Shown here piece by piece: positions 1 through 64,000 of a stretch of 64,000 nt of DNA (the stretch's first letter is position 1; the number at the start of each line of letters is the position of its first letter). The notes under the pieces are model-generated. The model did no database searches. It was not told the origin of the DNA and saw only the letters and a list, made by a program, of their open reading frames with translations. A program made the translations under genes and the position numbers. The stretch is from NCBI RefSeq assembly GCF_013374095.1, contig NZ_AP022672.1, positions 3,303,501 through 3,367,500 of the forward strand, written 5' to 3'. Source of the DNA: Sphingomonas sp. HMP6 (lineage in GTDB: Bacteria > Pseudomonadota > Alphaproteobacteria > Sphingomonadales > Sphingomonadaceae).

Positions 1-2
1 GC

Positions 3-50
3 GACCTTCTGCACGAGGAAGCATCGGCGGCGCAGCGCCGCGCCGCGTGA
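3..50 (+). CDS. C-terminal end of upstream gene, probably DUF433-type antitoxin (partial)
   Basis: The window opens inside a reading frame that ends at the TGA at 48-50; only about 15 residues are visible, ending QRRAA. The next gene starts 3 bases later and encodes a DUF5615 PIN-like protein. DUF433 antitoxins commonly sit directly upstream of DUF5615 proteins, so the fragment is probably the antitoxin. That identity rests on context only, because the visible residues are too few to recognise a family. Confidence 0.35.
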   Translation, partial: DLLHEEASAAQRRAA

Positions 51-53
51 TCC

Positions 54-414
54 GTGGAGTTACTGGCCGACGAAAACCAGCATCCAACCGTGGTCGCCCG
101 TCTCCGACAGGCGGGGTATAGGGTCGAGTATGTCCGAGATTCTTCGCCTGGAGCACAGGACAAACAGATCCTAGCACGGCCAGATATCGGATCGGTGATC
201 TTTCTAACGTACGATCGCGACTTTGGCGATCTCGTCTTCAATCGAGGCTTACAGCCTCCGCTTGCCATCATGTATACGCGCCTCAACCGTGCCAAGCCCG
301 AGCACATTGCCGACCGAATCCTCGCGTTGCTTGAAGCTGGTGTTGCGACAGGCCACATGATCACCATCACCAAAGACGGGGAGCGATTGAAGCCGTTTCC
401 CGCTGGAGCAAACA

Positions 415-422
<8 letters not shown>
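54..422 (+). CDS. DUF5615 family PIN-like protein (putative toxin)
   Basis: A 122-residue protein starting at a GTG codon. The N-terminus MELLADENQHP and the internal segment IFLTYDRDFGDLVF match the DUF5615 layout, a compact PIN-like fold in which acidic residues (the DEN near the N-terminus and the D.DFGD segment) would form the metal site. Family members are thought to be RNase-type toxins paired with DUF433 antitoxins, and the gene lies 3 bases after such a candidate. Its 3' end overlaps the start of lpdA by 8 bases, so the module sits inside what is normally the 2-oxoglutarate dehydrogenase gene cluster. The family assignment is fairly secure; toxicity is inferred. Confidence 0.75.
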
Positions 423-1818
<1,396 letters not shown>

Positions 1819-1961
1819 TGCGCTCTCAGCGTAGCCAAGCTCAAAATCTTGTTCGTTTTGACAATATGTAATCATTTGGTTTTTTTGACGTAAATTTGCT
1901 TTGCATTCGCGACGATTGCTGGCGAAGAAGGTAAAACTCGGGGGGGTTTATTAAAGTTCGT

Positions 1962-3837
<1,876 letters not shown>

Positions 3838-3854
<17 letters not shown>

Positions 3855-5160
3855 CGCGCAGAGTCTGAAAGACTGGCGTATGCCCTTACTGTACTTGCAG
3901 GCCGAGCCTTCCGTTGCGGAAACGCAGCAGCTCGGCCCTGTAGCCTTGTTCGAGCTAGCCGAAGCCAAGCGCGCCACCGGCAACAATACCGACGCTGAGA
4001 CGATCTACCGTGCCCTGACACGCGATCCTGATCTCGAAATTCGATCCGAGGCGCGCTTCCGGCTCGGTATGTTGCTGGCGGAAGAGAAACGCTACAAGGA
4101 TGCAGCGATCGTTCTCCGCGCTTTACTCGATGAAAAGCCAGATGGGGCGCGAGTCAGGATGGAGCTGGCGCGCGTGCTTGTGCTTCTTGGTGATTCCGAT
4201 GGTGCGCGGCGGCAGTTGCGGCAAGCGCGTAGCGGCGCACTTCCCGCTGACGTAGCCGTGGTGGTCGATCAGTTCACCAACGCGCTGCGAACGACCAAAC
4301 GTTTCGGAGGATCGATCGATGTCGCGATCGCGCCCGATACCAATATCAACCGCGCCACCAATGCGGTCACGCTGGACACAGTCATCGCGCCGTTGACCTT
4401 GAGCCGAGATGCGCGCGAAAGATCCGGTTTAGGAGCGAGGCTTGCCGGTCAGGGGTACGCCCGCCTGCCGATCGCGAACCGTATGGCATTGCTCGGACGT
4501 GTTTCGGCCGCGGCAAGTCTTTATGGCGAAACGCAATTCAACGACGTGTCGGCGTCCTTGGCGCTCGGTCCTGAGGTCACTTTGCCACGTGACCGTATTC
4601 GGCCGACCGCCACCCTGACCAATCGCTATTATGGCGGTGTCTTTTATGCGCGCACGATCGGTGGCGCGATCAATTGGACGCATGTGGTGGGCAGGCGCGG
4701 ACAGATCGAAATCGATGCCTCCGCCGCACGTGCGGATTACAGCCTGAACGATCTGCAAAGCGGCTCGATTTATAATGCGTCGCTAGCGGTCGAGCGGGCC
4801 TTTACCCCGCGCATGGGGGGTAGCATTACCGTGTCGATGGATCGGCAGATCGCGCGCGATCCCGGCTTTGCGAACACCTCAGGCGGCGTCACGGCGTTGG
4901 TATGGCGAGACGTCAAGACTGCGACGCTCTTCGGCACGGTTACGTATCGTCACCTCGACGCCGACGCGCGATTGTTACTCTACACCGCAAGGCGTTACGA
5001 TAATTTCGTTCGGATCGGTACGGGGCTCGTGTTGCGCAAGCTCGCGTTGCTGGCGCTCGCTCCGGTTGCGCGGTTTGCCTACGAACGCAATCGGTCGAGC
5101 GTCGGAATATACGACTATCGTCGGCTAAGCGTAGAGCTTGGCGTAACGCGCGCGTTTTAA
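3838..5160 (+). CDS. Slam-type surface lipoprotein assembly modulator (DUF560 barrel)
   Basis: A protein of up to 440 residues. Residues 30-140 are helical TPR-like repeats (for example RFRLGMLLAEEKRYKDAA). A DUF560-type beta-barrel follows, beginning near SIDVAIAPDTNINRATN, and the chain ends in phenylalanine as expected for a BAM-inserted barrel. Slams translocate surface lipoproteins across the outer membrane, and the upstream gene encodes a matching two-lobed lipoprotein. The 5' end is odd: the frame opens only at 3829, inside the end of the lipoprotein gene, and the available starts (TTG 3838 or ATG 3877) leave no convincing signal peptide, although the residues SASAQS resemble the tail of one. 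This may be a 5' truncation or a compact gene fusion point. Family assignment is good; the N-terminus is doubtful. Confidence 0.8.
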
Positions 5161-5197
5161 TGCACGCTTCGGAGCAACGGATCGCTTAGACAGCATC

Positions 5198-5848
5198 ATG
5201 CTCCCGCTCCACCCCTGGCAATTCGGCTCCATCCTGCCGTGGCTCGATCTGTTCGGGATCGCCGTCTTCGCAATCACCGGGGCGCTCGCTGCCGCCGGGC
5301 GCGGACAGACGTTCGTGACGGCGGCGTTCTTCGCGCTCATCACCGGCGTGGGCGGCGGGTCGGTACGCGATCTGCTGATCGGCGCGCCGGTGTTCTGGGT
5401 GCATGATCCGTTTGTGTCGGCAATCTGTCTGGCGGTCGCGGGGCTGGTGTGGCTGACGCCGGCCGGCTGGTGGCGTGGGCCGCAGGGGCAGACGACCGCG
5501 CTCGACTGGCTCGATGCGGTCGGCCTCGCGGCGTACGCCGTGTTCGGCGCGGCCAAGGCGCTAGCGTTCGGCGTGCCCCCGGTCCCCGCCGCGCTGATGG
5601 GTGTGGTGACGGCGTGCGTCGGCGGCATCATCCGCGACGTGCTGGCGGGCGAACCCTCGATCCTGATGCGGCCGGAACTGTATGTGACGGCAGCGGCACT
5701 GGCAGCGGGGCTGCACGTCGCGCTGGTGACGCTGGGGGTGGAGCCGACGTTGGCTGCGGGCGTGGCGGCTGCAGCGGGCTTCGCGCTCAGGGCGGCGGCG
5801 ATCCGGTGGAAGCTGGGGCTGCCGGGGTATGGGGGGCGGGGACGCTAG
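5198..5848 (+). CDS. TRIC/UPF0126 family membrane protein
   Basis: A 216-residue, strongly hydrophobic protein with about seven membrane helices. It consists of two homologous halves, each carrying the glycine-rich family motif: GVGGGSVRDLLIG near residue 48 and CVGGIIRDVLAGE near residue 140. Bacterial members of this family (YadS/YicG type) are homologues of trimeric intracellular cation channels, so potassium or other monovalent cation conductance is the likely role. It is preceded by only 37 bases after the Slam gene and converges on a minus-strand gene whose stop codon overlaps its own, so it is probably not functionally linked to either. Confidence 0.9.
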   Translation: MLPLHPWQFGSILPWLDLFGIAVFAITGALAAAGRGQTFVTAAFFALITGVGGGSVRDLLIGAPVFWVHDPFVSAICLAVAGLVWLTPAGWWRGPQGQTTALDWLDAVGLAAYAVFGAAKALAFGVPPVPAALMGVVTACVGGIIRDVLAGEPSILMRPELYVTAAALAAGLHVALVTLGVEPTLAAGVAAAAGFALRAAAIRWKLGLPGYGGRGR

Positions 5849-6840
5849 CGACGTGGCTCGGCCGCCCGCCGCGCCCACTCGCCCTCCGGCTTGAGGTGGT
5901 CGATCATCAATGTCGTTGGGTGCGCACGACAAGCTTCAATCGCTTTGGTCCAACGCACTTCAAAATCAGCCAGCGAGGCCGAAGTGAAGTCGAGTTTGCC
6001 ACCGCGCAATTGTGCCAACGTCCCGAGGCCCAGCATCATCGTATAAAACTCGCCACGCTCCTTTGGTGGAAAGGTAGAACGCCACCAATCCTGATCCAGC
6101 ACGAACTGGTCGCAGCGATAGCGTAGCACTCCGCCGCCTTTGCCGGGGGAGCGAAAACTGTCATACTCATACGCCATGCGAACCGGCGTCGGCAGCGCCT
6201 GACCTTTATCGTCGCGACGGACTTCAAAGCGCGTGGCCCGCGCCGTCGCCAGCGCCGCAGCGTCGAGACCCGGTGCTCGACTACTCGCCGAGACTTCCGC
6301 GCGGGTCAGCGCCCCATCGACATCGACGACGCCAACCACAAGCACGCGACCGTGGTGCCCGGCAGCGCGTTCTGCGTCGGGATATGTCTGCTCCGGTTCG
6401 GTAGCAACTGTTACATCGCCGCTCAGGTCATAGGGATCGAATCGAATCGGTAACGACACCGGCACCGCGATCGGCGTGTCGTTTGCATCCTTGGCGGGTA
6501 TGAAACTGCCCGTGCGCACAACGTCCAACGCCGCCGCATCCAGCGCGGGGAAACTGGAACTGCGCACGATGGTCGCCTCTTCGATCGTCCCGGTTTCGTT
6601 TACGATTGCCGCGACCGATACCGTGCCGCCGTGCAGCGCGGCCCGTTCCACTTCGGGATAGTCGGGCTTGAGACGGGCTTTCGGTCTCGGCGGAGCTTTC
6701 ATTTTCGTACGATTGGCGCGTGCAATCGCCATCGCCGGACTATCTGCAGGCGCTGCAACGCTGGTGGTCGGGGTGTCCGGCGCTGCGCCCGGCACCTGTC
6801 CGGCGAGGCCCGAAATCATCGTCAACAACGTCCAGTGCAT
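5845..6840 (-). CDS. Protein with two TonB C-terminal domains
   Basis: A 331-residue protein with a short hydrophobic N-terminus and two tandem TonB C-terminal-like domains. The first runs from about residue 55 (PDYPEVERAALHGGTVSVAA ... GSFIPA) and the second from about residue 140 (TYPDAERAAGHHGRVLVVG). Each carries the (Y/D)P..(A/E)R.....G.V.V pattern. Single-domain TonB proteins couple the inner-membrane proton gradient to outer-membrane receptors; two domains without a clear proline-rich spacer suggest a periplasmic TonB-like protein rather than the main energy transducer. A further 100 or so residues at the C-terminus (segment QDWWRSTFPPKERGEFY) are not recognised. Its stop overlaps the convergent channel gene. 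Confidence 0.8.
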   Translation of the reverse strand: MHWTLLTMISGLAGQVPGAAPDTPTTSVAAPADSPAMAIARANRTKMKAPPRPKARLKPDYPEVERAALHGGTVSVAAIVNETGTIEEATIVRSSSFPALDAAALDVVRTGSFIPAKDANDTPIAVPVSLPIRFDPYDLSGDVTVATEPEQTYPDAERAAGHHGRVLVVGVVDVDGALTRAEVSASSRAPGLDAAALATARATRFEVRRDDKGQALPTPVRMAYEYDSFRSPGKGGGVLRYRCDQFVLDQDWWRSTFPPKERGEFYTMMLGLGTLAQLRGGKLDFTSASLADFEVRWTKAIEACRAHPTTLMIDHLKPEGEWARRAAEPRR

Positions 6841-6913
6841 ATCGCCCCCTCACCCTTGCCCCGCGCATCCTAACGCCCCATCTCCACCCCGCAACCCGTC
6901 GCTTGCGTCACCC

Positions 6914-6928
6914 GAACAAATCTGGAAC
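6914..6928. promoter_or_regulatory. LexA box (GAAC-N7-GAAC) before uvrA
   Basis: Two GAAC half-sites at 6914-6917 and 6925-6928 are separated by exactly 7 bases. Read on the other strand this is GTTC-N7-GTTC, the direct-repeat LexA operator of alphaproteobacteria. It ends 11 bases before the uvrA ATG, where bound LexA would block transcription or initiation until DNA damage. Confidence 0.85.
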
Positions 6929-6939
6929 AAACCGGCCCC

Positions 6940-9900
6940 ATGCTGACTCATATTTCCGTACGCGGCGCGCGCGAGCACAACCTCAAGGATGTGAGCGTGG
7001 ACATTCCGCGCGATACGCTGACCGTCATCACCGGCCTGTCCGGGTCGGGCAAATCGAGCCTCGCCTTCGACACGATCTATGCCGAGGGGCAGCGGCGCTA
7101 TGTCGAATCGCTGTCGGCCTATGCGCGCCAGTTCCTCGAACTGATGCAGAAGCCCGATGTCGACCATATCGAGGGCCTGTCGCCAGCGATCAGCATCGAG
7201 CAGAAGACCACCAGCCGCAACCCGCGCTCGACCGTCGCGACCGTCACCGAAATCTACGATTACATGCGTCTGCTGTGGGCGCGCGTCGGCATTCCGTACA
7301 GCCCCGCGACCGGCCTGCCGATCTCGGCGCAAACCGTCAGCCAGATGGTCGACCGCGTCATGGCGCTGCCCGAGGGCACGCGGCTCTACTTGCTCGCCCC
7401 CGTCGTCCGCGCGCGGAAGGGCGAGTATCGCAAGGAGCTGCTCGAATGGCAGAAGGCCGGCTTCACGCGCGTCCGCATCGACGGCGAGATTTACGAGATC
7501 GACGAGGCCCCGGCGCTCGACAAAAAACTGAAGCATGATGTCGAGGTGGTGGTCGATCGCCTCGTCGTCGGCCCCGACATGGCGACGCGCCTGGCCGAGA
7601 GTTTCGAGGCTGCGCTGAAGCTCGCCGAGGGGCTGGCCTATGTGGATCTGGTGGATGGCACGGTGGCGGAGGCGCTTTCTGCTCCCCTCCCGCTTGCGGG
7701 AGGGGCTGGGGGAGGGGCTGTCCGCGAAATCCCACAGTCGTTTCAAGCGGACATGCCCTCCCCCAGCCCCTCCCGCGAGCGGGAGGGGAGTCTAGGCGGC
7801 GCCCCCGAGCAAAAGATGAAGGGCGCCGGCATCCCCGCCAACCGCATCGTCTTCTCCGAAAAATTCGCCTGCCCCGTCTCCGGCTTCACCATCGCCGAAA
7901 TCGAACCCCGGCTGTTCAGCTTCAACGCACCCCAAGGCGCGTGCCCGGCGTGCGATGGCCTCGGCGAAAAACTGCTGTTCGACGAGGACCTCGTCGTCCC
8001 CAACCACGCGCTCAGCATCAAGAAGGGCGCGGTCGTCCCCTGGGCCAAGTCCAACCCGCCGTCGCCATATTACATGCAAGTCCTCGGCAGCCTCGCGCGC
8101 GAATTCGGCTTCAGCCTGGAGACGCCGTGGGAGGACCTCCCCGGCGAAGTGCAGCTCATCATCCTCCACGGCACCGGCGGCAAGCCCGTCACGCTCACCT
8201 TCATCGACGGCAAGAAGTCGTATGACGTCAAGAAACCGTTCGAGGGCGTCATCGGCAACCTCAACCGCCGCATGCTCAGCACCGAAAGCGCGTGGATGCG
8301 CGAGGAACTCTCCAAATACCAAAGCTCCGCCCCGTGCGAAGTGTGCGGCGGCGCGCGCCTCAAGCCCGAGGCACTCGCGGTCAAGATCGGCATGCGCGAC
8401 ATCTCGTCGGTCACACGCCTGTCGGTGGTCGACGCGCTCACCTGGTTCGAGAGCGTCCCCGCCGACCTCTCCACGCAACAAAACGCCATCGCCGAACGCA
8501 TCCTCAAGGAAATCCTTGAGCGGCTCGGCTTCCTCAACAATGTCGGCCTCGATTACCTCAACCTAGACCGCACCAGCGGCACGCTCTCCGGCGGCGAATC
8601 CCAACGCATCCGCCTCGCCAGCCAGATCGGCAGCGGCCTCTCCGGCGTGCTCTACGTGCTCGACGAACCCAGCATCGGCCTGCACCAGCGCGACAATGAC
8701 ATGCTGTTGAAGACGCTCCGCCGCCTGCGCGATCTCGGCAACACCGTGCTCGTGGTCGAACATGACGAGGACGCGATCCGCACCGCCGATTACGTCATCG
8801 ACATGGGGCCGGGGGCGGGCGTCCACGGCGGCCACATCGTCGCGCAGGGCACGTTCGAGGAAGTGCTCGCGAACGAAAACAGCATCACCGCCGATTACCT
8901 CTCCGGCCGCCGCGAAGTCGCCGTGCCGAAAACCCGGCGCAAGGGCAATGGCAAGAAACTCACCGTCCACAACGCCACCGCCAACAACCTCAAGGGCGTC
9001 ACGGCAAGCCTCCCGCTCGGCACCTTCACCTGCATCACCGGCGTCTCGGGCAGCGGCAAATCGAGCTTCACGATCGACACGCTCTACGCCGCCGCCGCGC
9101 GCTCGCTCAACGGTGCGCGCGTGCTCGCGGGCAAGCACGACAAGGTCACCGGCCTGCAGTATCTCGACAAGGTCATCGATATCGACCAGTCGCCGATCGG
9201 CCGCACCCCGCGCAGCAACCCCGCCACCTATACCGGCGCCTTCACGCAAATCCGCGACTGGTTCGCCGGCCTCCCCGAAAGCCAGGCACGCGGCTACAAA
9301 CCCGGGCGTTTCTCGTTTAACGTCAAGGGCGGCCGGTGCGAGGCGTGCCAGGGCGACGGGCTGCTCAAGATCGAAATGCACTTCCTCCCCGACGTCTATG
9401 TCACTTGCGACGTGTGCCACGGCGCGCGCTACAATCGCGAGACGCTCGAGGTGAAGTTCAAGGGCCTCAGCATCGCCGACGTGCTCGACATGACGGTCGA
9501 GGATGCGGTCGAATTCTTCAAGGCCGTCCCCCCCATCCGCGACAAGATGGCGATGCTGGCCGAGGTCGGCCTGGGCTACGTCAAGGTCGGCCAGCAAGCG
9601 ACGACGCTCTCGGGCGGCGAGGCGCAGCGCGTCAAACTCGCCAAGGAACTGTCGCGCCGCGCGACCGGCCAGACGCTGTATATCCTCGACGAACCCACCA
9701 CCGGCCTCCATTTCGAGGATGTCCGCAAATTGCTCGAAGTGCTGCACCAACTGGTCGAACAGGGGAATACCGTGGTCGTGATCGAGCACAACCTCGACGT
9801 GATCAAGACCGCGGATTGGGTGCTCGATCTCGGGCCGGAGGGCGGCGTCAAGGGCGGGGAAATCGTCGCGGAGGGCACGCCGGAGGTGGTCGCGAAGGCT

Positions 9901-9951
9901 AAGGGGAGCTTTACGGGGCGGTATTTGGCGCCGTTGTTAACAGGGCGGTGA
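6940..9951 (+). CDS. uvrA: Excinuclease ABC subunit UvrA with an in-frame palindromic insertion
   Basis: A 1003-residue DNA-damage sensor of nucleotide excision repair. It has two ABC ATPase modules: Walker [10 protein letters not shown] near residue 31 and GVSGSGKSS near residue 701, signature LSGGESQRI and LSGGEAQRV, and Walker [15 protein letters not shown] and [14 protein letters not shown]. The second zinc finger is intact (CEACQGDG ... CDVCHG). In the first, the second cysteine is Ser (CPVSG ... CPACDG), as I recall from other alphaproteobacteria. About 35 residues near 249-283 ([11 protein letters not shown] ... SPSREREG) are encoded by an inserted double-hairpin element, located just before the first zinc finger in a loop that is short in other UvrA proteins. 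A LexA box lies directly upstream. Confidence 0.98.
7684..7788 (+). repeat. Double-hairpin palindromic element inside uvrA (copy 1)
   Basis: 105 bp bounded by CCCCTCCCGC and GCGGGAGGGG. Each end is itself a hairpin (loops TT and GA). Inside these, CTGGGGGAGGG pairs with CCCTCCCCCAG, and the core carries GTCCGC ... GCGGAC, so the whole element is one large inverted repeat. The length is a multiple of three and it has no stop in the uvrA frame. Related copies lie at 14725-14835 and 59573-59680. Confidence 0.95.
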
Positions 9952-10302
9952 GGGGCATTTCCCGGTGAGCGGCAAGTGATTCTCTTTGGTATCGGCTGCC
10001 CGACGGTTGCGGCATATCGATGCGATTTTGGCTTCTGATGGATGCTTCAAAGCCACTTCGGCTCAAAAAACTGTCCTACAATGTCGCTTATTGAACGCGC
10101 TTTTGTGATCCCCATATTGCTATTCAAGCGATAATCGGTTTTAAGCCGTTCAAGCTTCCATCCGAAGCTCGGTTGGATGTGCGTTAATGAGTGCGTAATA
10201 GGCCATGATATACAATTTTGAAACTCGTTCGCTTGCCAGTCGTTATCGAGTGGCATTTTTTATCAACCTACTCGCAAGAGTCTGACTAGAGGAGGACAGT
10301 TT
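9952..10302. other. AT-richer intergenic stretch without a supported gene
   Basis: About 350 bases of clearly lower GC than the flanks. It marks the left edge of an accessory patch that continues to about 11240. A 69-codon open frame exists on the minus strand at 10047-10256, but it has no ribosome-binding site and no recognisable features. No terminator for uvrA is obvious here. Confidence 0.5.
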
Positions 10303-10527
10303 ATGCAGTTGCAATCCGAGCGATTTTCGGATCGCTTCTCGGCGCTCTTCGAACAGGAAGGGCTGATGAACGTAAAGTTTTTTGTAAAAAACAAGAGCGG
10401 CGTCTCATTGGCAAATTTTCTCGAAGAGGCTGCGGAAATTCAATCAACGATCGCTGCTGGCGATTTTAAGGTGATTGATAGCGTTGATGGGGAGACGCTT
10501 CAGAAGCGATTTGACGCCGCCTTCTGA
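10303..10527 (+). CDS. Small hypothetical protein of the accessory patch
   Basis: A 74-residue protein that I do not recognise. It is supported by a strong ribosome-binding site (GAGGAGG, about 6 bases before the ATG) and by a strong rho-independent terminator just after its stop. The composition is mixed and soluble-looking, with a C-terminal segment DGETLQKRFDAAF; no signal peptide or membrane segment is visible. Its GC content is lower than that of the housekeeping genes, as for its right-hand neighbour, which suggests the two arrived together. The size and the position before an ImmA-like gene would suit a small partner protein, but nothing in the sequence proves that. Confidence 0.65.
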   Translation: MQLQSERFSDRFSALFEQEGLMNVKFFVKNKSGVSLANFLEEAAEIQSTIAAGDFKVIDSVDGETLQKRFDAAF

Positions 10528-10554
10528 TTGTCATAATTAAAACCCTAACGTGAA

Positions 10555-10581
10555 GGGGGCGGTTGTCCGCCCCCTTTTTTT
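10555..10581 (+). terminator. Rho-independent terminator
   Basis: Stem GGGGGCGG / CCGCCCCC with a TTGT loop, followed by seven T residues. It separates the 74-residue protein gene from the ImmA-like gene and rules out a start for the latter upstream of the hairpin. Confidence 0.95.
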
Positions 10582-10603
10582 ATCTTCGTGGTGGGGCGTC
10601 AAA

Positions 10604-11236
10604 GTGTCTTTTTCTCTTGATGAAGTGCTTTTTGGTGTTCTGGCTCAGTACCATCGCCAACACGATCTGACCCAAGTTCCTGTTAAAGTAGACCTTCTGC
10701 GTCCGATGATGGAGGAGCGAGGTTTTGCTGACCGAATAATTTGGGAAAAATATGATTTCGCGGTTAGAAATATCGCCGCGCAAATCGCGTTTTTTCGGGG
10801 TGCTATGGGAGTTTATGCGGGCGCGGGCGATTACGCGCGAATTCAATATTCTTCAGGCCTAAATTTTTGTTGGGAGCGCTTCGTTCTCTGCAAAGAGATG
10901 TATCATTGCATTATCGATAATTCGATTGGTAATCGTGTTACCAATCTGGCGGACCTAATGAAATTGGCCGAGTATCTAGTCGACGATACTGTATCCACGC
11001 TAGAGCCATTTAGTCCACACGGAACGGAGCAAGATGCCGAAATTTTGGCTCTTGAAACTCTCTTCCCACTGGAACTTAGGCAGACGCACCAACCTGACTA
11101 CGATGCTGGGAAGATAACCGATCACCAGCTCGCGCTACGGTACAGAATACCCGAGCAATATGCCAGGTTGGCGATGTATCCGAACTACAATTCCGTAATT
11201 AAGCGTATTCGAACGAAATTGGTCATCATCACGTAG
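10604..11236 (+). CDS. Degenerate ImmA/IrrE-like protein (KExxH)
   Basis: About 210 residues from the GTG at 10604; an earlier in-frame GTG at 10550 falls within the terminator. The layout resembles ImmA/IrrE metallopeptidases: a central RFVLCKEMYHCIID segment sits where these proteins have RF-LAHELGH, and a later LETLFPLELRQ ... LALRYRIPEQYARL corresponds to the family's ALLMP ... A-F-VS segment. The first zinc histidine is Lys97 here (K97-E-M-Y-H101), so the protein is probably catalytically inactive or binds metal differently. ImmA peptidases cleave repressors in mobile elements and IrrE regulates stress genes; a pseudo-enzyme could act by binding. Low GC marks it as acquired. The homology call is mine from pattern alone and is moderate. 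Confidence 0.5.
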   Translation: MSFSLDEVLFGVLAQYHRQHDLTQVPVKVDLLRPMMEERGFADRIIWEKYDFAVRNIAAQIAFFRGAMGVYAGAGDYARIQYSSGLNFCWERFVLCKEMYHCIIDNSIGNRVTNLADLMKLAEYLVDDTVSTLEPFSPHGTEQDAEILALETLFPLELRQTHQPDYDAGKITDHQLALRYRIPEQYARLAMYPNYNSVIKRIRTKLVIIT

Positions 11237-11274
11237 TGTACAAGGGTGTATTCCCAGGCAACGCTATGGGAAAC

Positions 11275-11438
11275 CCGCATCCCCCGCCCAGCCCAAGTCC
11301 CGACACTCGCCCGCACCCGCAAGAACAGCCAATCCGGGATTTCGCTATAAAAGGGCGTGCCGTCGTCCAGCACGCGCACATCCGACCCCGGCCAGCGGAA
11401 GCTGTTGACATCGTTGGTCACGATCCAGCTCCGCTCGC
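11275..11438 (-). pseudogene. C-terminal remnant of a second PemK-like toxin
   Basis: Directly after the stop of the intact toxin, the minus strand encodes ERSWIVTNDVNSFRWPG ... IPDWLF. This aligns with the intact toxin's ERSWIVTSELNRFVWPG ... IPELLF. Only the C-terminal half is present and there is no start codon, so this is a decayed tandem duplicate. It ends where the AT-rich accessory patch begins, which suggests the patch was inserted into, or deleted part of, a duplicated toxin locus. Confidence 0.75.
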
Positions 11439-11444
11439 GCGCCC

Positions 11445-11939
11445 TCACTCGGTCCGTTTGGTCACCTTCAACCGCCCAGCCGCGACTTGCCGGTTTACGG
11501 CAACGCGCAGCTTTTCGAACAGCAATTCCGGGATCGCGTCGTACACCGGCGTATCGCGGCCCGGCGCAACGCGGATGTCCGGGCCGGGCCAGACGAAACG
11601 ATTGAGTTCGCTGGTGACGATCCAGCTTCGCTCCTGATCCAGCCCAAGCTGGCGCTTGACCTTGGCGGGTATTTCGACAGCGGCCTGCGGGTCGTTGGGC
11701 ATGCTGTGCGTCACCGGCGCGACGGTGATCTCGGTCTGCGTCTCTCGCACGATCCGCGCGATGACGACGACGGCGGGGCGATCCTTCAGCCCTTCGTCCT
11801 GTCCCCGCTCGGCCTCGCGCGCCCACAAATAGGCGTAACTGATAACGTCAGCCGGGCTCGGAATCGTCCATGAGGTAGTTGAGCGCCTTGGACCGCTCGG
11901 AGACTTCGGCGGTGAGGATGGCGTTGAGCGTTGAGTCAT
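11445..11939 (-). CDS. PemK/MazF-like growth-inhibitor toxin (start uncertain)
   Basis: The conserved region reads ISYAYLWAREAERGQDEG, then DRPAVVVIAR, VTHSMPNDPQAAVEIP and RSWIVTSELNRFVWPGPD, which is the layout of sphingomonad PemK-like plasmid-maintenance toxins (sequence-specific mRNA interferases). It follows and overlaps the antitoxin gene. The start is unclear: where homologues would begin (about 11870) the codon is TGG. The nearest candidates are TTG at 11828, which would drop the first strand, and ATG at 11939, deep inside the antitoxin gene. Translation may therefore depend on coupling to the antitoxin, or the start may have been lost. Coordinates give the longest frame. Confidence 0.75.
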   Translation of the reverse strand: MTQRSTPSSPPKSPSGPRRSTTSWTIPSPADVISYAYLWAREAERGQDEGLKDRPAVVVIARIVRETQTEITVAPVTHSMPNDPQAAVEIPAKVKRQLGLDQERSWIVTSELNRFVWPGPDIRVAPGRDTPVYDAIPELLFEKLRVAVNRQVAAGRLKVTKRTE

Positions 11940-12129
11940 CCAGATCCTCCGTCCTGATCACCTCGCGGTCGCGCCGTTTCAGCCGCTCATATTCCTTGAA
12001 CGAGAGCATCACGACGCGCGTCGTGCCGTGCCGCGTGATCCCGACCGGACGCTGCATCGCCTCATCGGTGTAGAAACCGAAGCGATTGGCGACATCCTTG
12101 GCCGAGACGGCGAGGAGGGGTTCTGACAT
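11848..12129 (-). CDS. Phd/YefM-type antitoxin
   Basis: A 93-residue protein starting at ATG 12129. The N-terminal segment SAKDVANRFGFYTDEAMQRPVGITRHGTTR and the following VVMLSFKEYERLKRR match the Phd/YefM fold: an N-terminal dimerisation and DNA-binding domain, with a C-terminal tail that covers the toxin. It is the first gene of the pair and overlaps the toxin frame. A TATAAT promoter with a palindrome over its -35 region lies 45-70 bases upstream, which is the arrangement expected for antitoxin autorepression. Confidence 0.85.
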   Translation of the reverse strand: MSEPLLAVSAKDVANRFGFYTDEAMQRPVGITRHGTTRVVMLSFKEYERLKRRDREVIRTEDLDDSTLNAILTAEVSERSKALNYLMDDSEPG

Positions 12130-12172
12130 GGCACAAACTCTCGTGTCGATAGCCGTTGTGGCGATAATAGGG

Positions 12173-12200
12173 ATTATAGTCGAAGTTGCCAATTTGGCAA
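12173..12200 (-). promoter_or_regulatory. Promoter and palindromic operator of the toxin-antitoxin pair
   Basis: On the minus strand, -35 TTGCCA (12200-12195), a 16-base spacer and a perfect -10 TATAAT (12178-12173). A perfect palindrome with 7-base arms, TTGCCAA/TTGGCAA around one central base (12186-12200), covers the -35 and half the spacer. It is a likely binding site for the antitoxin or the toxin-antitoxin complex. Confidence 0.8.
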
Positions 12201-12214
12201 TCCCGTCGGGATAG

Positions 12215-12265
12215 CGTCGCGGCGAAGCCGCGCCGGGGTACCCCACAAAGTAATACTTTGTGGGG
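12215..12265. repeat. Composite palindrome: GCGGC-GCCGC hairpin plus 25-bp perfect palindrome
   Basis: A CGCGGCGAAGCCGCG hairpin is followed after a few bases by CCCCACAAAGTA / TACTTTGTGGGG with a one-base centre (12241-12265). The same two-part arrangement occurs at 12797-12883 and 23286-23363 with unrelated palindrome arms. Between the toxin-antitoxin promoter and the next gene there is otherwise only GC-rich sequence. Confidence 0.8.
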
Positions 12266-12426
12266 ACCCGATCGTCGGTCGCGGCTGCTGGCCGCGCCGG
12301 CCGTCCCGGCGCGCGGCGGGGCCTCGCGATTAGCTCGGCTAATCGCTCGGGCGCGCCGGTAGCTGTCCTACAAACCCCACCCTGCTATATCCTCGCCCCC
12401 TCATCCACCCAATGAGGAGCCGAGCC

Positions 12427-12627
12427 ATGCCCAACCGTCACCCCGACGCCGTCCCGCTCTCCCCGCGGCACGACCACGCGACCGCCTTCACCGCCGCCGA
12501 GCACGAGATCCGCGCGCAGTGGGAGCAACTGGTCGACGCGCGCCTGATCGGCACCACCGCGCCCCTGTCGGACGAAACGCGCGCCGCGATCGCGGCGGCG
12601 GAGCGCACGCTCGGGCTGCGGCGATAG
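12427..12627 (+). CDS. Small hypothetical protein
   Basis: A 66-residue charged, soluble-looking protein. I chose the ATG at 12427 because GAGGAG sits about 8 bases before it; an earlier in-frame ATG at 12412 overlaps that ribosome-binding site. Sequence features are a His/Arg-rich N-terminus (PRHDHATAF), a helical middle (AAEHEIRAQWEQLVDARL) and a C-terminal helix (RAAIAAAERTLGLRR). I do not recognise a family. Codon use is GC-rich and in keeping with the chromosome, so it is probably native rather than part of the accessory patch to its left. Confidence 0.6.
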   Translation: MPNRHPDAVPLSPRHDHATAFTAAEHEIRAQWEQLVDARLIGTTAPLSDETRAAIAAAERTLGLRR

Positions 12628-12796
12628 GGTGCCGATGGTGCGACTCTGGTGTGACTTTACGGGGGCGGGGAGGGTGTCGATGGTGTGACTCGTGTGACGT
12701 TAAGGAATGTGTTTACGCCTAACTTGCCTAAACTTCCGGCGCGCGCGGGCAGGGCGGGATGGTCCTGGATCCCCTGACGTCGGTCGTCGCTTGGGT

Positions 12797-12883
12797 CGCG
12801 CCGCGGCAAAGCCACGTCGTGGAACGGCGCTGCTGGCGCCGTCCGCCGGGCGCGCCGCTCGGCGCGGTGCAGCTTGCTGCACC
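12797..12883. repeat. Composite palindromic element within a 327-base intergenic region
   Basis: The 17-mer CGCGCCGCGGCAAAGCC at 12797-12813 is identical to one at 23286-23302. It is followed by nested inverted repeats ending in GGTGCAGC-TT-GCTGCACC (12866-12883). The rest of the 12628-12954 region holds two imperfect copies of a (C/G)GATGGTGYGACT-type direct repeat near 12630 and 12680, and no gene that I can support. Confidence 0.65.
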
Positions 12884-12954
12884 TTGGCGGCGTGCCGCAA
12901 CCTTTCCCGTCCCCAAGCATTCCACCCCCACAACGATCACGTGGAGGAAACCCA

Positions 12955-13377
12955 ATGCGCACGCTCACGCTCGGCCTGCTGGCCGCAACCGTCGCCCTTG
13001 CTGGCTGTACCGATTATGGCAACGGCCCGGCGCGCGGCTATGACAGCCGCTACGCCCAATATGATTACGACCGGCCCGATCCGGCGTATAATGGCTATGA
13101 TGCGTCGCGCTATTACCGCGAGGACCGTCGCCGCTATCAGGAGCGTCAGCTCAGCGCCAACGACCGCGTCTATCGTGGCAGCGACGGGCGCTATTATTGC
13201 CGTCGCAATGACGGCACGACCGGTCTGGTCGTCGGCGGTATCGCTGGCGGTGCGCTCGGTGCGGCGATTGCACCCGGCGGCTCGGGCTTGCTCGGTGCGC
13301 TGATCGGCGGCGTCGGTGGTGCGCTTGCCGGCCAGGCGATCGATAAGGACGGTCAGCGCGGCGGTCGCTGCCGTTGA
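12955..13377 (+). CDS. Glycine-zipper lipoprotein (17 kDa antigen-like)
   Basis: 140 residues, with the ATG preceded by GGAGGAAA. A lipoprotein signal (lipobox LAGC, Cys at about 18) is followed by a Tyr/Arg/Asp-rich linker and a C-terminal glycine zipper of two membrane-spanning or membrane-inserting segments (GLVVGGIAGGALGAAIAPGG ... GALIGGVGGALAGQAID). This is the Rickettsia 17 kDa surface antigen type of outer-membrane lipoprotein, common in alphaproteobacteria and thought to be structural. The gene stands alone on the plus strand. Confidence 0.85.
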   Translation: MRTLTLGLLAATVALAGCTDYGNGPARGYDSRYAQYDYDRPDPAYNGYDASRYYREDRRRYQERQLSANDRVYRGSDGRYYCRRNDGTTGLVVGGIAGGALGAAIAPGGSGLLGALIGGVGGALAGQAIDKDGQRGGRCR

Positions 13378-13443
13378 TCATCCGGCGGTGCGGTGGCATT
13401 CTGCCCCGCACCGCCTCCTGACCCCCTGAAGCGAGACCGCGCC

Positions 13444-14097
13444 ATGGCAACGCCCCCAGAGCCTCCCAAAGCCCCCAAGGGCGCACAGCCCGCGACGCCC
13501 GCCCCGCGCCGCTCCGCGCGCACGGCCGGCACGGCCAAGGCCCCGTCGCCCAAGCGCGCCGCCAAGCCCGCTGCGCCCAAGCCCGCGGAGGTAAGCGCTG
13601 CATCCACCGCGCCTGCTGCCGCGCCCGCGCCGCAGTCCAAGGCCACCGCGCGTCCCGTTCCCAAGCGCTCGACCACGCGCAAAGCCGTAACCCCCGCGTC
13701 GGCATCGTCGGCCAAGGGCAAGCCTGGTCCCAAGCCCAAGGCGGCGTCTGCTGCCAAGGCCACGGCAAAGGCTCCAGCAAAGTCGGATGCGAAGACGGCG
13801 TCCGGTGTGCGCCGGTCGGTCGCCGCCGCGCTTCCCACAGTGGCCCCCCGCACGGCCTGGTCCCTCGGCGCCGTTGCGCTTGCCGCCGGAGCCGGGATTG
13901 CCGCCTTCCTCACGCGCGGCCGGATCATGGCGTTGCTCAACGGCAAGGCGGATGAGGGTCATGTGCCGACCGATCTGCTCGATCCAAACCGTAACGCCGA
14001 CGACCGCGCCGTCGCGGATTTTCGTCCCAACATGTCTGCGCCAATGACGGCAGCGGAACGCGAGGCGCTGCGCCCGCCGCCCGGTCTGCCGAACTAA
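13444..14097 (+). CDS. Ala/Pro/Lys-rich protein with one membrane segment
   Basis: A 217-residue protein. The first 140 residues are low-complexity Ala, Pro, Lys and Ser, resembling histone H1-like tails. A single hydrophobic helix (SLGAVALAAGAGIAAFLT) follows near residue 150, then a short acidic C-terminal tail with PPGLPN at the end. There is no signal peptide, so the basic tail is probably cytoplasmic or on the cytoplasmic side of the inner membrane, where it could contact nucleic acid. No known family is recognised. It precedes hslV but has no clear functional link to it. Confidence 0.7.
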   Translation: MATPPEPPKAPKGAQPATPAPRRSARTAGTAKAPSPKRAAKPAAPKPAEVSAASTAPAAAPAPQSKATARPVPKRSTTRKAVTPASASSAKGKPGPKPKAASAAKATAKAPAKSDAKTASGVRRSVAAALPTVAPRTAWSLGAVALAAGAGIAAFLTRGRIMALLNGKADEGHVPTDLLDPNRNADDRAVADFRPNMSAPMTAAEREALRPPPGLPN

Positions 14098-14154
14098 CCT
14101 GCGATCCTACAGGGTGGATTGCACGCCCGCCCTTGCGCACCCATATCGCCTGAC

Positions 14155-14718
14155 ATGAGCGAGAACAAAATGGTGTGGCACGGCACCACGATCCTGTCCG
14201 TGCGCAAGAATGGCCGTGTCGTCGTCGCCGGAGACGGCCAGGTGACGCAGGGCCAGACGGTGATGAAGCCCAATGCGAAGAAGGTGCGGCGGCTCGGCGA
14301 CGGGTCGGTGATCGGCGGGTTCGCCGGCGCGACCGCCGATGCCTTCACGCTGTTCGAGCGGCTGGAACGCAAGCTGGAGCAGCATCACGGCCAATTGCTG
14401 CGTGCCGCGGTCGAGCTGGCGAAGGACTGGCGCACCGACAAATACCTCCGCAATCTGGAGGCGATGATGATCGTCGCCGACAAGGACGTGACGCTGATCC
14501 TGACGGGGACTGGCGACGTGCTGGAGCCGGAAGGCGGGCCCAATGGCACGGTCGCCGCGATCGGTTCGGGCGGGAATTTCGCCTTGTCGGCGGCGCGCGC
14601 GCTGTCCGATTACGAAGCCGATGCCGAGACGATCTGCCGCAAGGCGATGGGCATCGCGGCCGAGCTATGCGTCTACACCAACGACCGGCTGACGGTCGAA
14701 AGCCTCGAAGCCTCCTGA
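14155..14718 (+). CDS. hslV: ATP-dependent protease subunit HslV
   Basis: The 187-residue peptidase subunit of the HslUV (ClpYQ) heat-shock protease. The catalytic threonine is in [13 protein letters not shown], exposed after removal of a short propeptide of about 10 residues, as is usual in alphaproteobacteria. [29 protein letters not shown] and the [15 protein letters not shown] segment are family hallmarks. Upstream starts exist, but the ATG at 14155 gives the normal length. HslU follows 130 bases later, separated by an inserted palindromic element. Confidence 0.97.
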
Positions 14719-14724
14719 TTTCCT

Positions 14725-14835
14725 CCCCTCCCGCTTGCGGGAGGGGATTGAGGGGTGGGCGCGCGCTCTCCCCGAAACGCAATCGCTCGCGGATGAAGCG
14801 AGCCCACCCCCGACCCCTCCCGCCAGCGGGAGGGG
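14725..14835 (+). repeat. Double-hairpin palindromic element between hslV and hslU (copy 2)
   Basis: 111 bp with the same 5' hairpin as copies 1 and 3 (CCCCTCCCGC, TT loop, GCGGGAGGGG) and a 3' hairpin with a CA loop. The inner arms pair as GGGGTGGGC / GCCCACCCC. The right end runs into GGGGGGAAGAAGAG, which is the ribosome-binding region of hslU. Confidence 0.95.
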
Positions 14836-14848
14836 GGAAGAAGAGAAA

Positions 14849-16144
14849 ATGAACGACGCCCTCACCCCCAAAGCCATCGTCCGCGCGCTCGACGAGCACA
14901 TCATCGGCCAGCAGGACGCCAAACGCGCGGTCGCGGTCGCGATGCGCAACCGCTGGCGTCGGCAGCAGCTCTCGCCCGATCTGCGCGACGAGGTTTCCCC
15001 GAAGAACATCCTGATGATCGGGCCGACCGGTTGCGGCAAGACCGAGATCAGCCGTCGTCTGGCCAAGCTCGCCGATGCGCCCTTCATCAAGGTCGAGGCG
15101 ACCAAATTCACCGAAGTCGGCTATGTCGGCCGCGACGTCGAACAGATTGCGCGCGATCTGGTCGAGGAAGCGATCCGGCTGGAGAAGGATCGCCGCCGCG
15201 TCGCCGTGAAGGACAAAGCCGAGGAAGCCGCGATGACGCGGCTGCTCGATGCGCTGACCGGCAAGGGCGCCAGCGAGGCGACGCGCGAAGCCTTCCGCCA
15301 GCGGCTGCACGACGGCCATCTGCGCGATACCGAGATCGAGATCGAACTCGAAGCCGCACCGCAAATGCCCTTCGACGTTCCCGGCGGCGGCGCACAGATG
15401 ATCAACCTCAGCGAGATGATGGGCAAGGCGTTCGGGCAGGGCCAGCTCAAGCGTCGCAAGCTCACCGTCCCCGCCGCGTGGGACAAGCTCGTCGAGGAGG
15501 AAGCCGACAAGCGCCTCGATCAGGACGAAGTATCCCGCATGGCGCTCGCCGATGCCGAGGCCAACGGTATCGTCTTCCTCGACGAGATCGACAAGATCGC
15601 GGTCAGCGACGTGCGCGGCGGATCGGTCAGCCGTGAGGGCGTGCAGCGCGATCTGCTGCCGTTGATCGAGGGCACGACCGTCGCGACCAAATATGGCCCG
15701 ATGAAGACCGACCATATCCTGTTCATCGCCAGCGGCGCGTTCCACGTCGCCAAGCCGAGCGACCTGTTGCCAGAGCTCCAGGGCCGCCTGCCGATCCGTG
15801 TCGAGCTGAAGGCGCTGACCGAGGACGATTTCGTCGCGATCCTCAGCGACACCAAGGCCTCACTGACGCAGCAATATGTCGCGCTGATCGCGACCGAGAA
15901 TGTCGGTGTCGAGTTCACCGTCGATGGCATCCGCGCGGTCGCGAAGATCGCCGCCGAAGTGAATGGCGAGATCGAGAATATCGGCGCGCGGCGGTTGCAG
16001 ACGGTGATGGAAAAGCTGCTCGAAGACGTCAGCTTCAATGCCGAGGACCGCGGCGGGGAGACGGTTGTCGTCGACGCCGCTTATGTCGAGACGCATCTGG
16101 CAAGCATCGCGCGCAACACCGATCTCAGCCGGTTCGTGCTCTAG
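14849..16144 (+). CDS. hslU: ATP-dependent protease ATPase subunit HslU
   Basis: A 431-residue AAA+ unfoldase that feeds substrates to HslV. It has Walker [10 protein letters not shown] near residue 58, an I-domain of about 140 residues, Walker [12 protein letters not shown], sensor [15 protein letters not shown], and the C-terminal tail ending SRFVL that docks into HslV. I chose the start [11 protein letters not shown]; the frame is open further upstream, but only because it runs through the palindromic element. The stop codon overlaps the convergent gene by 4 bases. Confidence 0.97.
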
Positions 16145-16530
16145 CGGGTCGCCGCCGCCGGAGCCGCCACCCGGTCCCACGGCACGAAATTGCCCAACCG
16201 ACAGCGCGGCCCAGCGATCCCGCCGCCGCCGCGCTGGAGCGTGTAGAATTGGTCGTTGCGGCACAATTGCCCGCCGAACACCTCGGTGACGATCAGCGCG
16301 TCGCTGTTGAGGCCGGGGCAGGCATCGGGCAGATCGTTACGCCACACCCGCGCCCCGTCCTGGTAAAGCAAAATCCGGTTGCCGATTACTCGCGGTGTCG
16401 AAATCCGGCTGTTCGACAGGCACGTTTCGGGCTTGCCCGGCACCCGCCCGGCAAGCGCGCGGTCGAGATCCTTGCTGTCCGACCCGGTCATCGCGCCAAG
16501 CGCCGCGACCAAGCCGAGCGCGCGGATCAT
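16141..16530 (-). CDS. Secreted hypothetical protein, paralogue of its upstream neighbour
   Basis: 129 residues with an N-terminal hydrophobic export signal. It shares a pattern with the adjacent upstream gene: a Cys-Leu/Ile-Ser motif, R(V/I)..(N/D).ILY..G, N/M(D/R)...C.GL..(D/G)DA, F..Q(L/F)CR.D, and a terminal G-FVP(W/Y). Four conserved cysteines could form two disulfides in the periplasm. The pattern recalls small DUF6491-like proteins, but I am not certain of the family. Its ATG overlaps the TGA of the upstream paralogue, so the pair is translationally coupled and probably arose by tandem duplication. Confidence 0.75.
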
Positions 16531-16934
16531 GGCTTGCGGTAGGGGACGAAGTCACCAAAGATGCAACTGCCACTTTGCACGCTGCTGACCAGATCGATTG
16601 TCCGGACGATGTCGCCGCGGCAAAATTGGCTGCTAAAGGTGGTCGTCACGATCGCATCACCACGCCGCAGCCCGAAACATCCACCGCCGGTGTCGGTCCG
16701 CATGATGTCGTTGCGGCCGTTTTTGTACAGGATCGTGTCGCCCACCCGGGTGCTTTCGCGATAGCGGACGGGACTGATGCACGACTGCGGCTTCCCCGCG
16801 ACGAGCCCGGCCAATTGCTTGTCGAGATCGATCTTGTCCCTTGCATCCTGCCGCGCCTGATACCCCTTGGTATCGGCCGAAAGGGCGGAAGCGCCGCCAA
16901 GCAACAGGATTGCGGGAAGAATGAATCGGTACAT
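16527..16934 (-). CDS. Secreted hypothetical protein, first of a tandem pair
   Basis: 135 residues with a clear signal peptide (FILPAILLLGGASALSADT). The mature part contains CISPVRYRESTRVGDTILY, a GGCFGLRRGDAIVTTTF segment and FCRGDIVRTIDL, ending [14 protein letters not shown], and so shows the same cysteine spacing as the following gene. The start is the ATG at 16934, since the longer upstream frame adds no plausible leader. The function is unknown. It lies downstream of gloB on the same strand, with 54 bases between them. Confidence 0.75.
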   Translation of the reverse strand: MYRFILPAILLLGGASALSADTKGYQARQDARDKIDLDKQLAGLVAGKPQSCISPVRYRESTRVGDTILYKNGRNDIMRTDTGGGCFGLRRGDAIVTTTFSSQFCRGDIVRTIDLVSSVQSGSCIFGDFVPYRKP

Positions 16935-16988
16935 GCTACGCGTCCTTTTCAAAGCGTCTGCCCCACCTGCCTTATACCGCATCCGCCG

Positions 16989-17717
16989 CTAGAAAACATC
17001 CTTCGCCGCACGCCGTTCGGCAAGCTGTTCGGCCGAGGACGCGCGCAGGAAGGGATTGGTGGCCAGCTCCAGCGCGATCGTCGTGGGCACGGTCGGCTCG
17101 CCCGCCGCACGCTTGGCGTCTACGTCGCTCATCCGCTCGGTAACCGCGGCATTGTCGGGCTCGGCCGCCGCGGCATAGCGCCCATTCGACTGGGTATATT
17201 CGTGCGCGCAATACACGATCGTCTCGGGGGGCAAAGTCGCCAGGCGCTGCATATTGGCATACATCTGCGCGGGGCCACCCTCGAACAATCGGCCGCAGCC
17301 CATCGCGAAGAGCGTGTCGCCGCTGAACAGCGCGGCATCGTCGGCCATGTGGAAGACGATGTGCCCGGCGGTGTGACCCGGTGTCTCCATTACGGTCGCG
17401 ACATGCGCGCCGATGCGCACCGTGTCGCCCTCGCGCAGGGCCACGTCGAGTGTCGGGATCTTCTCCGCTTCGGCGGCGGGGCCGCTGACCGTTGCGCCGA
17501 GCGCCTTGATCGCGGCATTGCCGTCGGTGTGATCGGGGTGCCAGTGCGTGTTCCAGATCTGCGAGATCTTCCAGCCTCGCGCCTCGGCTTCGGCTAGAAC
17601 CGGTGCCGCCTCGCTCGGATCGACCACGATCGTCTCGTTCGATGCGGGATCATGCACCAGCCAGACATAATTGTCGCTCAGCGCCGGGATGCGGACGATT
17701 TCGAGGTTGCTTGGCAT
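16989..17717 (-). CDS. gloB: Hydroxyacylglutathione hydrolase (glyoxalase II)
   Basis: A 242-residue metallo-beta-lactamase-fold enzyme that hydrolyses S-D-lactoylglutathione to D-lactate and glutathione. The metal motif is THWHPDHTDG near residue 55, with further ligands in METPGHTAGH and LFSGDTLFAMGCGRLFEG, and the glutathione-binding C-terminal part AHEYTQSNGRYA. The start ATG overlaps the TAA of the upstream glyoxalase-I-like gene (TAATG), so both steps of methylglyoxal detoxification appear to be translated from one message. Confidence 0.93.
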   Translation of the reverse strand: MPSNLEIVRIPALSDNYVWLVHDPASNETIVVDPSEAAPVLAEAEARGWKISQIWNTHWHPDHTDGNAAIKALGATVSGPAAEAEKIPTLDVALREGDTVRIGAHVATVMETPGHTAGHIVFHMADDAALFSGDTLFAMGCGRLFEGGPAQMYANMQRLATLPPETIVYCAHEYTQSNGRYAAAAEPDNAAVTERMSDVDAKRAAGEPTVPTTIALELATNPFLRASSAEQLAERRAAKDVF

Positions 17718-18169
17718 TACCATTCCCCCACATTGGGCATCGACACCCATGGTTCCGCTGGCGCGAGCGCCGGGCCGTCCTGCAGCAATTCGATCGAGAT
17801 CAGGTCGGGCGTGCGGACGAACGCCATATTGCCGTCGCGCGGCGGGCGGTTGATCGTCACGCCGCCGTCCATCAACCGCTGGCAGGTCTCGTAGATATCA
17901 TCGACATAATAGGCCAGATGCCCGAAATTGCGGCCGCCGGTATAGACTTCGGCGGGCTGTCCCTCGGCCGGCCAATTATAGGTCAGCTCGACTTCGGCGC
18001 TGGCGCGCTGGCCTGGCGCGGTCATGTCTTCAGGCGTCGCGAGGAAGATCAGCGTGAAGCGCCCCGCCGTGCTTTCCATGCGCCGCACCTCTTCAAGCCC
18101 AAGCAGCTTGAAGAACGCAACCGTCGCGTCGGGATCGGTCACGCGGATCATCGTGTGGAGGTATTTCAT
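17717..18169 (-). CDS. VOC-family lactoylglutathione lyase (glyoxalase I-like)
   Basis: 150 residues with two beta-alpha-beta-beta-beta VOC modules. [20 protein letters not shown] opens the first; VELTYNW ends it with a candidate metal Glu; [17 protein letters not shown] and ISIELLQDG form the second with further His and Glu ligands. This is the standard H/Q-E-H-E pattern of glyoxalase I, which isomerises the glutathione-methylglyoxal hemithioacetal. Coupling to gloB supports the role. The last 12 residues beyond the second module are not typical. Confidence 0.85.
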
Positions 18170-18265
18170 CAGTCACGCGGCTCCTGTCGGCAGTCATGGT
18201 GCAGATAGGCGCAGCGGCGGTCTCACGCCAGTGCGATGGCGCGATCGGACGATATCAAAAAGCGA

Positions 18266-19009
18266 TTATGGCTTGGCGTCGAACTGCTTGAGCGCTGCCG
18301 CTGCCGCCTTTCCCGCCGCGCTGTCTGGCCGCAGCGTCACCGCTTCGCGCCACGCCGCACGCGCGCCAGCCTCGTCACCCGCCAGCGCAGCGATGTTGCC
18401 GGCTTCGAGTTGCACCGCCGGATCGTCCGCGCCCAGGCGCAGCGCCTCGGCAATGTCAGTTTTCGCGCGCACCACCTGCTGTTCGCGCCGTGCGAGCGTT
18501 GCCGAGAGCAGCCACGCCAGCGGATCGGCCGGAACTTCGGTCAGCGCCCGATCGAGATCGTCGCGTGCCCCCTCTGGATCGTTGCTCGCGACCATCGCCC
18601 GCGCGCGGTCGAGATGCGCCTCGCCCAGCGGCAGGCCTTTCAGCGTCCCGCCCGAGATTGCCGCATCGAGCGCGCTTCGTGCCTTGGCCGCGTCGCCAGC
18701 TGCAAGCCAGGCGTTCCCCGCCTGCGCCCAGTAATTGGCATCGCGCGTATCGCCGGCCTTTTCGGCGGCGCGCGCAGCGCTTTCGAACGATGCGGCCGCC
18801 GCCGACCAGCGCGCTTCATTGGCATAGGCCATGCCGAGGCACTGGCTGGCGAAGAAGCTGCCGCCCGCCAATTGCCATTGGCCCGCTTCGGCTTCGGCGG
18901 CAGTCGGATCGCTTTTCGCGCGGTCGAGGCAGCGTTCGTAACGATCCGCGACCGGCGCGGGCGGGCCGACCGCGGTGGCGGCCTGGGCGAGCAAGAACAA
19001 CAGGATCAT
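18266..19009 (-). CDS. Periplasmic or membrane-anchored TPR protein
   Basis: 247 residues with an N-terminal hydrophobic segment (MILLFLLAQAATAVG), probably a signal peptide, and then five or so TPR-like helical pairs rich in Ala (for example NYWAQAGNAWLAAGDAAKARSALDAAI and AVQLEAGNIAALAGDEAGA). No catalytic motif is visible, so it is probably a protein-interaction scaffold. Its ATG overlaps the TGA of the upstream alpha/beta hydrolase gene by 4 bases, which points to one operon. Confidence 0.8.
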   Translation of the reverse strand: MILLFLLAQAATAVGPPAPVADRYERCLDRAKSDPTAAEAEAGQWQLAGGSFFASQCLGMAYANEARWSAAAASFESAARAAEKAGDTRDANYWAQAGNAWLAAGDAAKARSALDAAISGGTLKGLPLGEAHLDRARAMVASNDPEGARDDLDRALTEVPADPLAWLLSATLARREQQVVRAKTDIAEALRLGADDPAVQLEAGNIAALAGDEAGARAAWREAVTLRPDSAAGKAAAAALKQFDAKP

Positions 19010-19740
19010 AAGGCGCGCATCACATCCTCTAGTGCCGCGATCAGCGCGGCGAGGTCCGCATCGCGCGACAGGCGGTGGTCACCGTCCTTGATCAACTGCA
19101 CCTGCACATTGGCTGAACGCAGCAATTCGGCCAGCCGGACGGCGCGGTTCCACGGCACGTCGGTATCCGCCATGCCCTGCAGCAACCGCACCGGCACATC
19201 GATCGGGAGCCCGGTAAACATCACGCGATTGGCCTCGCCCGATTGCCAGAAGGCGCGGGTGTAGACCATCGGTAGATCGGCATAGCGTCCGACCCGTTCG
19301 AGCCGCCCGTCGGAGAGCAGCGTCAATTTCTCCTCCACGCTGAAGCCCCAGTCGGTGAAATCGGGCGCGGGCGCGATGCCGACGAGTCCGGCGACCTGCT
19401 CCGGCCGGTCGCGCGCGACCAGCAGCATCAGCCATCCGCCCATCGATGATCCGACCAGTACCGCCGGCCCATCGACCAGTTCATCGAGCATCGTCACGAC
19501 ATCATCGCGCCAACCAGCAAGTGTCTGTTCCTCGAACGCGCCCTCGCTATGGCCGCATCCGCCATAATCGAAGCGGAGGTACGCGCGACCCGTCCGCTTG
19601 GCCCACGCCTCCAGCGCCAGCGCCTTGGTGCCCTCCATGTCCGAGCCATAGCCGGGCAGGAACACGACCGTGGGGCCGGTGCCGGGGGTCTTGTGATAGG
19701 CGAGGGCGGGGCGGGGCGGGGGCGCGGGGGTGTCGGTCAT
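19006..19740 (-). CDS. Alpha/beta hydrolase (ABHD10-like)
   Basis: A 244-residue cytoplasmic serine hydrolase. It has the oxyanion segment VVFLPGYGSDMEGTKA, YLRFDYGGCGHSEG, the nucleophile elbow VGSSMGGWLM with Ser at about 98, a late Asp in GMADTDVPWN, and the catalytic His in IKDGDHRLSR. The spacing resembles the ABHD10/palmitoyl-thioesterase-like group, so an esterase or deacylase role is likely; the substrate is unknown. It is first in an operon with the TPR protein. Confidence 0.88.
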   Translation of the reverse strand: MTDTPAPPPRPALAYHKTPGTGPTVVFLPGYGSDMEGTKALALEAWAKRTGRAYLRFDYGGCGHSEGAFEEQTLAGWRDDVVTMLDELVDGPAVLVGSSMGGWLMLLVARDRPEQVAGLVGIAPAPDFTDWGFSVEEKLTLLSDGRLERVGRYADLPMVYTRAFWQSGEANRVMFTGLPIDVPVRLLQGMADTDVPWNRAVRLAELLRSANVQVQLIKDGDHRLSRDADLAALIAALEDVMRAL

Positions 19741-19805
19741 GCCCTCGACTTAGCGCGCGGGGCAGGGGCGGGGAAGCAGCCAATAGCCCCTGCACCACCC
19801 CTCAA

Positions 19806-19910
19806 CCACCCCGGCGCAAGCCGGGGCCCTGTTGCGGAGGTTTATCAGATAAAGCGCTGCGCTCGCCCGATACTGCTCCGCAACTGGGCCCCGGCCTTTC
19901 GCCGGGGTGG
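19806..19910. repeat. REP-like inverted pair (CCGGGG family)
   Basis: Two hairpins in opposite orientation: CACCCCGGC-GCAA-GCCGGGG (19808-19827) and GGCCCCGGC-CTTTC-GCCGGGGTGG (19887-19910). Together they form a BIME-like inverted repeat between the two alpha/beta hydrolase genes. It is the same family as 61412-61517. Confidence 0.85.
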
Positions 19911-19928
19911 CGCGAAAAAGTGAAACCG

Positions 19929-20849
19929 TTATTGCTCGTGAAGAAAATCATGCACCGCCGCATGGAACGCTTTGGGCTGATCGAGCATAATGAAGTGCCA
20001 GCTATTGGCAATCGGCACGAGCTTCGCCGGCGACCCGGCGTAGCCACTTTCCCAGATCGTTTTCGCGCGCGGCCCGGCGCCAGTCGCATAGAGCACCGTA
20101 AAGGGTTTAGCGGTGATCTTCGCCAGCTCCGGGCGGACATCGGTGGTCATCGCCTCATACAGCGCCTGTGCCGTCGCCGCCGGGGCCGCCTTGTTGCCCC
20201 AATTGGCGACCTTGATCCGTCCCTCCGGGGTGATCGACCAGATTCCGCCTGGGTCGGTTGTTACCGTCGCGGTCTGAAGCGGAGTCGCCAGCGTCCGCGC
20301 GCGCGCTTGCTCGGCAAAGGAGCGCGCCGCCTCGACGGTCATGCCGGGGTCGAACAACAGGCTGAAAAACGGCAGCGCATCGACCACTATCACCCGCCCG
20401 GTCGAGCCCGGATAGCGTGCGCCCATCATCATCGCCAGCAACCCGCCGATCGAATGGCCGATGATCGCGGGGTCCTTGATGTTATGCTTGCGGATATAGC
20501 CATCGAGGTCGGCAGCGACGCCCTCCAGCACGCCCGGCTTGGCATTCTCGCCGACCGCATCGCCGCCAAAACCGTTGACTTGCACCAGATACACCCGGTG
20601 CATTTTGGCCAGGTCCGGCGCGATCCCGTCCCATACTGCGCGGGGGGAGGCGAGGCCCGGGATCAGGATGACCGGGCTGCCCGTTTCGCCCATCGTCGTG
20701 ACCGAGATATGCGGCATCCGCTCCACGGCGGGGGCGGTCGTAGCAGCACCCTCCGTCGCATTCGGGGCGGCGTGCAGCGCGTGGCCGTGGAGCAGCAGTA
20801 GCGGGAAACCGACCGCGGCGATCAAGCGCGCTTTGGTAGCAGGGGTCAT
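19929..20849 (-). CDS. Secreted alpha/beta hydrolase
   Basis: 306 residues with a signal peptide ending near ALHAAP. It has the oxyanion segment PVILIPGLASPRAVWDGI, the nucleophile elbow IIGHSIGGLLAMMM with Ser at about 135, and the C-terminal His in IANSWHFIMLDQP. It is a periplasmic or secreted esterase or lipase-like enzyme of unknown substrate. The start overlaps the end of the XRE regulator gene (ATGA), so it is the third gene of an operon with that regulator and a small membrane protein. Confidence 0.85.
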   Translation of the reverse strand: MTPATKARLIAAVGFPLLLLHGHALHAAPNATEGAATTAPAVERMPHISVTTMGETGSPVILIPGLASPRAVWDGIAPDLAKMHRVYLVQVNGFGGDAVGENAKPGVLEGVAADLDGYIRKHNIKDPAIIGHSIGGLLAMMMGARYPGSTGRVIVVDALPFFSLLFDPGMTVEAARSFAEQARARTLATPLQTATVTTDPGGIWSITPEGRIKVANWGNKAAPAATAQALYEAMTTDVRPELAKITAKPFTVLYATGAGPRAKTIWESGYAGSPAKLVPIANSWHFIMLDQPKAFHAAVHDFLHEQ

Positions 20850-21055
20850 GCTTCAATCTCCTTCGACGGGCTGACGAAAATTTCTTCGATCGCGAGACCG
20901 AACAATTCGGCGATGCGGAAGGCGAGCGGGAGCGAGGGATCATAGCGCCCTGTTTCGATCGCGTTGACGCTCTGGCGCGACACCTCGAGCCGGTCGGCCA
21001 GATCGCCCTGGCTCCACCCTCGTTCTGCGCGCAAGACGCGGAGACGGTTGGTCAT
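20846..21055 (-). CDS. XRE-family transcriptional regulator
   Basis: A 69-residue protein that is essentially one Cro/C1-type helix-turn-helix: RLRVLRAERGWSQGDLADRLEVSRQSVNAIETGRYDPSLPLAFRIAELF. This is the short type that commonly pairs with a small membrane protein. The start ATG at 21055 overlaps the stop of the membrane protein gene, and its own stop overlaps the hydrolase start. An inverted repeat around the operon's promoter and first start codon is a likely binding site. Confidence 0.93.
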   Translation of the reverse strand: MTNRLRVLRAERGWSQGDLADRLEVSRQSVNAIETGRYDPSLPLAFRIAELFGLAIEEIFVSPSKEIEA

Positions 21056-21471
21056 GCTGCTGCGCCGGAACTCATGCGATCGCGCACATTCAGTCCGCAC
21101 TGCACCAGCCCGAACGCCCCGCACCACAAAGGAAAGGCGAGGAAAGCTGGCGGCTCCTCGGCCACGCCACCATTGGCAAGAAAACCCCACACGGTCAGCA
21201 CCGCGAGCAGCACGGCCAGCCCGCCCAACATCGCCGTGACCAAGCGCTGACGCAGGAACTCGTCGCGCTCCTCCAGCAGATACAGACCCATCACTCCGAT
21301 GACCGCGAGCAAAGGGAGCGAAGGCGCGACCGCGAGCGCCGCAAGTGTGACGCCGCTCGGATGCCAGAAGCGAATTACGTATGTCGAGGCGAACAGGAGA
21401 ACGACATAACCGACCATCGCCGGGAAAAACCGCGCGAGATACCGCCGTTGCGCCATATTATGCTTTGACAT
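21052..21471 (-). CDS. Small membrane protein, first gene of the XRE operon
   Basis: 139 residues with four predicted membrane helices (AMVGYVVLLFASTYVI, LAALAVAPSLPLLAVIGVMGLYLL, LVTAMLGGLAVLLAVLTVWGFL, FLAFPLWCGAFGLVQCGL) and a charged cytoplasmic loop, EERDEFLRQRL. The sequence is typical of the uncharacterised membrane partner found next to short XRE regulators; a sensor or signal-relay role is inferred from that pairing. The start codon lies inside the inverted repeat described below. Confidence 0.85.
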   Translation of the reverse strand: MSKHNMAQRRYLARFFPAMVGYVVLLFASTYVIRFWHPSGVTLAALAVAPSLPLLAVIGVMGLYLLEERDEFLRQRLVTAMLGGLAVLLAVLTVWGFLANGGVAEEPPAFLAFPLWCGAFGLVQCGLNVRDRMSSGAAA

Positions 21472-21531
21472 GTAAAGCTCCCTTTCGAATCAGTGAAGGA
21501 AGCTTTACAGTCAAGGTCGCTTGTCTGTCAA
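21465..21531 (-). promoter_or_regulatory. Promoter and inverted-repeat operator of the XRE operon
   Basis: On the minus strand, -35 TTGACA (21531-21526), a 16-base spacer and -10 TGTAAA (21509-21504). Inverted half-sites TTGACATGTAAAGCT (21465-21479) and AGCTTTACAGTCAA (21501-21514) overlap the -10 and the ATG of the first gene, a good position for autorepression by the XRE protein. Confidence 0.7.
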
Positions 21532-23147
21532 GGGTGCTGTACAGCTCGCGCCACCGCCTCCGCCACCTTGATCCCATCGACCGCCGCCGACAAAATTCCG
21601 CCAGCATAACCCGCGCCCTCGCCCGCCGGGTACAGTCCCACCGTGTTGAGGCTCTGGAAATCGTCGCCGCGGGTGATGCGGATAGGGGCGGAGGTACGCG
21701 TCTCGACACCGGTCAGCACCGCATCGGGATGGTCGTAGCCGGGGATTTCGCGGCCGAACTGAACCAGCGCCTCGCGCATCGCCGTCACCGCGAACTCGGG
21801 CAGGCACAGAGCTAGGTCGGTCATCGTCACGCCAGGTTTGTAAGACGGCGTCACGCTGCCAAGTTTCGTCGACGGGCGTCCGGCCAGGAAATCGCCGAGC
21901 AATTGCGCCGGCGCGTTATAGTTCGATCCGCCCGCCACGAACGCGCGTTCCTCGATCTCGCGTTGCAGCGCGATCCCGGCTAGCGGCCCGTCGGGATAAT
22001 CGCGGGCCGGATCGATCCCGACGACCATACCGGAATTGGCGTTGCGCTCGTTGCGCGAATATTGACTCATTCCGTTGGTCGCGACACGCCCAATTTCGGA
22101 GGTCGCCGCCACCACCGTACCGCCGGGGCACATGCAGAAGCTGTACGCCGTCCGCCCGTTCTTGGCGTGGTGCGAGATGTGATATTCCGCCGCACCAAGG
22201 ATCGGATTACCCGCGTTCGCGCCAAAGCGCGCGCGGTCGATCCAGGATTGCGGATGCTCGATCCGCACGCCGATCGAGAAGGGCTTGGCCTCGACGAAAA
22301 CGCCGCCGTCATGGAGCATCTGAAACGTGTCGCGCGCGCTGTGCCCGACCGCGAGCACGACCTGCTCGGCCTCCAGATAGCCGCCGCCATGCAAATGCAG
22401 CCCGCGCATCCGCCGCACGCCCGCCGCATCGGTCGCCACGTCCACGCCATCGACGCGCGTCTCGAAGCGATATTCACCACCGAGCGCCTCGATCGTCGCG
22501 CGCATCGATTCGACCATCGTCACCAGGCGGAAGGTGCCGATATGCGGATGCGCCTCAGTCAATATCTCGGGCGGTGCGCCCGCTTTGACGAACTCGATCA
22601 TCACCTTGCGGTCGAGGTGGCGCGGGTCCTTGATCCGGCTGTAGAGCTTGCCGTCTGAGAATGTCCCCGCGCCGCCCTCGCCGAACTGCACGTTGCTTTC
22701 GGGGTTGAGCACGCCGCGCCGCCACAGGCCCCACGTGTCCTTGGTCCGTTCGCGCACCACCTTGCCGCGATCGACGATGATCGGCTTCAACCCCATCTGC
22801 GCCAGGATCAGCCCGGCAAACAACCCGCACGGCCCCGCGCCGATCACCACCGGGCGGGGGCCGCGATAGTCGGTCAGCTTGGCGACGAATTTGTACGACG
22901 TATCGGGCGTGCGCTGGACGCCCCGGTCCTTCTTCATCCGCGCAAGCACCGGGGCTTCGTCGCGCAGCGTCACGTCGACCGCATAGACGAGCTGGATGTC
23001 GGCCTTGTCGCGCGCGTCATGCGCGCGGCGGGCGATGGCGAAGCGCACCATGTCGCGCGGCGTGATGCGCAGCCGCTTACGGATCGCGGCGGGCAATTCC
23101 TCATCCGCATGGTGCAGCGGCAGGCGGAGTTCGGTGATGCGGAGCAT
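21528..23147 (-). CDS. FAD-dependent oxidoreductase (COG2509 type)
   Basis: A 539-residue flavoprotein. A roughly 95-residue N-terminal domain (LPLHHADEELPAAIRKRLRI) precedes the Rossmann FAD motif VIGAGPCGLFAGLILAQMG. Hallmarks of this group include GEGGAGTFSDGKLYSRIK, a second nucleotide segment AEQVVLAVGHSARDTF, CPGGTVVAA and the C-terminal GLYPAGEGAGYAGGI. The family is widespread and its substrate is undefined. The gene ends inside the promoter of the following XRE operon, so some read-through is possible. Confidence 0.88.
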   Translation of the reverse strand: MLRITELRLPLHHADEELPAAIRKRLRITPRDMVRFAIARRAHDARDKADIQLVYAVDVTLRDEAPVLARMKKDRGVQRTPDTSYKFVAKLTDYRGPRPVVIGAGPCGLFAGLILAQMGLKPIIVDRGKVVRERTKDTWGLWRRGVLNPESNVQFGEGGAGTFSDGKLYSRIKDPRHLDRKVMIEFVKAGAPPEILTEAHPHIGTFRLVTMVESMRATIEALGGEYRFETRVDGVDVATDAAGVRRMRGLHLHGGGYLEAEQVVLAVGHSARDTFQMLHDGGVFVEAKPFSIGVRIEHPQSWIDRARFGANAGNPILGAAEYHISHHAKNGRTAYSFCMCPGGTVVAATSEIGRVATNGMSQYSRNERNANSGMVVGIDPARDYPDGPLAGIALQREIEERAFVAGGSNYNAPAQLLGDFLAGRPSTKLGSVTPSYKPGVTMTDLALCLPEFAVTAMREALVQFGREIPGYDHPDAVLTGVETRTSAPIRITRGDDFQSLNTVGLYPAGEGAGYAGGILSAAVDGIKVAEAVARAVQHP

Positions 23148-23184
23148 GGGCGCGCTTTAGCGGGGTGAGGCGCGGTAAACAAAT

Positions 23185-23241
23185 CCTCCCCGGAACGGGG
23201 AGGCGGACCGCTCGGCTTCTTCAGCCGAGTGGTGGAGGGGG
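23185..23241. repeat. REP-like element (CCTCCCC family)
   Basis: Hairpin CCTCCCC-GGAA-CGGGGAGG (23185-23203), then CTCGGCTTCTTCAGCCGAG (23211-23229) and TGGTGGAGGGGGC. It is an intergenic element of a type common in sphingomonads and lies upstream of the oxidoreductase gene. Confidence 0.8.
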
Positions 23242-23285
23242 CGTGCGGCAAGTGTTCCGTTGGGGCATCGCTATCCTACACCCAT

Positions 23286-23363
23286 CGCGCCGCGGCAAAG
23301 CCGCGCCGTCCGGACGCACCTTAGGCTCGGCGCAGCGTCGCTGCGCCGAGCCTAAGGTGCGTC
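23286..23363. repeat. 17-mer plus 51-bp near-perfect palindrome, candidate terminator
   Basis: Arms of 25 bases at 23313-23337 and 23339-23363 pair perfectly around a single base. The right arm runs into the stop codon of the DUF6356 gene, so it could end that transcript, although no T-run follows. The preceding 17-mer (23286-23302) is shared exactly with 12797-12813. Confidence 0.9.
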
Positions 23364-23616
23364 AGATCACATATTCCACCGTCCGCCGCTGCGTTTCGTC
23401 CGCCATCACGGCGGCGCGCTTATCGACGATCTGCTTGTTCAGCCGCATCACGGTGCTGCTCCCGGTGGTCTTGAACGCAAAGGGCAGGACGCCGTGGACC
23501 ACGCCCGCCAACCCTGCGCCGATCATCGTGATCCCGAAGCGCGTCGCGACGCCGAAATGCTCGGCATAGCTCTCGCCGACCGAGGCGGGGTGATCAAGAA
23601 ACAGGCGGCGGAACAT
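23362..23616 (-). CDS. DUF6356 family small protein
   Basis: 84 residues. It starts MFRRLFLDHPASVGESYAEH and continues with a hydrophobic middle (GITMIGAGLAGVVHGVLPFAF) and a charged C-terminus (MRLNKQIVDKRAA). This is the layout of the small sphingomonad/alphaproteobacterial DUF6356 proteins, probably a single-pass or peripheral membrane protein of unknown role. The chosen start has GGGAG about 7 bases upstream; a longer frame would extend into the neighbour. It follows the Mur ligase gene by about 20 bases on the same strand and may be co-transcribed with it. Confidence 0.8.
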   Translation of the reverse strand: MFRRLFLDHPASVGESYAEHFGVATRFGITMIGAGLAGVVHGVLPFAFKTTGSSTVMRLNKQIVDKRAAVMADETQRRTVEYVI

Positions 23617-23635
23617 TGAGCGGCTCCCTCTTACG

Positions 23636-25027
23636 TTACGTACTTTTAGCTGCGATTTGTGGCAGCATATCGGCGGCGAGCTGGCTGAGCGTATCGTCGC
23701 GCGCACCCATCACCACGATCCGGTCGCCGGGCCGCGCTTGCGCAACGATCCACGCGGCGGCGTCAGCCCGGTCGGCGATATGCCGCGCATTTGTGCCAAT
23801 CTCGGCAACGATGTCGGCGCTGGTCACCTCGCGCGCGACCGTGCCGCCTTGATAGACCGGGTCCGGCAGTGCCAGCAGGTCGTCCGGCCCGAGCGACTCC
23901 CGGAACATTGCGGTGAGTTCGTGCCGCATCACCTTGAGCGGTCCATAGCCATGCGGCTGAAACAGCACGAGCAACCGCCCGGGGAAAGCGTGCAACGTGG
24001 CGAGCGTCGCCGAAATCTTGTCGGGGTTGTGCCCGAAATCATCGATCACGCTTACGCCATACGCTCCGCCGACCAGTTCGAAGCGTCGCTTGAGCCCGCT
24101 AAAACCCTCAATCGCGCCGACTGCATCGCCAAGCGGCACCCCCGCCGCGCGCACCGCGCCGAGCGCCGCCAGCGCGTTGGAGACATTGTGCGTGCCCGGT
24201 ACCGAGAGCCGTACCGGGTGCGTCCCCCCGTCCGCCATCAAATCGAAGGCAATCGCGAACGGCTCGGGGCGCAGATTGCGGGCGCTCAGGTCGGCGTCGT
24301 GTTCGACCGCAAAGGTCACTCTCTCGCCCTGCAGCGTCGCCGCCAGCGCGGCCGTTTCCGCATCGCCGATGTTAAGCACCGTCGTCTCGGCCTTGCCCGC
24401 GAAATCACCGAACAGCGCGCGCAATTCCTCGAGCGATTTGTGATCGAGGCTGACGTTGTTGAGCACCGCGATTTTCGGCTGGTACAAGGCGATCGACCCG
24501 TCGCTTTCATCCACCTCGCTGACGAACGCGTCTCCGCCGCCGACCAGCGCGCTGGCAAACGGTGCAGAGGGACTTGCGAAATTCTTCATCACCGCGCCGT
24601 TCATCACGGTCGGGTCGCGCCCGCAGACGTGCAGGATCCAGCCGATCATGCCCGTCACGGTCGATTTGCCGCTGGTACCCGCAACGCCGATCGGCAGCGT
24701 GCTTTGGTTGAACAGGCTCGCCAGCAATTCCGCCCGGCTCATCCGCTGTGCCCCGACCCGCCCCGCCGCCACGATATCTGCGACGCTCGCCTCAACCGCG
24801 GCCGAGGCGACGACGATTTGCTCCGCCGATGTCACGCCAGATCCGTCCTGCGGGAACAGCGTCACGCTCTTGGCGGCGAGATCGGCGAACTTGGCGGGCA
24901 GCGCGCCGCGGTCGAGCGTCCGGTCCGATCCGGCAACGCGCGCACCACGACCGGCCAGAATCATCGCCAGCGGCATCATGCCGCTGCCGCCGATCCCGAC
25001 AAAAAAGTAGGATTTGCCGTCGCTCAT
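23636..25027 (-). CDS. mpl: Mur ligase family protein, probable murein peptide ligase
   Basis: 463 residues: the N-terminal UDP-binding fold with [13 protein letters not shown], the ATP-binding [19 protein letters not shown] near residue 110, central-domain [24 protein letters not shown], and the C-terminal domain [16 protein letters not shown] with [10 protein letters not shown]. This is the MurC/Mpl branch. I favour Mpl, which reattaches recycled L-Ala-gamma-D-Glu-mDAP tripeptide to UDP-MurNAc, because an LD-carboxypeptidase gene that would produce this tripeptide lies divergently 45 bases away. It could also be a MurC-like enzyme; a canonical MurC would normally sit in the dcw cluster. Confidence 0.8.
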
Positions 25028-25072
25028 CTCCCCGCGCTATCGCTCTGCGGGCGCAAGTGCAACGGAGCAGGC

Positions 25073-25900
25073 ATGAAGATTGGCGTAGTGGCACCCGCAC
25101 GCGGCATCGACGAAGCGCTGGCGGCGCGCGCGCTTGGGCTGACCGCCGTGGCGATGCCGACGGTCGATCTTGTCTTCCACCCGCAATGCTTCCTGTCCGA
25201 AGGGCATTTCGCCGGCCCCGATGCGGCGCGTGCCGCGGCCTTCCTCGAAATGGCGAACGATCCGACCATCGACGCAATCTGGTTTGCGCGCGGCGGCTAT
25301 GGCTCGAACCGCATCCTCCACACCGTCCTCCCGCAATTGGGCGCGGCGGCGCGGCGGAAAACCTATCTCGGTTATTCCGACATGGGGTTCCTGCTCGGCG
25401 CGCTCTATGCTGCGAAGATCGGGCGGCCGGTCCACGGCCCGATGGTAGGGGATGTCACGCGCCGCGACGGCGGCGTTGCCTTTGCGCGCAGCCTTCGCTG
25501 GCTGGTGAACAAGGACCGCGGGGTGCTCGAACCCGGCCTCGACGCCGCGTTCAAGGGCCGCCCCGCCGCCGCTTTCAACCTCGCGATCCTCACCGCACTG
25601 ACCGGCACGCCGTGGCTGCCCGATCTGACCGATCACGTGCTGCTGATCGAGGATGTGTCCGAACCGCTCTACCGGATCGATCGGATGCTCTTCACGATGG
25701 CGCACGCGACGCAACTGAAGGGACTGGCGGGCGTGCGGCTGGGGCAGGTGAGCGATGTCCAGCCCAACGATCCGCCCTGGGGCGAGACGCTCGAGACGAT
25801 GATCACGCGCTGGTGCGGCGAAATGGGCGTGCCCTATCTCGGCCGCGCGGCGGTCGAACACGGGGCGAACAATCACGTGGTGCCGTTCGGGTTGGCGTAA
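25073..25900 (+). CDS. ldcA: LD-carboxypeptidase (peptidase S66)
   Basis: 275 residues. The S66 nucleophile Ser is in YLGYSDMGFLLGALYA, after the WFARGGYGSNRIL segment that forms the oxyanion region. The Glu of LLIEDVSEPLYRIDRML and the His near the C-terminus (VEHGANNHVVPFG) complete the expected Ser-Glu-His triad. Such enzymes remove the terminal D-Ala from recycled muropeptide tetrapeptides in the cytoplasm. No signal peptide is present. It is divergent from the Mur ligase gene and shares with it a 45-base promoter region. Confidence 0.88.
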   Translation: MKIGVVAPARGIDEALAARALGLTAVAMPTVDLVFHPQCFLSEGHFAGPDAARAAAFLEMANDPTIDAIWFARGGYGSNRILHTVLPQLGAAARRKTYLGYSDMGFLLGALYAAKIGRPVHGPMVGDVTRRDGGVAFARSLRWLVNKDRGVLEPGLDAAFKGRPAAAFNLAILTALTGTPWLPDLTDHVLLIEDVSEPLYRIDRMLFTMAHATQLKGLAGVRLGQVSDVQPNDPPWGETLETMITRWCGEMGVPYLGRAAVEHGANNHVVPFGLA

Positions 25901-25913
25901 GCACGCCCCCGGC

Positions 25914-25997
25914 GTTTGTGCTGAGCGTGTCAAAGCACCGCTCCGTTCCCGCGCCACGACAACAGCCCTTGGACAGGCGCAGCGCGAACGGCGGGGG
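25914..25997. repeat. Degenerate inverted REP pair (GTCGAAG family)
   Basis: TGTGCTGAGCGTGTCAAAGC and, inverted, GCCCTTGGACAGGCGCAGCG ... GAACGG are diverged copies of the element seen intact at 58918, 60209 and 54738. They fill most of the gap after the LD-carboxypeptidase gene. Confidence 0.7.
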
Positions 25998-25998
25998 A

Positions 25999-26427
25999 CT
26001 AAGCCGCGCGCAGAAAGGCCGCTCGATCGTCGTCGTCATTGGCGGACGATCGTTCCTTGCGCGCCGCTCTCGTCCGTCGTGCCCGCCCGGCGCGACGCGG
26101 CAGCCGGCGCGTCATGCTGTTGCGCAGCGCCGGCCCTGCGCGCGTGGCGGTCGTAACCACCGCCGCCGTCACCACGATATCGAGATAGATCGAGATATCC
26201 CACAGCACCACCAGCGCCATGTCGAGCGGCCCGGCCATCGCCAGCACTTCCCCGCCAACGACGATAACGATCGACATCAGCGCGAAGAAGATGAGATGTC
26301 GCCGCTCCAACGTCGCCAGCCGTGCGCAAGTCGCATCGACCATTATGCGCTGGATCCAGTGTGCGGCAGAAGTTTCGGGAAAGCACCGCAGCGTCACGGT
26401 GATCAGCAGCAAAAGACCGGCAAGCAT
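25999..26427 (-). CDS. Small membrane protein
   Basis: 142 residues. Hydrophobic segments are MLAGLLLLITVTL at the N-terminus, HLIFFALMSIVIVVGGEVLAMA, and MALVVLWDISIYLDIVVTAAVV, followed by a strongly basic C-terminal tail (RRLPRRAGRARRTRAARKER) that probably faces the cytoplasm. I chose the ATG at 26427; an earlier in-frame ATG exists but would begin in a polar stretch. The pattern recalls small conserved sphingomonad membrane proteins with no assigned function. Confidence 0.65.
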   Translation of the reverse strand: MLAGLLLLITVTLRCFPETSAAHWIQRIMVDATCARLATLERRHLIFFALMSIVIVVGGEVLAMAGPLDMALVVLWDISIYLDIVVTAAVVTTATRAGPALRNSMTRRLPRRAGRARRTRAARKERSSANDDDDRAAFLRAA

Positions 26428-26561
26428 CGTATCCCCCACACCCCAGGCGACCAAGATAGGACGTCATGCAGCGCCGTACAGGCCTCGCGGCAAGGCGATA
26501 ACGCGACCTTAACGCTGTCCGTGGCACGCGTTGCCGGATTGGCCCTGAAGGAAGCGCGCCG

Positions 26562-27188
26562 GTGAAGACCGTTCTGAGCATTGCCGCATTGCTATGTTTT
26601 GGCGCCCTGCAGGGGTGCTCCGCCCCCGCGCCTGCTAATGTCTATGCCGCGACGCCCGAAACGATCTTCGCGATTCTCGACCAAATGGACATTCCCGCTG
26701 GCCCGCAAGGTCCGATGGGGACGCTCGACATCACCAAGGCGGCGGTCGAGCCGAAAACGATCAGTTGGACCGGGTCGGGCGCGCACGCCGTAATCAAATG
26801 CACGGCGGCGCTCGTCCCGCTCGACCCGGCGCGCACGCAAATCGACGTCGTGTGCGGCGGTGGTGGCCCAAGCGCGGGTGGCACGGCCGGGACGGTAAGC
26901 GATCTCGCCCGTTTTGCGATGATCGAACAGGTCGATTCGACGTTGCGCGGGCGGCCGTTCAACTGGGAAACCGTGCAACTGCGCGCCGGCGCGAGCCTGA
27001 TGGAGACTTTGCCGCAGATGCAATCCGAAGCGCTCGCGACGAATCGCGAAATGCAGGCGGCGCAGGCTCAAACGCAGGCTCCTGCCCCCGCCCCCGGTGA
27101 GCCCTCGGTCGACCCGACTGCCGGACAAGCGGAGCAACCCGTCGCGCCCGATCGAGGCAGCGTCAGTCCGGTGCCGTTCGCCGAGTAA
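26562..27188 (+). CDS. Hypothetical lipoprotein
   Basis: 208 residues from a GTG start (the N-terminus MKTVLSIAALLCFGALQGC is a standard lipoprotein signal with lipobox LQGC). The mature part has one small folded domain (about 25-140) with two cysteines (VIKCTAALVPLD and IDVVCGGGG) that could form a disulfide, and a disordered Pro/Ala/Gln-rich tail. No family is recognised. It precedes thrS on the same strand but has no evident connection with it. Confidence 0.75.
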   Translation: MKTVLSIAALLCFGALQGCSAPAPANVYAATPETIFAILDQMDIPAGPQGPMGTLDITKAAVEPKTISWTGSGAHAVIKCTAALVPLDPARTQIDVVCGGGGPSAGGTAGTVSDLARFAMIEQVDSTLRGRPFNWETVQLRAGASLMETLPQMQSEALATNREMQAAQAQTQAPAPAPGEPSVDPTAGQAEQPVAPDRGSVSPVPFAE

Positions 27189-27265
27189 TCCGCGCGGCGC
27201 TTGCAACCACGTCGGGGCTCGGCGTAAGCGGGCGGCTCCGATAAGCGTTCGAAAGCCCGATCCCA

Positions 27266-29272
27266 ATGTCTGCCCTGTTCCGCATCTCGCTGCCCGACGG
27301 TTCCGTCCGTGAGGTAGCCCCGGGGACTACCCCCGCGGATGTGGCTGCAAGCATCGGGCCGGGCTTGGCCAAGGCGGCGATCGCCGCGCGCGTCGATGGC
27401 GAACTGCGCGACATCATGCGCCCGTTCGAGGGTGATGCTGCGCTCGCGTTGGTGACCGCGAGGGACGAGGCCGACGCGCTCGAGCTCGCCCGCCACGATT
27501 TCGCGCATGTCCTGGCGGAAGCGGTTCAGCACCTGTTCCCAGGTACGCAGATCACCTTCGGCCCTTCTACCGACGACGGTTTCTATTACGATTTCGCGCC
27601 GAAAGATCGCCCCTTCACTGATGAGGATCTCCCCGCGATCGAGGCCGAGATGCGCCGCGTCATCGCGCGGGACGAGCCGTTGATCCGCGAAGTGTGGAGC
27701 CGCGCGGATCTGATCGACCGCTGGACCAAGCAGGGCGAGAGCTTCAAGGCCGAATGGGCCGCCGAACTCCCCGAAGGCGAGGAACTGACGGTCTATAAGG
27801 CCGGTAATGGTGCCGACGCCTGGCTCGATATGTGCCGCGGTCCGCACCTCGCCTCGACCGGAAAGCTCGCGCCCGATGCGTTCAAACTCACGCGGGTTTC
27901 GGGCGCCTATTGGCGCGGCGACCAGAAGAACGCGATGCTCAGCCGCATCTACGGCACCGGCTGGTTGAGCAAGAAGCAGCTCGACGCGCATCTGACGATG
28001 CTCGAGGAAGCCGCCAAGCGCGACCACCGCAAGATCGGGCAGGAAATGGACTTGTTCCACCTCCAGTCCGAGGCGCAAGGGTCGGTTTTCTGGCACCCCA
28101 AGGGCTTCATCCTGTGGCGGCAGCTTGAGGCCTATATGCGCCGCCGGCTCGACGCGGCGGGCTATGCCGAGGTCAAGACGCCGCAATTGATGGACGCGCG
28201 CCAATGGGAGCAATCCGGCCATTGGGGCAAGTATCGCGAGAACATGTTCGTCGTTCCCGACGAGATCCCGAGCACCGAGGATGACGCCGCGATCTTCAGC
28301 GGCACCGCCGACCTGATGGCATTGAAGCCGATGAACTGCCCGGCGCACGTCCTCATTTTCCGCCAAGGGATCAAGAGCTACCGCGACTTGCCGATCCGCA
28401 TGGCCGAATTCGGCTGCTGCCACCGCAACGAGCCGCATGGCGCACTCCACGGCATCATGCGCGTCCGGCAATTCACGCAGGACGACGCACACATCTTCGT
28501 GCGCGAGGATCAGTTGGTCGCCGAGGTCCAGCAGTTCTGCGAACTCCTCGACAGCGTGTACCGCGACCTCGGGTTCGAGGATTATGCGGTCAAGCTGGCG
28601 CTGCGTCCCGATGCACGTTTCGGCACCGACGAGATGTGGGACAAGGCCGAGCACGAATTGCGCGAGGCCGTACTGACCTCGGGGCTCAGCGACTCGATCA
28701 AGGCCAAGTTCGAGGAACTGCCGGGCGAGGGTGCCTTCTACGCGCCGAAACTCGAATTCCACCTCACCGATGCGATCGGTCGGACATGGCAAGTCGGCAC
28801 GATCCAGTCCGACCGCGTCCTGCCAGAACGACTCGATGCGAGCTATGTCGGCGCGGATGGCGAGCGGCATCGTCCGGTGATGCTCCACCGCGCGATTCTC
28901 GGCACGTTCGAACGCTTTCTCGGTATCCTGATCGAACATCATGCCGGGCGTTTCCCGCTGTGGCTGGCGCCGGTGCAGGCGGTGGTCGCGACGATCGTGT
29001 CCGATGCCGATGATTACGCCATCGAGGTCGTGGAAAAGCTCAAGGCGGCCGGGCTGCGCGTCGAAACCGACCTGCGCAACGAGAAGATCAATTATAAGGT
29101 GCGCGAACACAGCCTCGCCAAGGTCCCAAACCTGCTTGTCGTCGGCAAGCGCGAGGCCGAGGAAGGCAAGGTCGCGCTCCGGCAGTTGGGCAGCGATCGC
29201 CAGCAATTCCTCACCTTGGACGATGCGATCGCGATGCTCGTGCGGGATGCGACGCCGCCGGATTTGTGCTAA
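27266..29272 (+). CDS. thrS: Threonine--tRNA ligase
   Basis: A 668-residue class II aminoacyl-tRNA synthetase. A TGS domain (residues 1-65) is followed by the editing domain with [16 protein letters not shown] and the [19 protein letters not shown] segment. The catalytic core has motif 2 ([25 protein letters not shown]) with the zinc ligands in MNCPAHV and EPHG, and motif 3 at [19 protein letters not shown]. The C-terminal anticodon-binding domain starts near FPLWLAPVQ. Length and order are canonical. The infC gene lies downstream with one Uma2 gene between, a variation on the usual thrS-infC neighbourhood. Confidence 0.98.
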
Positions 29273-29282
29273 CCCGCCCGTC

Positions 29283-29852
29283 ATGACGGTATTCCAGAAC
29301 ATCCGGAAAGGCTTGATCCCGGCGCGGCTGACCGTCGCCGACGTGTACGCCCTGCAGGAAGCGGGGGTCATCGACGAGCACGAGCATTTCGAGTTGATCG
29401 ACGGGGAGATCGTGCCGATGGCGGCGGTCAAGTTCAGTCAGCACGAATGGATGAAGTCGCGTCTCAACGAGGCGCTGGTCTTGGCAAAGCCGCGCGCGGC
29501 GGGGCTTTTTGTCGAGCCGTCCGTCACGCTCAACGAAACGACATTCGTGGAGCCCGATCTGGTCATCTGGCCACGCGACATCCCGTCGCAGGAGGTACGC
29601 GGGCCCGATCTGGAACTGGTGGTCGAGGTCGCGATCTCCTCGCTCGGCTATGATCTGCGCCTCAAAGCGCGCCTTTACGCCCAGCACGGAGTGCACGATT
29701 ATTGGGTCGTAGACGCCTTGCGTAAGACGATCCGCGTGCATCGCGCCCCGGTCGACGGCATCTATACCGACGTCGAAGAGTATGAGGCGCAGGACCCGGT
29801 AACGGCGTTGCTGCTACCGGGCGTGGTGATTCGACTCGACGCGTTGGACTGA
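29283..29852 (+). CDS. Uma2 family (DUF820) putative endonuclease
   Basis: 189 residues with a restriction-endonuclease-like fold. [21 protein letters not shown] opens the domain, [10 protein letters not shown] and [33 protein letters not shown] form the PD-(D/E)xK-like core (VEPD then VVEV), and a beta-rich C-terminus follows. Uma2 proteins are common in cyanobacteria and scattered elsewhere, often as mobile or solitary genes of unknown target. It is wedged 10 bases after thrS and 61 bases before infC. Confidence 0.85.
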
Positions 29853-29913
29853 TCTTCCAAGATCGCCATTTATTCCCTATATATCCCTATCAACAACGAC
29901 AGGAGCTCTACCT

Positions 29914-30450
29914 ATCCGTCCTCCCATGACCCGCCAGGCGCCGCCGATGAACGGCCCTCGCTTCAACGAATTCATTGTGTCGCCCAAGGTCCGCGTCATC
30001 GACGGGGACGGCGAAAATCTTGGCGTGATGTACACGCGCGAGGCGATGGAGCAGGCGCGCGAGGTCGGTCTCGACCTGGTCGAAGTGTCGCCCAACGCCG
30101 ATCCGCCCGTCGCCAAGTTCCTCGATGTCGGCAAGTTCAAATATGAGGCCCAGAAAAAGGCCAACCTCGCCCGCAAGAGCCAGAAGACGCAGGAGATCAA
30201 AGAGATCAAGATGCGTCCCAACATCGATGATCACGATTACGACACCAAGATGAAGAAGGTGCTCGAGTTCATCGACGAAGGCGACAAGGTCAAGATCACG
30301 TTGCGCTTCCGCGGGCGTGAATTGAGCCACGGCCAGCTCGGCATGGTGCTGCTCCAGCGCGTCCAGGCCGATGTGGCGGAAACCGCCAAGGTCGAGGCGT
30401 ATCCGCGCATGGAAGGCCGTCAGATGCTGATGGTGCTTGCCCCCAAATAA
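29914..30450 (+). CDS. infC: Translation initiation factor IF-3, probable ATC start
   Basis: IF-3 binds the 30S subunit, prevents premature 50S joining and discriminates against non-standard start codons. N-domain GPRFNEF ... [20 protein letters not shown]; linker [23 protein letters not shown]-domain [20 protein letters not shown]. The first ATG (29926) lies 20 bases from the AGGAG at 29901-29905. An in-frame ATC at 29914 is 8 bases from it and yields MRPPMTRQ, similar to the MRRP-type N-termini that I recall for other alphaproteobacterial IF-3 proteins. E. coli infC uses ATT for autoregulation, so an ATC start is plausible. Using ATG, the protein would be 174 residues instead of 178. Confidence 0.95.
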
Positions 30451-30691
30451 TTTCGCGCTTCGCCGTGGCCGATGGTCACGGCGACCGCCGGTCCCGGCTG
30501 CGAAATTCCCAGCTTTACGTAACGTCGTTTCGCCATGCCCGATCTTCGGACATGGCTGCTCGCTGTGGCGCGATTGCACCACAGCGATTCCGTTACGTCT
30601 TCAAATACATGATTTTTGCTGGACGTCTGCGCCTGTGCAGTTAAGGCGCGGCGCAATACCCGAATAACGAAAAAATCTGGAGAGTGTTGTA

Positions 30692-33541
30692 ATGCGTAAG
30701 TCCGCGTACCTGTTGTCCGTCGCCGCCATCGCCGTTTCGGCTCCCGCTTTCGCGCAGACCGCCCCGGCCCCGACCGGACCGACAACGACTCAGGCGGATG
30801 CTCAGGCCGGTACGCCCGCGACCGCCCCCGCAGAGGTCGCCGCCCCCGAAGCCGCACAAATCGAAGACACTGGCGGCGATATCGTCGTGACCGCCACGCG
30901 CCGCGCGGATCGCCTATCGAACGTGCCGATCGCGGTGTCGGCAATCGGCCAGGCCTCGCTGCAGAATTCGGGCGGTTCGGACATCCGCTCGCTCAACCAG
31001 TTGGCCCCGTCGCTGCTGATCTCCTCCACCGGCAGCGAATCGAACGCCTCGGCCCGCATCCGCGGCGTCGGCACGGTCGGTGACAATCCCGGTCTCGAAA
31101 GCTCGGTCGCGGTGTTCATCGACGGCGTCTATCGCAGCCGCACCGGCGTCGGCTTGAACGAACTCGGCGAAATCGACCGAGTCGAAGTGCTGCGCGGGCC
31201 GCAGGGCACGCTGTTCGGCCGCAATGCCTCGGCCGGCCTCATCAACATCATCACGCGCGGGCCGGAGTTCAAATTCGGCGGCAATGCCGAGGGGACGTAC
31301 GGCAATTACGACCAGAAGCGCCTCGCGCTCGGCCTGACCGGCCCGATCACCGACACGCTCGCCTTCCGTGTCGACGGCATCTATGTGAACCGCGATGGCT
31401 TCTACAAGAATGTGACCCAGGGCGGCGGCAGCGAAGCGCGTGTCAACGATCGCGACCGCTATTTCGTTCGCGGGCAATTGCTCTTCAAGCCGACCGCGGA
31501 CCTCAGCTTCCGGTTGATCGGCGATTATTCGCACCGCAAGGAAAGCTGCTGCGGCGCCAACTATTACAGCCAGGCGCAGACCTTCGACCCGACCGCCAAC
31601 GCGGTCCAGGCGAACGGCAGCAGCGTGAATACCGACGGTGCCGTCGCGGTCAGCGACGCCAATCCGATCGTCGATATTCTCCGTCGTGCAGGGGCCGCTT
31701 ATCCGCTCGCGGGCAACACGCCCAACCCGTTCAACCGCGAAGTCGCGCTGACGCCGGGCCAGACCTATCGCAACACCACGGTCGATTACGGCGGCTCGCT
31801 CCAGGCCGATTGGAACCTTGGCGGTGCCACGCTCACCTCGATCACGGCGTACCGCGAATACAAATCGGGCAATGCCGGCGATGTCGATTACACCAACGTC
31901 GACCTGACGCACCGCGCCGCCGACGGCAACGCCTACCGCCAGTTCCGCACCTTCACGCAGGAAGCGCGTTTGCAGGGTTCGGCGTTCGACAACCGGCTCG
32001 ATTGGCTTGTCGGCGGCTTCTATTCGAACGAGCGGCTGCGCGTCGTCGATAACGCCCAGTTCGGCGCGCAATATGGCGCGTTCGCGGCGTGCCGTCTGGT
32101 CGCCAACATCAGCCAGAACGCCGTGCTGCAGAACAATGCGGCGCCCGGCTGTCTCTCGGCGACCGGCCGTGCGACGATCACCGGCGCATTCGGTGGCGCC
32201 GGGCCGCTCGCTTCCGCCGTGCTGGCCGGGCTCGATCGCCTCTCGACCGTCAACAATGTCGGCGACAATGGCTCGGTCTATCGCCAGAAGAGCGAAAATT
32301 TCGCCTTCTTCACGCACAACATCTTCCGCGTGACCGATACGGTCTCGCTGACGCTGGGCGGCCGCTACACGCATGAGGCGAAGGATTTCGGCGCGAACTT
32401 CAACAACACCAACACGGTGTGCCCGGTGCAGCAGGCCAACCTGTCGCCGCTGCTCGCCAGCGCCAATGTCCCCGCCGCCGCCAAGACCTATATCGGCGGC
32501 ATCCTGACGCTGACCTGCACGGGCAATTCGTCGTCGCAGCTCAACGCCCTGAACCTGCAGAACAATTTCGGCGAGGGTAAGGTCACCGGCACCGCGGTCC
32601 TGTCCTGGAAGCCGATCCCCAGCCTGTTGACCTACGCGTCCTATGCCAAGGGCTATAAGGCCGGCGGCTATAACCTCGATCGCTCGCCTTTGGGCGGTGT
32701 GTCCGGCGTGTTCGGTCCGCGCAGCAATGCCGATGCGTCGGGCCTGAAGTTCGATGCGGAAACGGTCAACAGCTACGAACTGGGTGCCAAGTTCAAGACG
32801 CGCGGCTTCACGCTCAACGTCGCGGCGTTCCGCTCGGAGTTCAAGAACTTCCAGCTCAACACCTTCAACGGCTCGGTCTTCGTCGTGCAAAACGTCCAAG
32901 GCTGCTCGACCGGCCTCAACGGCGGCGACACCGACAATCTGGCCGCAACCGGCCAGTGCAGCGGCAGCGCCAACAAGCCCGGCGTGATCTCGCAGGGTGT
33001 CGAGCTTGAAGCGACGATGACACCGATCCGGCAGTTGCAGGTGACGGTGGGCTACACCTATGCCGACACCAAATTCGCGCGCAATCTGGTCGGCAATGCA
33101 GCCGGTGCCCCGCTCGATCCGGCACTGTTCCTGCTGCCGGGCAAGCAAATGTCGAATGCTCCGACGCACGTCGTCACCGGCTCGATCGCCTGGACGCCGG
33201 AACTCGGCTCGAACGGCCTGTCGGGTCTGGTCTATGTCGATAGCCGCCTGAGCTCGGACTATAATACCGGGTCCGATCTGGCACCGGAGAAGAAGCAGGA
33301 TGGTTTTGCTTTGGTCAACGCGCGCGTCGGCATTCGTGGGCCCAACCAGCTTTGGGCGCTCGAATTCTGGTCGCAGAACGTGTTCAACAAACAGTACATC
33401 CAGGTTGCGTTCAACGCCCCGTTCCAGGGTGCCGGTTCGTCGGCCAACGTCGCTGCCTTCGGTGGCACCGGCAACGCGCTCTACTCGGCCTTCCTCGCCG
33501 AGCCACGCACCTATGGCCTGACGCTGCGCTCGCGGTTCTGA
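30692..33541 (+). CDS. TonB-dependent receptor
   Basis: A 949-residue outer-membrane active transporter. A signal peptide (cleaved after AFAQ) and a Pro/Ala/Thr-rich linker precede the TonB-box-like GGDIVVTATRR near residue 65. The plug domain contains VEVLRGPQGTLFGRNASAGLINIITRGP, and the 22-strand barrel ends in SRF with the terminal Phe. Internal cysteines occur in long extracellular loops (SCCGANYY, GCSTGLNGG). The family imports siderophores, cobalamin, sugars or lignin-derived compounds; nothing adjacent defines its ligand. The ribosome-binding site GGAGAG is 8 or so bases upstream. The 240-base leader contains two small hairpins. Confidence 0.95.
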   Translation: MRKSAYLLSVAAIAVSAPAFAQTAPAPTGPTTTQADAQAGTPATAPAEVAAPEAAQIEDTGGDIVVTATRRADRLSNVPIAVSAIGQASLQNSGGSDIRSLNQLAPSLLISSTGSESNASARIRGVGTVGDNPGLESSVAVFIDGVYRSRTGVGLNELGEIDRVEVLRGPQGTLFGRNASAGLINIITRGPEFKFGGNAEGTYGNYDQKRLALGLTGPITDTLAFRVDGIYVNRDGFYKNVTQGGGSEARVNDRDRYFVRGQLLFKPTADLSFRLIGDYSHRKESCCGANYYSQAQTFDPTANAVQANGSSVNTDGAVAVSDANPIVDILRRAGAAYPLAGNTPNPFNREVALTPGQTYRNTTVDYGGSLQADWNLGGATLTSITAYREYKSGNAGDVDYTNVDLTHRAADGNAYRQFRTFTQEARLQGSAFDNRLDWLVGGFYSNERLRVVDNAQFGAQYGAFAACRLVANISQNAVLQNNAAPGCLSATGRATITGAFGGAGPLASAVLAGLDRLSTVNNVGDNGSVYRQKSENFAFFTHNIFRVTDTVSLTLGGRYTHEAKDFGANFNNTNTVCPVQQANLSPLLASANVPAAAKTYIGGILTLTCTGNSSSQLNALNLQNNFGEGKVTGTAVLSWKPIPSLLTYASYAKGYKAGGYNLDRSPLGGVSGVFGPRSNADASGLKFDAETVNSYELGAKFKTRGFTLNVAAFRSEFKNFQLNTFNGSVFVVQNVQGCSTGLNGGDTDNLAATGQCSGSANKPGVISQGVELEATMTPIRQLQVTVGYTYADTKFARNLVGNAAGAPLDPALFLLPGKQMSNAPTHVVTGSIAWTPELGSNGLSGLVYVDSRLSSDYNTGSDLAPEKKQDGFALVNARVGIRGPNQLWALEFWSQNVFNKQYIQVAFNAPFQGAGSSANVAAFGGTGNALYSAFLAEPRTYGLTLRSRF

Positions 33542-33565
33542 GCTAGCGCGTAGAACGAAAAGCGG

Positions 33566-33597
33566 CCCGTCCCTCTGATCGAGGGGCGGGTTGTTTC
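33566..33597 (+). terminator. Probable terminator of the TonB receptor gene
   Basis: Stem CCCGTCCCTC / GAGGGGCGGG (one G-T pair) with a 5-base loop, followed by the weak T-rich tail TTGTTT. It lies 25 bases after the receptor stop codon. Confidence 0.75.
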
Positions 33598-33964
33598 GGT
33601 TCGGCGTCTGCAAGCGCGCGATCGGCGATTGAGACCAACGATACCGGCCCGTGGGACACTCGCCCTTGGGTGTTCCTGTTCGAATAAGACGAACAACTCG
33701 CGTGTGGATTTCCACAAGGGCAACCGGGGAAAGCGTCGCGCGCGACTATCTCGCGACGCTTCCCACTTTCGACCACGAGCAGATGGCGAAGGCGATGTGG
33801 TCGACCGCAAACGCCGCGGTCCCGGTGTGGACGAAGGGCGGTTAGCGCCGGAACCAATCTCCGACGGTCGCTCCACTCCCAATTGCGGACATCGAGTCGG
33901 CCGCCTGCTTGTCCAAAACCCGGCAGTAAAAAGCGCGACCCTCAGTCGCATGCGCCGCCAGAGT
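33598..33964. other. Intergenic region, possibly with a decayed gene end
   Basis: No complete gene is supported. One plus-strand frame (about 33725-33845) reads SVARDYLATLPTFDHEQMAKAMWSTANAAVPVWTKGG before a stop. That looks protein-like and could be the tail of a degraded gene, but it has no credible start and I recognise no family. Confidence 0.35.
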
Positions 33965-34371
33965 TTAGAGCACCGCCTCGATATACTGCGACAGAAGTGG
34001 GTCGTGCTGAAATCGATCGGCGTGGCTGTCCAGATAACCAAGCTGCGATGAGGGTTCTTTGTACGTCGAATGTCGTACGTCGCTGAAGCCCGCCGCCCGA
34101 ACCGCCTTCAACATTTCCGCTCGCGAATACAGATACTGGTGGCCATGCCCATAGAAGCTGCCGTTGACCACATCGCACGGTACCGTGCCATCGAGCACGC
34201 CTGCACTCAGCCAGTCGAGATCAGGCGTTGCAATCCGCAGGACGCCGCCCGGCTTCAACACCCGTGCACATTCGCGGAGCATTATGGCCGCGTCTGCCTT
34301 GGAAATGTGCTCGATAAATTCCTCGGTGAAGACGTAATCTATTGATGCGTCGGCGAACGGCAACTTTGTTG
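33965..34371 (-). pseudogene. SAM-dependent methyltransferase, C-terminal part (split by IS1380)
   Basis: The downstream portion of a class I methyltransferase. LPFADASIDYVFTEEFIEHIS, ECARVLKPGGVLRIATPDL and the C-terminal YLYSRAEMLKAVRAAGF are family motifs IV-VI and the following helices. The upstream portion lies at 36013-36295. When the IS and one copy of CTAA are removed, the two parts join in frame (MDLATKLPFADAS) to give a 229-residue protein. The IS therefore inactivated a recently intact gene. Related proteins are often found in glycan or exopolysaccharide clusters; the native substrate is unknown. Confidence 0.9.
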
Positions 34372-34375
34372 CTAA

Positions 34376-36012
34376 CCCGGATTATTCATCGGGAGCGATA
34401 ATCGGTGGTGGCGATCGTGGTCTAAGTCTTTGGTTTGGAGTAGAGAAAGGGTGCTTACGCCATCCCTCTGCTCCAGACAGAAAGTGCCACGACCGCCATG
34501 GCCGACGATAGTGGGTTCTCCTTCACCTTCCCAGCCATTCGTGGTCGAAAAATCACCGCCGCGTTCGACGGCGGTCGGCTGACGTCGGACGGCGGCGTGC
34601 TACTGCTCGCACAGGCCGAGCGGCGGTTGGGGATCGCGGATCGGCTCGCCGCCTGCATCGCTGATCCGCGCGATCAGGGTCGGGTGATCCACCGGGTCGC
34701 CGACATCTTGCGCGCCCGCATGCTCGCGATCTCGTGTGGGTATGAAGACGCCAATGATCTCGACGCCCTGCGGCATGATCCAGGGTTCAAGCTGGCGCTC
34801 GGCAAACTGCCGGGTGATCCGTTCGGGCTGGCCAGCCAGCCGACGATGAGCCGGTGGGAAAACGCGCCGACTACGCGCGAGTTGATCCGTCTGACCGGTA
34901 CGCTGGTCGACCTTTATTGCGCGAGCTACCCCGTGCCACCTGCGGCGGTGACGCTCGACATCGATGATACCGTCGACGTCGTACACGGCGCGCAGCAGCT
35001 CTCTTTCTGGAACGGCCACTACGGCGAGCGCTGCTTCCTGCCGATCCATGTCTACGACACCGCTACCGGGCGGCCGGTTGCGATGCTGCTGCGCACCGGC
35101 AAAACGCCGTCGGGCAAGGAAGTCGCCGGCCATGTTCGCCGGCTCGTGCGACGTATCCGTCGCCACTGGCCCGATACCCGGATCACGCTGCGCGGCGATG
35201 GTCATTACGGTCGGCCAGAGCCGATGGCCTGGTGCGAGGCGAACGGAATCGACTACATCTTCGGGCTGCCCGGCAACCGCACGCTCCACGCCGATCCCGT
35301 CATCGTTCGGGAAGGCGATGCCTGCGCGACCGACCGGGCATTGCAGGGACTGGTCGAACTAAGGCGTTACGCAGAGACGCGCTACGCTGCGAAAACCTGG
35401 GGGAATACCGAACGTCGCGTCGTTGCTCGCATCGAGGCGAGCAGCCTCGGCCTCGACATCCGCCTCGTTGTCACCTCGCTTGCCGAGGGCAGCGCTGAAC
35501 GGATCTATGACACGCTTTACTGCGCCCGCGGCCAGGCGGAAAACTTGATCAAGCTGCATAAAACGCAGCTGAAGAGCGACCGAACCTCCTGCTGCTCGGC
35601 CAACGCCAATCAGATGCGGCTCATCCTTCACACCGCCGCCTACTGGCTGATGTGGGCCGTGCGGCACGCTATGCCCGCAACCGCCACGCTCCGCACCGCC
35701 GAGTTCGCGACCATCCGCCTGCGGCTGCTCAAGGTCGCCGCGCGCGTCGTCGAAACCACCAGCCGCATCCGCATCGCCTTCGCAAGCGCCTGTCCCGATG
35801 CCGCGCTGTTCCGATCCATCGCGCTCAACTTGCGCACCACGGGACCATGATCGATGCGGCAGTGGCCGCCAAACGAACCCCGCCCATCAACTCCGCCCCA
35901 AACTGTGAACCCGCGATGAGACAGGCGCTTGGGACCCATGCGCCCTGCCTGCGGCTACACGACGCCTGCGCTGACCCATCGGCTGAGAAACGCTGCCGGT
36001 GAATAGATCAGG
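34376..36012 (+). mobile_element. IS1380-family insertion sequence
   Basis: 1637 bp, bounded by imperfect 22-bp inverted repeats (left CCCGGATTATTCATCGGG..., right end read inward CCTGATCTATTCACCGGC...; 16 of 22 positions match). It is flanked by the direct repeat CTAA at 34372-34375 and 36013-36016, a 4-bp target duplication. It contains one full-length transposase gene and interrupts a methyltransferase gene. Confidence 0.93.
34498..35850 (+). CDS. IS1380 family transposase
   Basis: A 450-residue DDE transposase. The N-terminus FPAIRGRKITAAFDGGRLTSDGG is typical of the family. Catalytic residues are the Asp pair of VTLDIDDTVDVVHG (about 157), the Asp of ITLRGDGHYGRPEP (about 233) and the Glu of YCARGQAENLIKLHK (about 347). 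The frame is intact, so the element may still be active. It is read in the opposite direction to the methyltransferase it interrupts. Confidence 0.95.
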   Translation: MADDSGFSFTFPAIRGRKITAAFDGGRLTSDGGVLLLAQAERRLGIADRLAACIADPRDQGRVIHRVADILRARMLAISCGYEDANDLDALRHDPGFKLALGKLPGDPFGLASQPTMSRWENAPTTRELIRLTGTLVDLYCASYPVPPAAVTLDIDDTVDVVHGAQQLSFWNGHYGERCFLPIHVYDTATGRPVAMLLRTGKTPSGKEVAGHVRRLVRRIRRHWPDTRITLRGDGHYGRPEPMAWCEANGIDYIFGLPGNRTLHADPVIVREGDACATDRALQGLVELRRYAETRYAAKTWGNTERRVVARIEASSLGLDIRLVVTSLAEGSAERIYDTLYCARGQAENLIKLHKTQLKSDRTSCCSANANQMRLILHTAAYWLMWAVRHAMPATATLRTAEFATIRLRLLKVAARVVETTSRIRIAFASACPDAALFRSIALNLRTTGP

Positions 36013-36295
36013 CTAAATCCATATAGGTGTCAGCGCGTGGATCGAGATCGGCCGTCAGCGCGCCTTCGATCGTATTGCTCCCGCCGCCCAAATTGAGCAG
36101 CTTCATGCCCGACTGGTGCGTCCAGCGATTGCGATAACCCCGTGACACCACAGGACCAACGACAGGCCAGAGAGCAGGGATCTTAGTCGCAGCAAACCTC
36201 GCCAGCGCGTGGATGGTTCCATAGCGTCGGCGGTAGAATGCTAGCTTAGGCAAGAGGCCATTTGGGGGCGGCGCAGTAAAGGTAAATGTCGTCAT
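36013..36295 (-). pseudogene. SAM-dependent methyltransferase, N-terminal part (split by IS1380)
   Basis: Begins at ATG 36295. About 60 residues of basic leader precede the SAM-binding motif I MKLLNLGGGSNTIEGALTADLDP and the acidic loop DPRADTYMDLA, after which the IS introduces a stop. It joins in frame with 33965-34371. The internal MKLLNLGGG could be an alternative start, but the longer frame is retained here. Confidence 0.88.
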
Positions 36296-36749
36296 GGCAA
36301 CGGCAAATAAATGCCCCGTATGCCCGTGTCACCACAAATTATTTCTATCTCAGCGCCTCGTTCGCTCCGCACAGGACAATAGGGTGCGGCGCGCATGGTG
36401 CTTCTTTTCTTGTTTTGACAGGGACCGGCCCTCGCTACTTCCCAACATCAACGAATGGCGCTTGCAATTCAGCACCAACCGACGGTCAAGAATGGTCGGT
36501 GAGCGTCGCCTTCCGACCCAATCCCCCACATCCGCCCTGTCCGATACGCAGCCGATCCGTCACCGTCGGAAGTCCGCTGCTTCAATTCGTCGGCACACGC
36601 GCTGATCCATACCGCCATGGACGACGTGAAGGGCGAGACCTTTGCGAATTTCGCCTTAAAAACAAGCATCTCCAGCGCTCGGGCCACCCGCGATGATGCG
36701 ACTTTTGGGACTTTACGACGGTCCTCCATGCGTTGGGACGCGCCGACCG
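36296..36749. other. Intergenic stretch without a supported gene
   Basis: About 450 bases with mixed codon usage in all frames and no ribosome-binding site, no recognisable protein motif, and no clear hairpin. It may be eroded sequence of the same accessory patch as the IS and the methyltransferase. Confidence 0.45.
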
Positions 36750-37130
36750 CTATACCGGTGGCTGCCACAACTCCACGGCGTTGCCCTCTGGATCGTGGAT
36801 CCGCGCGAACCGCCCAGTGCTGGGATCATCCCATTCGGCCTTGGTCTCTACCGCAATCCCCGCTGCGGTCAGCGACGCGATCAGCGCGTCGATCTCCGAC
36901 ACGCGCAAATTCAGCATGAACTGCTTGTCGGCGGCGAAATAGTCGGTGTCGGCCTTGAACGGTGCGAAAACCACTGGGCCGCCTTGCGTCTCCCAGCTCC
37001 ATGCATCGGGCGTCGCGCCGGGTGTGGAGACGCAGCCCGCGCCAATGCCGAGATGCGTCTTGTACCAGGCCGACAAAGCGTCGGGGGCTTTGCTGCGAAA
37101 GAAAAGCCCGCCAATTCCAAGTACCGGCAT
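36750..37130 (-). CDS. VOC family protein
   Basis: 126 residues with two VOC half-domains: VLGIGGLFFRSKAPDALSAWYKTHLGI, then VVFAPFKADTDYFAADKQFMLNLRVSEIDALIASL, ending FARIHDPEGNAVELWQPP. The C-terminal DPEGN-ELW signature with its metal Glu is typical of the glyoxalase/bleomycin-resistance/dioxygenase fold. The specific activity cannot be told; the family includes isomerases, dioxygenases and binding proteins. It sits 12 bases after the end of glnD on the same strand and could be co-transcribed. Confidence 0.85.
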   Translation of the reverse strand: MPVLGIGGLFFRSKAPDALSAWYKTHLGIGAGCVSTPGATPDAWSWETQGGPVVFAPFKADTDYFAADKQFMLNLRVSEIDALIASLTAAGIAVETKAEWDDPSTGRFARIHDPEGNAVELWQPPV

Positions 37131-37142
37131 GTTGCGTCCCCC

Positions 37143-39887
37143 TCAGGCTGCGTCCGCCATCCTCTCACCTGCGGCGGCACCAAGCAAGCGCCGTTCGATC
37201 GTCTTCAACCGGGTGCTTGCGGCGATCTTGTCGCCGGTCAGATCGGTCAGATAGAAGGTATCGACCGCGCGCTCGCCATACGTCGCGACATGCGCCGAAT
37301 GGATCGTCACCTTCGACTGAAACAGCACATGCGCCAATTGGTGCAGCAAGGCGGGCCGGTCGCGCGCGTTGATCTCGATCACGGTGAAGCGGTTCGATGC
37401 CTTATTGTCGATCAGCACGTTGGGCGCGATCGCGAATGCCTCCGCGCGGGGGCGGGGGAGCGGCTTGGCCATCAACCGGTCGATCATCTTGCCGCGATTG
37501 GCGAGTGCATCCTCGATCGCCTGTTTCAACCGGGCGAGCTGAGTCGTCTCGGCAAAGGGGCGACCGAACGGGTCCTGCACCAGGAAATTGTCGAGCGCCA
37601 TGCCGTCGCGCGTGGTGTGGATACGCGCGTCGATGATGTTGCCGCCCGCGACGCTGATCGCCCCTGCAATGCGGTAGAATAGCCCGGGATGATCGGCGGC
37701 ATAGATCGTCACCAGCGTCGCGCCGCGTTCGGGATAGACTTGCGCCGCGATCGAGAGCTGCGCATCCCCGGCCTCCGCGATCAAATGCGCATTGCGCGCG
37801 ATCACGTCTTCGGGCTCAGCTACCCAATACGGTTCGGGCAAGCGCCGGACGAGCTGCTCGAACGCCGCGGTGTCCCAGCCGAGCATCGCCTGCAGCGCTT
37901 CCTGTTTGGCGGCGATCCGCTCGCCGCGCCCGCGTTGCTTGTGGCCCAGCCGCAGCACTTCCTCGGCGGCTTCATACAGGTCGGACAGCAATTGCCGCTT
38001 CCATCCGTTCCACACGCCGGGGCCGACCGCGCGGATGTCGACGACGGTTAGCACCAGCAGCAGCCGCAGCCGTTCGGGGCTCTGCACGATCTCGGCAAAA
38101 TCGAGGATCGTCTTGAAGTCCGACAGGTCGCGCTTGAACGCCGTCGCCGACATCAGCAGGTGCGCGCGCACCAGCCACGCGACCGTCTCGGTTTCGGCTG
38201 GCGACAGGCCGAAGCGCGGCGCGAGGCGGTGTGCGACCTCGGCACCCAGCACCGAATGATCCCCGCCGCGCCCCTTGGCAATGTCGTGCAGCAGGACCGC
38301 GACGTACAAGGCCCGCCGCGAGACGATCTGCTTTAGCACTGCCGAGCACAGCGGGTGATCCGCATCAAGCTCGCCGCGCTCGATTTGGCTGAGCAGCCCG
38401 ATCGCGCGGATCGTGTGCTCATCGACCGTGTAGTGATGGTACATGTCGAACTGCATCTGCGCGACGACGCGGCCGAAATCGGGCACGAAACGGCCGAATA
38501 CCCCCGCCTCGTTCATCCAGCGCAGCACCGTTTCGGGGTCGCGCGGGCTGGTCAGCACGTCGAGAAACAGCGCGTTGGCGGTCGGGTCTTGCCGAATATC
38601 ATCGGCGAGTTTCGCATCGCGCGCCGCGGCGCGCATCGTCAGCGGGTGGATTTCGAGGCCATGTTTATCGGCCAACGCAAACAGTTCGAGCAAGCGTACC
38701 GGCTTGGCGCGGAAGAAGTCATCGTTCGGGATGGCGAGCCGCCCGCGCTCGATCATGAAGCCGTTCAGCTTGCGCGGTGCCCGCCGCAACATCGGCAGCC
38801 CGAACCGCCGCCCCCGCGCCGCAAACTTCTGATCGAGGTGCGCCAGGAAAACCCCCGTCAAATCCCCCGCCGTCCGCGCCTGTAAGAAGTAATAGTGCAT
38901 GAAGCGCTCGACCTTGGATTTGCCCGGCCGGTCGGCAAAGCGCATCCGCTCCGCGATCTCGCGCTGCAAATCGAAGGTCAGCCGGTCCTCGGCGCGGCCC
39001 GAAATCGCGTGGAGGTGGCAGCGCACCGCCCACAGGAAATTCTCGGCGCGGTGGAATTGCCGATACTCGTCGCGGCTGAGCAGCCCGGCTTCGACCAATT
39101 GCGCTGGCTCGCTGACATTATACGCGTATTTGCCGATCCAGAAGAGCGTGTGCAGATCACGCAGGCCGCCTTTGGCTTCCTTGACGTTGGGCTCGACGAC
39201 ATAGCGCGTGTCGCCCATCTTGCGGTGCCGCACATCGCGTTCGGCCAGCTTGTCGGCGATGAACTGGCGCGCGGTGTCGGCCTGCACCTCGACCTTGAAG
39301 CGTCGTGCCGCCTCTTCGTAAAGCGCCGTGTCGCCCCAGACATAGCGCGCCTCGAGCAAGGCGGTGCGGATCGTCACGTCGCTCTTAGCCTGCCGCACCA
39401 TCTCATCGAGCGAGCGGCTGCTATGCCCGACCTTCAGCCCCAGATCCCACAGCGCGTACAGCATCGTTTCGATCACTTGCTCGGTCCAGCCGGTCTGTTT
39501 CCAGGGGGTGAGGAAACCGATGTCGAGATCCGAATACGCCGCCATCTCGCCACGGCCATAGCCGCCCACCGCGATGATCGTCAGCCGTTCCGCCGCGGTC
39601 GGATTGCTGTTGGGATAGAGCCGCTGGACGGTGAAATCATAGATCAGCCGCAGTAATTGATCGGTCAGGAACGCCTGCGCGGCCGCAATCTCCAGCCCGC
39701 GCGAGGGATGCTCGATCAAGCGCCGCGCGATTTCAGCCCGGCCCGCGTCGAGCGCCGCCTTCAACACCGCCGTCGCGCCACTCCGCAAAGCTGCCTTGTC
39801 GCCCTCGAGCGCGGCAAGCGTGTCGGCCAAGCCGCGCCGGTCGATGATCGTACGGCGCTGGGGAACGGAGTCGAAGCGGGAGGACAT
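37143..39887 (-). CDS. glnD: [Protein-PII] uridylyltransferase
   Basis: A 914-residue bifunctional nitrogen sensor. A nucleotidyltransferase domain (IAVGGYGRGEMAAYSDLDIGFL) uridylylates PII proteins, an HD domain (HYTVDEHTIRAIGLL ... AVLLHDIAKGRGGDHS) removes UMP, and two C-terminal ACT domains sense glutamine (TLVTIYAADHPGLFYRIAGAI and VIEINARDRPALLHQLAHVL). I chose ATG 39887 (MSSRFDSVPQRR); an in-frame ATG 12 codons upstream is possible. It lies downstream of mutS on the same strand, with about 45 bases between them. Confidence 0.97.
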   Translation of the reverse strand: MSSRFDSVPQRRTIIDRRGLADTLAALEGDKAALRSGATAVLKAALDAGRAEIARRLIEHPSRGLEIAAAQAFLTDQLLRLIYDFTVQRLYPNSNPTAAERLTIIAVGGYGRGEMAAYSDLDIGFLTPWKQTGWTEQVIETMLYALWDLGLKVGHSSRSLDEMVRQAKSDVTIRTALLEARYVWGDTALYEEAARRFKVEVQADTARQFIADKLAERDVRHRKMGDTRYVVEPNVKEAKGGLRDLHTLFWIGKYAYNVSEPAQLVEAGLLSRDEYRQFHRAENFLWAVRCHLHAISGRAEDRLTFDLQREIAERMRFADRPGKSKVERFMHYYFLQARTAGDLTGVFLAHLDQKFAARGRRFGLPMLRRAPRKLNGFMIERGRLAIPNDDFFRAKPVRLLELFALADKHGLEIHPLTMRAAARDAKLADDIRQDPTANALFLDVLTSPRDPETVLRWMNEAGVFGRFVPDFGRVVAQMQFDMYHHYTVDEHTIRAIGLLSQIERGELDADHPLCSAVLKQIVSRRALYVAVLLHDIAKGRGGDHSVLGAEVAHRLAPRFGLSPAETETVAWLVRAHLLMSATAFKRDLSDFKTILDFAEIVQSPERLRLLLVLTVVDIRAVGPGVWNGWKRQLLSDLYEAAEEVLRLGHKQRGRGERIAAKQEALQAMLGWDTAAFEQLVRRLPEPYWVAEPEDVIARNAHLIAEAGDAQLSIAAQVYPERGATLVTIYAADHPGLFYRIAGAISVAGGNIIDARIHTTRDGMALDNFLVQDPFGRPFAETTQLARLKQAIEDALANRGKMIDRLMAKPLPRPRAEAFAIAPNVLIDNKASNRFTVIEINARDRPALLHQLAHVLFQSKVTIHSAHVATYGERAVDTFYLTDLTGDKIAASTRLKTIERRLLGAAAGERMADAA

Positions 39888-39933
39888 GGGGGGCAGATAG
39901 GGTGTCCGCACGCCCGCGTCCACGCACCTGCCG

Positions 39934-42540
39934 CTAGGGCTTACCCTCGCGCGCCAACGCCTTCAGCCGGTAAAGCGTGTCCAGCGCCTCGCGCGGCGTG
40001 AGGGCGTCTACGTCGAGCGTCTCCACCTCGGCCCGAATCGCGTCGCATTCTTCTTCCGCCGTCTCCATCGCAGCAGCGAACAGCGGCAAATCGTCGAGTC
40101 CCGCCGCCAGCCCGCCGGTTTTCGCGCGCCCCGCTTCCAGCTTCGTCAGCACCGATTTCGCACGCGCAATGGTCGCGGGGGGGAGGCCGGCGAGCCGCGC
40201 GACCGCCAACCCGTAACTGCGGTCGGCCGGGCCCTCCGAAACCTCGTGCAGCAGCACCAGCTCACCCTTCCATTCGCGCGCGCGGACGTGGTGGAGCGTC
40301 AGCGCGTCGCAGCGTTCGGCGAGCCGTGTCAGCTCGTGATAATGCGTCGCGAACAGGCAGCGGCAGCGATTGTCCTCATGGATTGCCTCGACCACTGCCC
40401 AGGCGATTGCCAACCCGTCATAGGTGGAGGTGCCACGGCCCACCTCGTCGAGGATCACGAAGCTTCGCGGCGTTGCTTGCGCCAGAATCGCCGCCGTTTC
40501 GACCATCTCGACCATGAAGGTCGACCTGCCGCGTGCGAGATTGTCGGACGCGCCGACCCGGCTGAACAGCCGATCGACCAGACCCAATTTGGCCGACGTC
40601 GCGGGGACATAACTCCCCGCCTGCGCCAGTACCGCGATGGCGGCATTCTGCCGAAGGAAGGTCGATTTGCCGCCCATGTTCGGCCCGGTGACGAGCCACA
40701 GCCGCGATTCCTCCGACAGGCGACAGTCATTGGCGACGAAGCGCTCGCCGCGTTTCGCCAGCGCATCCTCGACCACGGGATGCCGCCCGCCAGTGATGTC
40801 GAAACAGGCATGATCGACCAGTGCAGGCCGCGCCCAACCACCTTCGCAGCCGCGCTCCGCCAGTCCGGCGGCAACGTCGAGCCGCGCCAGCGCATCCGCC
40901 GTCGCGGCGATGCTCTCGCGTCGGTCGAGCGCGGCTTCGACCAGATCCTCGAGATGCGCCGCCTCCGCCGCCAGCGCATGCGCGCCCGCTTGCGTCACCT
41001 TGGCCGCGACCTCGTGCAGTTCGGGCGCGTTGAAGCGGACCGCGCCCGCCATCGTCTGGCGGTGGGTGAAGCCGCTGTCGGGCTTCATCAACCCATCGGC
41101 AAAGCGCGCCGCGACTTCGATGTGATAGCCGAGCACGCCGTTATGGCGGATCTTCAGCGCGGTGACGCCGGTGCGCGTGCGATACTCCGCCTCCAGCGCG
41201 GCAATCGCGCGCCTGCCGCCAGCCCCCGCATCGCGCAGATCGTCGAGCGCGGCATCATACCCCGGCGCGATATAGCCGCCGTCCGACGCATCGATCGGCG
41301 GCGCGGCGACCAGCGCGCGGGTCAGCAAATCGATCAGCGCGCCGTGGCCGCGCAATGCCGGAGCAAGATCTGCAAGCAAGGCAGGGGGCTGCTCGATCTT
41401 GCCGAGCCGTTCGCCCAATCGCCACGCGCCATCGAGCCCGTCGCGAAGCTGTCCCAGATCGCGCGGGCTCCCGCGCCCAGCCGCAAGCCGCCCGAGCGCC
41501 CGCCCGATGTCGGCGAGGCTGCGCAGCGTGCCACGGAGCGACTCCCGCAGCCCAGAATCCTCGGCCAGGAGCGTTACCAGATCGAGCCGCGCCTCGATTC
41601 GGGCGCGGTCCATCAGCGGCGCGCCGATGTCGGCCGCCAGCAAGCGCGCGCCCGCCGCCGTCACCGTGCGGTCGACTGCATCGAGCAGGCTGCCCTTGCG
41701 TGCGCCGGTCGTGGTTTGCGTCAGTTCCAGGCTCTCGCGCGTCGCCGCATCGATCGCCATTTGCTGCGCAGCATTTTGCAAGCGTGGCGGTCGCAGAAAT
41801 GGGACCGCGCCCTTGGCCGTGTGATCGAGATACGCGACCAACCCGCTCGCCGCCGCCAGCACCGCGCGCCCGAAGGTTCCGAACCCATCAAGCGTCGCCA
41901 CGGCGTACAGATCGCGCAGCCGCACCTCGCCGCGCGCGCTGTCGAAGTCGTTTTTCGGCCGCAGCATCGTCGCGGCGTCACCGAAGGCGGTCGCTTCCGA
42001 CGCAATCGTCTCGGCGGGTGCCAGCCGCGCCAGTTCGGCGCCAAGGCCGGCGGCATCGCATTCGATCAGCTCGAAGCGCCCGGTCGAGATATCCGCTGCC
42101 GCCACGGCCACGCCGCCGCCCGCCTCGCCGATCGCGACGCACCAATTGGCGGTCCGGGCATCGAGCAACGCTTCCTCGGTCAGCGTCCCCGCCGTAACCA
42201 CGCGGACGATCGCGCGGGAAACCAGCGTCTTGCCCGCGCGCTTCTTCGCCTCGGCCGGGCTCTCGGTCTGTTCGGCAATCGCGACGCGGTGCCCGGCCTT
42301 GATCAGCCGCGCGAGATACGCGTCGGCGGCATGGACCGGCACGCCGCACATCGGGATCGGCGCGCCGTCATGCTCGCCGCGCGCGGTCAACGCGATGTCG
42401 AGCACGGCAGCGGCGACCTTCGCATCTTCGAAGAACAGCTCGAAGAAATCGCCCATGCGGTAAAACAGCAGGCAATCGCGCGCCTCGGCCTTCAGCGTCA
42501 GATATTGCGCCATCATCGGGGTTGGGGCGGGGTTGGACAT
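39934..42540 (-). CDS. mutS: DNA mismatch repair protein MutS
   Basis: An 868-residue mismatch sensor. The N-terminal mismatch-binding domain has the Phe-x-Glu motif in YRMGDFFELFFEDA (about residue 34). The connector, lever and clamp domains follow. The C-terminal ATPase has Walker A GPNMGGKSTFLRQNA, Walker B FVILDEVGRGTSTYDG and ATHYHELTRL. The start MSNPAPTPMMAQYL is chosen, since upstream residues are out of keeping with the family. It is divergent from maeB by about 100 bases. Confidence 0.98.
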   Translation of the reverse strand: MSNPAPTPMMAQYLTLKAEARDCLLFYRMGDFFELFFEDAKVAAAVLDIALTARGEHDGAPIPMCGVPVHAADAYLARLIKAGHRVAIAEQTESPAEAKKRAGKTLVSRAIVRVVTAGTLTEEALLDARTANWCVAIGEAGGGVAVAAADISTGRFELIECDAAGLGAELARLAPAETIASEATAFGDAATMLRPKNDFDSARGEVRLRDLYAVATLDGFGTFGRAVLAAASGLVAYLDHTAKGAVPFLRPPRLQNAAQQMAIDAATRESLELTQTTTGARKGSLLDAVDRTVTAAGARLLAADIGAPLMDRARIEARLDLVTLLAEDSGLRESLRGTLRSLADIGRALGRLAAGRGSPRDLGQLRDGLDGAWRLGERLGKIEQPPALLADLAPALRGHGALIDLLTRALVAAPPIDASDGGYIAPGYDAALDDLRDAGAGGRRAIAALEAEYRTRTGVTALKIRHNGVLGYHIEVAARFADGLMKPDSGFTHRQTMAGAVRFNAPELHEVAAKVTQAGAHALAAEAAHLEDLVEAALDRRESIAATADALARLDVAAGLAERGCEGGWARPALVDHACFDITGGRHPVVEDALAKRGERFVANDCRLSEESRLWLVTGPNMGGKSTFLRQNAAIAVLAQAGSYVPATSAKLGLVDRLFSRVGASDNLARGRSTFMVEMVETAAILAQATPRSFVILDEVGRGTSTYDGLAIAWAVVEAIHEDNRCRCLFATHYHELTRLAERCDALTLHHVRAREWKGELVLLHEVSEGPADRSYGLAVARLAGLPPATIARAKSVLTKLEAGRAKTGGLAAGLDDLPLFAAAMETAEEECDAIRAEVETLDVDALTPREALDTLYRLKALAREGKP

Positions 42541-42639
42541 TGCGCTCGTGATACAGGTTGGACCGCTGCGTTCAAGCGAGGGGTGGAACAGCGGGCGACC
42601 TGACCGTAAAGGCATAGCTGAGACCGGAAGGGTTATCCC

Positions 42640-44898
42640 ATGTCAGAAGATTCAAACGTCCAATTTTCCGAGCGCGAGGCGCTGCTGTTCCATTCGGAGG
42701 GGCGGCCCGGCAAGATCGAGATCATCGCGTCCAAGCCGATGGCGACGCAGCGCGACTTGGCGCTCGCGTATTCGCCCGGCGTCGCGGTGCCGGTCCTCGC
42801 GATCGCTGCCGACCCGAGCCTTGCTTATGATTACACCGCCAAGGGCAATCTCGTCGCGGTCATCTCCAACGGCACCGCGATCCTCGGCCTGGGCAATCTC
42901 GGCGCGCTTGCGTCGAAGCCGGTGATGGAGGGCAAGGCGGTGCTGTTCAAACGCTTCGCCGATGTCGATGCGATCGATATCGAGCTGAAGACCGAGGATG
43001 CCGACCGGCTGATCGACGCGATCGAGCTGATGGAGCCGAGCTTCGGCGGCATCAATCTGGAGGACATCAAGTCCCCCGAATGCTTCATCATCGAACAGGC
43101 GCTGCGCGCACGGATGAACATCCCCGTGTTCCATGACGATCAGCACGGTACCGCGATCATTTGCGCGGCCGGCCTGATCAACGCGCTGTTCCTGACCGGG
43201 CGCGACATCAAGGACACGCGGATCGTCATGAACGGCGCGGGCGCGGCGGCAATCGCTTGCGCCGAGCTGATCAAGGCGCTGGGCCTGCCAGCCGACCAGC
43301 TTACCATGGTCGACCGCACCGGCATCATCTATCAGGGTCGCGAGGGCGTGAACCAGTGGCAATCGGCGCATGCGGTCAACACCACCAAGCGCACGCTGAC
43401 CGAAGCACTCGATGGGGCCGACGTGTTCATCGGCCTTTCGGCGGCGGGCGCGCTGCCCGCGTCGGATCTGATGAAGATGGCACCGAAGCCGATCATCTTT
43501 GCGATGGCCAATCCCGATCCAGAGATCACGCCGCCCGAGGCACGCGCGGCGCGCCCCGACGCGATCATCGCGACCGGGCGGTCGGACTATCCGAACCAGG
43601 TCAACAATGTGCTCGGCTTCCCGTTCATCTTCCGCGGTGCGCTCGACGTGCGGGCGACGACGATCAACGACGAGATGAAGATCGCCGCCGCCAATGCGCT
43701 GGCGGCGCTCGCGCGCCAGCAAGTGCCCGAGGAAGTCGCGGTCGCCTACGGCGTGCGCCACACCTTCGGCCCGGAATATATCATTCCGGCACCATTTGAT
43801 CCGCGGCTGATGGAGATCGTGCCGGTCGCGGTCGCCAAGGCCGCGATGGATTCGGGCGTTGCCACCAAGCCGATCCTCGATCTCGAAGCCTATCGCCAGC
43901 AATTGAAAGCGCGGCTCAACCCGACGACGTCGGTCCTCACGCTTGCGTATGAGGGTGCCCGCGCGCACCCCAAGCGCGTGCTGTTTGCCGAAGGCGAAGA
44001 GGAAGTCGTGCTCCGCGCCGCGATCGCGTTCAAGGACGGCGGCTATGGCACGCCGGTGCTGGTCGGGCGTGACGACGTGCCCGATCGGCTGCGCGCACTG
44101 GGCGTTACCGATCCCGAAAGCTATGAACTCCACAACAGCCGCAACTCCCCGCTCGTCCCGCGCATGGTCGATTTCCTCTACAGTCGCCTGCAGCGGCGCG
44201 GCTATTTGCGGCGCGATTGCGAGCGGATGATCAACCAGGATCGCAACATCTTCGGCGCGGTGATGCTGCAGCTCGGCGAAGCCGACACGATGATCACCGG
44301 CATCACGCGCACCTATGCGCACACGATGCGCGAGATTCGCAAGGTGATCGATCCCGAGCCCAGCCGCACCCCGTTCGGCATCCATTTGATGGTCGGACAG
44401 ACGCACACCGTGTTCATGGCCGACACCACGATCAACGAACGCCCTAATGCCGAAGAACTCGCCGACATTGCCGAGGGCACGGCGCTGGTCGCTAAGCGCA
44501 TGGGGCACGAACCGCGTGTCGCGTTCCTCAGCTACTCGACCTTTGGCAATCCCGAGGGCAATTGGCTCGACGACATCCGCGCCGCAGTGAAGGTGCTCGA
44601 TGCGCGCAAGGTCGGCTTCGAATATGAAGGCGAAATGGCCCCCGACGTCGCGCTCAACCCCAAGCAACTCGCCAATTATCCGTTCGCGCGGCTGTCGGGT
44701 CCGGCGAACGTGCTGATCATGCCAGGGCTGCAATCGGCCAATATCTCGGCCAAGTTGCTGCGCGAACTCGGCGGGGATGCGGTCATCGGTCCAATGCTGA
44801 TCGGCATGGAAAAGAGCGTCCAGATCGCCCCGATGACGAGCACGGCGAGCGAGTTGGTGACGCTCGCGGTGCTGGCGGCGGGGGGAATCGCGCGCTGA
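42640..44898 (+). CDS. maeB: NADP-dependent malic enzyme (malic-PTA fusion)
   Basis: 752 residues. The N-terminal malic enzyme domain (about 1-430) has YSPGVAVPV, FHDDQHGTAII and the NADP fold RIVMNGAGAAAIACAEL, and decarboxylates malate to pyruvate with NADPH formation. The C-terminal domain (about 430-750; RVLFAEGEEEVVLRAAI ... FLSYSTFGNPEG) is homologous to phosphate acetyltransferase and in MaeB proteins serves as an acetyl-CoA-sensing regulatory domain. The length matches the hybrid family. The gene appears monocistronic, divergent from mutS. Confidence 0.97.
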   Translation: MSEDSNVQFSEREALLFHSEGRPGKIEIIASKPMATQRDLALAYSPGVAVPVLAIAADPSLAYDYTAKGNLVAVISNGTAILGLGNLGALASKPVMEGKAVLFKRFADVDAIDIELKTEDADRLIDAIELMEPSFGGINLEDIKSPECFIIEQALRARMNIPVFHDDQHGTAIICAAGLINALFLTGRDIKDTRIVMNGAGAAAIACAELIKALGLPADQLTMVDRTGIIYQGREGVNQWQSAHAVNTTKRTLTEALDGADVFIGLSAAGALPASDLMKMAPKPIIFAMANPDPEITPPEARAARPDAIIATGRSDYPNQVNNVLGFPFIFRGALDVRATTINDEMKIAAANALAALARQQVPEEVAVAYGVRHTFGPEYIIPAPFDPRLMEIVPVAVAKAAMDSGVATKPILDLEAYRQQLKARLNPTTSVLTLAYEGARAHPKRVLFAEGEEEVVLRAAIAFKDGGYGTPVLVGRDDVPDRLRALGVTDPESYELHNSRNSPLVPRMVDFLYSRLQRRGYLRRDCERMINQDRNIFGAVMLQLGEADTMITGITRTYAHTMREIRKVIDPEPSRTPFGIHLMVGQTHTVFMADTTINERPNAEELADIAEGTALVAKRMGHEPRVAFLSYSTFGNPEGNWLDDIRAAVKVLDARKVGFEYEGEMAPDVALNPKQLANYPFARLSGPANVLIMPGLQSANISAKLLRELGGDAVIGPMLIGMEKSVQIAPMTSTASELVTLAVLAAGGIAR

Positions 44899-44970
44899 GC
44901 TTTGATCTATCGACACTATCTAAATCTACGTTTCTTGCTGATCATCTCCCTGCAGGATATATCGCGTTCC

Positions 44971-46551
44971 ATGGGGTGGTTCGACCGACTGCAGACTTTT
45001 ATGACGCGCGGTACGGACCAGCTTTGGGGCTCCGGCCCGCTGTTGCTGCACATCGCATCGGACGGGCTAATCGCGGTGGCATATTTCGTCATCCCGTTTG
45101 GAATTTTGAGGTTCGTCAGGCACCGCGATGGCCTTGAATCGGGGCAGCGTTCGGCCGCCATCTCGTTCGCTGCGTTCATCGTCTTGTGCGGTGTTACCCA
45201 TGTCGCCAGCATCCTGACGCTGTGGTATCCGCTTTACGTTGCCGAAGGCTGGCTGAAGGCGGCGACGGCAGCTGCTGCGGTCATGTCGGCGGTCCGGATG
45301 CTGCGGGTCGTTCCGCTACTCGTGAGCTTACCCTCGCCCAAGAAGCTACAAGAGGAAATCGACCAGCATCGGGTCACCTTGGCCGAGCTTAGCGCAGCCC
45401 GCGCCGAACTCGTGCTGCGCGTGCGCGCCACCGAAGACGAGTTGTACGAGGTTGAGCGAAACTTCGCGCAGACCGACAGCCTGCTCGAGGCGGTGATCAA
45501 TTCCATTCCCGGGTTGATTTACGCGAAGGATCTTACGGGCCGCGTAACGATGGCCAACCGGACCACGCTCGAATTCATCGGAAAACCGTGGTCGGCGGTG
45601 CAGGGGCACACCGATCTGGACTTTCTGGACGACAAGCATCGGGCCGCGACGGTCATGGGATATGATCAGCGGGCGTTGGAGACCGGTCGCGCGCATCAAG
45701 TCGAGGAAGTTTTCGATCATCCCACCAAGGGGACCCGGATTTTCCTTTCGAGCAGGCGTCCGTTGCACGATTTGTCCGGGGTCGTGCGCGGCATCGTAGG
45801 GATGTCGCTCGATATTACGGATAGGAAGCACGTGGAGGCGCAGCTCAATCAGACGTCACGCGTGGCTGCGATGGGCGATATGGCAAGCGCATTGGCACAC
45901 GAACTTAATCAACCGCTCGGCGCGATTGCGATGTATCTGGAGGGCGTCAAGATCGCGCTGCAACGCGAGACGCCCGCACATCCAGCGCTGAAGCCGGTCG
46001 AGCTTGCGCGCGAACAATCGTTGCGCGCCGGCGACATCATTCGCCGCTTGCGCGCATTCGTTTCGGGCGGCGACAAGATCAGGCGGGCCGAAAGCGTGGC
46101 AGACGTAGTGGACGATGCGTGCCGTCTGGCGTTGCTTGGTTCGGACGACGCCAATATTCAGACCGTCATCGTGCATGAATCACGCGACATCTTTGCCGTG
46201 ATGGACAAGATCGAAATTCAGCAGGTCGTCGTCAATCTCGTCCGCAACGCAGTCGAATCGACCCCTGCGCACGGCCGAAACAAGATCATCGTCCGCACCG
46301 GCCAGGATGGTCCGACGAACGCCTGTGTCTGGGTCGAGGATGCCGGCTCGGGCTTTACTGAGGAGACCCGCGCCATCCTGTTCGAACCGTTCAAGAGCAC
46401 CAAGGGGACCAAGGGAATGGGCGTCGGCCTGTCCTTGTGCCGAACGATCGTCGAATCCCATGGCGGCACCATCCGCGGTGAAAACAATCGACACGTCGGC
46501 GCGACTTTTTCGTTTTCGCTGCCGCTGTCGACGCAGGACGAGGAAGCGTGA
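44971..46551 (+). CDS. Histidine kinase with ethylene-receptor-like membrane sensor
   Basis: 526 residues. Three membrane helices (about 24-48, 60-82, 88-110) match the ethylene-binding domain of plant ETR1: SDGLIAVAYFVIPFGIL and FAAFIVLCGVTHVASI. Asp31, Tyr38, Ile41, Pro42, Ile70, Cys73 and His77 correspond to ETR1 D25, Y32, I35, P36, I62, C65 and H69, the copper and ethylene site. A coiled linker (about 118-165), a PAS domain (about 165-290; NSIPGLIYAKDLTGRVTMAN), HisKA with His310 (SALAHELNQPLGAIAMYL) and an HATPase domain (NLVRNAVES, DAGSGF, GVGLSLCRTIVE) follow. The stop overlaps the start of a receiver gene. Ethylene sensing is inferred from residue identity; other small ligands or copper are possible. 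Confidence 0.88.
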   Translation: MGWFDRLQTFMTRGTDQLWGSGPLLLHIASDGLIAVAYFVIPFGILRFVRHRDGLESGQRSAAISFAAFIVLCGVTHVASILTLWYPLYVAEGWLKAATAAAAVMSAVRMLRVVPLLVSLPSPKKLQEEIDQHRVTLAELSAARAELVLRVRATEDELYEVERNFAQTDSLLEAVINSIPGLIYAKDLTGRVTMANRTTLEFIGKPWSAVQGHTDLDFLDDKHRAATVMGYDQRALETGRAHQVEEVFDHPTKGTRIFLSSRRPLHDLSGVVRGIVGMSLDITDRKHVEAQLNQTSRVAAMGDMASALAHELNQPLGAIAMYLEGVKIALQRETPAHPALKPVELAREQSLRAGDIIRRLRAFVSGGDKIRRAESVADVVDDACRLALLGSDDANIQTVIVHESRDIFAVMDKIEIQQVVVNLVRNAVESTPAHGRNKIIVRTGQDGPTNACVWVEDAGSGFTEETRAILFEPFKSTKGTKGMGVGLSLCRTIVESHGGTIRGENNRHVGATFSFSLPLSTQDEEA

Positions 46552-46910
46552 TGCCCGACACCGCAATCTATGTCGTTGATGACGATGAGCCGACGCTTCA
46601 GTCGTTATGCTATGTGTTGGAGATCATGGGATACAGCGTCACCGGTTTCGGATCGTCCGCCGCTTTTCTTGATCGCTGGCCCGACTTGCCTGGCGGGATT
46701 TTGATCTCCGATATCCGGATGCCGGGCCTGGACGGGATTTCATTGACTCGGCGCTTGCGGGAACTGGGGGCTTCGTTCCCGATCATTCTTGTGTCCGGTC
46801 ACACCGATGCGATGATCCGGCGCGATGCGGTCGAAGCGGGGGCGGCGATCGTTCTCGAAAAGCCGTTCGAAATTCAGTTGCTCATCGCCGAGCTTGAACG
46901 CCTGAGGTAA
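46551..46910 (+). CDS. Single-domain response regulator (FixJ-type receiver)
   Basis: 119 residues, consisting of a receiver domain only. Acidic pocket VVDDDEP at the N-terminus, phospho-acceptor Asp54 in LISDIRMPG, switch residue Ser in ILVSGHTD and conserved Lys in LEKPFE. It resembles the receiver half of FixJ/TodT regulators but ends without a LuxR-type DNA-binding domain, so the output must be protein-protein or phosphotransfer. Its ATG overlaps the kinase TGA, which makes the two an almost certain cognate pair. Confidence 0.92.
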   Translation: MPDTAIYVVDDDEPTLQSLCYVLEIMGYSVTGFGSSAAFLDRWPDLPGGILISDIRMPGLDGISLTRRLRELGASFPIILVSGHTDAMIRRDAVEAGAAIVLEKPFEIQLLIAELERLR

Positions 46911-46995
46911 GCCCAGACGCGCGCAGCGAACCTTTCTGCTGGATCGCTCGTTCAGGCGCGGCGCGGGGTGATGCCGCGCGGGTTAGGGGTCCATG

Positions 46996-48291
46996 ATGCC
47001 AGACGTCACTGCGGTACTCGATCATTACGATATCCTTCTGCGGCCCGATCCGGCGCGCACCGTTGTGCGGCCGTTCGGGCTCGAATACCCCGAGAGATTC
47101 CGTGTTGCCGGGCATAGCCGCGTTCAGGCGATCATCGATCGGGTCTTGTCGCTGAATGAAAACGCGCTCGCCGCCGAACTGGTGCAGATTGTGCAGTCGC
47201 TCGACGAACGGCACCGCGACGTCGATGCCATGCTGCTCCGGCGCTATGATGATATTGCCGCCAGCCTGCCTGCGCCACTGGCCACGCGCGAGGACCAGCG
47301 CCGTCTCATCGGCGCCTATTTCAGCGAGGAATTCTCCTACGAAGCGGCCGCGCTGTTCAACCCCAGCGCTGTCCTTGCCCCTGACCAATCGAATGCGCCC
47401 GACGGCGGCGTGCGCTTCGTTCTTTCGCTGCGCGGTATCGGCGAAGGGCATGTCTCCTCGGTCGCATTTCGGACCGGCAGCTGGACCCCTGGGCAAGCGT
47501 TCGCGCTGGATCCCCCCAGCCACGTCGCGGTACCGCCGATCATCGATGGGAATAGCGTCGCTGCCGGCGCGGTCGTCCGCCTTCACTGCGGCGGCGCACA
47601 TGAGATTTCGGAGACGGTGCTGTTCCCGATGCTGCCGAGCCAGCACCAGGGGATCGAGGATGTTCGTATGGTGCTCTTTACCGAAGACGATGGCTCGACG
47701 ATGTATCACGCCACCTATACCGCGTTCAGTGGCGCGGATGCACGGCCCGAGTTGCTCTCCGGCAAAGATTTTCACAGCTTCGAAATGCGTGCGCTGACGG
47801 GCGATGCGGCGGGGGCCAAGGGCATGGCGCTGTTCCCGCGCCGCATCGGCGGGCAGTATGTCATGCTCGGCCGGCAGGATAGCGAGAGCATCTGGCTGCA
47901 CCGCTCCGACGACATTCTGCATTGGGAGGGCGGGGGCAAGATCGTGTCGCCGCGCTATCCGTGGGAGTTCGTCCAAATGGGCAATTGCGGGTCGCCGATC
48001 GAGGTCGATGAGGGCTGGCTGGTGTTTACCCACGGGGTCGGGACGGTGCGCAATTACTGCGTCGGCGCGTGCCTGCTCGATAAGGATGATCCGTCGAAAC
48101 TGCTCGCGCGCACGCCCGAGCCGATCCTGCGGCCGAGTCCCGGTGAGCGCGACGGCTATGTCCCCAACGTCGTTTACAGTTGCGGCGCGCTCGCGGTCGG
48201 GCGCGATGTTCTGCTGCCGTTCGGGGTGGCGGACAATTTTACGGGGTTTGCCTCCACGACGGTCGATCGACTGCTCGCGGTGATGGAATAG
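46996..48291 (+). CDS. Glycoside hydrolase family 130 protein
   Basis: About 431 residues. LRPDPARTVVRPF at the N-terminus, FNPSAVLAPDQ, VRFVLSLRGIGEGHVSSVAFRTG and the later KDFHSFEMRALTGDAAGAKGMALFPRRIGGQYVMLGRQD with GNCGSPIEVDEGWLVFTHGVG are GH130 segments. The family contains mannoside phosphorylases and beta-1,2-mannosidases acting on beta-mannosides of glycans. No signal peptide is visible, so it is probably cytoplasmic. No neighbouring glycan genes identify the substrate. ATG 46996 suits the AGGGG ribosome-binding site better than the adjacent ATG at 46993. Confidence 0.85.
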   Translation: MPDVTAVLDHYDILLRPDPARTVVRPFGLEYPERFRVAGHSRVQAIIDRVLSLNENALAAELVQIVQSLDERHRDVDAMLLRRYDDIAASLPAPLATREDQRRLIGAYFSEEFSYEAAALFNPSAVLAPDQSNAPDGGVRFVLSLRGIGEGHVSSVAFRTGSWTPGQAFALDPPSHVAVPPIIDGNSVAAGAVVRLHCGGAHEISETVLFPMLPSQHQGIEDVRMVLFTEDDGSTMYHATYTAFSGADARPELLSGKDFHSFEMRALTGDAAGAKGMALFPRRIGGQYVMLGRQDSESIWLHRSDDILHWEGGGKIVSPRYPWEFVQMGNCGSPIEVDEGWLVFTHGVGTVRNYCVGACLLDKDDPSKLLARTPEPILRPSPGERDGYVPNVVYSCGALAVGRDVLLPFGVADNFTGFASTTVDRLLAVME

Positions 48292-48335
48292 GCGGTCAGC
48301 CTTCATAAAGGTGCTGGCGCACCTATATTTGACTC

Positions 48336-48956
48336 ATGAACGCGCTCCCCGATCTCGGCCCGCATGGCCCGCTCTATCTGCTAGTGGCGGGCGTCGTTGC
48401 AGTGATGATCCTCGCGCGGCGCGTGCCCGTTTTCGGCCGGCTGCTGTCGTTCGCGGTGACGGCGGGGGCGATCGTGGTCGTCACACTGCTCGTCGCCGAA
48501 CGCGCGCAATTCGATCCGATGTTCGCCAAGCTGGCGGAGCGTTTCTCGCTTGGCGGCCAGCAAATCGTCGGCCAGGAAATGCGCGTGCCGATCGCGTCCG
48601 ATGGCCATTTTTGGGTGCGCGTGAAACTGGGCCACGTCGAGCGGCGAATGCTCGTCGACAGCGGTGCCACCGTTACCGCCCTCTCGTCCGATACCGCAGC
48701 GCAAGCCGGGATCGAACCGAACGCCAACCTGGTTCCGGTGGTGATGCAGACCGCCAACGGATCGGTCGCCGCGCAAACCGCAGTCGCCCCAGAACTGCGC
48801 ATCGGCAACGTCGTCGCGCGCGACTTGCCTGTGGTCGTGTCCCCGGCGTTCGGCGATATGAACGTGCTCGGGATGAACTTCCTTTCGCGACTTAAATCCT
48901 GGCGCGTGGAGGATGGCGTGCTGATCCTCCAGCCGCACCACCCGCAGAAAACCTAA
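48336..48956 (+). CDS. Membrane-anchored retropepsin-like aspartic protease
   Basis: 206 residues. Two N-terminal hydrophobic segments (LYLLVAGVVAVMILA and LLSFAVTAGAIVVVTLLVA) precede a clan AA protease domain (about 85-200) with the active-site motif MLVDSGATVTALS and the flap and core GMNFLSRLKSWRVEDGVLIL. This fits the single-domain TIGR02281 family of bacterial retropepsin-like proteases, which act as dimers, here presumably in the periplasm. Its targets are not known. It converges on an SDR gene, with a terminator hairpin between them. Confidence 0.88.
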   Translation: MNALPDLGPHGPLYLLVAGVVAVMILARRVPVFGRLLSFAVTAGAIVVVTLLVAERAQFDPMFAKLAERFSLGGQQIVGQEMRVPIASDGHFWVRVKLGHVERRMLVDSGATVTALSSDTAAQAGIEPNANLVPVVMQTANGSVAAQTAVAPELRIGNVVARDLPVVVSPAFGDMNVLGMNFLSRLKSWRVEDGVLILQPHHPQKT

Positions 48957-48981
48957 ATCCTCCCCGTGGGCGGGGAGGATT
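48956..48981. terminator. Bidirectional terminator hairpin
   Basis: Perfect 11-bp stem AATCCTCCCCG / CGGGGAGGATT around TGGG, placed between two convergent genes, immediately after the protease stop and just before the SDR stop. No strong T-run follows; it may also be a CCTCCCC-family REP unit. Confidence 0.7.
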
Positions 48982-48987
48982 GCAGGC

Positions 48988-49776
48988 TCAGGCGTCGATG
49001 CTTGTTCCCAATGCGGCGTGGACCAGCCCGCCGTCGACCGTGATCGTATCTCCGATCACATAATCCCCTGCGCGGCTGGCGAGATAGATCGCGGCACCCG
49101 CCATATCCTCGTCCACGCCGATGCGCTTGGCCGGAATGCTCTGCGCGATCGCCGATCCGTGGTCGCGCGCTGCCTTGTTCATTTCGCTGGCAAACGCGCC
49201 CGGCGCGATCGAGGTGACGTTGATATGGTCGGTCACCAATCGTGCAGCCATCCGCTTGGTCAGATAGATCAGCGCGGCCTTGGACGCCTGATAGCTGTAC
49301 GTTTCCCACGGATTGAGCCGCTGCCCGTCGATCGACGTGATGTTGATCACCTTGGCGGGCTTGCCCGCGCTCGCAGCTTTTTTCAGCGGTTCGAACAGCG
49401 CCTGCGTTAGGAAGAAAGGCGACTTGACGTTGAGGTCCATCACCTTGTCCCAGCCTTTTTCCGGGAACGCCTCGAACGGCTCGCCCCACGCAGCACCGGC
49501 ATTGTTGACCAAAATGTCGAGCCGGTCGGTATGCTCGGCAAGCTGCGCGGCGAGCGCCTTGCAGCCCGCGACGGTCGAGACGTCCTGCGGCAGCGCGATG
49601 CACTTCTCGCCCAATTCCTTGGCGGTTTCGAAGCAGGCATCGGCCTTGCGGGCGGAGATATAAACCGTCGCGCCCTGCGCGATGAAGCCCGCAGCAATCA
49701 TCTTGCCGATCCCGCGCGAGCCGCCAGTGATGAGAGCGACGCGCCCGTCGAGGCGGAATAAGGTCGTGGTATCCAT
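48988..49776 (-). CDS. Short-chain dehydrogenase/reductase
   Basis: A 262-residue NAD(P)-dependent oxidoreductase. Cofactor motif LITGGSRGIGKMIAAG near residue 17, ILVNNAGAAWGEP, and the catalytic triad Ser in NITSIDGQ with Tyr and Lys in YSYQASKAALIYL; the C-terminal DTITVDGGL is standard. It resembles the RhlG/FabG-like group. I chose the ATG at 49776; an upstream in-frame extension is very basic and unlikely. The 90 bases between this gene and the acyl-CoA dehydrogenase gene upstream hold two short CCCCTC/GAGGGG hairpins. Confidence 0.92.
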   Translation of the reverse strand: MDTTTLFRLDGRVALITGGSRGIGKMIAAGFIAQGATVYISARKADACFETAKELGEKCIALPQDVSTVAGCKALAAQLAEHTDRLDILVNNAGAAWGEPFEAFPEKGWDKVMDLNVKSPFFLTQALFEPLKKAASAGKPAKVINITSIDGQRLNPWETYSYQASKAALIYLTKRMAARLVTDHINVTSIAPGAFASEMNKAARDHGSAIAQSIPAKRIGVDEDMAGAAIYLASRAGDYVIGDTITVDGGLVHAALGTSIDA

Positions 49777-49866
49777 AAAGTCTCTCCTTCTTCTTTTTCT
49801 TGCTCGCCCCCCTCGCGAGAGGGGAGCTACGGTGGCCGCTCTCCCCGCCATCGGGGCGAGGGAGAC

Positions 49867-51012
49867 TCATCCCCCCCGCTTGATCGTCTCGCGCGCGATG
49901 ATGATCTGCTGGATCTGGCTGGTGCCTTCGTAAATCCGGAATAGCCGTACGTCGCGGTATAGGCGCTCGATCCCGTAATCGGCGATATAGCCCGCGCCGC
50001 CGAAAATCTGCACCGCGCGGTCGGCCACGCGGCCGACCATCTCGCTCGCATAATATTTCGCCGCCGCCGATTCCATCACGACATCCTTGCCGGCATCCTT
50101 GGCGGCAGCGGTCTCGAGCACGAGCGCGCGCGCGACGAGCGATTCGGTCTTTGAATCGGCGATCATCGCCTGGATCAATTGATGCTCGGCGATCGGCTTG
50201 CCGAATTGCTTGCGTTCCGTCGCATAGGCCACGCAGTCCGCAAGCAAGCGCTCAGCAACGCCGACGCACACTGCCGAGATATGCAACCGCCCGCGATCGA
50301 GCACGCGCATCGCGATCTTGAAGCCTTCGCCCTCGGCGCCGAGCCGGTTCTCGGCGGGCACGATCACGTCGTCGAAATTGACGTCGGCGACCTTGGCGCC
50401 CTTTTGCCCCATCTTCTTCTCGGGCTCGCCGATGCTGACCCCGACCAGATCGCGCGGGACGAGGAAAGCGGAAACGCCGCGCGCGCCGGGATCGTCACCG
50501 GTCCGCGCCATCACCGTGAACAGATCGGCCTTGTCGGCATTGGTGATGTAGCGCTTGGTGCCGGAGAGCCGGTACGATTGCCCGTCGAACACCGCGCGCG
50601 TCTTCACCGCGCCTGAGTCCGACCCGACATCGGGTTCGGTCAGCGCAAAGCTGGTGATGATCTCCCCGCTCGCGATTTTCGGGAGCCACGCCGCTTTCTG
50701 TTCGGCATTGCCCGCCATGACGAGACCCTGCGATCCGATCCCGACATTGGTGCCGAAGGTCGATCGAAATGCCGGGGTCGTCCGCCCAAGCTCGATCGCG
50801 ACCTTGGCTTCTTCCAGCATGGTCAGGCCAAGTCCGCCATATTCCTCCGCGATCGACAGGCCGAACAGCCCCAGCTCGCGCATTTCCTGCACGACATCGG
50901 CCGGAATCGCATCAGCCTCCTCGACCTCCCCTTCGAGGGGGCGGAGGCGTTCGGCGACGAAGCGGCGCACCGTGTCGATCAACGCGTCGAAGGTTTCCGG
51001 GTCTAGGGCCAT
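49867..51012 (-). CDS. Acyl-CoA dehydrogenase
   Basis: A 381-residue FAD enzyme catalysing alpha,beta-dehydrogenation of an acyl-CoA. The helical N-domain (LIDTVRRFVAERLRPLE) is followed by the beta-domain with SFALTEPDVGSDSGAVKTRA and YRLSGTKRYITNADKADL, then the C-domain with VGRVADRAVQIFGGAGYI and the end YRDVRLFRIYEGTSQIQ, where the Glu of EGTS is the usual catalytic base. The chain-length preference cannot be told. The start MALDPETF is chosen because the upstream residues lack family similarity. With the SDR genes either side it suggests fatty-acid or related acyl degradation. Confidence 0.94.
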   Translation of the reverse strand: MALDPETFDALIDTVRRFVAERLRPLEGEVEEADAIPADVVQEMRELGLFGLSIAEEYGGLGLTMLEEAKVAIELGRTTPAFRSTFGTNVGIGSQGLVMAGNAEQKAAWLPKIASGEIITSFALTEPDVGSDSGAVKTRAVFDGQSYRLSGTKRYITNADKADLFTVMARTGDDPGARGVSAFLVPRDLVGVSIGEPEKKMGQKGAKVADVNFDDVIVPAENRLGAEGEGFKIAMRVLDRGRLHISAVCVGVAERLLADCVAYATERKQFGKPIAEHQLIQAMIADSKTESLVARALVLETAAAKDAGKDVVMESAAAKYYASEMVGRVADRAVQIFGGAGYIADYGIERLYRDVRLFRIYEGTSQIQQIIIARETIKRGG

Positions 51013-51172
51013 CGGTCTTTGTCCATTGCGTTCGGGTCTGGCGATGCGATGCCCGATCGCGCGGCCGCCCGCAAACCCGAAGTTCCAAAAAATGATCGGC
51101 TGCCTCACGTTGACCACACGTTTCACCGTACTAAGGTGACAAAAACGCCCTTGAGGGTTTTAGGAGAGTATC

Positions 51173-52006
51173 ATGCGGTTTGCGGGCAAGCGCGCCGTCG
51201 TCACCGGCGGCGCTTCGGGAATCGGGCGCGCGACAGCGCTGAGGCTGGCACGCGAGGGTGCCGAAGTGTGGATCGGCGATATCGATGTGGATGGTGGGCA
51301 GGCGCTCGCCGAAACGTCGAACGGGCGGATCCATTTCCACTGCACCGACGTGATGGAGGTGGCCGATATCGCCGCGCTGATGCAGGCGGTCGACGATGCC
51401 GGCGGGATCGACGTGCTGTTCAACAATGCGGGCGCCGGCGGCGCGCGCGAGAAGATCGACGCGATCAGCCCCGAAGATTGGGACCGCACGCAGAACCTCC
51501 TGCTGCGATCGGTCGCGATGGGCATCCGCTACGCCGCGCCATTGATGATTGCGCGGGGCAAGGGCGGGGCGATCGTCAACACCGCCTCGATCGCCGCGCT
51601 GCAGACCGGGGCCGCGCCGACCGCCTATTCGGTCGCCAAGGCGGGCGTGTTGCACCTCACCACGATGGCGGCGGCGGACCTGTCGCAGCACAATATCCGC
51701 GTCAATGCGGTGTGCCCGGGCTTCATCACCACCAACATCTTCACCTCGGCGCTCGGCATTTCCGGTGACAAGCGCGATGCCGCCAACGGCATGATCGGGC
51801 AGGTCGCTGCGCAGGCGCAACCGCTGCAACGCGCCGGTTTGCCTGAGGATATCGCCGCTGCCGTCGCCTATCTGGCAAGCGAGGATGCGAGCTTCGTTAC
51901 GGGCACGCACATCGTGGTCGATGGCGGCATGACGATCGGCCCGCGGCACAGTTGGGATGCGAATGCCCCGACGATGTTCGCGGCGCTGGAGGCGTTCGCG
52001 CAATGA
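51173..52006 (+). CDS. Short-chain dehydrogenase/reductase
   Basis: A 277-residue SDR with AVVTGGASGIGRATALRLA near residue 8, DVLFNNAGAGG, and the catalytic Ser of NTASIAALQ with Tyr-x-x-x-Lys in AYSVAKAGVLHL. The acidic residue after the second strand (WIGDIDVDG) suggests NAD rather than NADP. The ribosome-binding site is TTAGGAGAG. Its stop overlaps the start of a sugar-type symporter gene (ATGA), so the two form an operon, perhaps for uptake and oxidation of the same compound. Confidence 0.92.
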   Translation: MRFAGKRAVVTGGASGIGRATALRLAREGAEVWIGDIDVDGGQALAETSNGRIHFHCTDVMEVADIAALMQAVDDAGGIDVLFNNAGAGGAREKIDAISPEDWDRTQNLLLRSVAMGIRYAAPLMIARGKGGAIVNTASIAALQTGAAPTAYSVAKAGVLHLTTMAAADLSQHNIRVNAVCPGFITTNIFTSALGISGDKRDAANGMIGQVAAQAQPLQRAGLPEDIAAAVAYLASEDASFVTGTHIVVDGGMTIGPRHSWDANAPTMFAALEAFAQ

Positions 52007-53448
52007 GCGGCGCGGCACCGCTCGCGATTCCCGCCGCGCGCAAGCTCGGCGCGCAAAGCCGCTTTTCCTTCGGGATCGGCTCGATCGCGTACGGGGTGAA
52101 GGATAACGGCTTCGCCACGTTCCTGCTGCTGTATTACAATCAAGTCGTTGGCTTGCCCGCCAGCCAGGTCGGCCTTGCGATCATGGCGGCGCTGGTGGTT
52201 GAGGCGTTCGTCGATCCGATGGTCGGTTATCTGTCGGACCATACCCGCGGGCATTGGGGGCGGCGGCATCCGTGGATGTATGCCTCGGCCATTCCCGTCG
52301 CGCTCGGCTGGATCCTGCTGTGGAACCCGCCGCAATGGTCGCATGAGGCGACATTGGTCTATGTCTTCGGCAGCGCGCTGCTCGTGCGGATCGCATTGTC
52401 GGCGTTCGAAATCCCCTCCTCCGCGCTCGGCCCCGAACTCAGCTCGGATTATGACGAGCGCACCAAGCTTTTTTCCTATCGTTATCTGTTCGGCTGGGGC
52501 GGGGGCCTCGCGATGCTCGCGCTGGCATACGGTGTGTTCCTCGTGCCCGATGCGACGCATCCCGTCGGCACGCTCAACGCTGATGGCTATTCGCACATGG
52601 CCTATTTTGCGGCGGCGGTGATGGCGGGCGCGATCCTGCTGTCCTCGCTCGGGCTTCATCATGAAATCAAATATCTGCCCAAGATCGCGAAATCGACCGA
52701 GACCTTTGCCCAGCATTTCCGCGACTTTCGCCTGACCGTCTCCAATCGCGGATTCCTCATCCTGATGGCGGCGGGCGTGTTCGCCTACACCGCGCAGGGC
52801 GTATCCTTCGCGCTTTCGCTGTATATGTATCAGTTCGTCTGGCAGTTCGATCGCGGTGATTACAATTGGCTGTCGCTTGCGCTGATGATCGGCGCGCTCG
52901 GGGCGTTTTTCCTCGCGCCCGGCCTGACCAAGGGCGGGAACAAGCCGCGGATCGCAATGATCGCGTCCTTTGCAAGCGCGTCGCTGCTGGTGCTGCCCTA
53001 TGTCCTGCGCTTCCTCGGCGCATTTCCCGAAATCGGGTCGCCGCTGCTGCTGCCGCTGCTCCTGACGATCTTCGCGGCGAACACCGCATGCGGCGTATCG
53101 GCCTTCATCCTGGGCGCGGCGATGCTGTCGGACGTGGTCGAGGATTCCGAGCAGCGCACCGGCAAGCGATCCGAGGGTGTGTTCTTTGCAGGCGGCTTCT
53201 TCGTGCAGAAACTGGTCGGCGGACTTGGCATCTTCATGGCGAGCGTGATCCTGGCGTTCGCGGCCTTCCCGCAAGGTGCCAAGCCCGGTCTCGTGCCGAT
53301 CGCGACGATCGACCGGCTGACGCTGGTCTTCATCGTGCTGGAACTGACGCTCTACGGTCTCGCCGGCCTGTTCTACGCGCGCTTCCCGTTCGGCCGGGCC
53401 GAACACGAAGCGCGGCTGGTGCGTGCGTCGGTTATCCCGCCGGCCTGA
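52003..53448 (+). CDS. GPH-family cation symporter (MelB-like MFS transporter)
   Basis: 481 residues with 12 membrane helices. The N-terminal helix YGVKDNGFATFLLLYYNQVVGL, the cation-site Asp segment EAFVDPMVGYLSDHTRGHWGRRHPW, and the central PSSALGPELSSDYDERTKLFSYR loop are hallmarks of the glycoside-pentoside-hexuronide symporters. The transported sugar or glycoside is not evident. It is translationally coupled to the upstream SDR. Its last 17 bases overlap the end of a convergent lipoprotein gene. Confidence 0.9.
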   Translation: MSGAAPLAIPAARKLGAQSRFSFGIGSIAYGVKDNGFATFLLLYYNQVVGLPASQVGLAIMAALVVEAFVDPMVGYLSDHTRGHWGRRHPWMYASAIPVALGWILLWNPPQWSHEATLVYVFGSALLVRIALSAFEIPSSALGPELSSDYDERTKLFSYRYLFGWGGGLAMLALAYGVFLVPDATHPVGTLNADGYSHMAYFAAAVMAGAILLSSLGLHHEIKYLPKIAKSTETFAQHFRDFRLTVSNRGFLILMAAGVFAYTAQGVSFALSLYMYQFVWQFDRGDYNWLSLALMIGALGAFFLAPGLTKGGNKPRIAMIASFASASLLVLPYVLRFLGAFPEIGSPLLLPLLLTIFAANTACGVSAFILGAAMLSDVVEDSEQRTGKRSEGVFFAGGFFVQKLVGGLGIFMASVILAFAAFPQGAKPGLVPIATIDRLTLVFIVLELTLYGLAGLFYARFPFGRAEHEARLVRASVIPPA

Positions 53449-53884
53449 CGAACCCGCTCAGCACCCAGCCCGAGCGGCACGGGCCAGCATAAGCACGCGG
53501 ACCCGCCACCGAGGCGGTGACGCCGCAATCGCTGGTCGGGGCATCGGCCGGGGGCACCACGACCCCTTGCCAGCGCTGATCGAGCGAGCGCGTGCACAGG
53601 AACAGCGTTGATCCCTCGGTAAGCTGCGCTACCTCATCGGCCTCGGCGAAGGGTGCCGCCCGCAAGGGCAGATAGCGTTCACCCGACGGCGACAGGTTTA
53701 CGACCTCGCCGATGCTGGCGCAGGCGCGAAACGCCGGACCGCCTTCGCCGATGCGCACCGGCTTGACCCCCGGGGTCAGTGCAACCGCATTCGTTTGATA
53801 GAGGTCGGAATCATTGTCGCCGGCCATCCCCTCCCGTGAACAGGCGGAGAGCAACAGCAGGAACGCCAAGGCGGGATGTTTCAT
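53432..53884 (-). CDS. Hypothetical lipoprotein with SH3-like domain
   Basis: 150 residues starting MKHPALAFLLLLSACSREG, a lipoprotein signal with lipobox LSAC. The mature region has paired cysteines (FRACASIG, LFLCTRSLD, SDCGVTA, GPCRSGWVL) and the beta-strand pattern YLPLRAAPFAEADEVAQL ... WQGVVVP ... GWVLSGFV, typical of a bacterial SH3-type domain with disulfides. It is probably attached to the outer membrane and faces the periplasm; the binding partner is unknown. The ATG at 53884 is preferred over an upstream one that lacks a signal sequence. Confidence 0.8.
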   Translation of the reverse strand: MKHPALAFLLLLSACSREGMAGDNDSDLYQTNAVALTPGVKPVRIGEGGPAFRACASIGEVVNLSPSGERYLPLRAAPFAEADEVAQLTEGSTLFLCTRSLDQRWQGVVVPPADAPTSDCGVTASVAGPRAYAGPCRSGWVLSGFVRPAG

Positions 53885-54089
53885 GGGTTGATTCTTAGCG
53901 AACCGCTGCACGATTGGCGAGCAGGCATCCTCCGAAAGGACGGTCGCGGCACGGTGCACCGGGCACCCATCGCGCGTTCAACTCACTTCGTCCTAAAAGG
54001 TTCCGTCGAGCGCCCACCGGGGTTTTCAAGCCCGCTATGAGATGCTTTGACACACTCAACGAGTTCAAAACGACCTTTGGGGGGTCTTT

Positions 54090-54638
54090 ATGACAATCCG
54101 TACTTTGGCAGCGCGATTCGCGCTGGTGGTTTCCTGCGCGCTGATGACAGCGACCCCCGCCATGGCACAGTTCTGGCAGTGCGCGCCCTATGCACGGACG
54201 ATTTCGGGCATTGAGATTCGCGGCAATGCCAACACCTGGTGGGGCCAGGCCGCCGGTCGCTACGCGCGCGGCCACGCGCCGAAGGTCGGCGCCGTGCTCG
54301 CCTTCGCGGCGACCAGCCGGATGCGCCTCGGTCATGTCGCGATGGTCAGCGACGTAGTGAGCGACCGTGAAGTCCTGCTCACCCACGCCAATTGGTCGCG
54401 TCGCGGTGGCGTCGAGCGTGACGTGCGCGCGATCGACATTTCGGAAAATGGCGACTGGAGCCTGGTCAAGGTCTGGTACGGCCCGCAAGGCGGCCTCGGC
54501 ACCTCGGCGTATCCGACCAAGGGCTTCATCTACGCCGACCGCGCTCCGGCGCATGAAACCGGCGATGACGCGATTGAGCGCGGCGCGATGGCACCAGTGG
54601 TCATGGCAGCGCTCGATCTGGGCGACGTGCGCTTCTGA
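54090..54638 (+). CDS. Secreted CHAP-domain amidase
   Basis: 182 residues with a signal peptide (cleaved after AMAQ). The CHAP fold starts at once: the catalytic Cys31 in WQCAPYARTISGIEIRGNANTWW, then APKVGAVLAF, the catalytic His in RLGHVAMVSD and an Asn/His segment TLHANWSR-like (THANWSRRGG). CHAP enzymes cleave peptide cross-links or stems of peptidoglycan. The single-domain secreted form is common in sphingomonads. A GGGG ribosome-binding site precedes the ATG. It is monocistronic. Confidence 0.88.
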   Translation: MTIRTLAARFALVVSCALMTATPAMAQFWQCAPYARTISGIEIRGNANTWWGQAAGRYARGHAPKVGAVLAFAATSRMRLGHVAMVSDVVSDREVLLTHANWSRRGGVERDVRAIDISENGDWSLVKVWYGPQGGLGTSAYPTKGFIYADRAPAHETGDDAIERGAMAPVVMAALDLGDVRF

Positions 54639-54675
54639 AGCCGTTTTCGCTGAGGTCGACCCGCCACCGACGGTC

Positions 54676-54765
54676 GCCCTGAGCTTGACGACGGGCACAT
54701 CTCAACACTCGCTCGGCCCGCGTGCGGAGAGCAGGGCTTCGACAGGCTCAGCCCGAACGGGTTAG
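54676..54765. repeat. REP-like inverted pair (GTCGAAG family)
   Basis: A degenerate unit (CGCCCTGAGCTTGACGACGG, 54678-54697) and an intact inverted unit (GCTTCGACAGGCTCAGCCCG plus AACGGG, 54737-54762). They lie between the CHAP gene and msrB. Confidence 0.8.
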
Positions 54766-54814
54766 GGTAATCGCCGATCGGGCCAAGCAAGGCCAACCAA
54801 CGCCAATCAACGCG

Positions 54815-55306
54815 CTACGCCTTACCGGCGCTGAACGTCATCGCCACGCCATTCATGCAATAGCGCTTGCCCGTCGGCTTCGGCCCATCATCGAAGACAT
54901 GGCCGAGATGCCCGCCGCAGCGGCGGCAATGCACTTCGGTGCGCGAAAAGCCGAGCGTGCTGTCGACGCGCGTCTTCACCGCATTCGCCATCGGTGCCCA
55001 AAAGCTCGGCCAGCCGGTGCCACTTTCGAACTTGGCCTTGGAGGAAAACAGCGGCAGCGCGCAGCCGGCGCAAGCGAAGGTGCCGGCGCGGTGTTCCTTG
55101 TTGAGCGGGCTGGTGAACGGCGGTTCGGTAACTTCGCGGCGCAGCACGCCGTAAGCGGCGGGGGAAAGCTTCTTCTTCCATGCGGCATCGCTCAGCACCA
55201 GTTCGAATTTCTCGGGCGCGGCGGCAGTCGCCCCTTTGCAGCCGAACAGGACGACGGCGGCGGTGCCGAGTCCGGACAGCGTCAGAAAGGTGCGGCGGTC
55301 TTGCAT
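54815..55306 (-). CDS. msrB: Peptide-methionine (R)-S-oxide reductase, exported
   Basis: 163 residues. The N-terminus QDRRTFLTLSGLGTAAVVLFGC carries a twin-arginine-like motif and a possible lipobox Cys, so the enzyme is probably exported and lipid-anchored. The MsrB domain has zinc cysteine pairs FACAGCALPLF and CRRCGGHLGHVFDDGP, the GTGWPSFWAP substrate segment, and the catalytic Cys in KRYCMNG (usually RYCIN). It repairs methionine-R-sulfoxide in proteins, here in the envelope. The start ATG at 55306 is chosen; upstream residues add no function. Confidence 0.92.
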   Translation of the reverse strand: MQDRRTFLTLSGLGTAAVVLFGCKGATAAAPEKFELVLSDAAWKKKLSPAAYGVLRREVTEPPFTSPLNKEHRAGTFACAGCALPLFSSKAKFESGTGWPSFWAPMANAVKTRVDSTLGFSRTEVHCRRCGGHLGHVFDDGPKPTGKRYCMNGVAMTFSAGKA

Positions 55307-55455
55307 CGATATATCCTTCAACAATCTGCTCACTATACGCGCAAACATCGCGGATAGTTACGCGGAAGCCCGCGTGCCGGATGCGCCAATCCGAAACGCT
55401 TTCCTTTGGGTCCCGATGCGGTGGGCACGTTCAGTCGGCCCCGCGGTCGCGGCCT

Positions 55456-56697
55456 TCAATAGCGGCTGATTTCCACCGGCAATTTGCGATAGCCGTGGAC
55501 GAAGCAAGCCGAGACGCGCTCAGGCTCGCCCAGCACGTTTACGCGCATCCGGCGCTTGGCCATTTCCTCGAGCAGGATCGCGATCTGCAACTCGGCGAGG
55601 CGCGCGCCGACGCAGCGGTGGATGCCGTGGCCGAACGCCAGGTGCCGCCGGGCATTGGGGCGATCGACGATGATGCGGTCGGCATCGGGGAAGACGCTCT
55701 CGTCGCGATTGGCCGAGAGATACCAGAGTGCGAGCTTGTCGCCCGCCTTAATCTCTTGCCCCTCGAGCACCGTATCGGCGGTCGCGGTGCGGCGCATATG
55801 GGCGAGCGGCGTCTGCCAGCGGATGACTTCCTGCACGGTGTTCGCGATCAGCGTCGGATCAGCCTCCAGCTTGGCGCGCTGGTCGGGGAACAGGTCTAGC
55901 CCATAGGCGATCGCGCTCATCGTGTTGCGCGTCGTATCGTTGCCGCCGACGATCAGCAGGATCAAATTGCCGAGGAATTCGAGCTGGTCCATTTCCGCCA
56001 TTGCGTCGGAATGGATCATCATGCTGATCAAGTCAGGGGTCGGTTCCTTGCCGACCTTGCCGTCCCACAGATTCTGGAAATAGGCCCCGCATTCGTACAT
56101 GTGCTTCAGGCGTTCGAGCCGCAATTCCGGGCTTTTGACCAACTCGATATCGCCCGCCCAATCCGACCAGAAGGTCAGCTTGCGCCGGTCCGCCCACGGA
56201 AAATCGAACAGGATCGCCAGCATTTGCGTGGTCAGTTCGACCGAGACGGTGTCGACCCAGTCGAACGGCGTGTTCCATTCCAGCGTGTCGAGGATCTCGG
56301 CGGTGCGCATCCGGATGTTGTCGGTCATTCGAACCATCTCGCTCGGCGTGAAAGCGGGGGCGACGGTGCGGCGCTGGCCGGTGTGCTTGGGCCGGTCCAT
56401 CGCGATGAACATCGGCATGCGCACGTCGGTCGGGTCCTGCTCGATGAAATCGGCGAGCGTGATGCCGCCGGCTTGCGACGAGAACAATTCGGGCATCGAT
56501 TCGACGTGGACGATCGGCTTGTAGGTCGAGACCGACCAATACGGGCCGAAGCCCGAGTGTTCGATGCGGTGGACCGGGGCGGTGGCGCGGAGTTCGCGGA
56601 AAGGTGCCTGCCAGACATCGTCGCGGTAGAGTTCGGGTCGGCTTACATCCAACGGATCGATCGCACGCGCGGGTGCTTCGGGTGCCAACGTCGCCAT
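55456..56697 (-). CDS. Cytochrome P450, CYP153-like alkane hydroxylase
   Basis: 413 residues. The haem motif FGHGIHRCVGARLAELQ holds the axial Cys near residue 364; the I-helix is ILLIVGGNDTTRNTM; the ExxR is in VIRWQTPLAHMRRTA. FGPYWSV near the N-terminus, ELTTQMLAILFDFPW and NDTTRN closely follow CYP153A enzymes, soluble terminal hydroxylases of alkanes, alcohols and terpenes. CYP153 usually sits with ferredoxin and ferredoxin reductase genes; none is adjacent, so redox partners must be elsewhere. Family level is secure, and CYP153 membership is by recall of motifs. Confidence 0.92.
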   Translation of the reverse strand: MATLAPEAPARAIDPLDVSRPELYRDDVWQAPFRELRATAPVHRIEHSGFGPYWSVSTYKPIVHVESMPELFSSQAGGITLADFIEQDPTDVRMPMFIAMDRPKHTGQRRTVAPAFTPSEMVRMTDNIRMRTAEILDTLEWNTPFDWVDTVSVELTTQMLAILFDFPWADRRKLTFWSDWAGDIELVKSPELRLERLKHMYECGAYFQNLWDGKVGKEPTPDLISMMIHSDAMAEMDQLEFLGNLILLIVGGNDTTRNTMSAIAYGLDLFPDQRAKLEADPTLIANTVQEVIRWQTPLAHMRRTATADTVLEGQEIKAGDKLALWYLSANRDESVFPDADRIIVDRPNARRHLAFGHGIHRCVGARLAELQIAILLEEMAKRRMRVNVLGEPERVSACFVHGYRKLPVEISRY

Positions 56698-56733
56698 CTC
56701 TCGCTCTCCGTCTTTTATGCGGAGAGAAGACGC

Positions 56734-57990
56734 CTAACTGACACTCATGTCAACAGCCTTTCGTCGCCCGAAAAGGCTCTTCCAGCCGACCTTGCCGCTG
56801 CCCGATTGCAACACCCCGCGTCGGAACGCGCGCGCGCCGATCGTGATGGCGATCACCACCCACAGCGCTTGCCAGGCAAGCGCGGCGGCGTGCGGCCACA
56901 ATTCGGGCTTGTTCGCCGCATGCGCCGCCATCGCGTAAGGCGAACTCAGCGGAAACAGCTCGATGAACCACGTCCGCGTCGAATCGGGCGACCCCGTCGC
57001 CGATAGCGCAAGGCCGAACATCGCGACCTGCACGACCGTGATGGGCAGCGACAGCATCTGCAATTCGCGCGGGGTCGAGGCTTGCGCGCCCGCGCCCAGG
57101 AACACCGCGCCGAGCAGCAGATACGCCATCGCGAAATAGGCGAAGAACAGCAGATAGAACATCGGCCCGCCGACTGCCGGGCCGATCTCGCCGATCATCG
57201 CGGCGTAGCGCGGCGGCAGGATTCCGCCGATCTGGCTCACCAACGTCGCCCAGAAGGCGACGAACAGCAGCGCCGAGCCGAACATGCCGATGAGCTTGCC
57301 GAAGAAGACCGCCTCCAATGGGATAGCGGCGGCGAGCACTTCGATCACCTTGTTGCTGCGCTCCTCCATCATCGTACCCACCGCTTGTCCGGCGAGCAGC
57401 AATGTGAGGAAAAAGATGCCGAACACGGCGATGGATGCAGCCAGCTTATGGCCGCTGTCGGTCGGCACGTTGCGCGCGATCGAGATCAGCGTTGCCGTGC
57501 TGAGCGGTTCGGCTTGCGCCGGATCGGTGCGCAGCGTCGCCTCGGCCAGCGCGGCGAGATAGCGTGCGTCTGCGCGTCCTTGCCCGCCATAGAGAACGGT
57601 CGGATTCGTCAAATCGCCATACAATGTCGCGGTGGCTTCGGCGGCTCTCTTGCTGGCAAACGTGGCGCGGGCCTGCGATTTCGGGTCGGGCCCCGGTGCT
57701 TCCAGCGCGAGCATCGCCGGCTGATCGACCCGCGAGAAGACCGCGCGCAGCCGGACGTCGGCGGCGCGCATCGCGGCTTGCTGCGCCGGCGCGACTATCG
57801 CGACGACCCGGGTCTTGGCGTTCGACCCTTCGGTCACCGAGCGCGCGCCCATCCCGCCGACCAGCCCGAAGCCGATTGTGAACACCGGCGACAGCAGGAA
57901 CAGCAGGAAGGTCGGCGTGAACACCGTCGCGACGAAATCGCGCCGCGCGATGGTCAGCGTCTGGCGGACGATACGGGGAAGTCTGCTCAT
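56734..57990 (-). CDS. ABC-2 type transporter permease (NatB-like)
   Basis: 418 residues. One N-terminal membrane helix (TPTFLLFLLSPVFTIGFGLV) is followed by a periplasmic domain of about 140 residues, then five or six helices (including LAASIAVFGIFFLTLLLAGQAVGTMMEERSNKVIEVLAAAI and FYLLFFAYFAMAYLLLGAVFLG). EERSNKVIEVL is the typical coupling segment of NatB/YhaP-like exporters. Its start overlaps the end of the ATP-binding subunit gene (ATGA). The exported substrate is not known; sodium was proposed for NatAB. The same frame is open far upstream but only through the ATPase gene. Confidence 0.9.
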   Translation of the reverse strand: MSRLPRIVRQTLTIARRDFVATVFTPTFLLFLLSPVFTIGFGLVGGMGARSVTEGSNAKTRVVAIVAPAQQAAMRAADVRLRAVFSRVDQPAMLALEAPGPDPKSQARATFASKRAAEATATLYGDLTNPTVLYGGQGRADARYLAALAEATLRTDPAQAEPLSTATLISIARNVPTDSGHKLAASIAVFGIFFLTLLLAGQAVGTMMEERSNKVIEVLAAAIPLEAVFFGKLIGMFGSALLFVAFWATLVSQIGGILPPRYAAMIGEIGPAVGGPMFYLLFFAYFAMAYLLLGAVFLGAGAQASTPRELQMLSLPITVVQVAMFGLALSATGSPDSTRTWFIELFPLSSPYAMAAHAANKPELWPHAAALAWQALWVVIAITIGARAFRRGVLQSGSGKVGWKSLFGRRKAVDMSVS

Positions 57991-58904
57991 TGCGCTTGCT
58001 CCAGGGCAGCCTTGCCGACGATCCGCACGAAGGCATCGTGCAAGCCGGGGCGCTCGATCGACAGTCCGGCAATGCCGTGGCCTGCGCCGATCAAGCGGCT
58101 CAGCGCCTGTTCGACCCCGCCTTCGGGTACTTCGAAATTCCAGCCATGCTCGTCGTGCCGCGCATCGGCGGGCAGGAACGCCGCGACGCCGGCGTCGTCG
58201 CGCACCGGCACATAATGCGCGCGCATCGGCAACATGCCGCGCGCATCCGCGACGGTGCCCTCGAAGCGGCGCTTGCCGCCCGCGATGATCGCGAGCCGGT
58301 CGCACAGCCGTTCGGCGTGCGCCATGACGTGCGTCGAGAACAATACCGTCGCGCCGCGATCGCGCTCGGCGAGGATCAGCGCTTCCAATCGTTCCTGATT
58401 GACCGGGTCGAGCCCCGAAAACGGCTCGTCGAGCACCAGCAGATCGGGCTGATGCACGACCGAGCCGAGCAATTGCACGAGCTGCGCCATGCCCTTGGAC
58501 AGCTTGCGGATCTTGGTGTCGACCGCATGGCCGAGCCCCGCCGCCTCGAGCAAGGCGACGGCGCGCTTGCGTCCGGTCTTGAGATCGAGTCCGCGCAAGG
58601 CCCCCATGAACGCCACCGCATCCTTCGCGCGCATCGCCGGATACAGCCCGCGTTCTTCGGGCAGATAGCCCACCCGGTCGCTCGCATCGCGTGGAGACGT
58701 GTGGCCGAGCAAAGTGCGCGTGCCGCCATCGGGCTCGATAATGCCGAGCAACATCCGCAGCGTCGTCGTCTTGCCGGCACCATTTGGCCCGAGCACGCCG
58801 TAGATCGCTCCCTTGGGGACCGCGATATCGACCCCGTCGACGACGCGCTTGCCGCCGAAATTCTTGATCAGGCCAGTGGCGGAAACCGCCAGGTCGTTGC
58901 TCAA
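57987..58904 (-). CDS. ABC transporter ATP-binding protein (NatA-like)
   Basis: 305 residues from TTG 58904, which has GAGAGAGG upstream. Walker A GPNGAGKTTTLRM near residue 40, Q-loop region VGYLPEERGLYPAM, signature LSKGMAQLVQLL, Walker B LLVLDEPFSGLDP and H-loop STHVMAHAE, then a 90-residue C-terminal domain. An in-frame ATG at 58955 lies within a REP element and would add residues [12 protein letters not shown], which are a translation of the repeat; that start is unlikely. It is first in an operon with the permease. Confidence 0.92.
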   Translation of the reverse strand: MSNDLAVSATGLIKNFGGKRVVDGVDIAVPKGAIYGVLGPNGAGKTTTLRMLLGIIEPDGGTRTLLGHTSPRDASDRVGYLPEERGLYPAMRAKDAVAFMGALRGLDLKTGRKRAVALLEAAGLGHAVDTKIRKLSKGMAQLVQLLGSVVHQPDLLVLDEPFSGLDPVNQERLEALILAERDRGATVLFSTHVMAHAERLCDRLAIIAGGKRRFEGTVADARGMLPMRAHYVPVRDDAGVAAFLPADARHDEHGWNFEVPEGGVEQALSRLIGAGHGIAGLSIERPGLHDAFVRIVGKAALEQAQ

Positions 58905-58917
58905 GGGAAACCTCTCT

Positions 58918-59008
58918 CTTCCGTTCGCCCTGAGCCTGTCGAAGGGCATGTCCACATCCCCTGCCTAGAAGAAAAGAAGGGGCTTCGACAAGCTTAGCCC
59001 GAACGGGA
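58918..59008. repeat. REP-like inverted pair (GTCGAAG family)
   Basis: Units CCGTTCGCCCTGAGCCTGTC-GAAGGG (58920-58945) and, inverted, GGCTTCGACAAGCTTAGCCC-GAACGGG (58981-59007). It occupies the promoter region between the divergent natA-like operon and queG. Confidence 0.9.
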
Positions 59009-59020
59009 TATGGGACGGTG

Positions 59021-60178
59021 ATGACCGATCGCGTTTCGCTGGAAGACCGCCTTGCTGCAAAAGTGCGCGAATTGGGGTTCGCGGCGTGCGGCGTGACGCG
59101 GGCCGATGCTGCGCCGCGCTCTGCCGCGCGGTTGCACGAGTGGCTCGCGCAAGGTCTGCATGGCGACATGATCTGGATGGCGGAACGGGCGCATCAGCGC
59201 GAATCGCCCGTGGCGCTGTGGCCCGAGGTGAAGAGCGTGATCGCTTTGGGCATGAGCTACGCCCCCGCGGCCGATCCGCTCGCGCTGGCGGGGGAGGGCG
59301 GGGTTGGCCGCATCTCGGTCTATGCGCAGGGCGGCGATTATCACGACGTGGTCAAGCGTGCGCTGAAAGCGCTCGCGCGCTGGCTGGTGGCGGAGGTGCC
59401 GGGGACCGACCTCAAGGTGTTTGTCGATACCGCACCGGTGATGGAAAAACCGCTGGCAGAGGCGGCTGGACTTGGCTGGCAGGGCAAGCACACGAATTTG
59501 GTGAGCCGCGAACATGGCTCGTGGTTGTTTCTGGGGGCGATTTATACGACGTTGGAGGTTGCACAACGCACCCCCCTCCCGCTTGCGGGAGGGGCTGGGG
59601 GTGGGCGCGACGATTCAACAAGCGAGGGCGCTAGTGGCGCGCGCGAGCCCACCCCCAACCCCTCCCGCGAGCGGGAGGGGGGAAATACCGCCGCCGACCA
59701 TTGCGGCACCTGCACCGCCTGCCAGACCGCGTGCCCGACCGATGCCTTCCCCACCCCCTACCGCCTCGATGCGCGGCGCTGCATCTCGTACCTGACAATC
59801 GAACATGCCGGCCCGATCCCGCTCGAATTCCGCGAGGCTATCGGCAACCGGATCTATGGCTGCGACGATTGCTTGGCGGTGTGCCCGTGGAACAAGTTCG
59901 CCGCGACCGCGCACGCCAACCGCGCCTTCCTGCCGCGCGCGGAGCTTGCTGCGCCAGCGCTCGCCGATCTGCTCGCGCTCGACGATGCGGGGTTCCGGCA
60001 AGTCTTCTCAGGCTCGCCGATCAAGCGGATCGGGCGCAACCGGATGATGCGTAATTGCCTGATCGCGGCGGGGAATAGCGGGGAGGCAGGGTTGCGCGCT
60101 GCCGTGGCGCCGTTGCTCGACGATCCCGATCCGGTCGTGGCCGAGGCCGCGGAATGGGCGCTGGCGCGTTTGGTTTAG
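59021..60178 (+). CDS. queG: Epoxyqueuosine reductase QueG with an in-frame palindromic insertion
   Basis: 385 residues, about 35 longer than most QueG proteins. This cobalamin- and iron-sulfur-dependent enzyme performs the last step of queuosine tRNA modification. The N-terminal corrinoid domain has [11 protein letters not shown] and [26 protein letters not shown]. The ferredoxin domain has [16 protein letters not shown] and [14 protein letters not shown], eight cysteines for two 4Fe-4S clusters. A C-terminal HEAT-like helix pair ends the chain. Between the two domains, residues about 185-220 ([11 protein letters not shown] ... PSREREG) are encoded by the same palindromic element as in uvrA, with the frame intact and all cluster cysteines present. 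Confidence 0.95.
59573..59680 (+). repeat. Double-hairpin palindromic element inside queG (copy 3)
   Basis: 108 bp between CCCCTCCCGC and GCGGGAGGGG, with end hairpins (TT and GA loops) and inner arms CTGGGGGTGGGC / GCCCACCCCCAAC. The length is a multiple of three and it is read in the same phase as the uvrA copy (both begin [11 protein letters not shown]). Confidence 0.95.
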
Positions 60179-60208
60179 GTCACTGTCGCTAAATCGCGCT
60201 TCCGTCTT

Positions 60209-60298
60209 CCGTTCGCGCTGAGCTTGTCGAAGCCCTCCTTTCCACGGGCGACGGCGCTTGTGGGGAGAGGTGCCCTTCGACAGGCTAAGGGCGAACGG
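60209..60298. repeat. REP-like inverted pair (GTCGAAG family)
   Basis: Units CCGTTCGCGCTGAGCTTGTC-GAAGCCC (60209-60235) and, inverted, CCCTTCGACAGGCTAAGGGC-GAACGG (60273-60298). They lie between the convergent ends of queG and a lipoprotein gene. Confidence 0.9.
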
Positions 60299-60322
60299 AG
60301 ATGGACAGACCGTGTTCTGATG

Positions 60323-60688
60323 CTACCGCCGCCGCCCCGCCTGCAGCGCCCCGACGCAGCTCGCGCGGTCGATTGGCGACCCATCCGTCTGGCGCGCGTC
60401 GAGATAGGTGACGGTCGGCTCCGCTTTGCCCTTGGGATAGAGATACGCATCGAGCACGCACGTCGCGTTACCGAATTGCAGCTTCCGCGCATTGCCCTCG
60501 CGCACATCCGCCGTCGGTGCGCCGAACATCGCGGTCAGCGCCGCGGAACTCGCGCCGATCACTTGCCCCAGTCCCGCTGTCCCGGTCGGGATCGGGATCA
60601 GCGGCGGGCGCACCGACCCGGGCTGCGCAGTACCGGTCGCGCACCCCGCCAGCGCAAGACCGAGCAGAATCGCACCGAAAATCTTCAT
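60323..60688 (-). CDS. Hypothetical lipoprotein
   Basis: 121 residues with a lipoprotein signal MKIFGAILLGLALAGC. The mature domain GASSAALTAMFGAPTADVREGNARKLQFGNATCVLDAYLYPKG has a helix-strand pattern and the FG.P...R.EG...W/LQF layout reminiscent of SmpA/OmlA-like lipoproteins, with two cysteines that may pair. The role is unknown; an outer-membrane accessory function is a guess from that resemblance. Its ATG overlaps the stop of the upstream EI24 gene, so the two are co-translated. Confidence 0.78.
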   Translation of the reverse strand: MKIFGAILLGLALAGCATGTAQPGSVRPPLIPIPTGTAGLGQVIGASSAALTAMFGAPTADVREGNARKLQFGNATCVLDAYLYPKGKAEPTVTYLDARQTDGSPIDRASCVGALQAGRRR

Positions 60689-61380
60689 GCCGTGCGCCCC
60701 TTGTGAAACAGATGCGTTGCCATTGCAGCACCGATGATCGGCGCGAACAGGTTGAGGATCGGAACCATGAACAGCGCCGTCCCGGCAACCCCCAGCGCGA
60801 AGCGATCGACCGCGCCGGTCTTGCGCCAGTCTCGCCCCATCGAAAACAAAGGCGTCGCATCGTCCATATGGCGCGCCGCCACCATCTGTCCGAAATCGTT
60901 GCCGAGCAGCCAACCATTGACGAGGAAGAACAGCAGCGCCGTCCCCACGCCCGTCACCAGCAGCATGATGTAAACGGGTACCAGCGCCAGGTTGATCAGG
61001 ATCGCGCGTCCCGCCGAGCGCAAGCCAAGGCCGATCCCACGCGCGATCGAAACGTCGTGCGCGCCCGCCAGCGCTTGCGGATAATGCTTGCGCTCGACCG
61101 CGATCACCACGTCGTCGGCAAACACCCCCATCACCGCCACTGCAACCGCGCGGAACAACAGCCAGCCCAGCCCGAACGCGATCAGCAGCGCCACCGTGCC
61201 GACCAGCGCGCCGAGATCGGGGTTCCAGCCGAGCGCTTCGATCCCGCGTTGCCCGGCGTACCATAGGCCCGCGCCGAGCAACGCGATCAGCAGCACCGTC
61301 AGCGCGAAGGATTTCAGGAACACCGCGATGATCTTGCGATCGCCGAGTTGTCCGAGCGAGAGGAGGAAGGCGCTGAGCAT
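60685..61380 (-). CDS. EI24/CysZ-like membrane protein
   Basis: 231 residues with several membrane segments (FALTVLLIALLGAGLWYA, LVGTVALLIAFGLGWLLFRAVAVAVMGVFADDVVIAVE, AILINLALVPVYIMLLVTGVGTALLFFLVNGWLLGNDF, LGVAGTALFMVPILNLFAPIIGAAMATHLFHKG). The NGWLLGNDF motif and the C-terminal PILNLFAPIIGAAMATHL segment match the EI24-domain family, whose bacterial member CysZ imports sulfate. No sulfate assimilation genes adjoin it here, so substrate assignment would be speculative. I chose ATG 61380, which has GAGGAGG upstream. Confidence 0.85.
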   Translation of the reverse strand: MLSAFLLSLGQLGDRKIIAVFLKSFALTVLLIALLGAGLWYAGQRGIEALGWNPDLGALVGTVALLIAFGLGWLLFRAVAVAVMGVFADDVVIAVERKHYPQALAGAHDVSIARGIGLGLRSAGRAILINLALVPVYIMLLVTGVGTALLFFLVNGWLLGNDFGQMVAARHMDDATPLFSMGRDWRKTGAVDRFALGVAGTALFMVPILNLFAPIIGAAMATHLFHKGRTA

Positions 61381-61411
61381 GGGATGGCACTTAGCGACCG
61401 GCTCTTCCCCC

Positions 61412-61517
61412 GTCACCCCGGCCTTGTGCCGGGGTCCACTGTGCCGCGAACGAATCCCGCGAAGGTATAAGCGTGCCGCCTGCCGCACGGTGGACCCCGG
61501 CACAAGGCCGGGGTGAC
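61412..61517. repeat. Perfect 27-bp inverted REP pair (CCGGGG family)
   Basis: The left arm begins GTCACCCCGGCCTTGTGCCG (61412-61438) and its exact reverse complement lies at 61491-61517, with a 52-base spacer. Each arm also forms its own hairpin. It lies between two divergent genes, upstream of the adenosine kinase gene. Confidence 0.95.
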
Positions 61518-61591
61518 GGGATGGCCCAAGGTTGCACGCAACTCACCGCCCCGGTACGGCCCCGGCAACCTTATCCACCGGAGACCGTCCC

Positions 61592-62590
61592 TTGACTCAA
61601 CCCACCTATGACGTCGTCGCGATCGGCAATGCCATCGTCGATGTCCTGTCGCAGTCCGACGATGCCTTCCTTGCAGAGGCAGGGATGAACAAGGGCTCGA
61701 TGCAGCTCATGTTCTCACCCGAGGAAGCCGATGCGCTCTACGCCAAGATGGGCCCGGGGATCGAGGCGAGCGGCGGGTCGGCTGCGAACACCGTCGCCGG
61801 CGTCGCCGCGCTCGGCGGGAAATGCGGTTTCATCGGTCAGGTCGCGTCGGACGAGCTGGGCGACATCTTCGCGCACGACATTCGCGCAGTCGGGATTGAT
61901 TTCACCACCGCCGCGCGCGACGGCGCGCCGACCACCGCCCGCTGCCTGATCTTCGTCACGCCCGATGGGCAGCGCACGATGAACACCTTCCTCGGTGCGT
62001 CGCAATTCCTCCCCGAGGCAGCACTCGACCGCGATCTGATCGCCAACGCCGCGATCCTCTATCTCGAAGGCTATCTGTGGGATCCGGAGGAGCCGCGCCA
62101 GGCGATGCGCGCCGCGATCGAGGTCGCGCGCAAGGCCGGGCGCAAGGTCGCCTTTACGCTCAGCGACGTGTTCTGCATCTCGCGCCACGGCGGCGATTTC
62201 CGCAAGCTGATGGCGGACGGCCTGCTCGACATCATGTTCGCCAATGAAGCCGAGATCACCGCGTTGATGGGCACCGACGATTTCGATGCGGCGGTGGCCG
62301 AGGCGGCGACGCAAGTGCCGATGCTGGTCGTGACGCGCAGCGAAAAGGGCGCGATCGCGGTGTCGGGCGGCCAGACCGTCTCCTGCCATGCCGAGCCGAT
62401 CGAGCGCGTGGTCGATACGACCGGTGCTGGCGATCTGTTTGCCGCCGGTTTCCTGCACGGCCAGGCGCAGGGCAAGAGCATCGCCGATTCGCTCAAGATG
62501 GGCGCGGTCTGCGCGGCGGAAATCATATCGCACTACGGCGCGCGCGCGCAGGTCGATTTGAAGGCGCTGGTGGCGAGCAAGCTCGGCTAA
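61592..62590 (+). CDS. Adenosine kinase (PfkB family)
   Basis: 332 residues from TTG 61592, preceded by CCGGAG. The ribokinase-fold start YDVVAIGNAIVDVL, the substrate-binding GGSAANTVAGVAALGGKCGFIG, ANEAEITALMG and the C-terminal signature DTTGAGDLFAAGFLHG with the catalytic Asp are those of alphaproteobacterial adenosine kinase-like PfkB proteins, which phosphorylate adenosine for purine salvage. A longer upstream frame lacks a plausible ATG near a ribosome-binding site. The gene is monocistronic and ends near a REP pair and a strong terminator. Confidence 0.9.
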   Translation: MTQPTYDVVAIGNAIVDVLSQSDDAFLAEAGMNKGSMQLMFSPEEADALYAKMGPGIEASGGSAANTVAGVAALGGKCGFIGQVASDELGDIFAHDIRAVGIDFTTAARDGAPTTARCLIFVTPDGQRTMNTFLGASQFLPEAALDRDLIANAAILYLEGYLWDPEEPRQAMRAAIEVARKAGRKVAFTLSDVFCISRHGGDFRKLMADGLLDIMFANEAEITALMGTDDFDAAVAEAATQVPMLVVTRSEKGAIAVSGGQTVSCHAEPIERVVDTTGAGDLFAAGFLHGQAQGKSIADSLKMGAVCAAEIISHYGARAQVDLKALVASKLG

Positions 62591-62610
62591 GGCTGAAGCG
62601 GGATAGGCTG

Positions 62611-62682
62611 TGCTCCGACGCAGGCCGGAGCCCTGGCCATAAGCGATACCGCCCCGGCCAGCGCTCCGGCCTGCGTCGGAGC
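62611..62682. repeat. Inverted repeat, 21-bp perfect arms
   Basis: Arms at 62611-62631 (TGCTCCGACGCAGGCCGGAG...) and 62662-62682 are exact reverse complements around a 30-base centre that adds CCTGG / CCAG-type pairing. It is a separate REP family (CGACGCAGG) between the kinase gene and the terminator. Confidence 0.92.
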
Positions 62683-62701
62683 ACGCTTGGACGGCGGACA
62701 G

Positions 62702-62736
62702 AAAAAAAAGGCCGGGGAGCAATCCCCGGCCTTTTT
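62702..62736. terminator. Bidirectional rho-independent terminator
   Basis: A run of A residues, stem GGCCGGGGA / TCCCCGGCC with a short loop, then TTTTT. It serves the plus-strand kinase gene and the convergent permease gene. Confidence 0.95.
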
Positions 62737-62758
62737 CGTGGTCCTAAGCTTAGCCGTC

Positions 62759-64000
62759 TCAGTGGCCGGGATCGATCCCGGTCAGATCGGCCGGCAAATC
62801 GCCCGTCGTATCGACGATCCCACGCCCGACATGGCTCGCGCGGTAGCTATAGCCATAATAGATCACCAGCCCGACCGCGCCCCAGATCGGCAGCACGAGC
62901 ATCGCCTCGAACGGAAGGTTGAAGAACAGGAACACACAGCCGAAGATCGTCAGTGGACCGATCAGCCACAGCATCGGCGTCTTGAAGCTGCGCTTCACAT
63001 TGGGCGCTGTCTTGCGCAGGATCATCACCGCGATCGCCACCATCATGAAGGCATAGAGCGTCCCCGCATTGGCGATATCGGCCAGCTTGCCGACCGGCAG
63101 AAATGCAGCGGCAAACGCGACCGCCCCACCGGTCAACGCCGTGACGATGTACGGCGTCTTCCACTTCGGGTGGATCGTCGACAGCTTCTCGGGCAGCAGG
63201 CCGTCGCGGCTCATCACGAAGAAGATCCGCGTCTGGCCGAACAGCAGGATCAAAATCACCGAGGGCAGCGCGATGAAAGCGGCGTAGCCAAGCAGATTGC
63301 CGACGGTACCGAAGCCGATCTGGCGAAGGACATGCGCCAACGCTTCGTTCGAACACACCAGTTGCTGCGCATATTGCGGCAGCGCGCACTGCCGCGCGAG
63401 TTCTTCCGAACCGGCGGGAAAGGGGATGCCGTTCGGACCCATGATCGGCTGTCCGCCGATCGTCCCGACCGCGCCTGCCGCAACCAGCATGTAGAACACG
63501 GTGCAGAACAGCAGCGAGGCGATCAGCCCGATCGGCACGTTGCGCTGCGGGTTCTTGGTTTCCTCGGCGGCGGTCGAGACTGCGTCGAACCCGACATAGG
63601 CAAAGAAGATCGTCGCCGCCGCGCCGACCGCGCCGACGCCAGTACCGAAGCCACCGAAGAAGCCGGCTGGCAGGAACGGGTTGAAGCGCGCCATTTCGAA
63701 CTGGTCGGACGGCAAGGTCAGTACGATGAACGCGGTCAGCGCGGTCACCTTGATCAGCACCAGCACGGCATTGACCTTGGCGCTCTCACTGGTGCCGATC
63801 ATCAGCAGCCAGGTGACGAGCAGCGCGATGATCACCGCGGGCAAGTTGATGAACCCGCCGGGCGATCCGCCCAGCGCGAGGGGTGCCGTCTCGAGCCAGG
63901 CGGGTAAGTGTATCCCCAATGTCTGGTTGAGGATCGTACCGGTAAAATACCCCGACCAGCCGACCGATACCGCGCTCGCGGCGACGGCATATTCGAGGAT
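62759..64000 (-). CDS. APC-family amino acid permease (5' end beyond window)
   Basis: 413 residues are visible and the frame runs off the right edge. Membrane helices repeat throughout. ILEYAVAASAVSVGWSGYF at the truncated end, FFAYVGFDAVSTAAEETKNPQRNVPIG in the middle, and RIFFVMSRDGLLPEKLSTIHPKWKTPY are signatures of the cationic amino-acid transporter (CAT/YfnA-like) branch of the APC superfamily. An extracytoplasmic loop with two cysteines (RQCALPQYAQQLVCSNEAL) may carry a disulfide. The specific amino acid is unknown. It converges on the kinase gene across a shared terminator. Confidence 0.93.
   Translation of the reverse strand: MLEYAVAASAVSVGWSGYFTGTILNQTLGIHLPAWLETAPLALGGSPGGFINLPAVIIALLVTWLLMIGTSESAKVNAVLVLIKVTALTAFIVLTLPSDQFEMARFNPFLPAGFFGGFGTGVGAVGAAATIFFAYVGFDAVSTAAEETKNPQRNVPIGLIASLLFCTVFYMLVAAGAVGTIGGQPIMGPNGIPFPAGSEELARQCALPQYAQQLVCSNEALAHVLRQIGFGTVGNLLGYAAFIALPSVILILLFGQTRIFFVMSRDGLLPEKLSTIHPKWKTPYIVTALTGGAVAFAAAFLPVGKLADIANAGTLYAFMMVAIAVMILRKTAPNVKRSFKTPMLWLIGPLTIFGCVFLFFNLPFEAMLVLPIWGAVGLVIYYGYSYRASHVGRGIVDTTGDLPADLTGIDPGH

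Follow-up and report, generated by a model that had tools for sequence, protein, structure and literature searches.

Genes and domains at the locus

We analysed a gene pair in a 64,000-nucleotide stretch of DNA from Sphingomonas sp. HMP6, the whole of which is called the window here. The first-pass annotation had placed at 44971..46910 an ethylene-receptor-like histidine kinase with a PAS domain and a kinase core, coupled to a receiver that has no DNA-binding domain. Both open reading frames are confirmed at these coordinates (Table 1), and Pfam matches bear out the architecture. Specifically, ETR1_N (PF25487) matches kinase residues 24-119 with an E-value of 6e-28 and a score of 97.4 bits (cut-off 27); PAS_4, HisKA and HATPase_c are above cut-off in the kinase, and Response_reg is above cut-off in the separate, overlapping 119-aa receiver frame. 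The ETR1_N profile has no match in any of 14 control genomes. The kinase stop and the receiver start overlap in TGATG; these are two genes and not one hybrid. The kinase contains H310, the expected phospho-accepting residue, and the receiver keeps D10-D12, D54, S82 and K104. The nearest NCBIfam families are FixL for the kinase (214.9 of 850 bits) and FixJ for the receiver (108.1 of 255 bits), both short of the curated equivalog cut-off.

Table 1. Features of the kinase/receiver locus and its edges, in window positions
Feature	Position	Strand	Basis
Ethylene-receptor-like sensor histidine kinase	44971..46551	+	ORF from ATG, 526 aa
Receiver-only FixJ-like response regulator	46551..46910	+	ORF from ATG, 119 aa, without output domain
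Ethylene-binding-type membrane domain, three helices, residues about 23-120	45037..45330	+	ETR1_N, AlphaFold2 helices, site residues
PHGxC-LW-P motif remnant, residues 12-21 (T R G T D Q L W G S)	45004..45033	+	Alignment
PAS domain, residues 169-290	45475..45840	+	PAS_4, E 4e-18 at 177-286
FixL-like HisKA + HATPase core, residues 301-520, expected phospho-accepting H310	45871..46530	+	Profile matches
maeB (malic enzyme with PTA-like domain), left edge of variable slot	42640..44898	+	Gene-order comparison
GH130-family gene, right edge of variable slot	46993..48291	+	Gene-order comparison

The annotation singled out the receiver as an orphan output, but such a partner is not odd, because many members of the family have a fused receiver or a short receiver-only gene next door, and AzoEtr1, the ethylene receptor of Azospirillum brasilense, has one as well (AzoRR-etr1). 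Among 58 sphingomonad-family loci, a count that leaves out the window's own locus (L002) and L031, broken in two, the receiver is fused to the kinase in 33 and encoded next door, with no more than 165 aa, in 15; in the other 10 no receiver is seen, which is not the same as absence because some loci are short. Of 81 loci from named records, a set that shares at least five genomes with the first, 28 have the fused form, 18 a neighbour within the 165-aa limit and 7 a longer neighbour, and in 28 no receiver is seen. A receiver without an output domain is thus common in this ethylene-receptor family. In L031 (G007), the gene for the ethylene-binding domain (EBD) is split across two overlapping open reading frames and is apparently broken. 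Behind a sensor and PAS domain close to those of the window's clade, P0080 carries an HWE/HisKA_2-type kinase core, and next to L063 and L068 lies a receiver of another type; in these three, an exchange of outputs seems to have left the sensor in place.

Two other identities for the receiver were considered and set aside. It is not a truncated FixJ-type regulator: the 82 bases between it and the GH130 gene leave no room for a helix-turn-helix domain, the receiver is 119 aa in S. psychrolutea and in a related Sphingomonadales MAG as well, and AzoRR-etr1 is likewise receiver-only. An SdrG-type FAT GUY receiver of the general stress response is unlikely, since that motif does not fit the receiver's end in an informal comparison. 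SdrG takes part in a relay in the general stress response (PMC5898713). That the pair might feed the PhyR relay is only a thought.

Ethylene-site residues and predicted fold

The seven ETR1 residues that the annotation had listed as important for ethylene are all retained, read directly as D31, Y38, I41, P42, I70, C73 and H77, and K96, the equivalent of ETR1 K91, is also present. The ETR1 letters used for this comparison (D25, Y32, I35, P36, I62, C65, H69 and K91) come from what we take to be the ETR1 sequence. The further claim of identical spacing holds inside each helix (an offset of +6 in helix 1 and +8 in helix 2) and fails across the loop between helices 1 and 2, because this loop is two residues longer in the window kinase. 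The retention of all eight key residues is by itself weak evidence: if changes were placed at random in residues 28-128, all eight would escape with a probability of about 0.095.

Of the seven ETR1 residues, D25, I35, P36, I62, C65 and H69 are named in PMC6586836. In ETR1, copper is held by C65 and H69, and ethylene binding is proposed to be passed on via D25 and a conserved lysine (PMC13012798, PMC11819568); spectroscopy, as summarised in PMC13012798, supports a low-coordinate copper site with C65 and H69. Only L101 and P0031 carry D31 to N among the 237 aligned domains described below, and both change K96 as well (to R and M); just one further row, P0091, has a substitution at K96. This natural covariation fits the proposed D25-K91 contact of ETR1.

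The hydropathy of the sensor has three peaks, fitting three transmembrane helices. An AlphaFold2 model of residues 1-160, built with 80 aligned domains, places three long helices at residues 21-51, 57-82 and 89-119 and one more helix at 123-159, with a mean pLDDT of 92.6 and weaker values in the first 20 residues (block means 74 and 63). Structure prediction thus gives the three long membrane helices at high confidence. This model is a guide only, because for the ETR1 membrane domain the AlphaFold predictions agree incompletely with distances measured by spin labels (PMC13012798). In a fold search with the sensor model, none of 278 matches reached E <= 0.001 (best 0.16), and the sole match of the EBD profile among PDB sequences had an E-value of 0.53. 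These results agree with the statement in PMC13012798 that the ethylene-binding domain is without a solved structure.

Divergence of the sensor from its family

We aligned 237 sensor domains, comprising the window sensor, 139 loci, 96 database proteins and ETR1. H13 is found in 218 of them (9 gaps), C16 in 214 (10 gaps), C73 in 231 and H77 in 236, and all eight functional residues are kept in 218. The N-terminal motif P-H-G-x-C, a regularity observed in this alignment and not a published criterion, is complete in 208 of the 237, a frequency inflated in the 80 loci from a contig scan for relatives of the sensor domain (the best 80 of 439 stretches) because the retrieval patterns included this motif. 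C16 is present in 79 of 81 named loci, a figure inflated by the same motif-based retrieval, and the N-terminal cysteine is present in 49 of the 58 sphingomonad loci found by ETR1_N, with one gap.

The window sensor is changed at 8 of the 37 positions conserved at 85% or more, and the median among the 237 rows is 1. PHGxC is absent from it in this alignment: its N-terminus reads T12, R13, G14, D16 and S21, with P12, H13, C16 and P21 replaced. Database protein P0001 has the same N-terminus and differs at 2 of 526 residues, and is flagged as the window's own protein and so may not be independent. P0002, which is 83% identical and comes from another source, shares P12T, L17Q, L23P, D54G and S103A with the window; therefore sequencing error does not account for the divergence of the sensor. 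P0004 (81% identical) keeps PHGxC and has lost Y38 and P42, so its ethylene site appears to be eroding by another route.

Six other sphingomonad EBD kinases (L051, L053, L054, L055, L059 and L060) have the copper-ligand cysteine replaced by G or D and the N-terminal cysteine by S. HisKA and HATPase are detected in all six and a receiver in five, and these are probably ethylene-blind relatives. The PHGxC cysteine was also considered as a partner of C73, by asking in 226 of the 237 rows (the 11 dropped being ETR1, P0001 and gapped rows) whether site residues are lost together with it. It changes five times on the tree, and a mean of two of five independent pairs differ in the site likewise, too few for significance.

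Rate of change and selection

We compared lineage-specific changes in the window kinase with those in three sisters by a Tajima-type count, for which P0011, P0013 and P0014 served as outgroup and had to agree in two of three; the p values are nominal. In the sensor, the window has 25 changes against 2 in P0005 (p 6e-6), 26 against 3 in P0006 (p 1.5e-5) and 25 against 1 in P0003 (p 8e-7). The corresponding counts, in the same order, are 8 v 4, 6 v 6 and 4 v 3 in the kinase domain and 17 v 7, 18 v 10 and 15 v 9 in the linker and PAS domain, none of them significant. The contrast between sensor and kinase gives Fisher p values of 0.06, 0.011 and 0.023. The sensors of P0002 and P0004 are also fast, each in all three comparisons, and the control sensor, that of P0003, is not fast against P0005 and P0006. 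Measured over 117 positions from the majority ancestor of five sisters, the window has 34 changes, P0002 25 and P0004 18; the counts for L062 (7) and L065 (2) are low by construction because both helped to define the ancestor.

Within residues 28-128, family-conserved positions are changed less often than others (3/29 vs 19/61, p 0.037). In residues 1-27, the counts are 5/8 at conserved positions vs 7/19 at others (p 0.40), and therefore the conserved positions of the N-terminus are not protected. Pairwise dN/dS among the window, S. psychrolutea and the MAG, which is blind to episodic selection and for which several dS values lie near or past saturation, is 0.10-0.13 for the kinase part, 0.10-0.19 for the receiver and 0.13-0.20 for the whole kinase gene, with 0.03-0.04 for maeB, 0.10-0.12 for GH130 and 0.19-0.22 for PAS across all pairs. 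Because the whole-gene values are well below 1, the kinase gene is not a pseudogene and is under purifying selection. The helices give 0.18-0.26 in pairs that include the window vs 0.10 between the sisters, and the first 27 residues give 0.75 against S. psychrolutea and 0.29 against the MAG, noisy values from 27 codons. The window sensor is thus looser or shifting on this branch while the gene stays under purifying selection.

Neighbourhood, distribution and a second ethylene-domain kinase

The order maeB, kinase, receiver, GH130, aspartyl protease is common to the window, S. psychrolutea (G527) and the MAG (G358), as are flanks of mutS and glnD on one side and SDR, acyl-CoA dehydrogenase, SDR and MFS genes on the other. 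Across these three, the neighbours are 87-98% identical, the receiver 77-82% and the kinase 75-77% (77% between window and S. psychrolutea, 75% between window and MAG). The slot between maeB and GH130 (44899-46992) holds a TPR-like gene on the opposite strand in G327 and a PEP-CTERM-type gene in G318, both typed by eye from open reading frames. Third-position GC is 0.75 in the kinase and 0.70 in the receiver vs 0.77-0.84 in the nine neighbours measured. The pair was likely gained in a variable slot. A plasmid origin was rejected: with the whole kinase as tblastn query, 635 plasmid records matched and none covered 80% of the kinase, and among the 60 matches listed the alignment begins beyond the sensor, from residue 154 onwards. 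A plasmid search with the P0093 sensor gave 19 records, all below 60% identity to that query. Records from the window's own or very near genomes may be left out of these plasmid searches.

In a sample of the family, 30 of 298 genomes have ETR1_N, and in a sample of the genus 32 of 201; both counts take in the own genome. Kinases that match the window kinase at E <= 1e-80 are rare in the genus, occurring in 6 of 295 genomes (own included, with the five best candidates scored per genome). Besides the own genome, S. psychrolutea and the MAG, these six are G427, with 52% identity over the first 294 residues, G378 with 49% and G438 with 40%. The own genome encodes two ETR1_N proteins, the window kinase and L001 (C1:1944717-1945007, at 1.94 Mb), an EBD-HisKA-HATPase-receiver hybrid in which no PAS domain was found and PHGxC is intact. 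S. psychrolutea and the MAG (87% complete) carry the window-type EBD gene only, with the motif intact, and G378 has two EBD genes with PHGxC in both. In the own genome nothing matched TIGR01274, the ACC-deaminase family, and control genomes gave sub-cut-off matches only, so this search had no positive control. Among the matches listed from open-licence literature, no title refers to a Sphingomonas ethylene receptor.

Interpretation

We consider the pair to be, probably, a working two-component system of the bacterial ethylene-receptor kind, with the layout of AzoEtr1 and AzoRR-etr1. Judged by its residues, the window sensor would likely bind ethylene, less certainly so than the sensors of its sisters. 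For this system we infer copper and ethylene binding, the direction of the response and the target of the receiver. The three-helix membrane domain would be expected to hold Cu(I) via C73 and H77, and D31 and K96 would link the copper site to helix 3. If the system follows the pattern of AzoEtr1, SynEtr1 and ETR1, bound ethylene would lower autophosphorylation of H310 and, in turn, phosphotransfer to the receiver's D54. For bacterial receptors, inhibition of the kinase by ethylene is proposed on indirect evidence or prediction (PMC11819568). Because it has no DNA-binding part, the receiver would act through contact with another protein or through a relay, and the PAS domain may supply a second, cytoplasmic input.

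The role that the annotation suggested, sensing of plant ethylene, is hypothetical. Several observations count against a simple transfer of function. PHGxC is lost, the sensor has more lineage-specific changes than those of its sisters while the kinase does not, and a second, more canonical ethylene-domain kinase is encoded in the same genome. Owing to this divergence, the retention of the seven residues says less about ethylene binding than might be supposed. A less likely reading is that the receptor has been caught mid-change, with its copper site kept and its N-terminal motif and helix 3 rebuilt; affinity or ligand would then be altered, or signalling would be independent of ethylene, and the second receptor would cover ethylene. 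Outright decay, in which the sensor no longer binds ethylene and the kinase works via its PAS domain or constitutively, with the second canonical EBD kinase present, seems to us rather unlikely. Rapid change of the sensor without rapid change of the kinase, the missing PHGxC and the high N-terminal dN/dS against S. psychrolutea (lower against the MAG, and from 27 codons only) all favour it, as do the outright loss of C73 in some other sphingomonad EBD proteins and the presence of a second EBD hybrid in the own genome when two sister genomes have the window-type gene only, motif intact. However, all eight functional residues are kept, helix dN/dS is well under 1 and conserved helix positions are still protected. 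The argument from redundancy rests on one genome, with one of the sister genomes 87% complete, and G378 keeps the motif in both of its EBD genes.

Re-tuning of the sensor under positive selection, toward another small alkene, copper loading or affinity, is improbable. It would account for the many changes seen by eye in the N-terminus and helix 3 (V102A, S103A, A105M, T106S, G108V, L109R and V110M) next to unchanged copper-site residues, but pairwise dN/dS nowhere exceeds 1 and relaxed constraint accounts for the same pattern. That the protein is just another FixL-like PAS kinase, with a membrane domain that serves only as an anchor, is hardly credible: although the kinase core is nearest to FixL, ETR1_N scores far above its cut-off and every ligand-site residue is kept.

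Sphingomonas is a genus common on plants, and an AzoEtr1-like pair is now placed in it. New here are the sensor divergence, the fast branch, the variable slot and the second EBD kinase in the same genome. The window sensor with its changed N-terminus and helix 3, the intact sisters in the same gene order and the second receptor of the own genome form a natural comparison set, and comparing the three could reveal what ethylene binding requires of the domain besides the seven residues.

Comparison with known systems

In the literature consulted, bacterial ethylene receptors have been tested in few species, namely Synechocystis and A. brasilense, and putative receptors of other proteobacteria are already in print (PMC11819568, PMC7700396). 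AzoEtr1 of A. brasilense, a root bacterium, binds ethylene, and either ethylene or disruption of AzoEtr1 lowers biofilm formation and root colonisation (PMC11819568). At its locus (L061), a 525-aa kinase is followed by a 135-aa receiver that overlaps the kinase stop, and the sensor has the same eight site residues as the window (D35, Y42, I45, P46, I72, C75, H79 and K98). Because its architecture, an EBD-PAS-HisKA-HATPase kinase with an overlapping receiver-only gene, matches the published AzoEtr1/AzoRR-etr1, the window pair is an AzoEtr1-type two-component system by layout, a further member of a kind already known.

The two systems differ in several respects. The AzoEtr1 kinase is about 30% identical to the window kinase over the match, its loop between helices 1 and 2 has the ETR1 length, two residues shorter than that of the window, its PHGxC is intact whereas that of the window is lost, and its upstream genes are different (PMC11819568). 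In a quick tree of 90 sensor domains, in which 32 of 87 inner branches, deeper forks included, are open and the plant row is a very long branch, the window sensor falls in a 17-row clade (SH-aLRT 97) whose named members are Sphingomonas, Sphingomonadales, Brevundimonas and Caulobacterales, and the EBDs of AzoEtr1 and L001 fall outside it; AzoEtr1 does not group with the window sensor as an ortholog in this tree. L001 has the same membrane domain and site residues as the window kinase but no PAS domain, a fused receiver and an intact PHGxC.

Plant ETR1 shares the three-helix copper/ethylene domain with the seven residues and K91. It differs in its GAF domain and its mainly kinase-independent signalling (PMC6586836, PMC11819568), and its residues 4 and 6 form inter-chain disulfides (PMC6586836) where most aligned bacterial domains have PHGxC. 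FixL and FixJ are the nearest curated families for the kinase core and the receiver, but FixL has another sensor domain and the window receiver is without the DNA-binding part of FixJ. SynEtr1 of Synechocystis, compared by description, is likewise an ethylene receptor in which a histidine kinase signals to a response regulator; it is also a light receptor and its regulator activates transcription of a small RNA (PMC11819568), whereas the window pair has a PAS domain and a receiver only.
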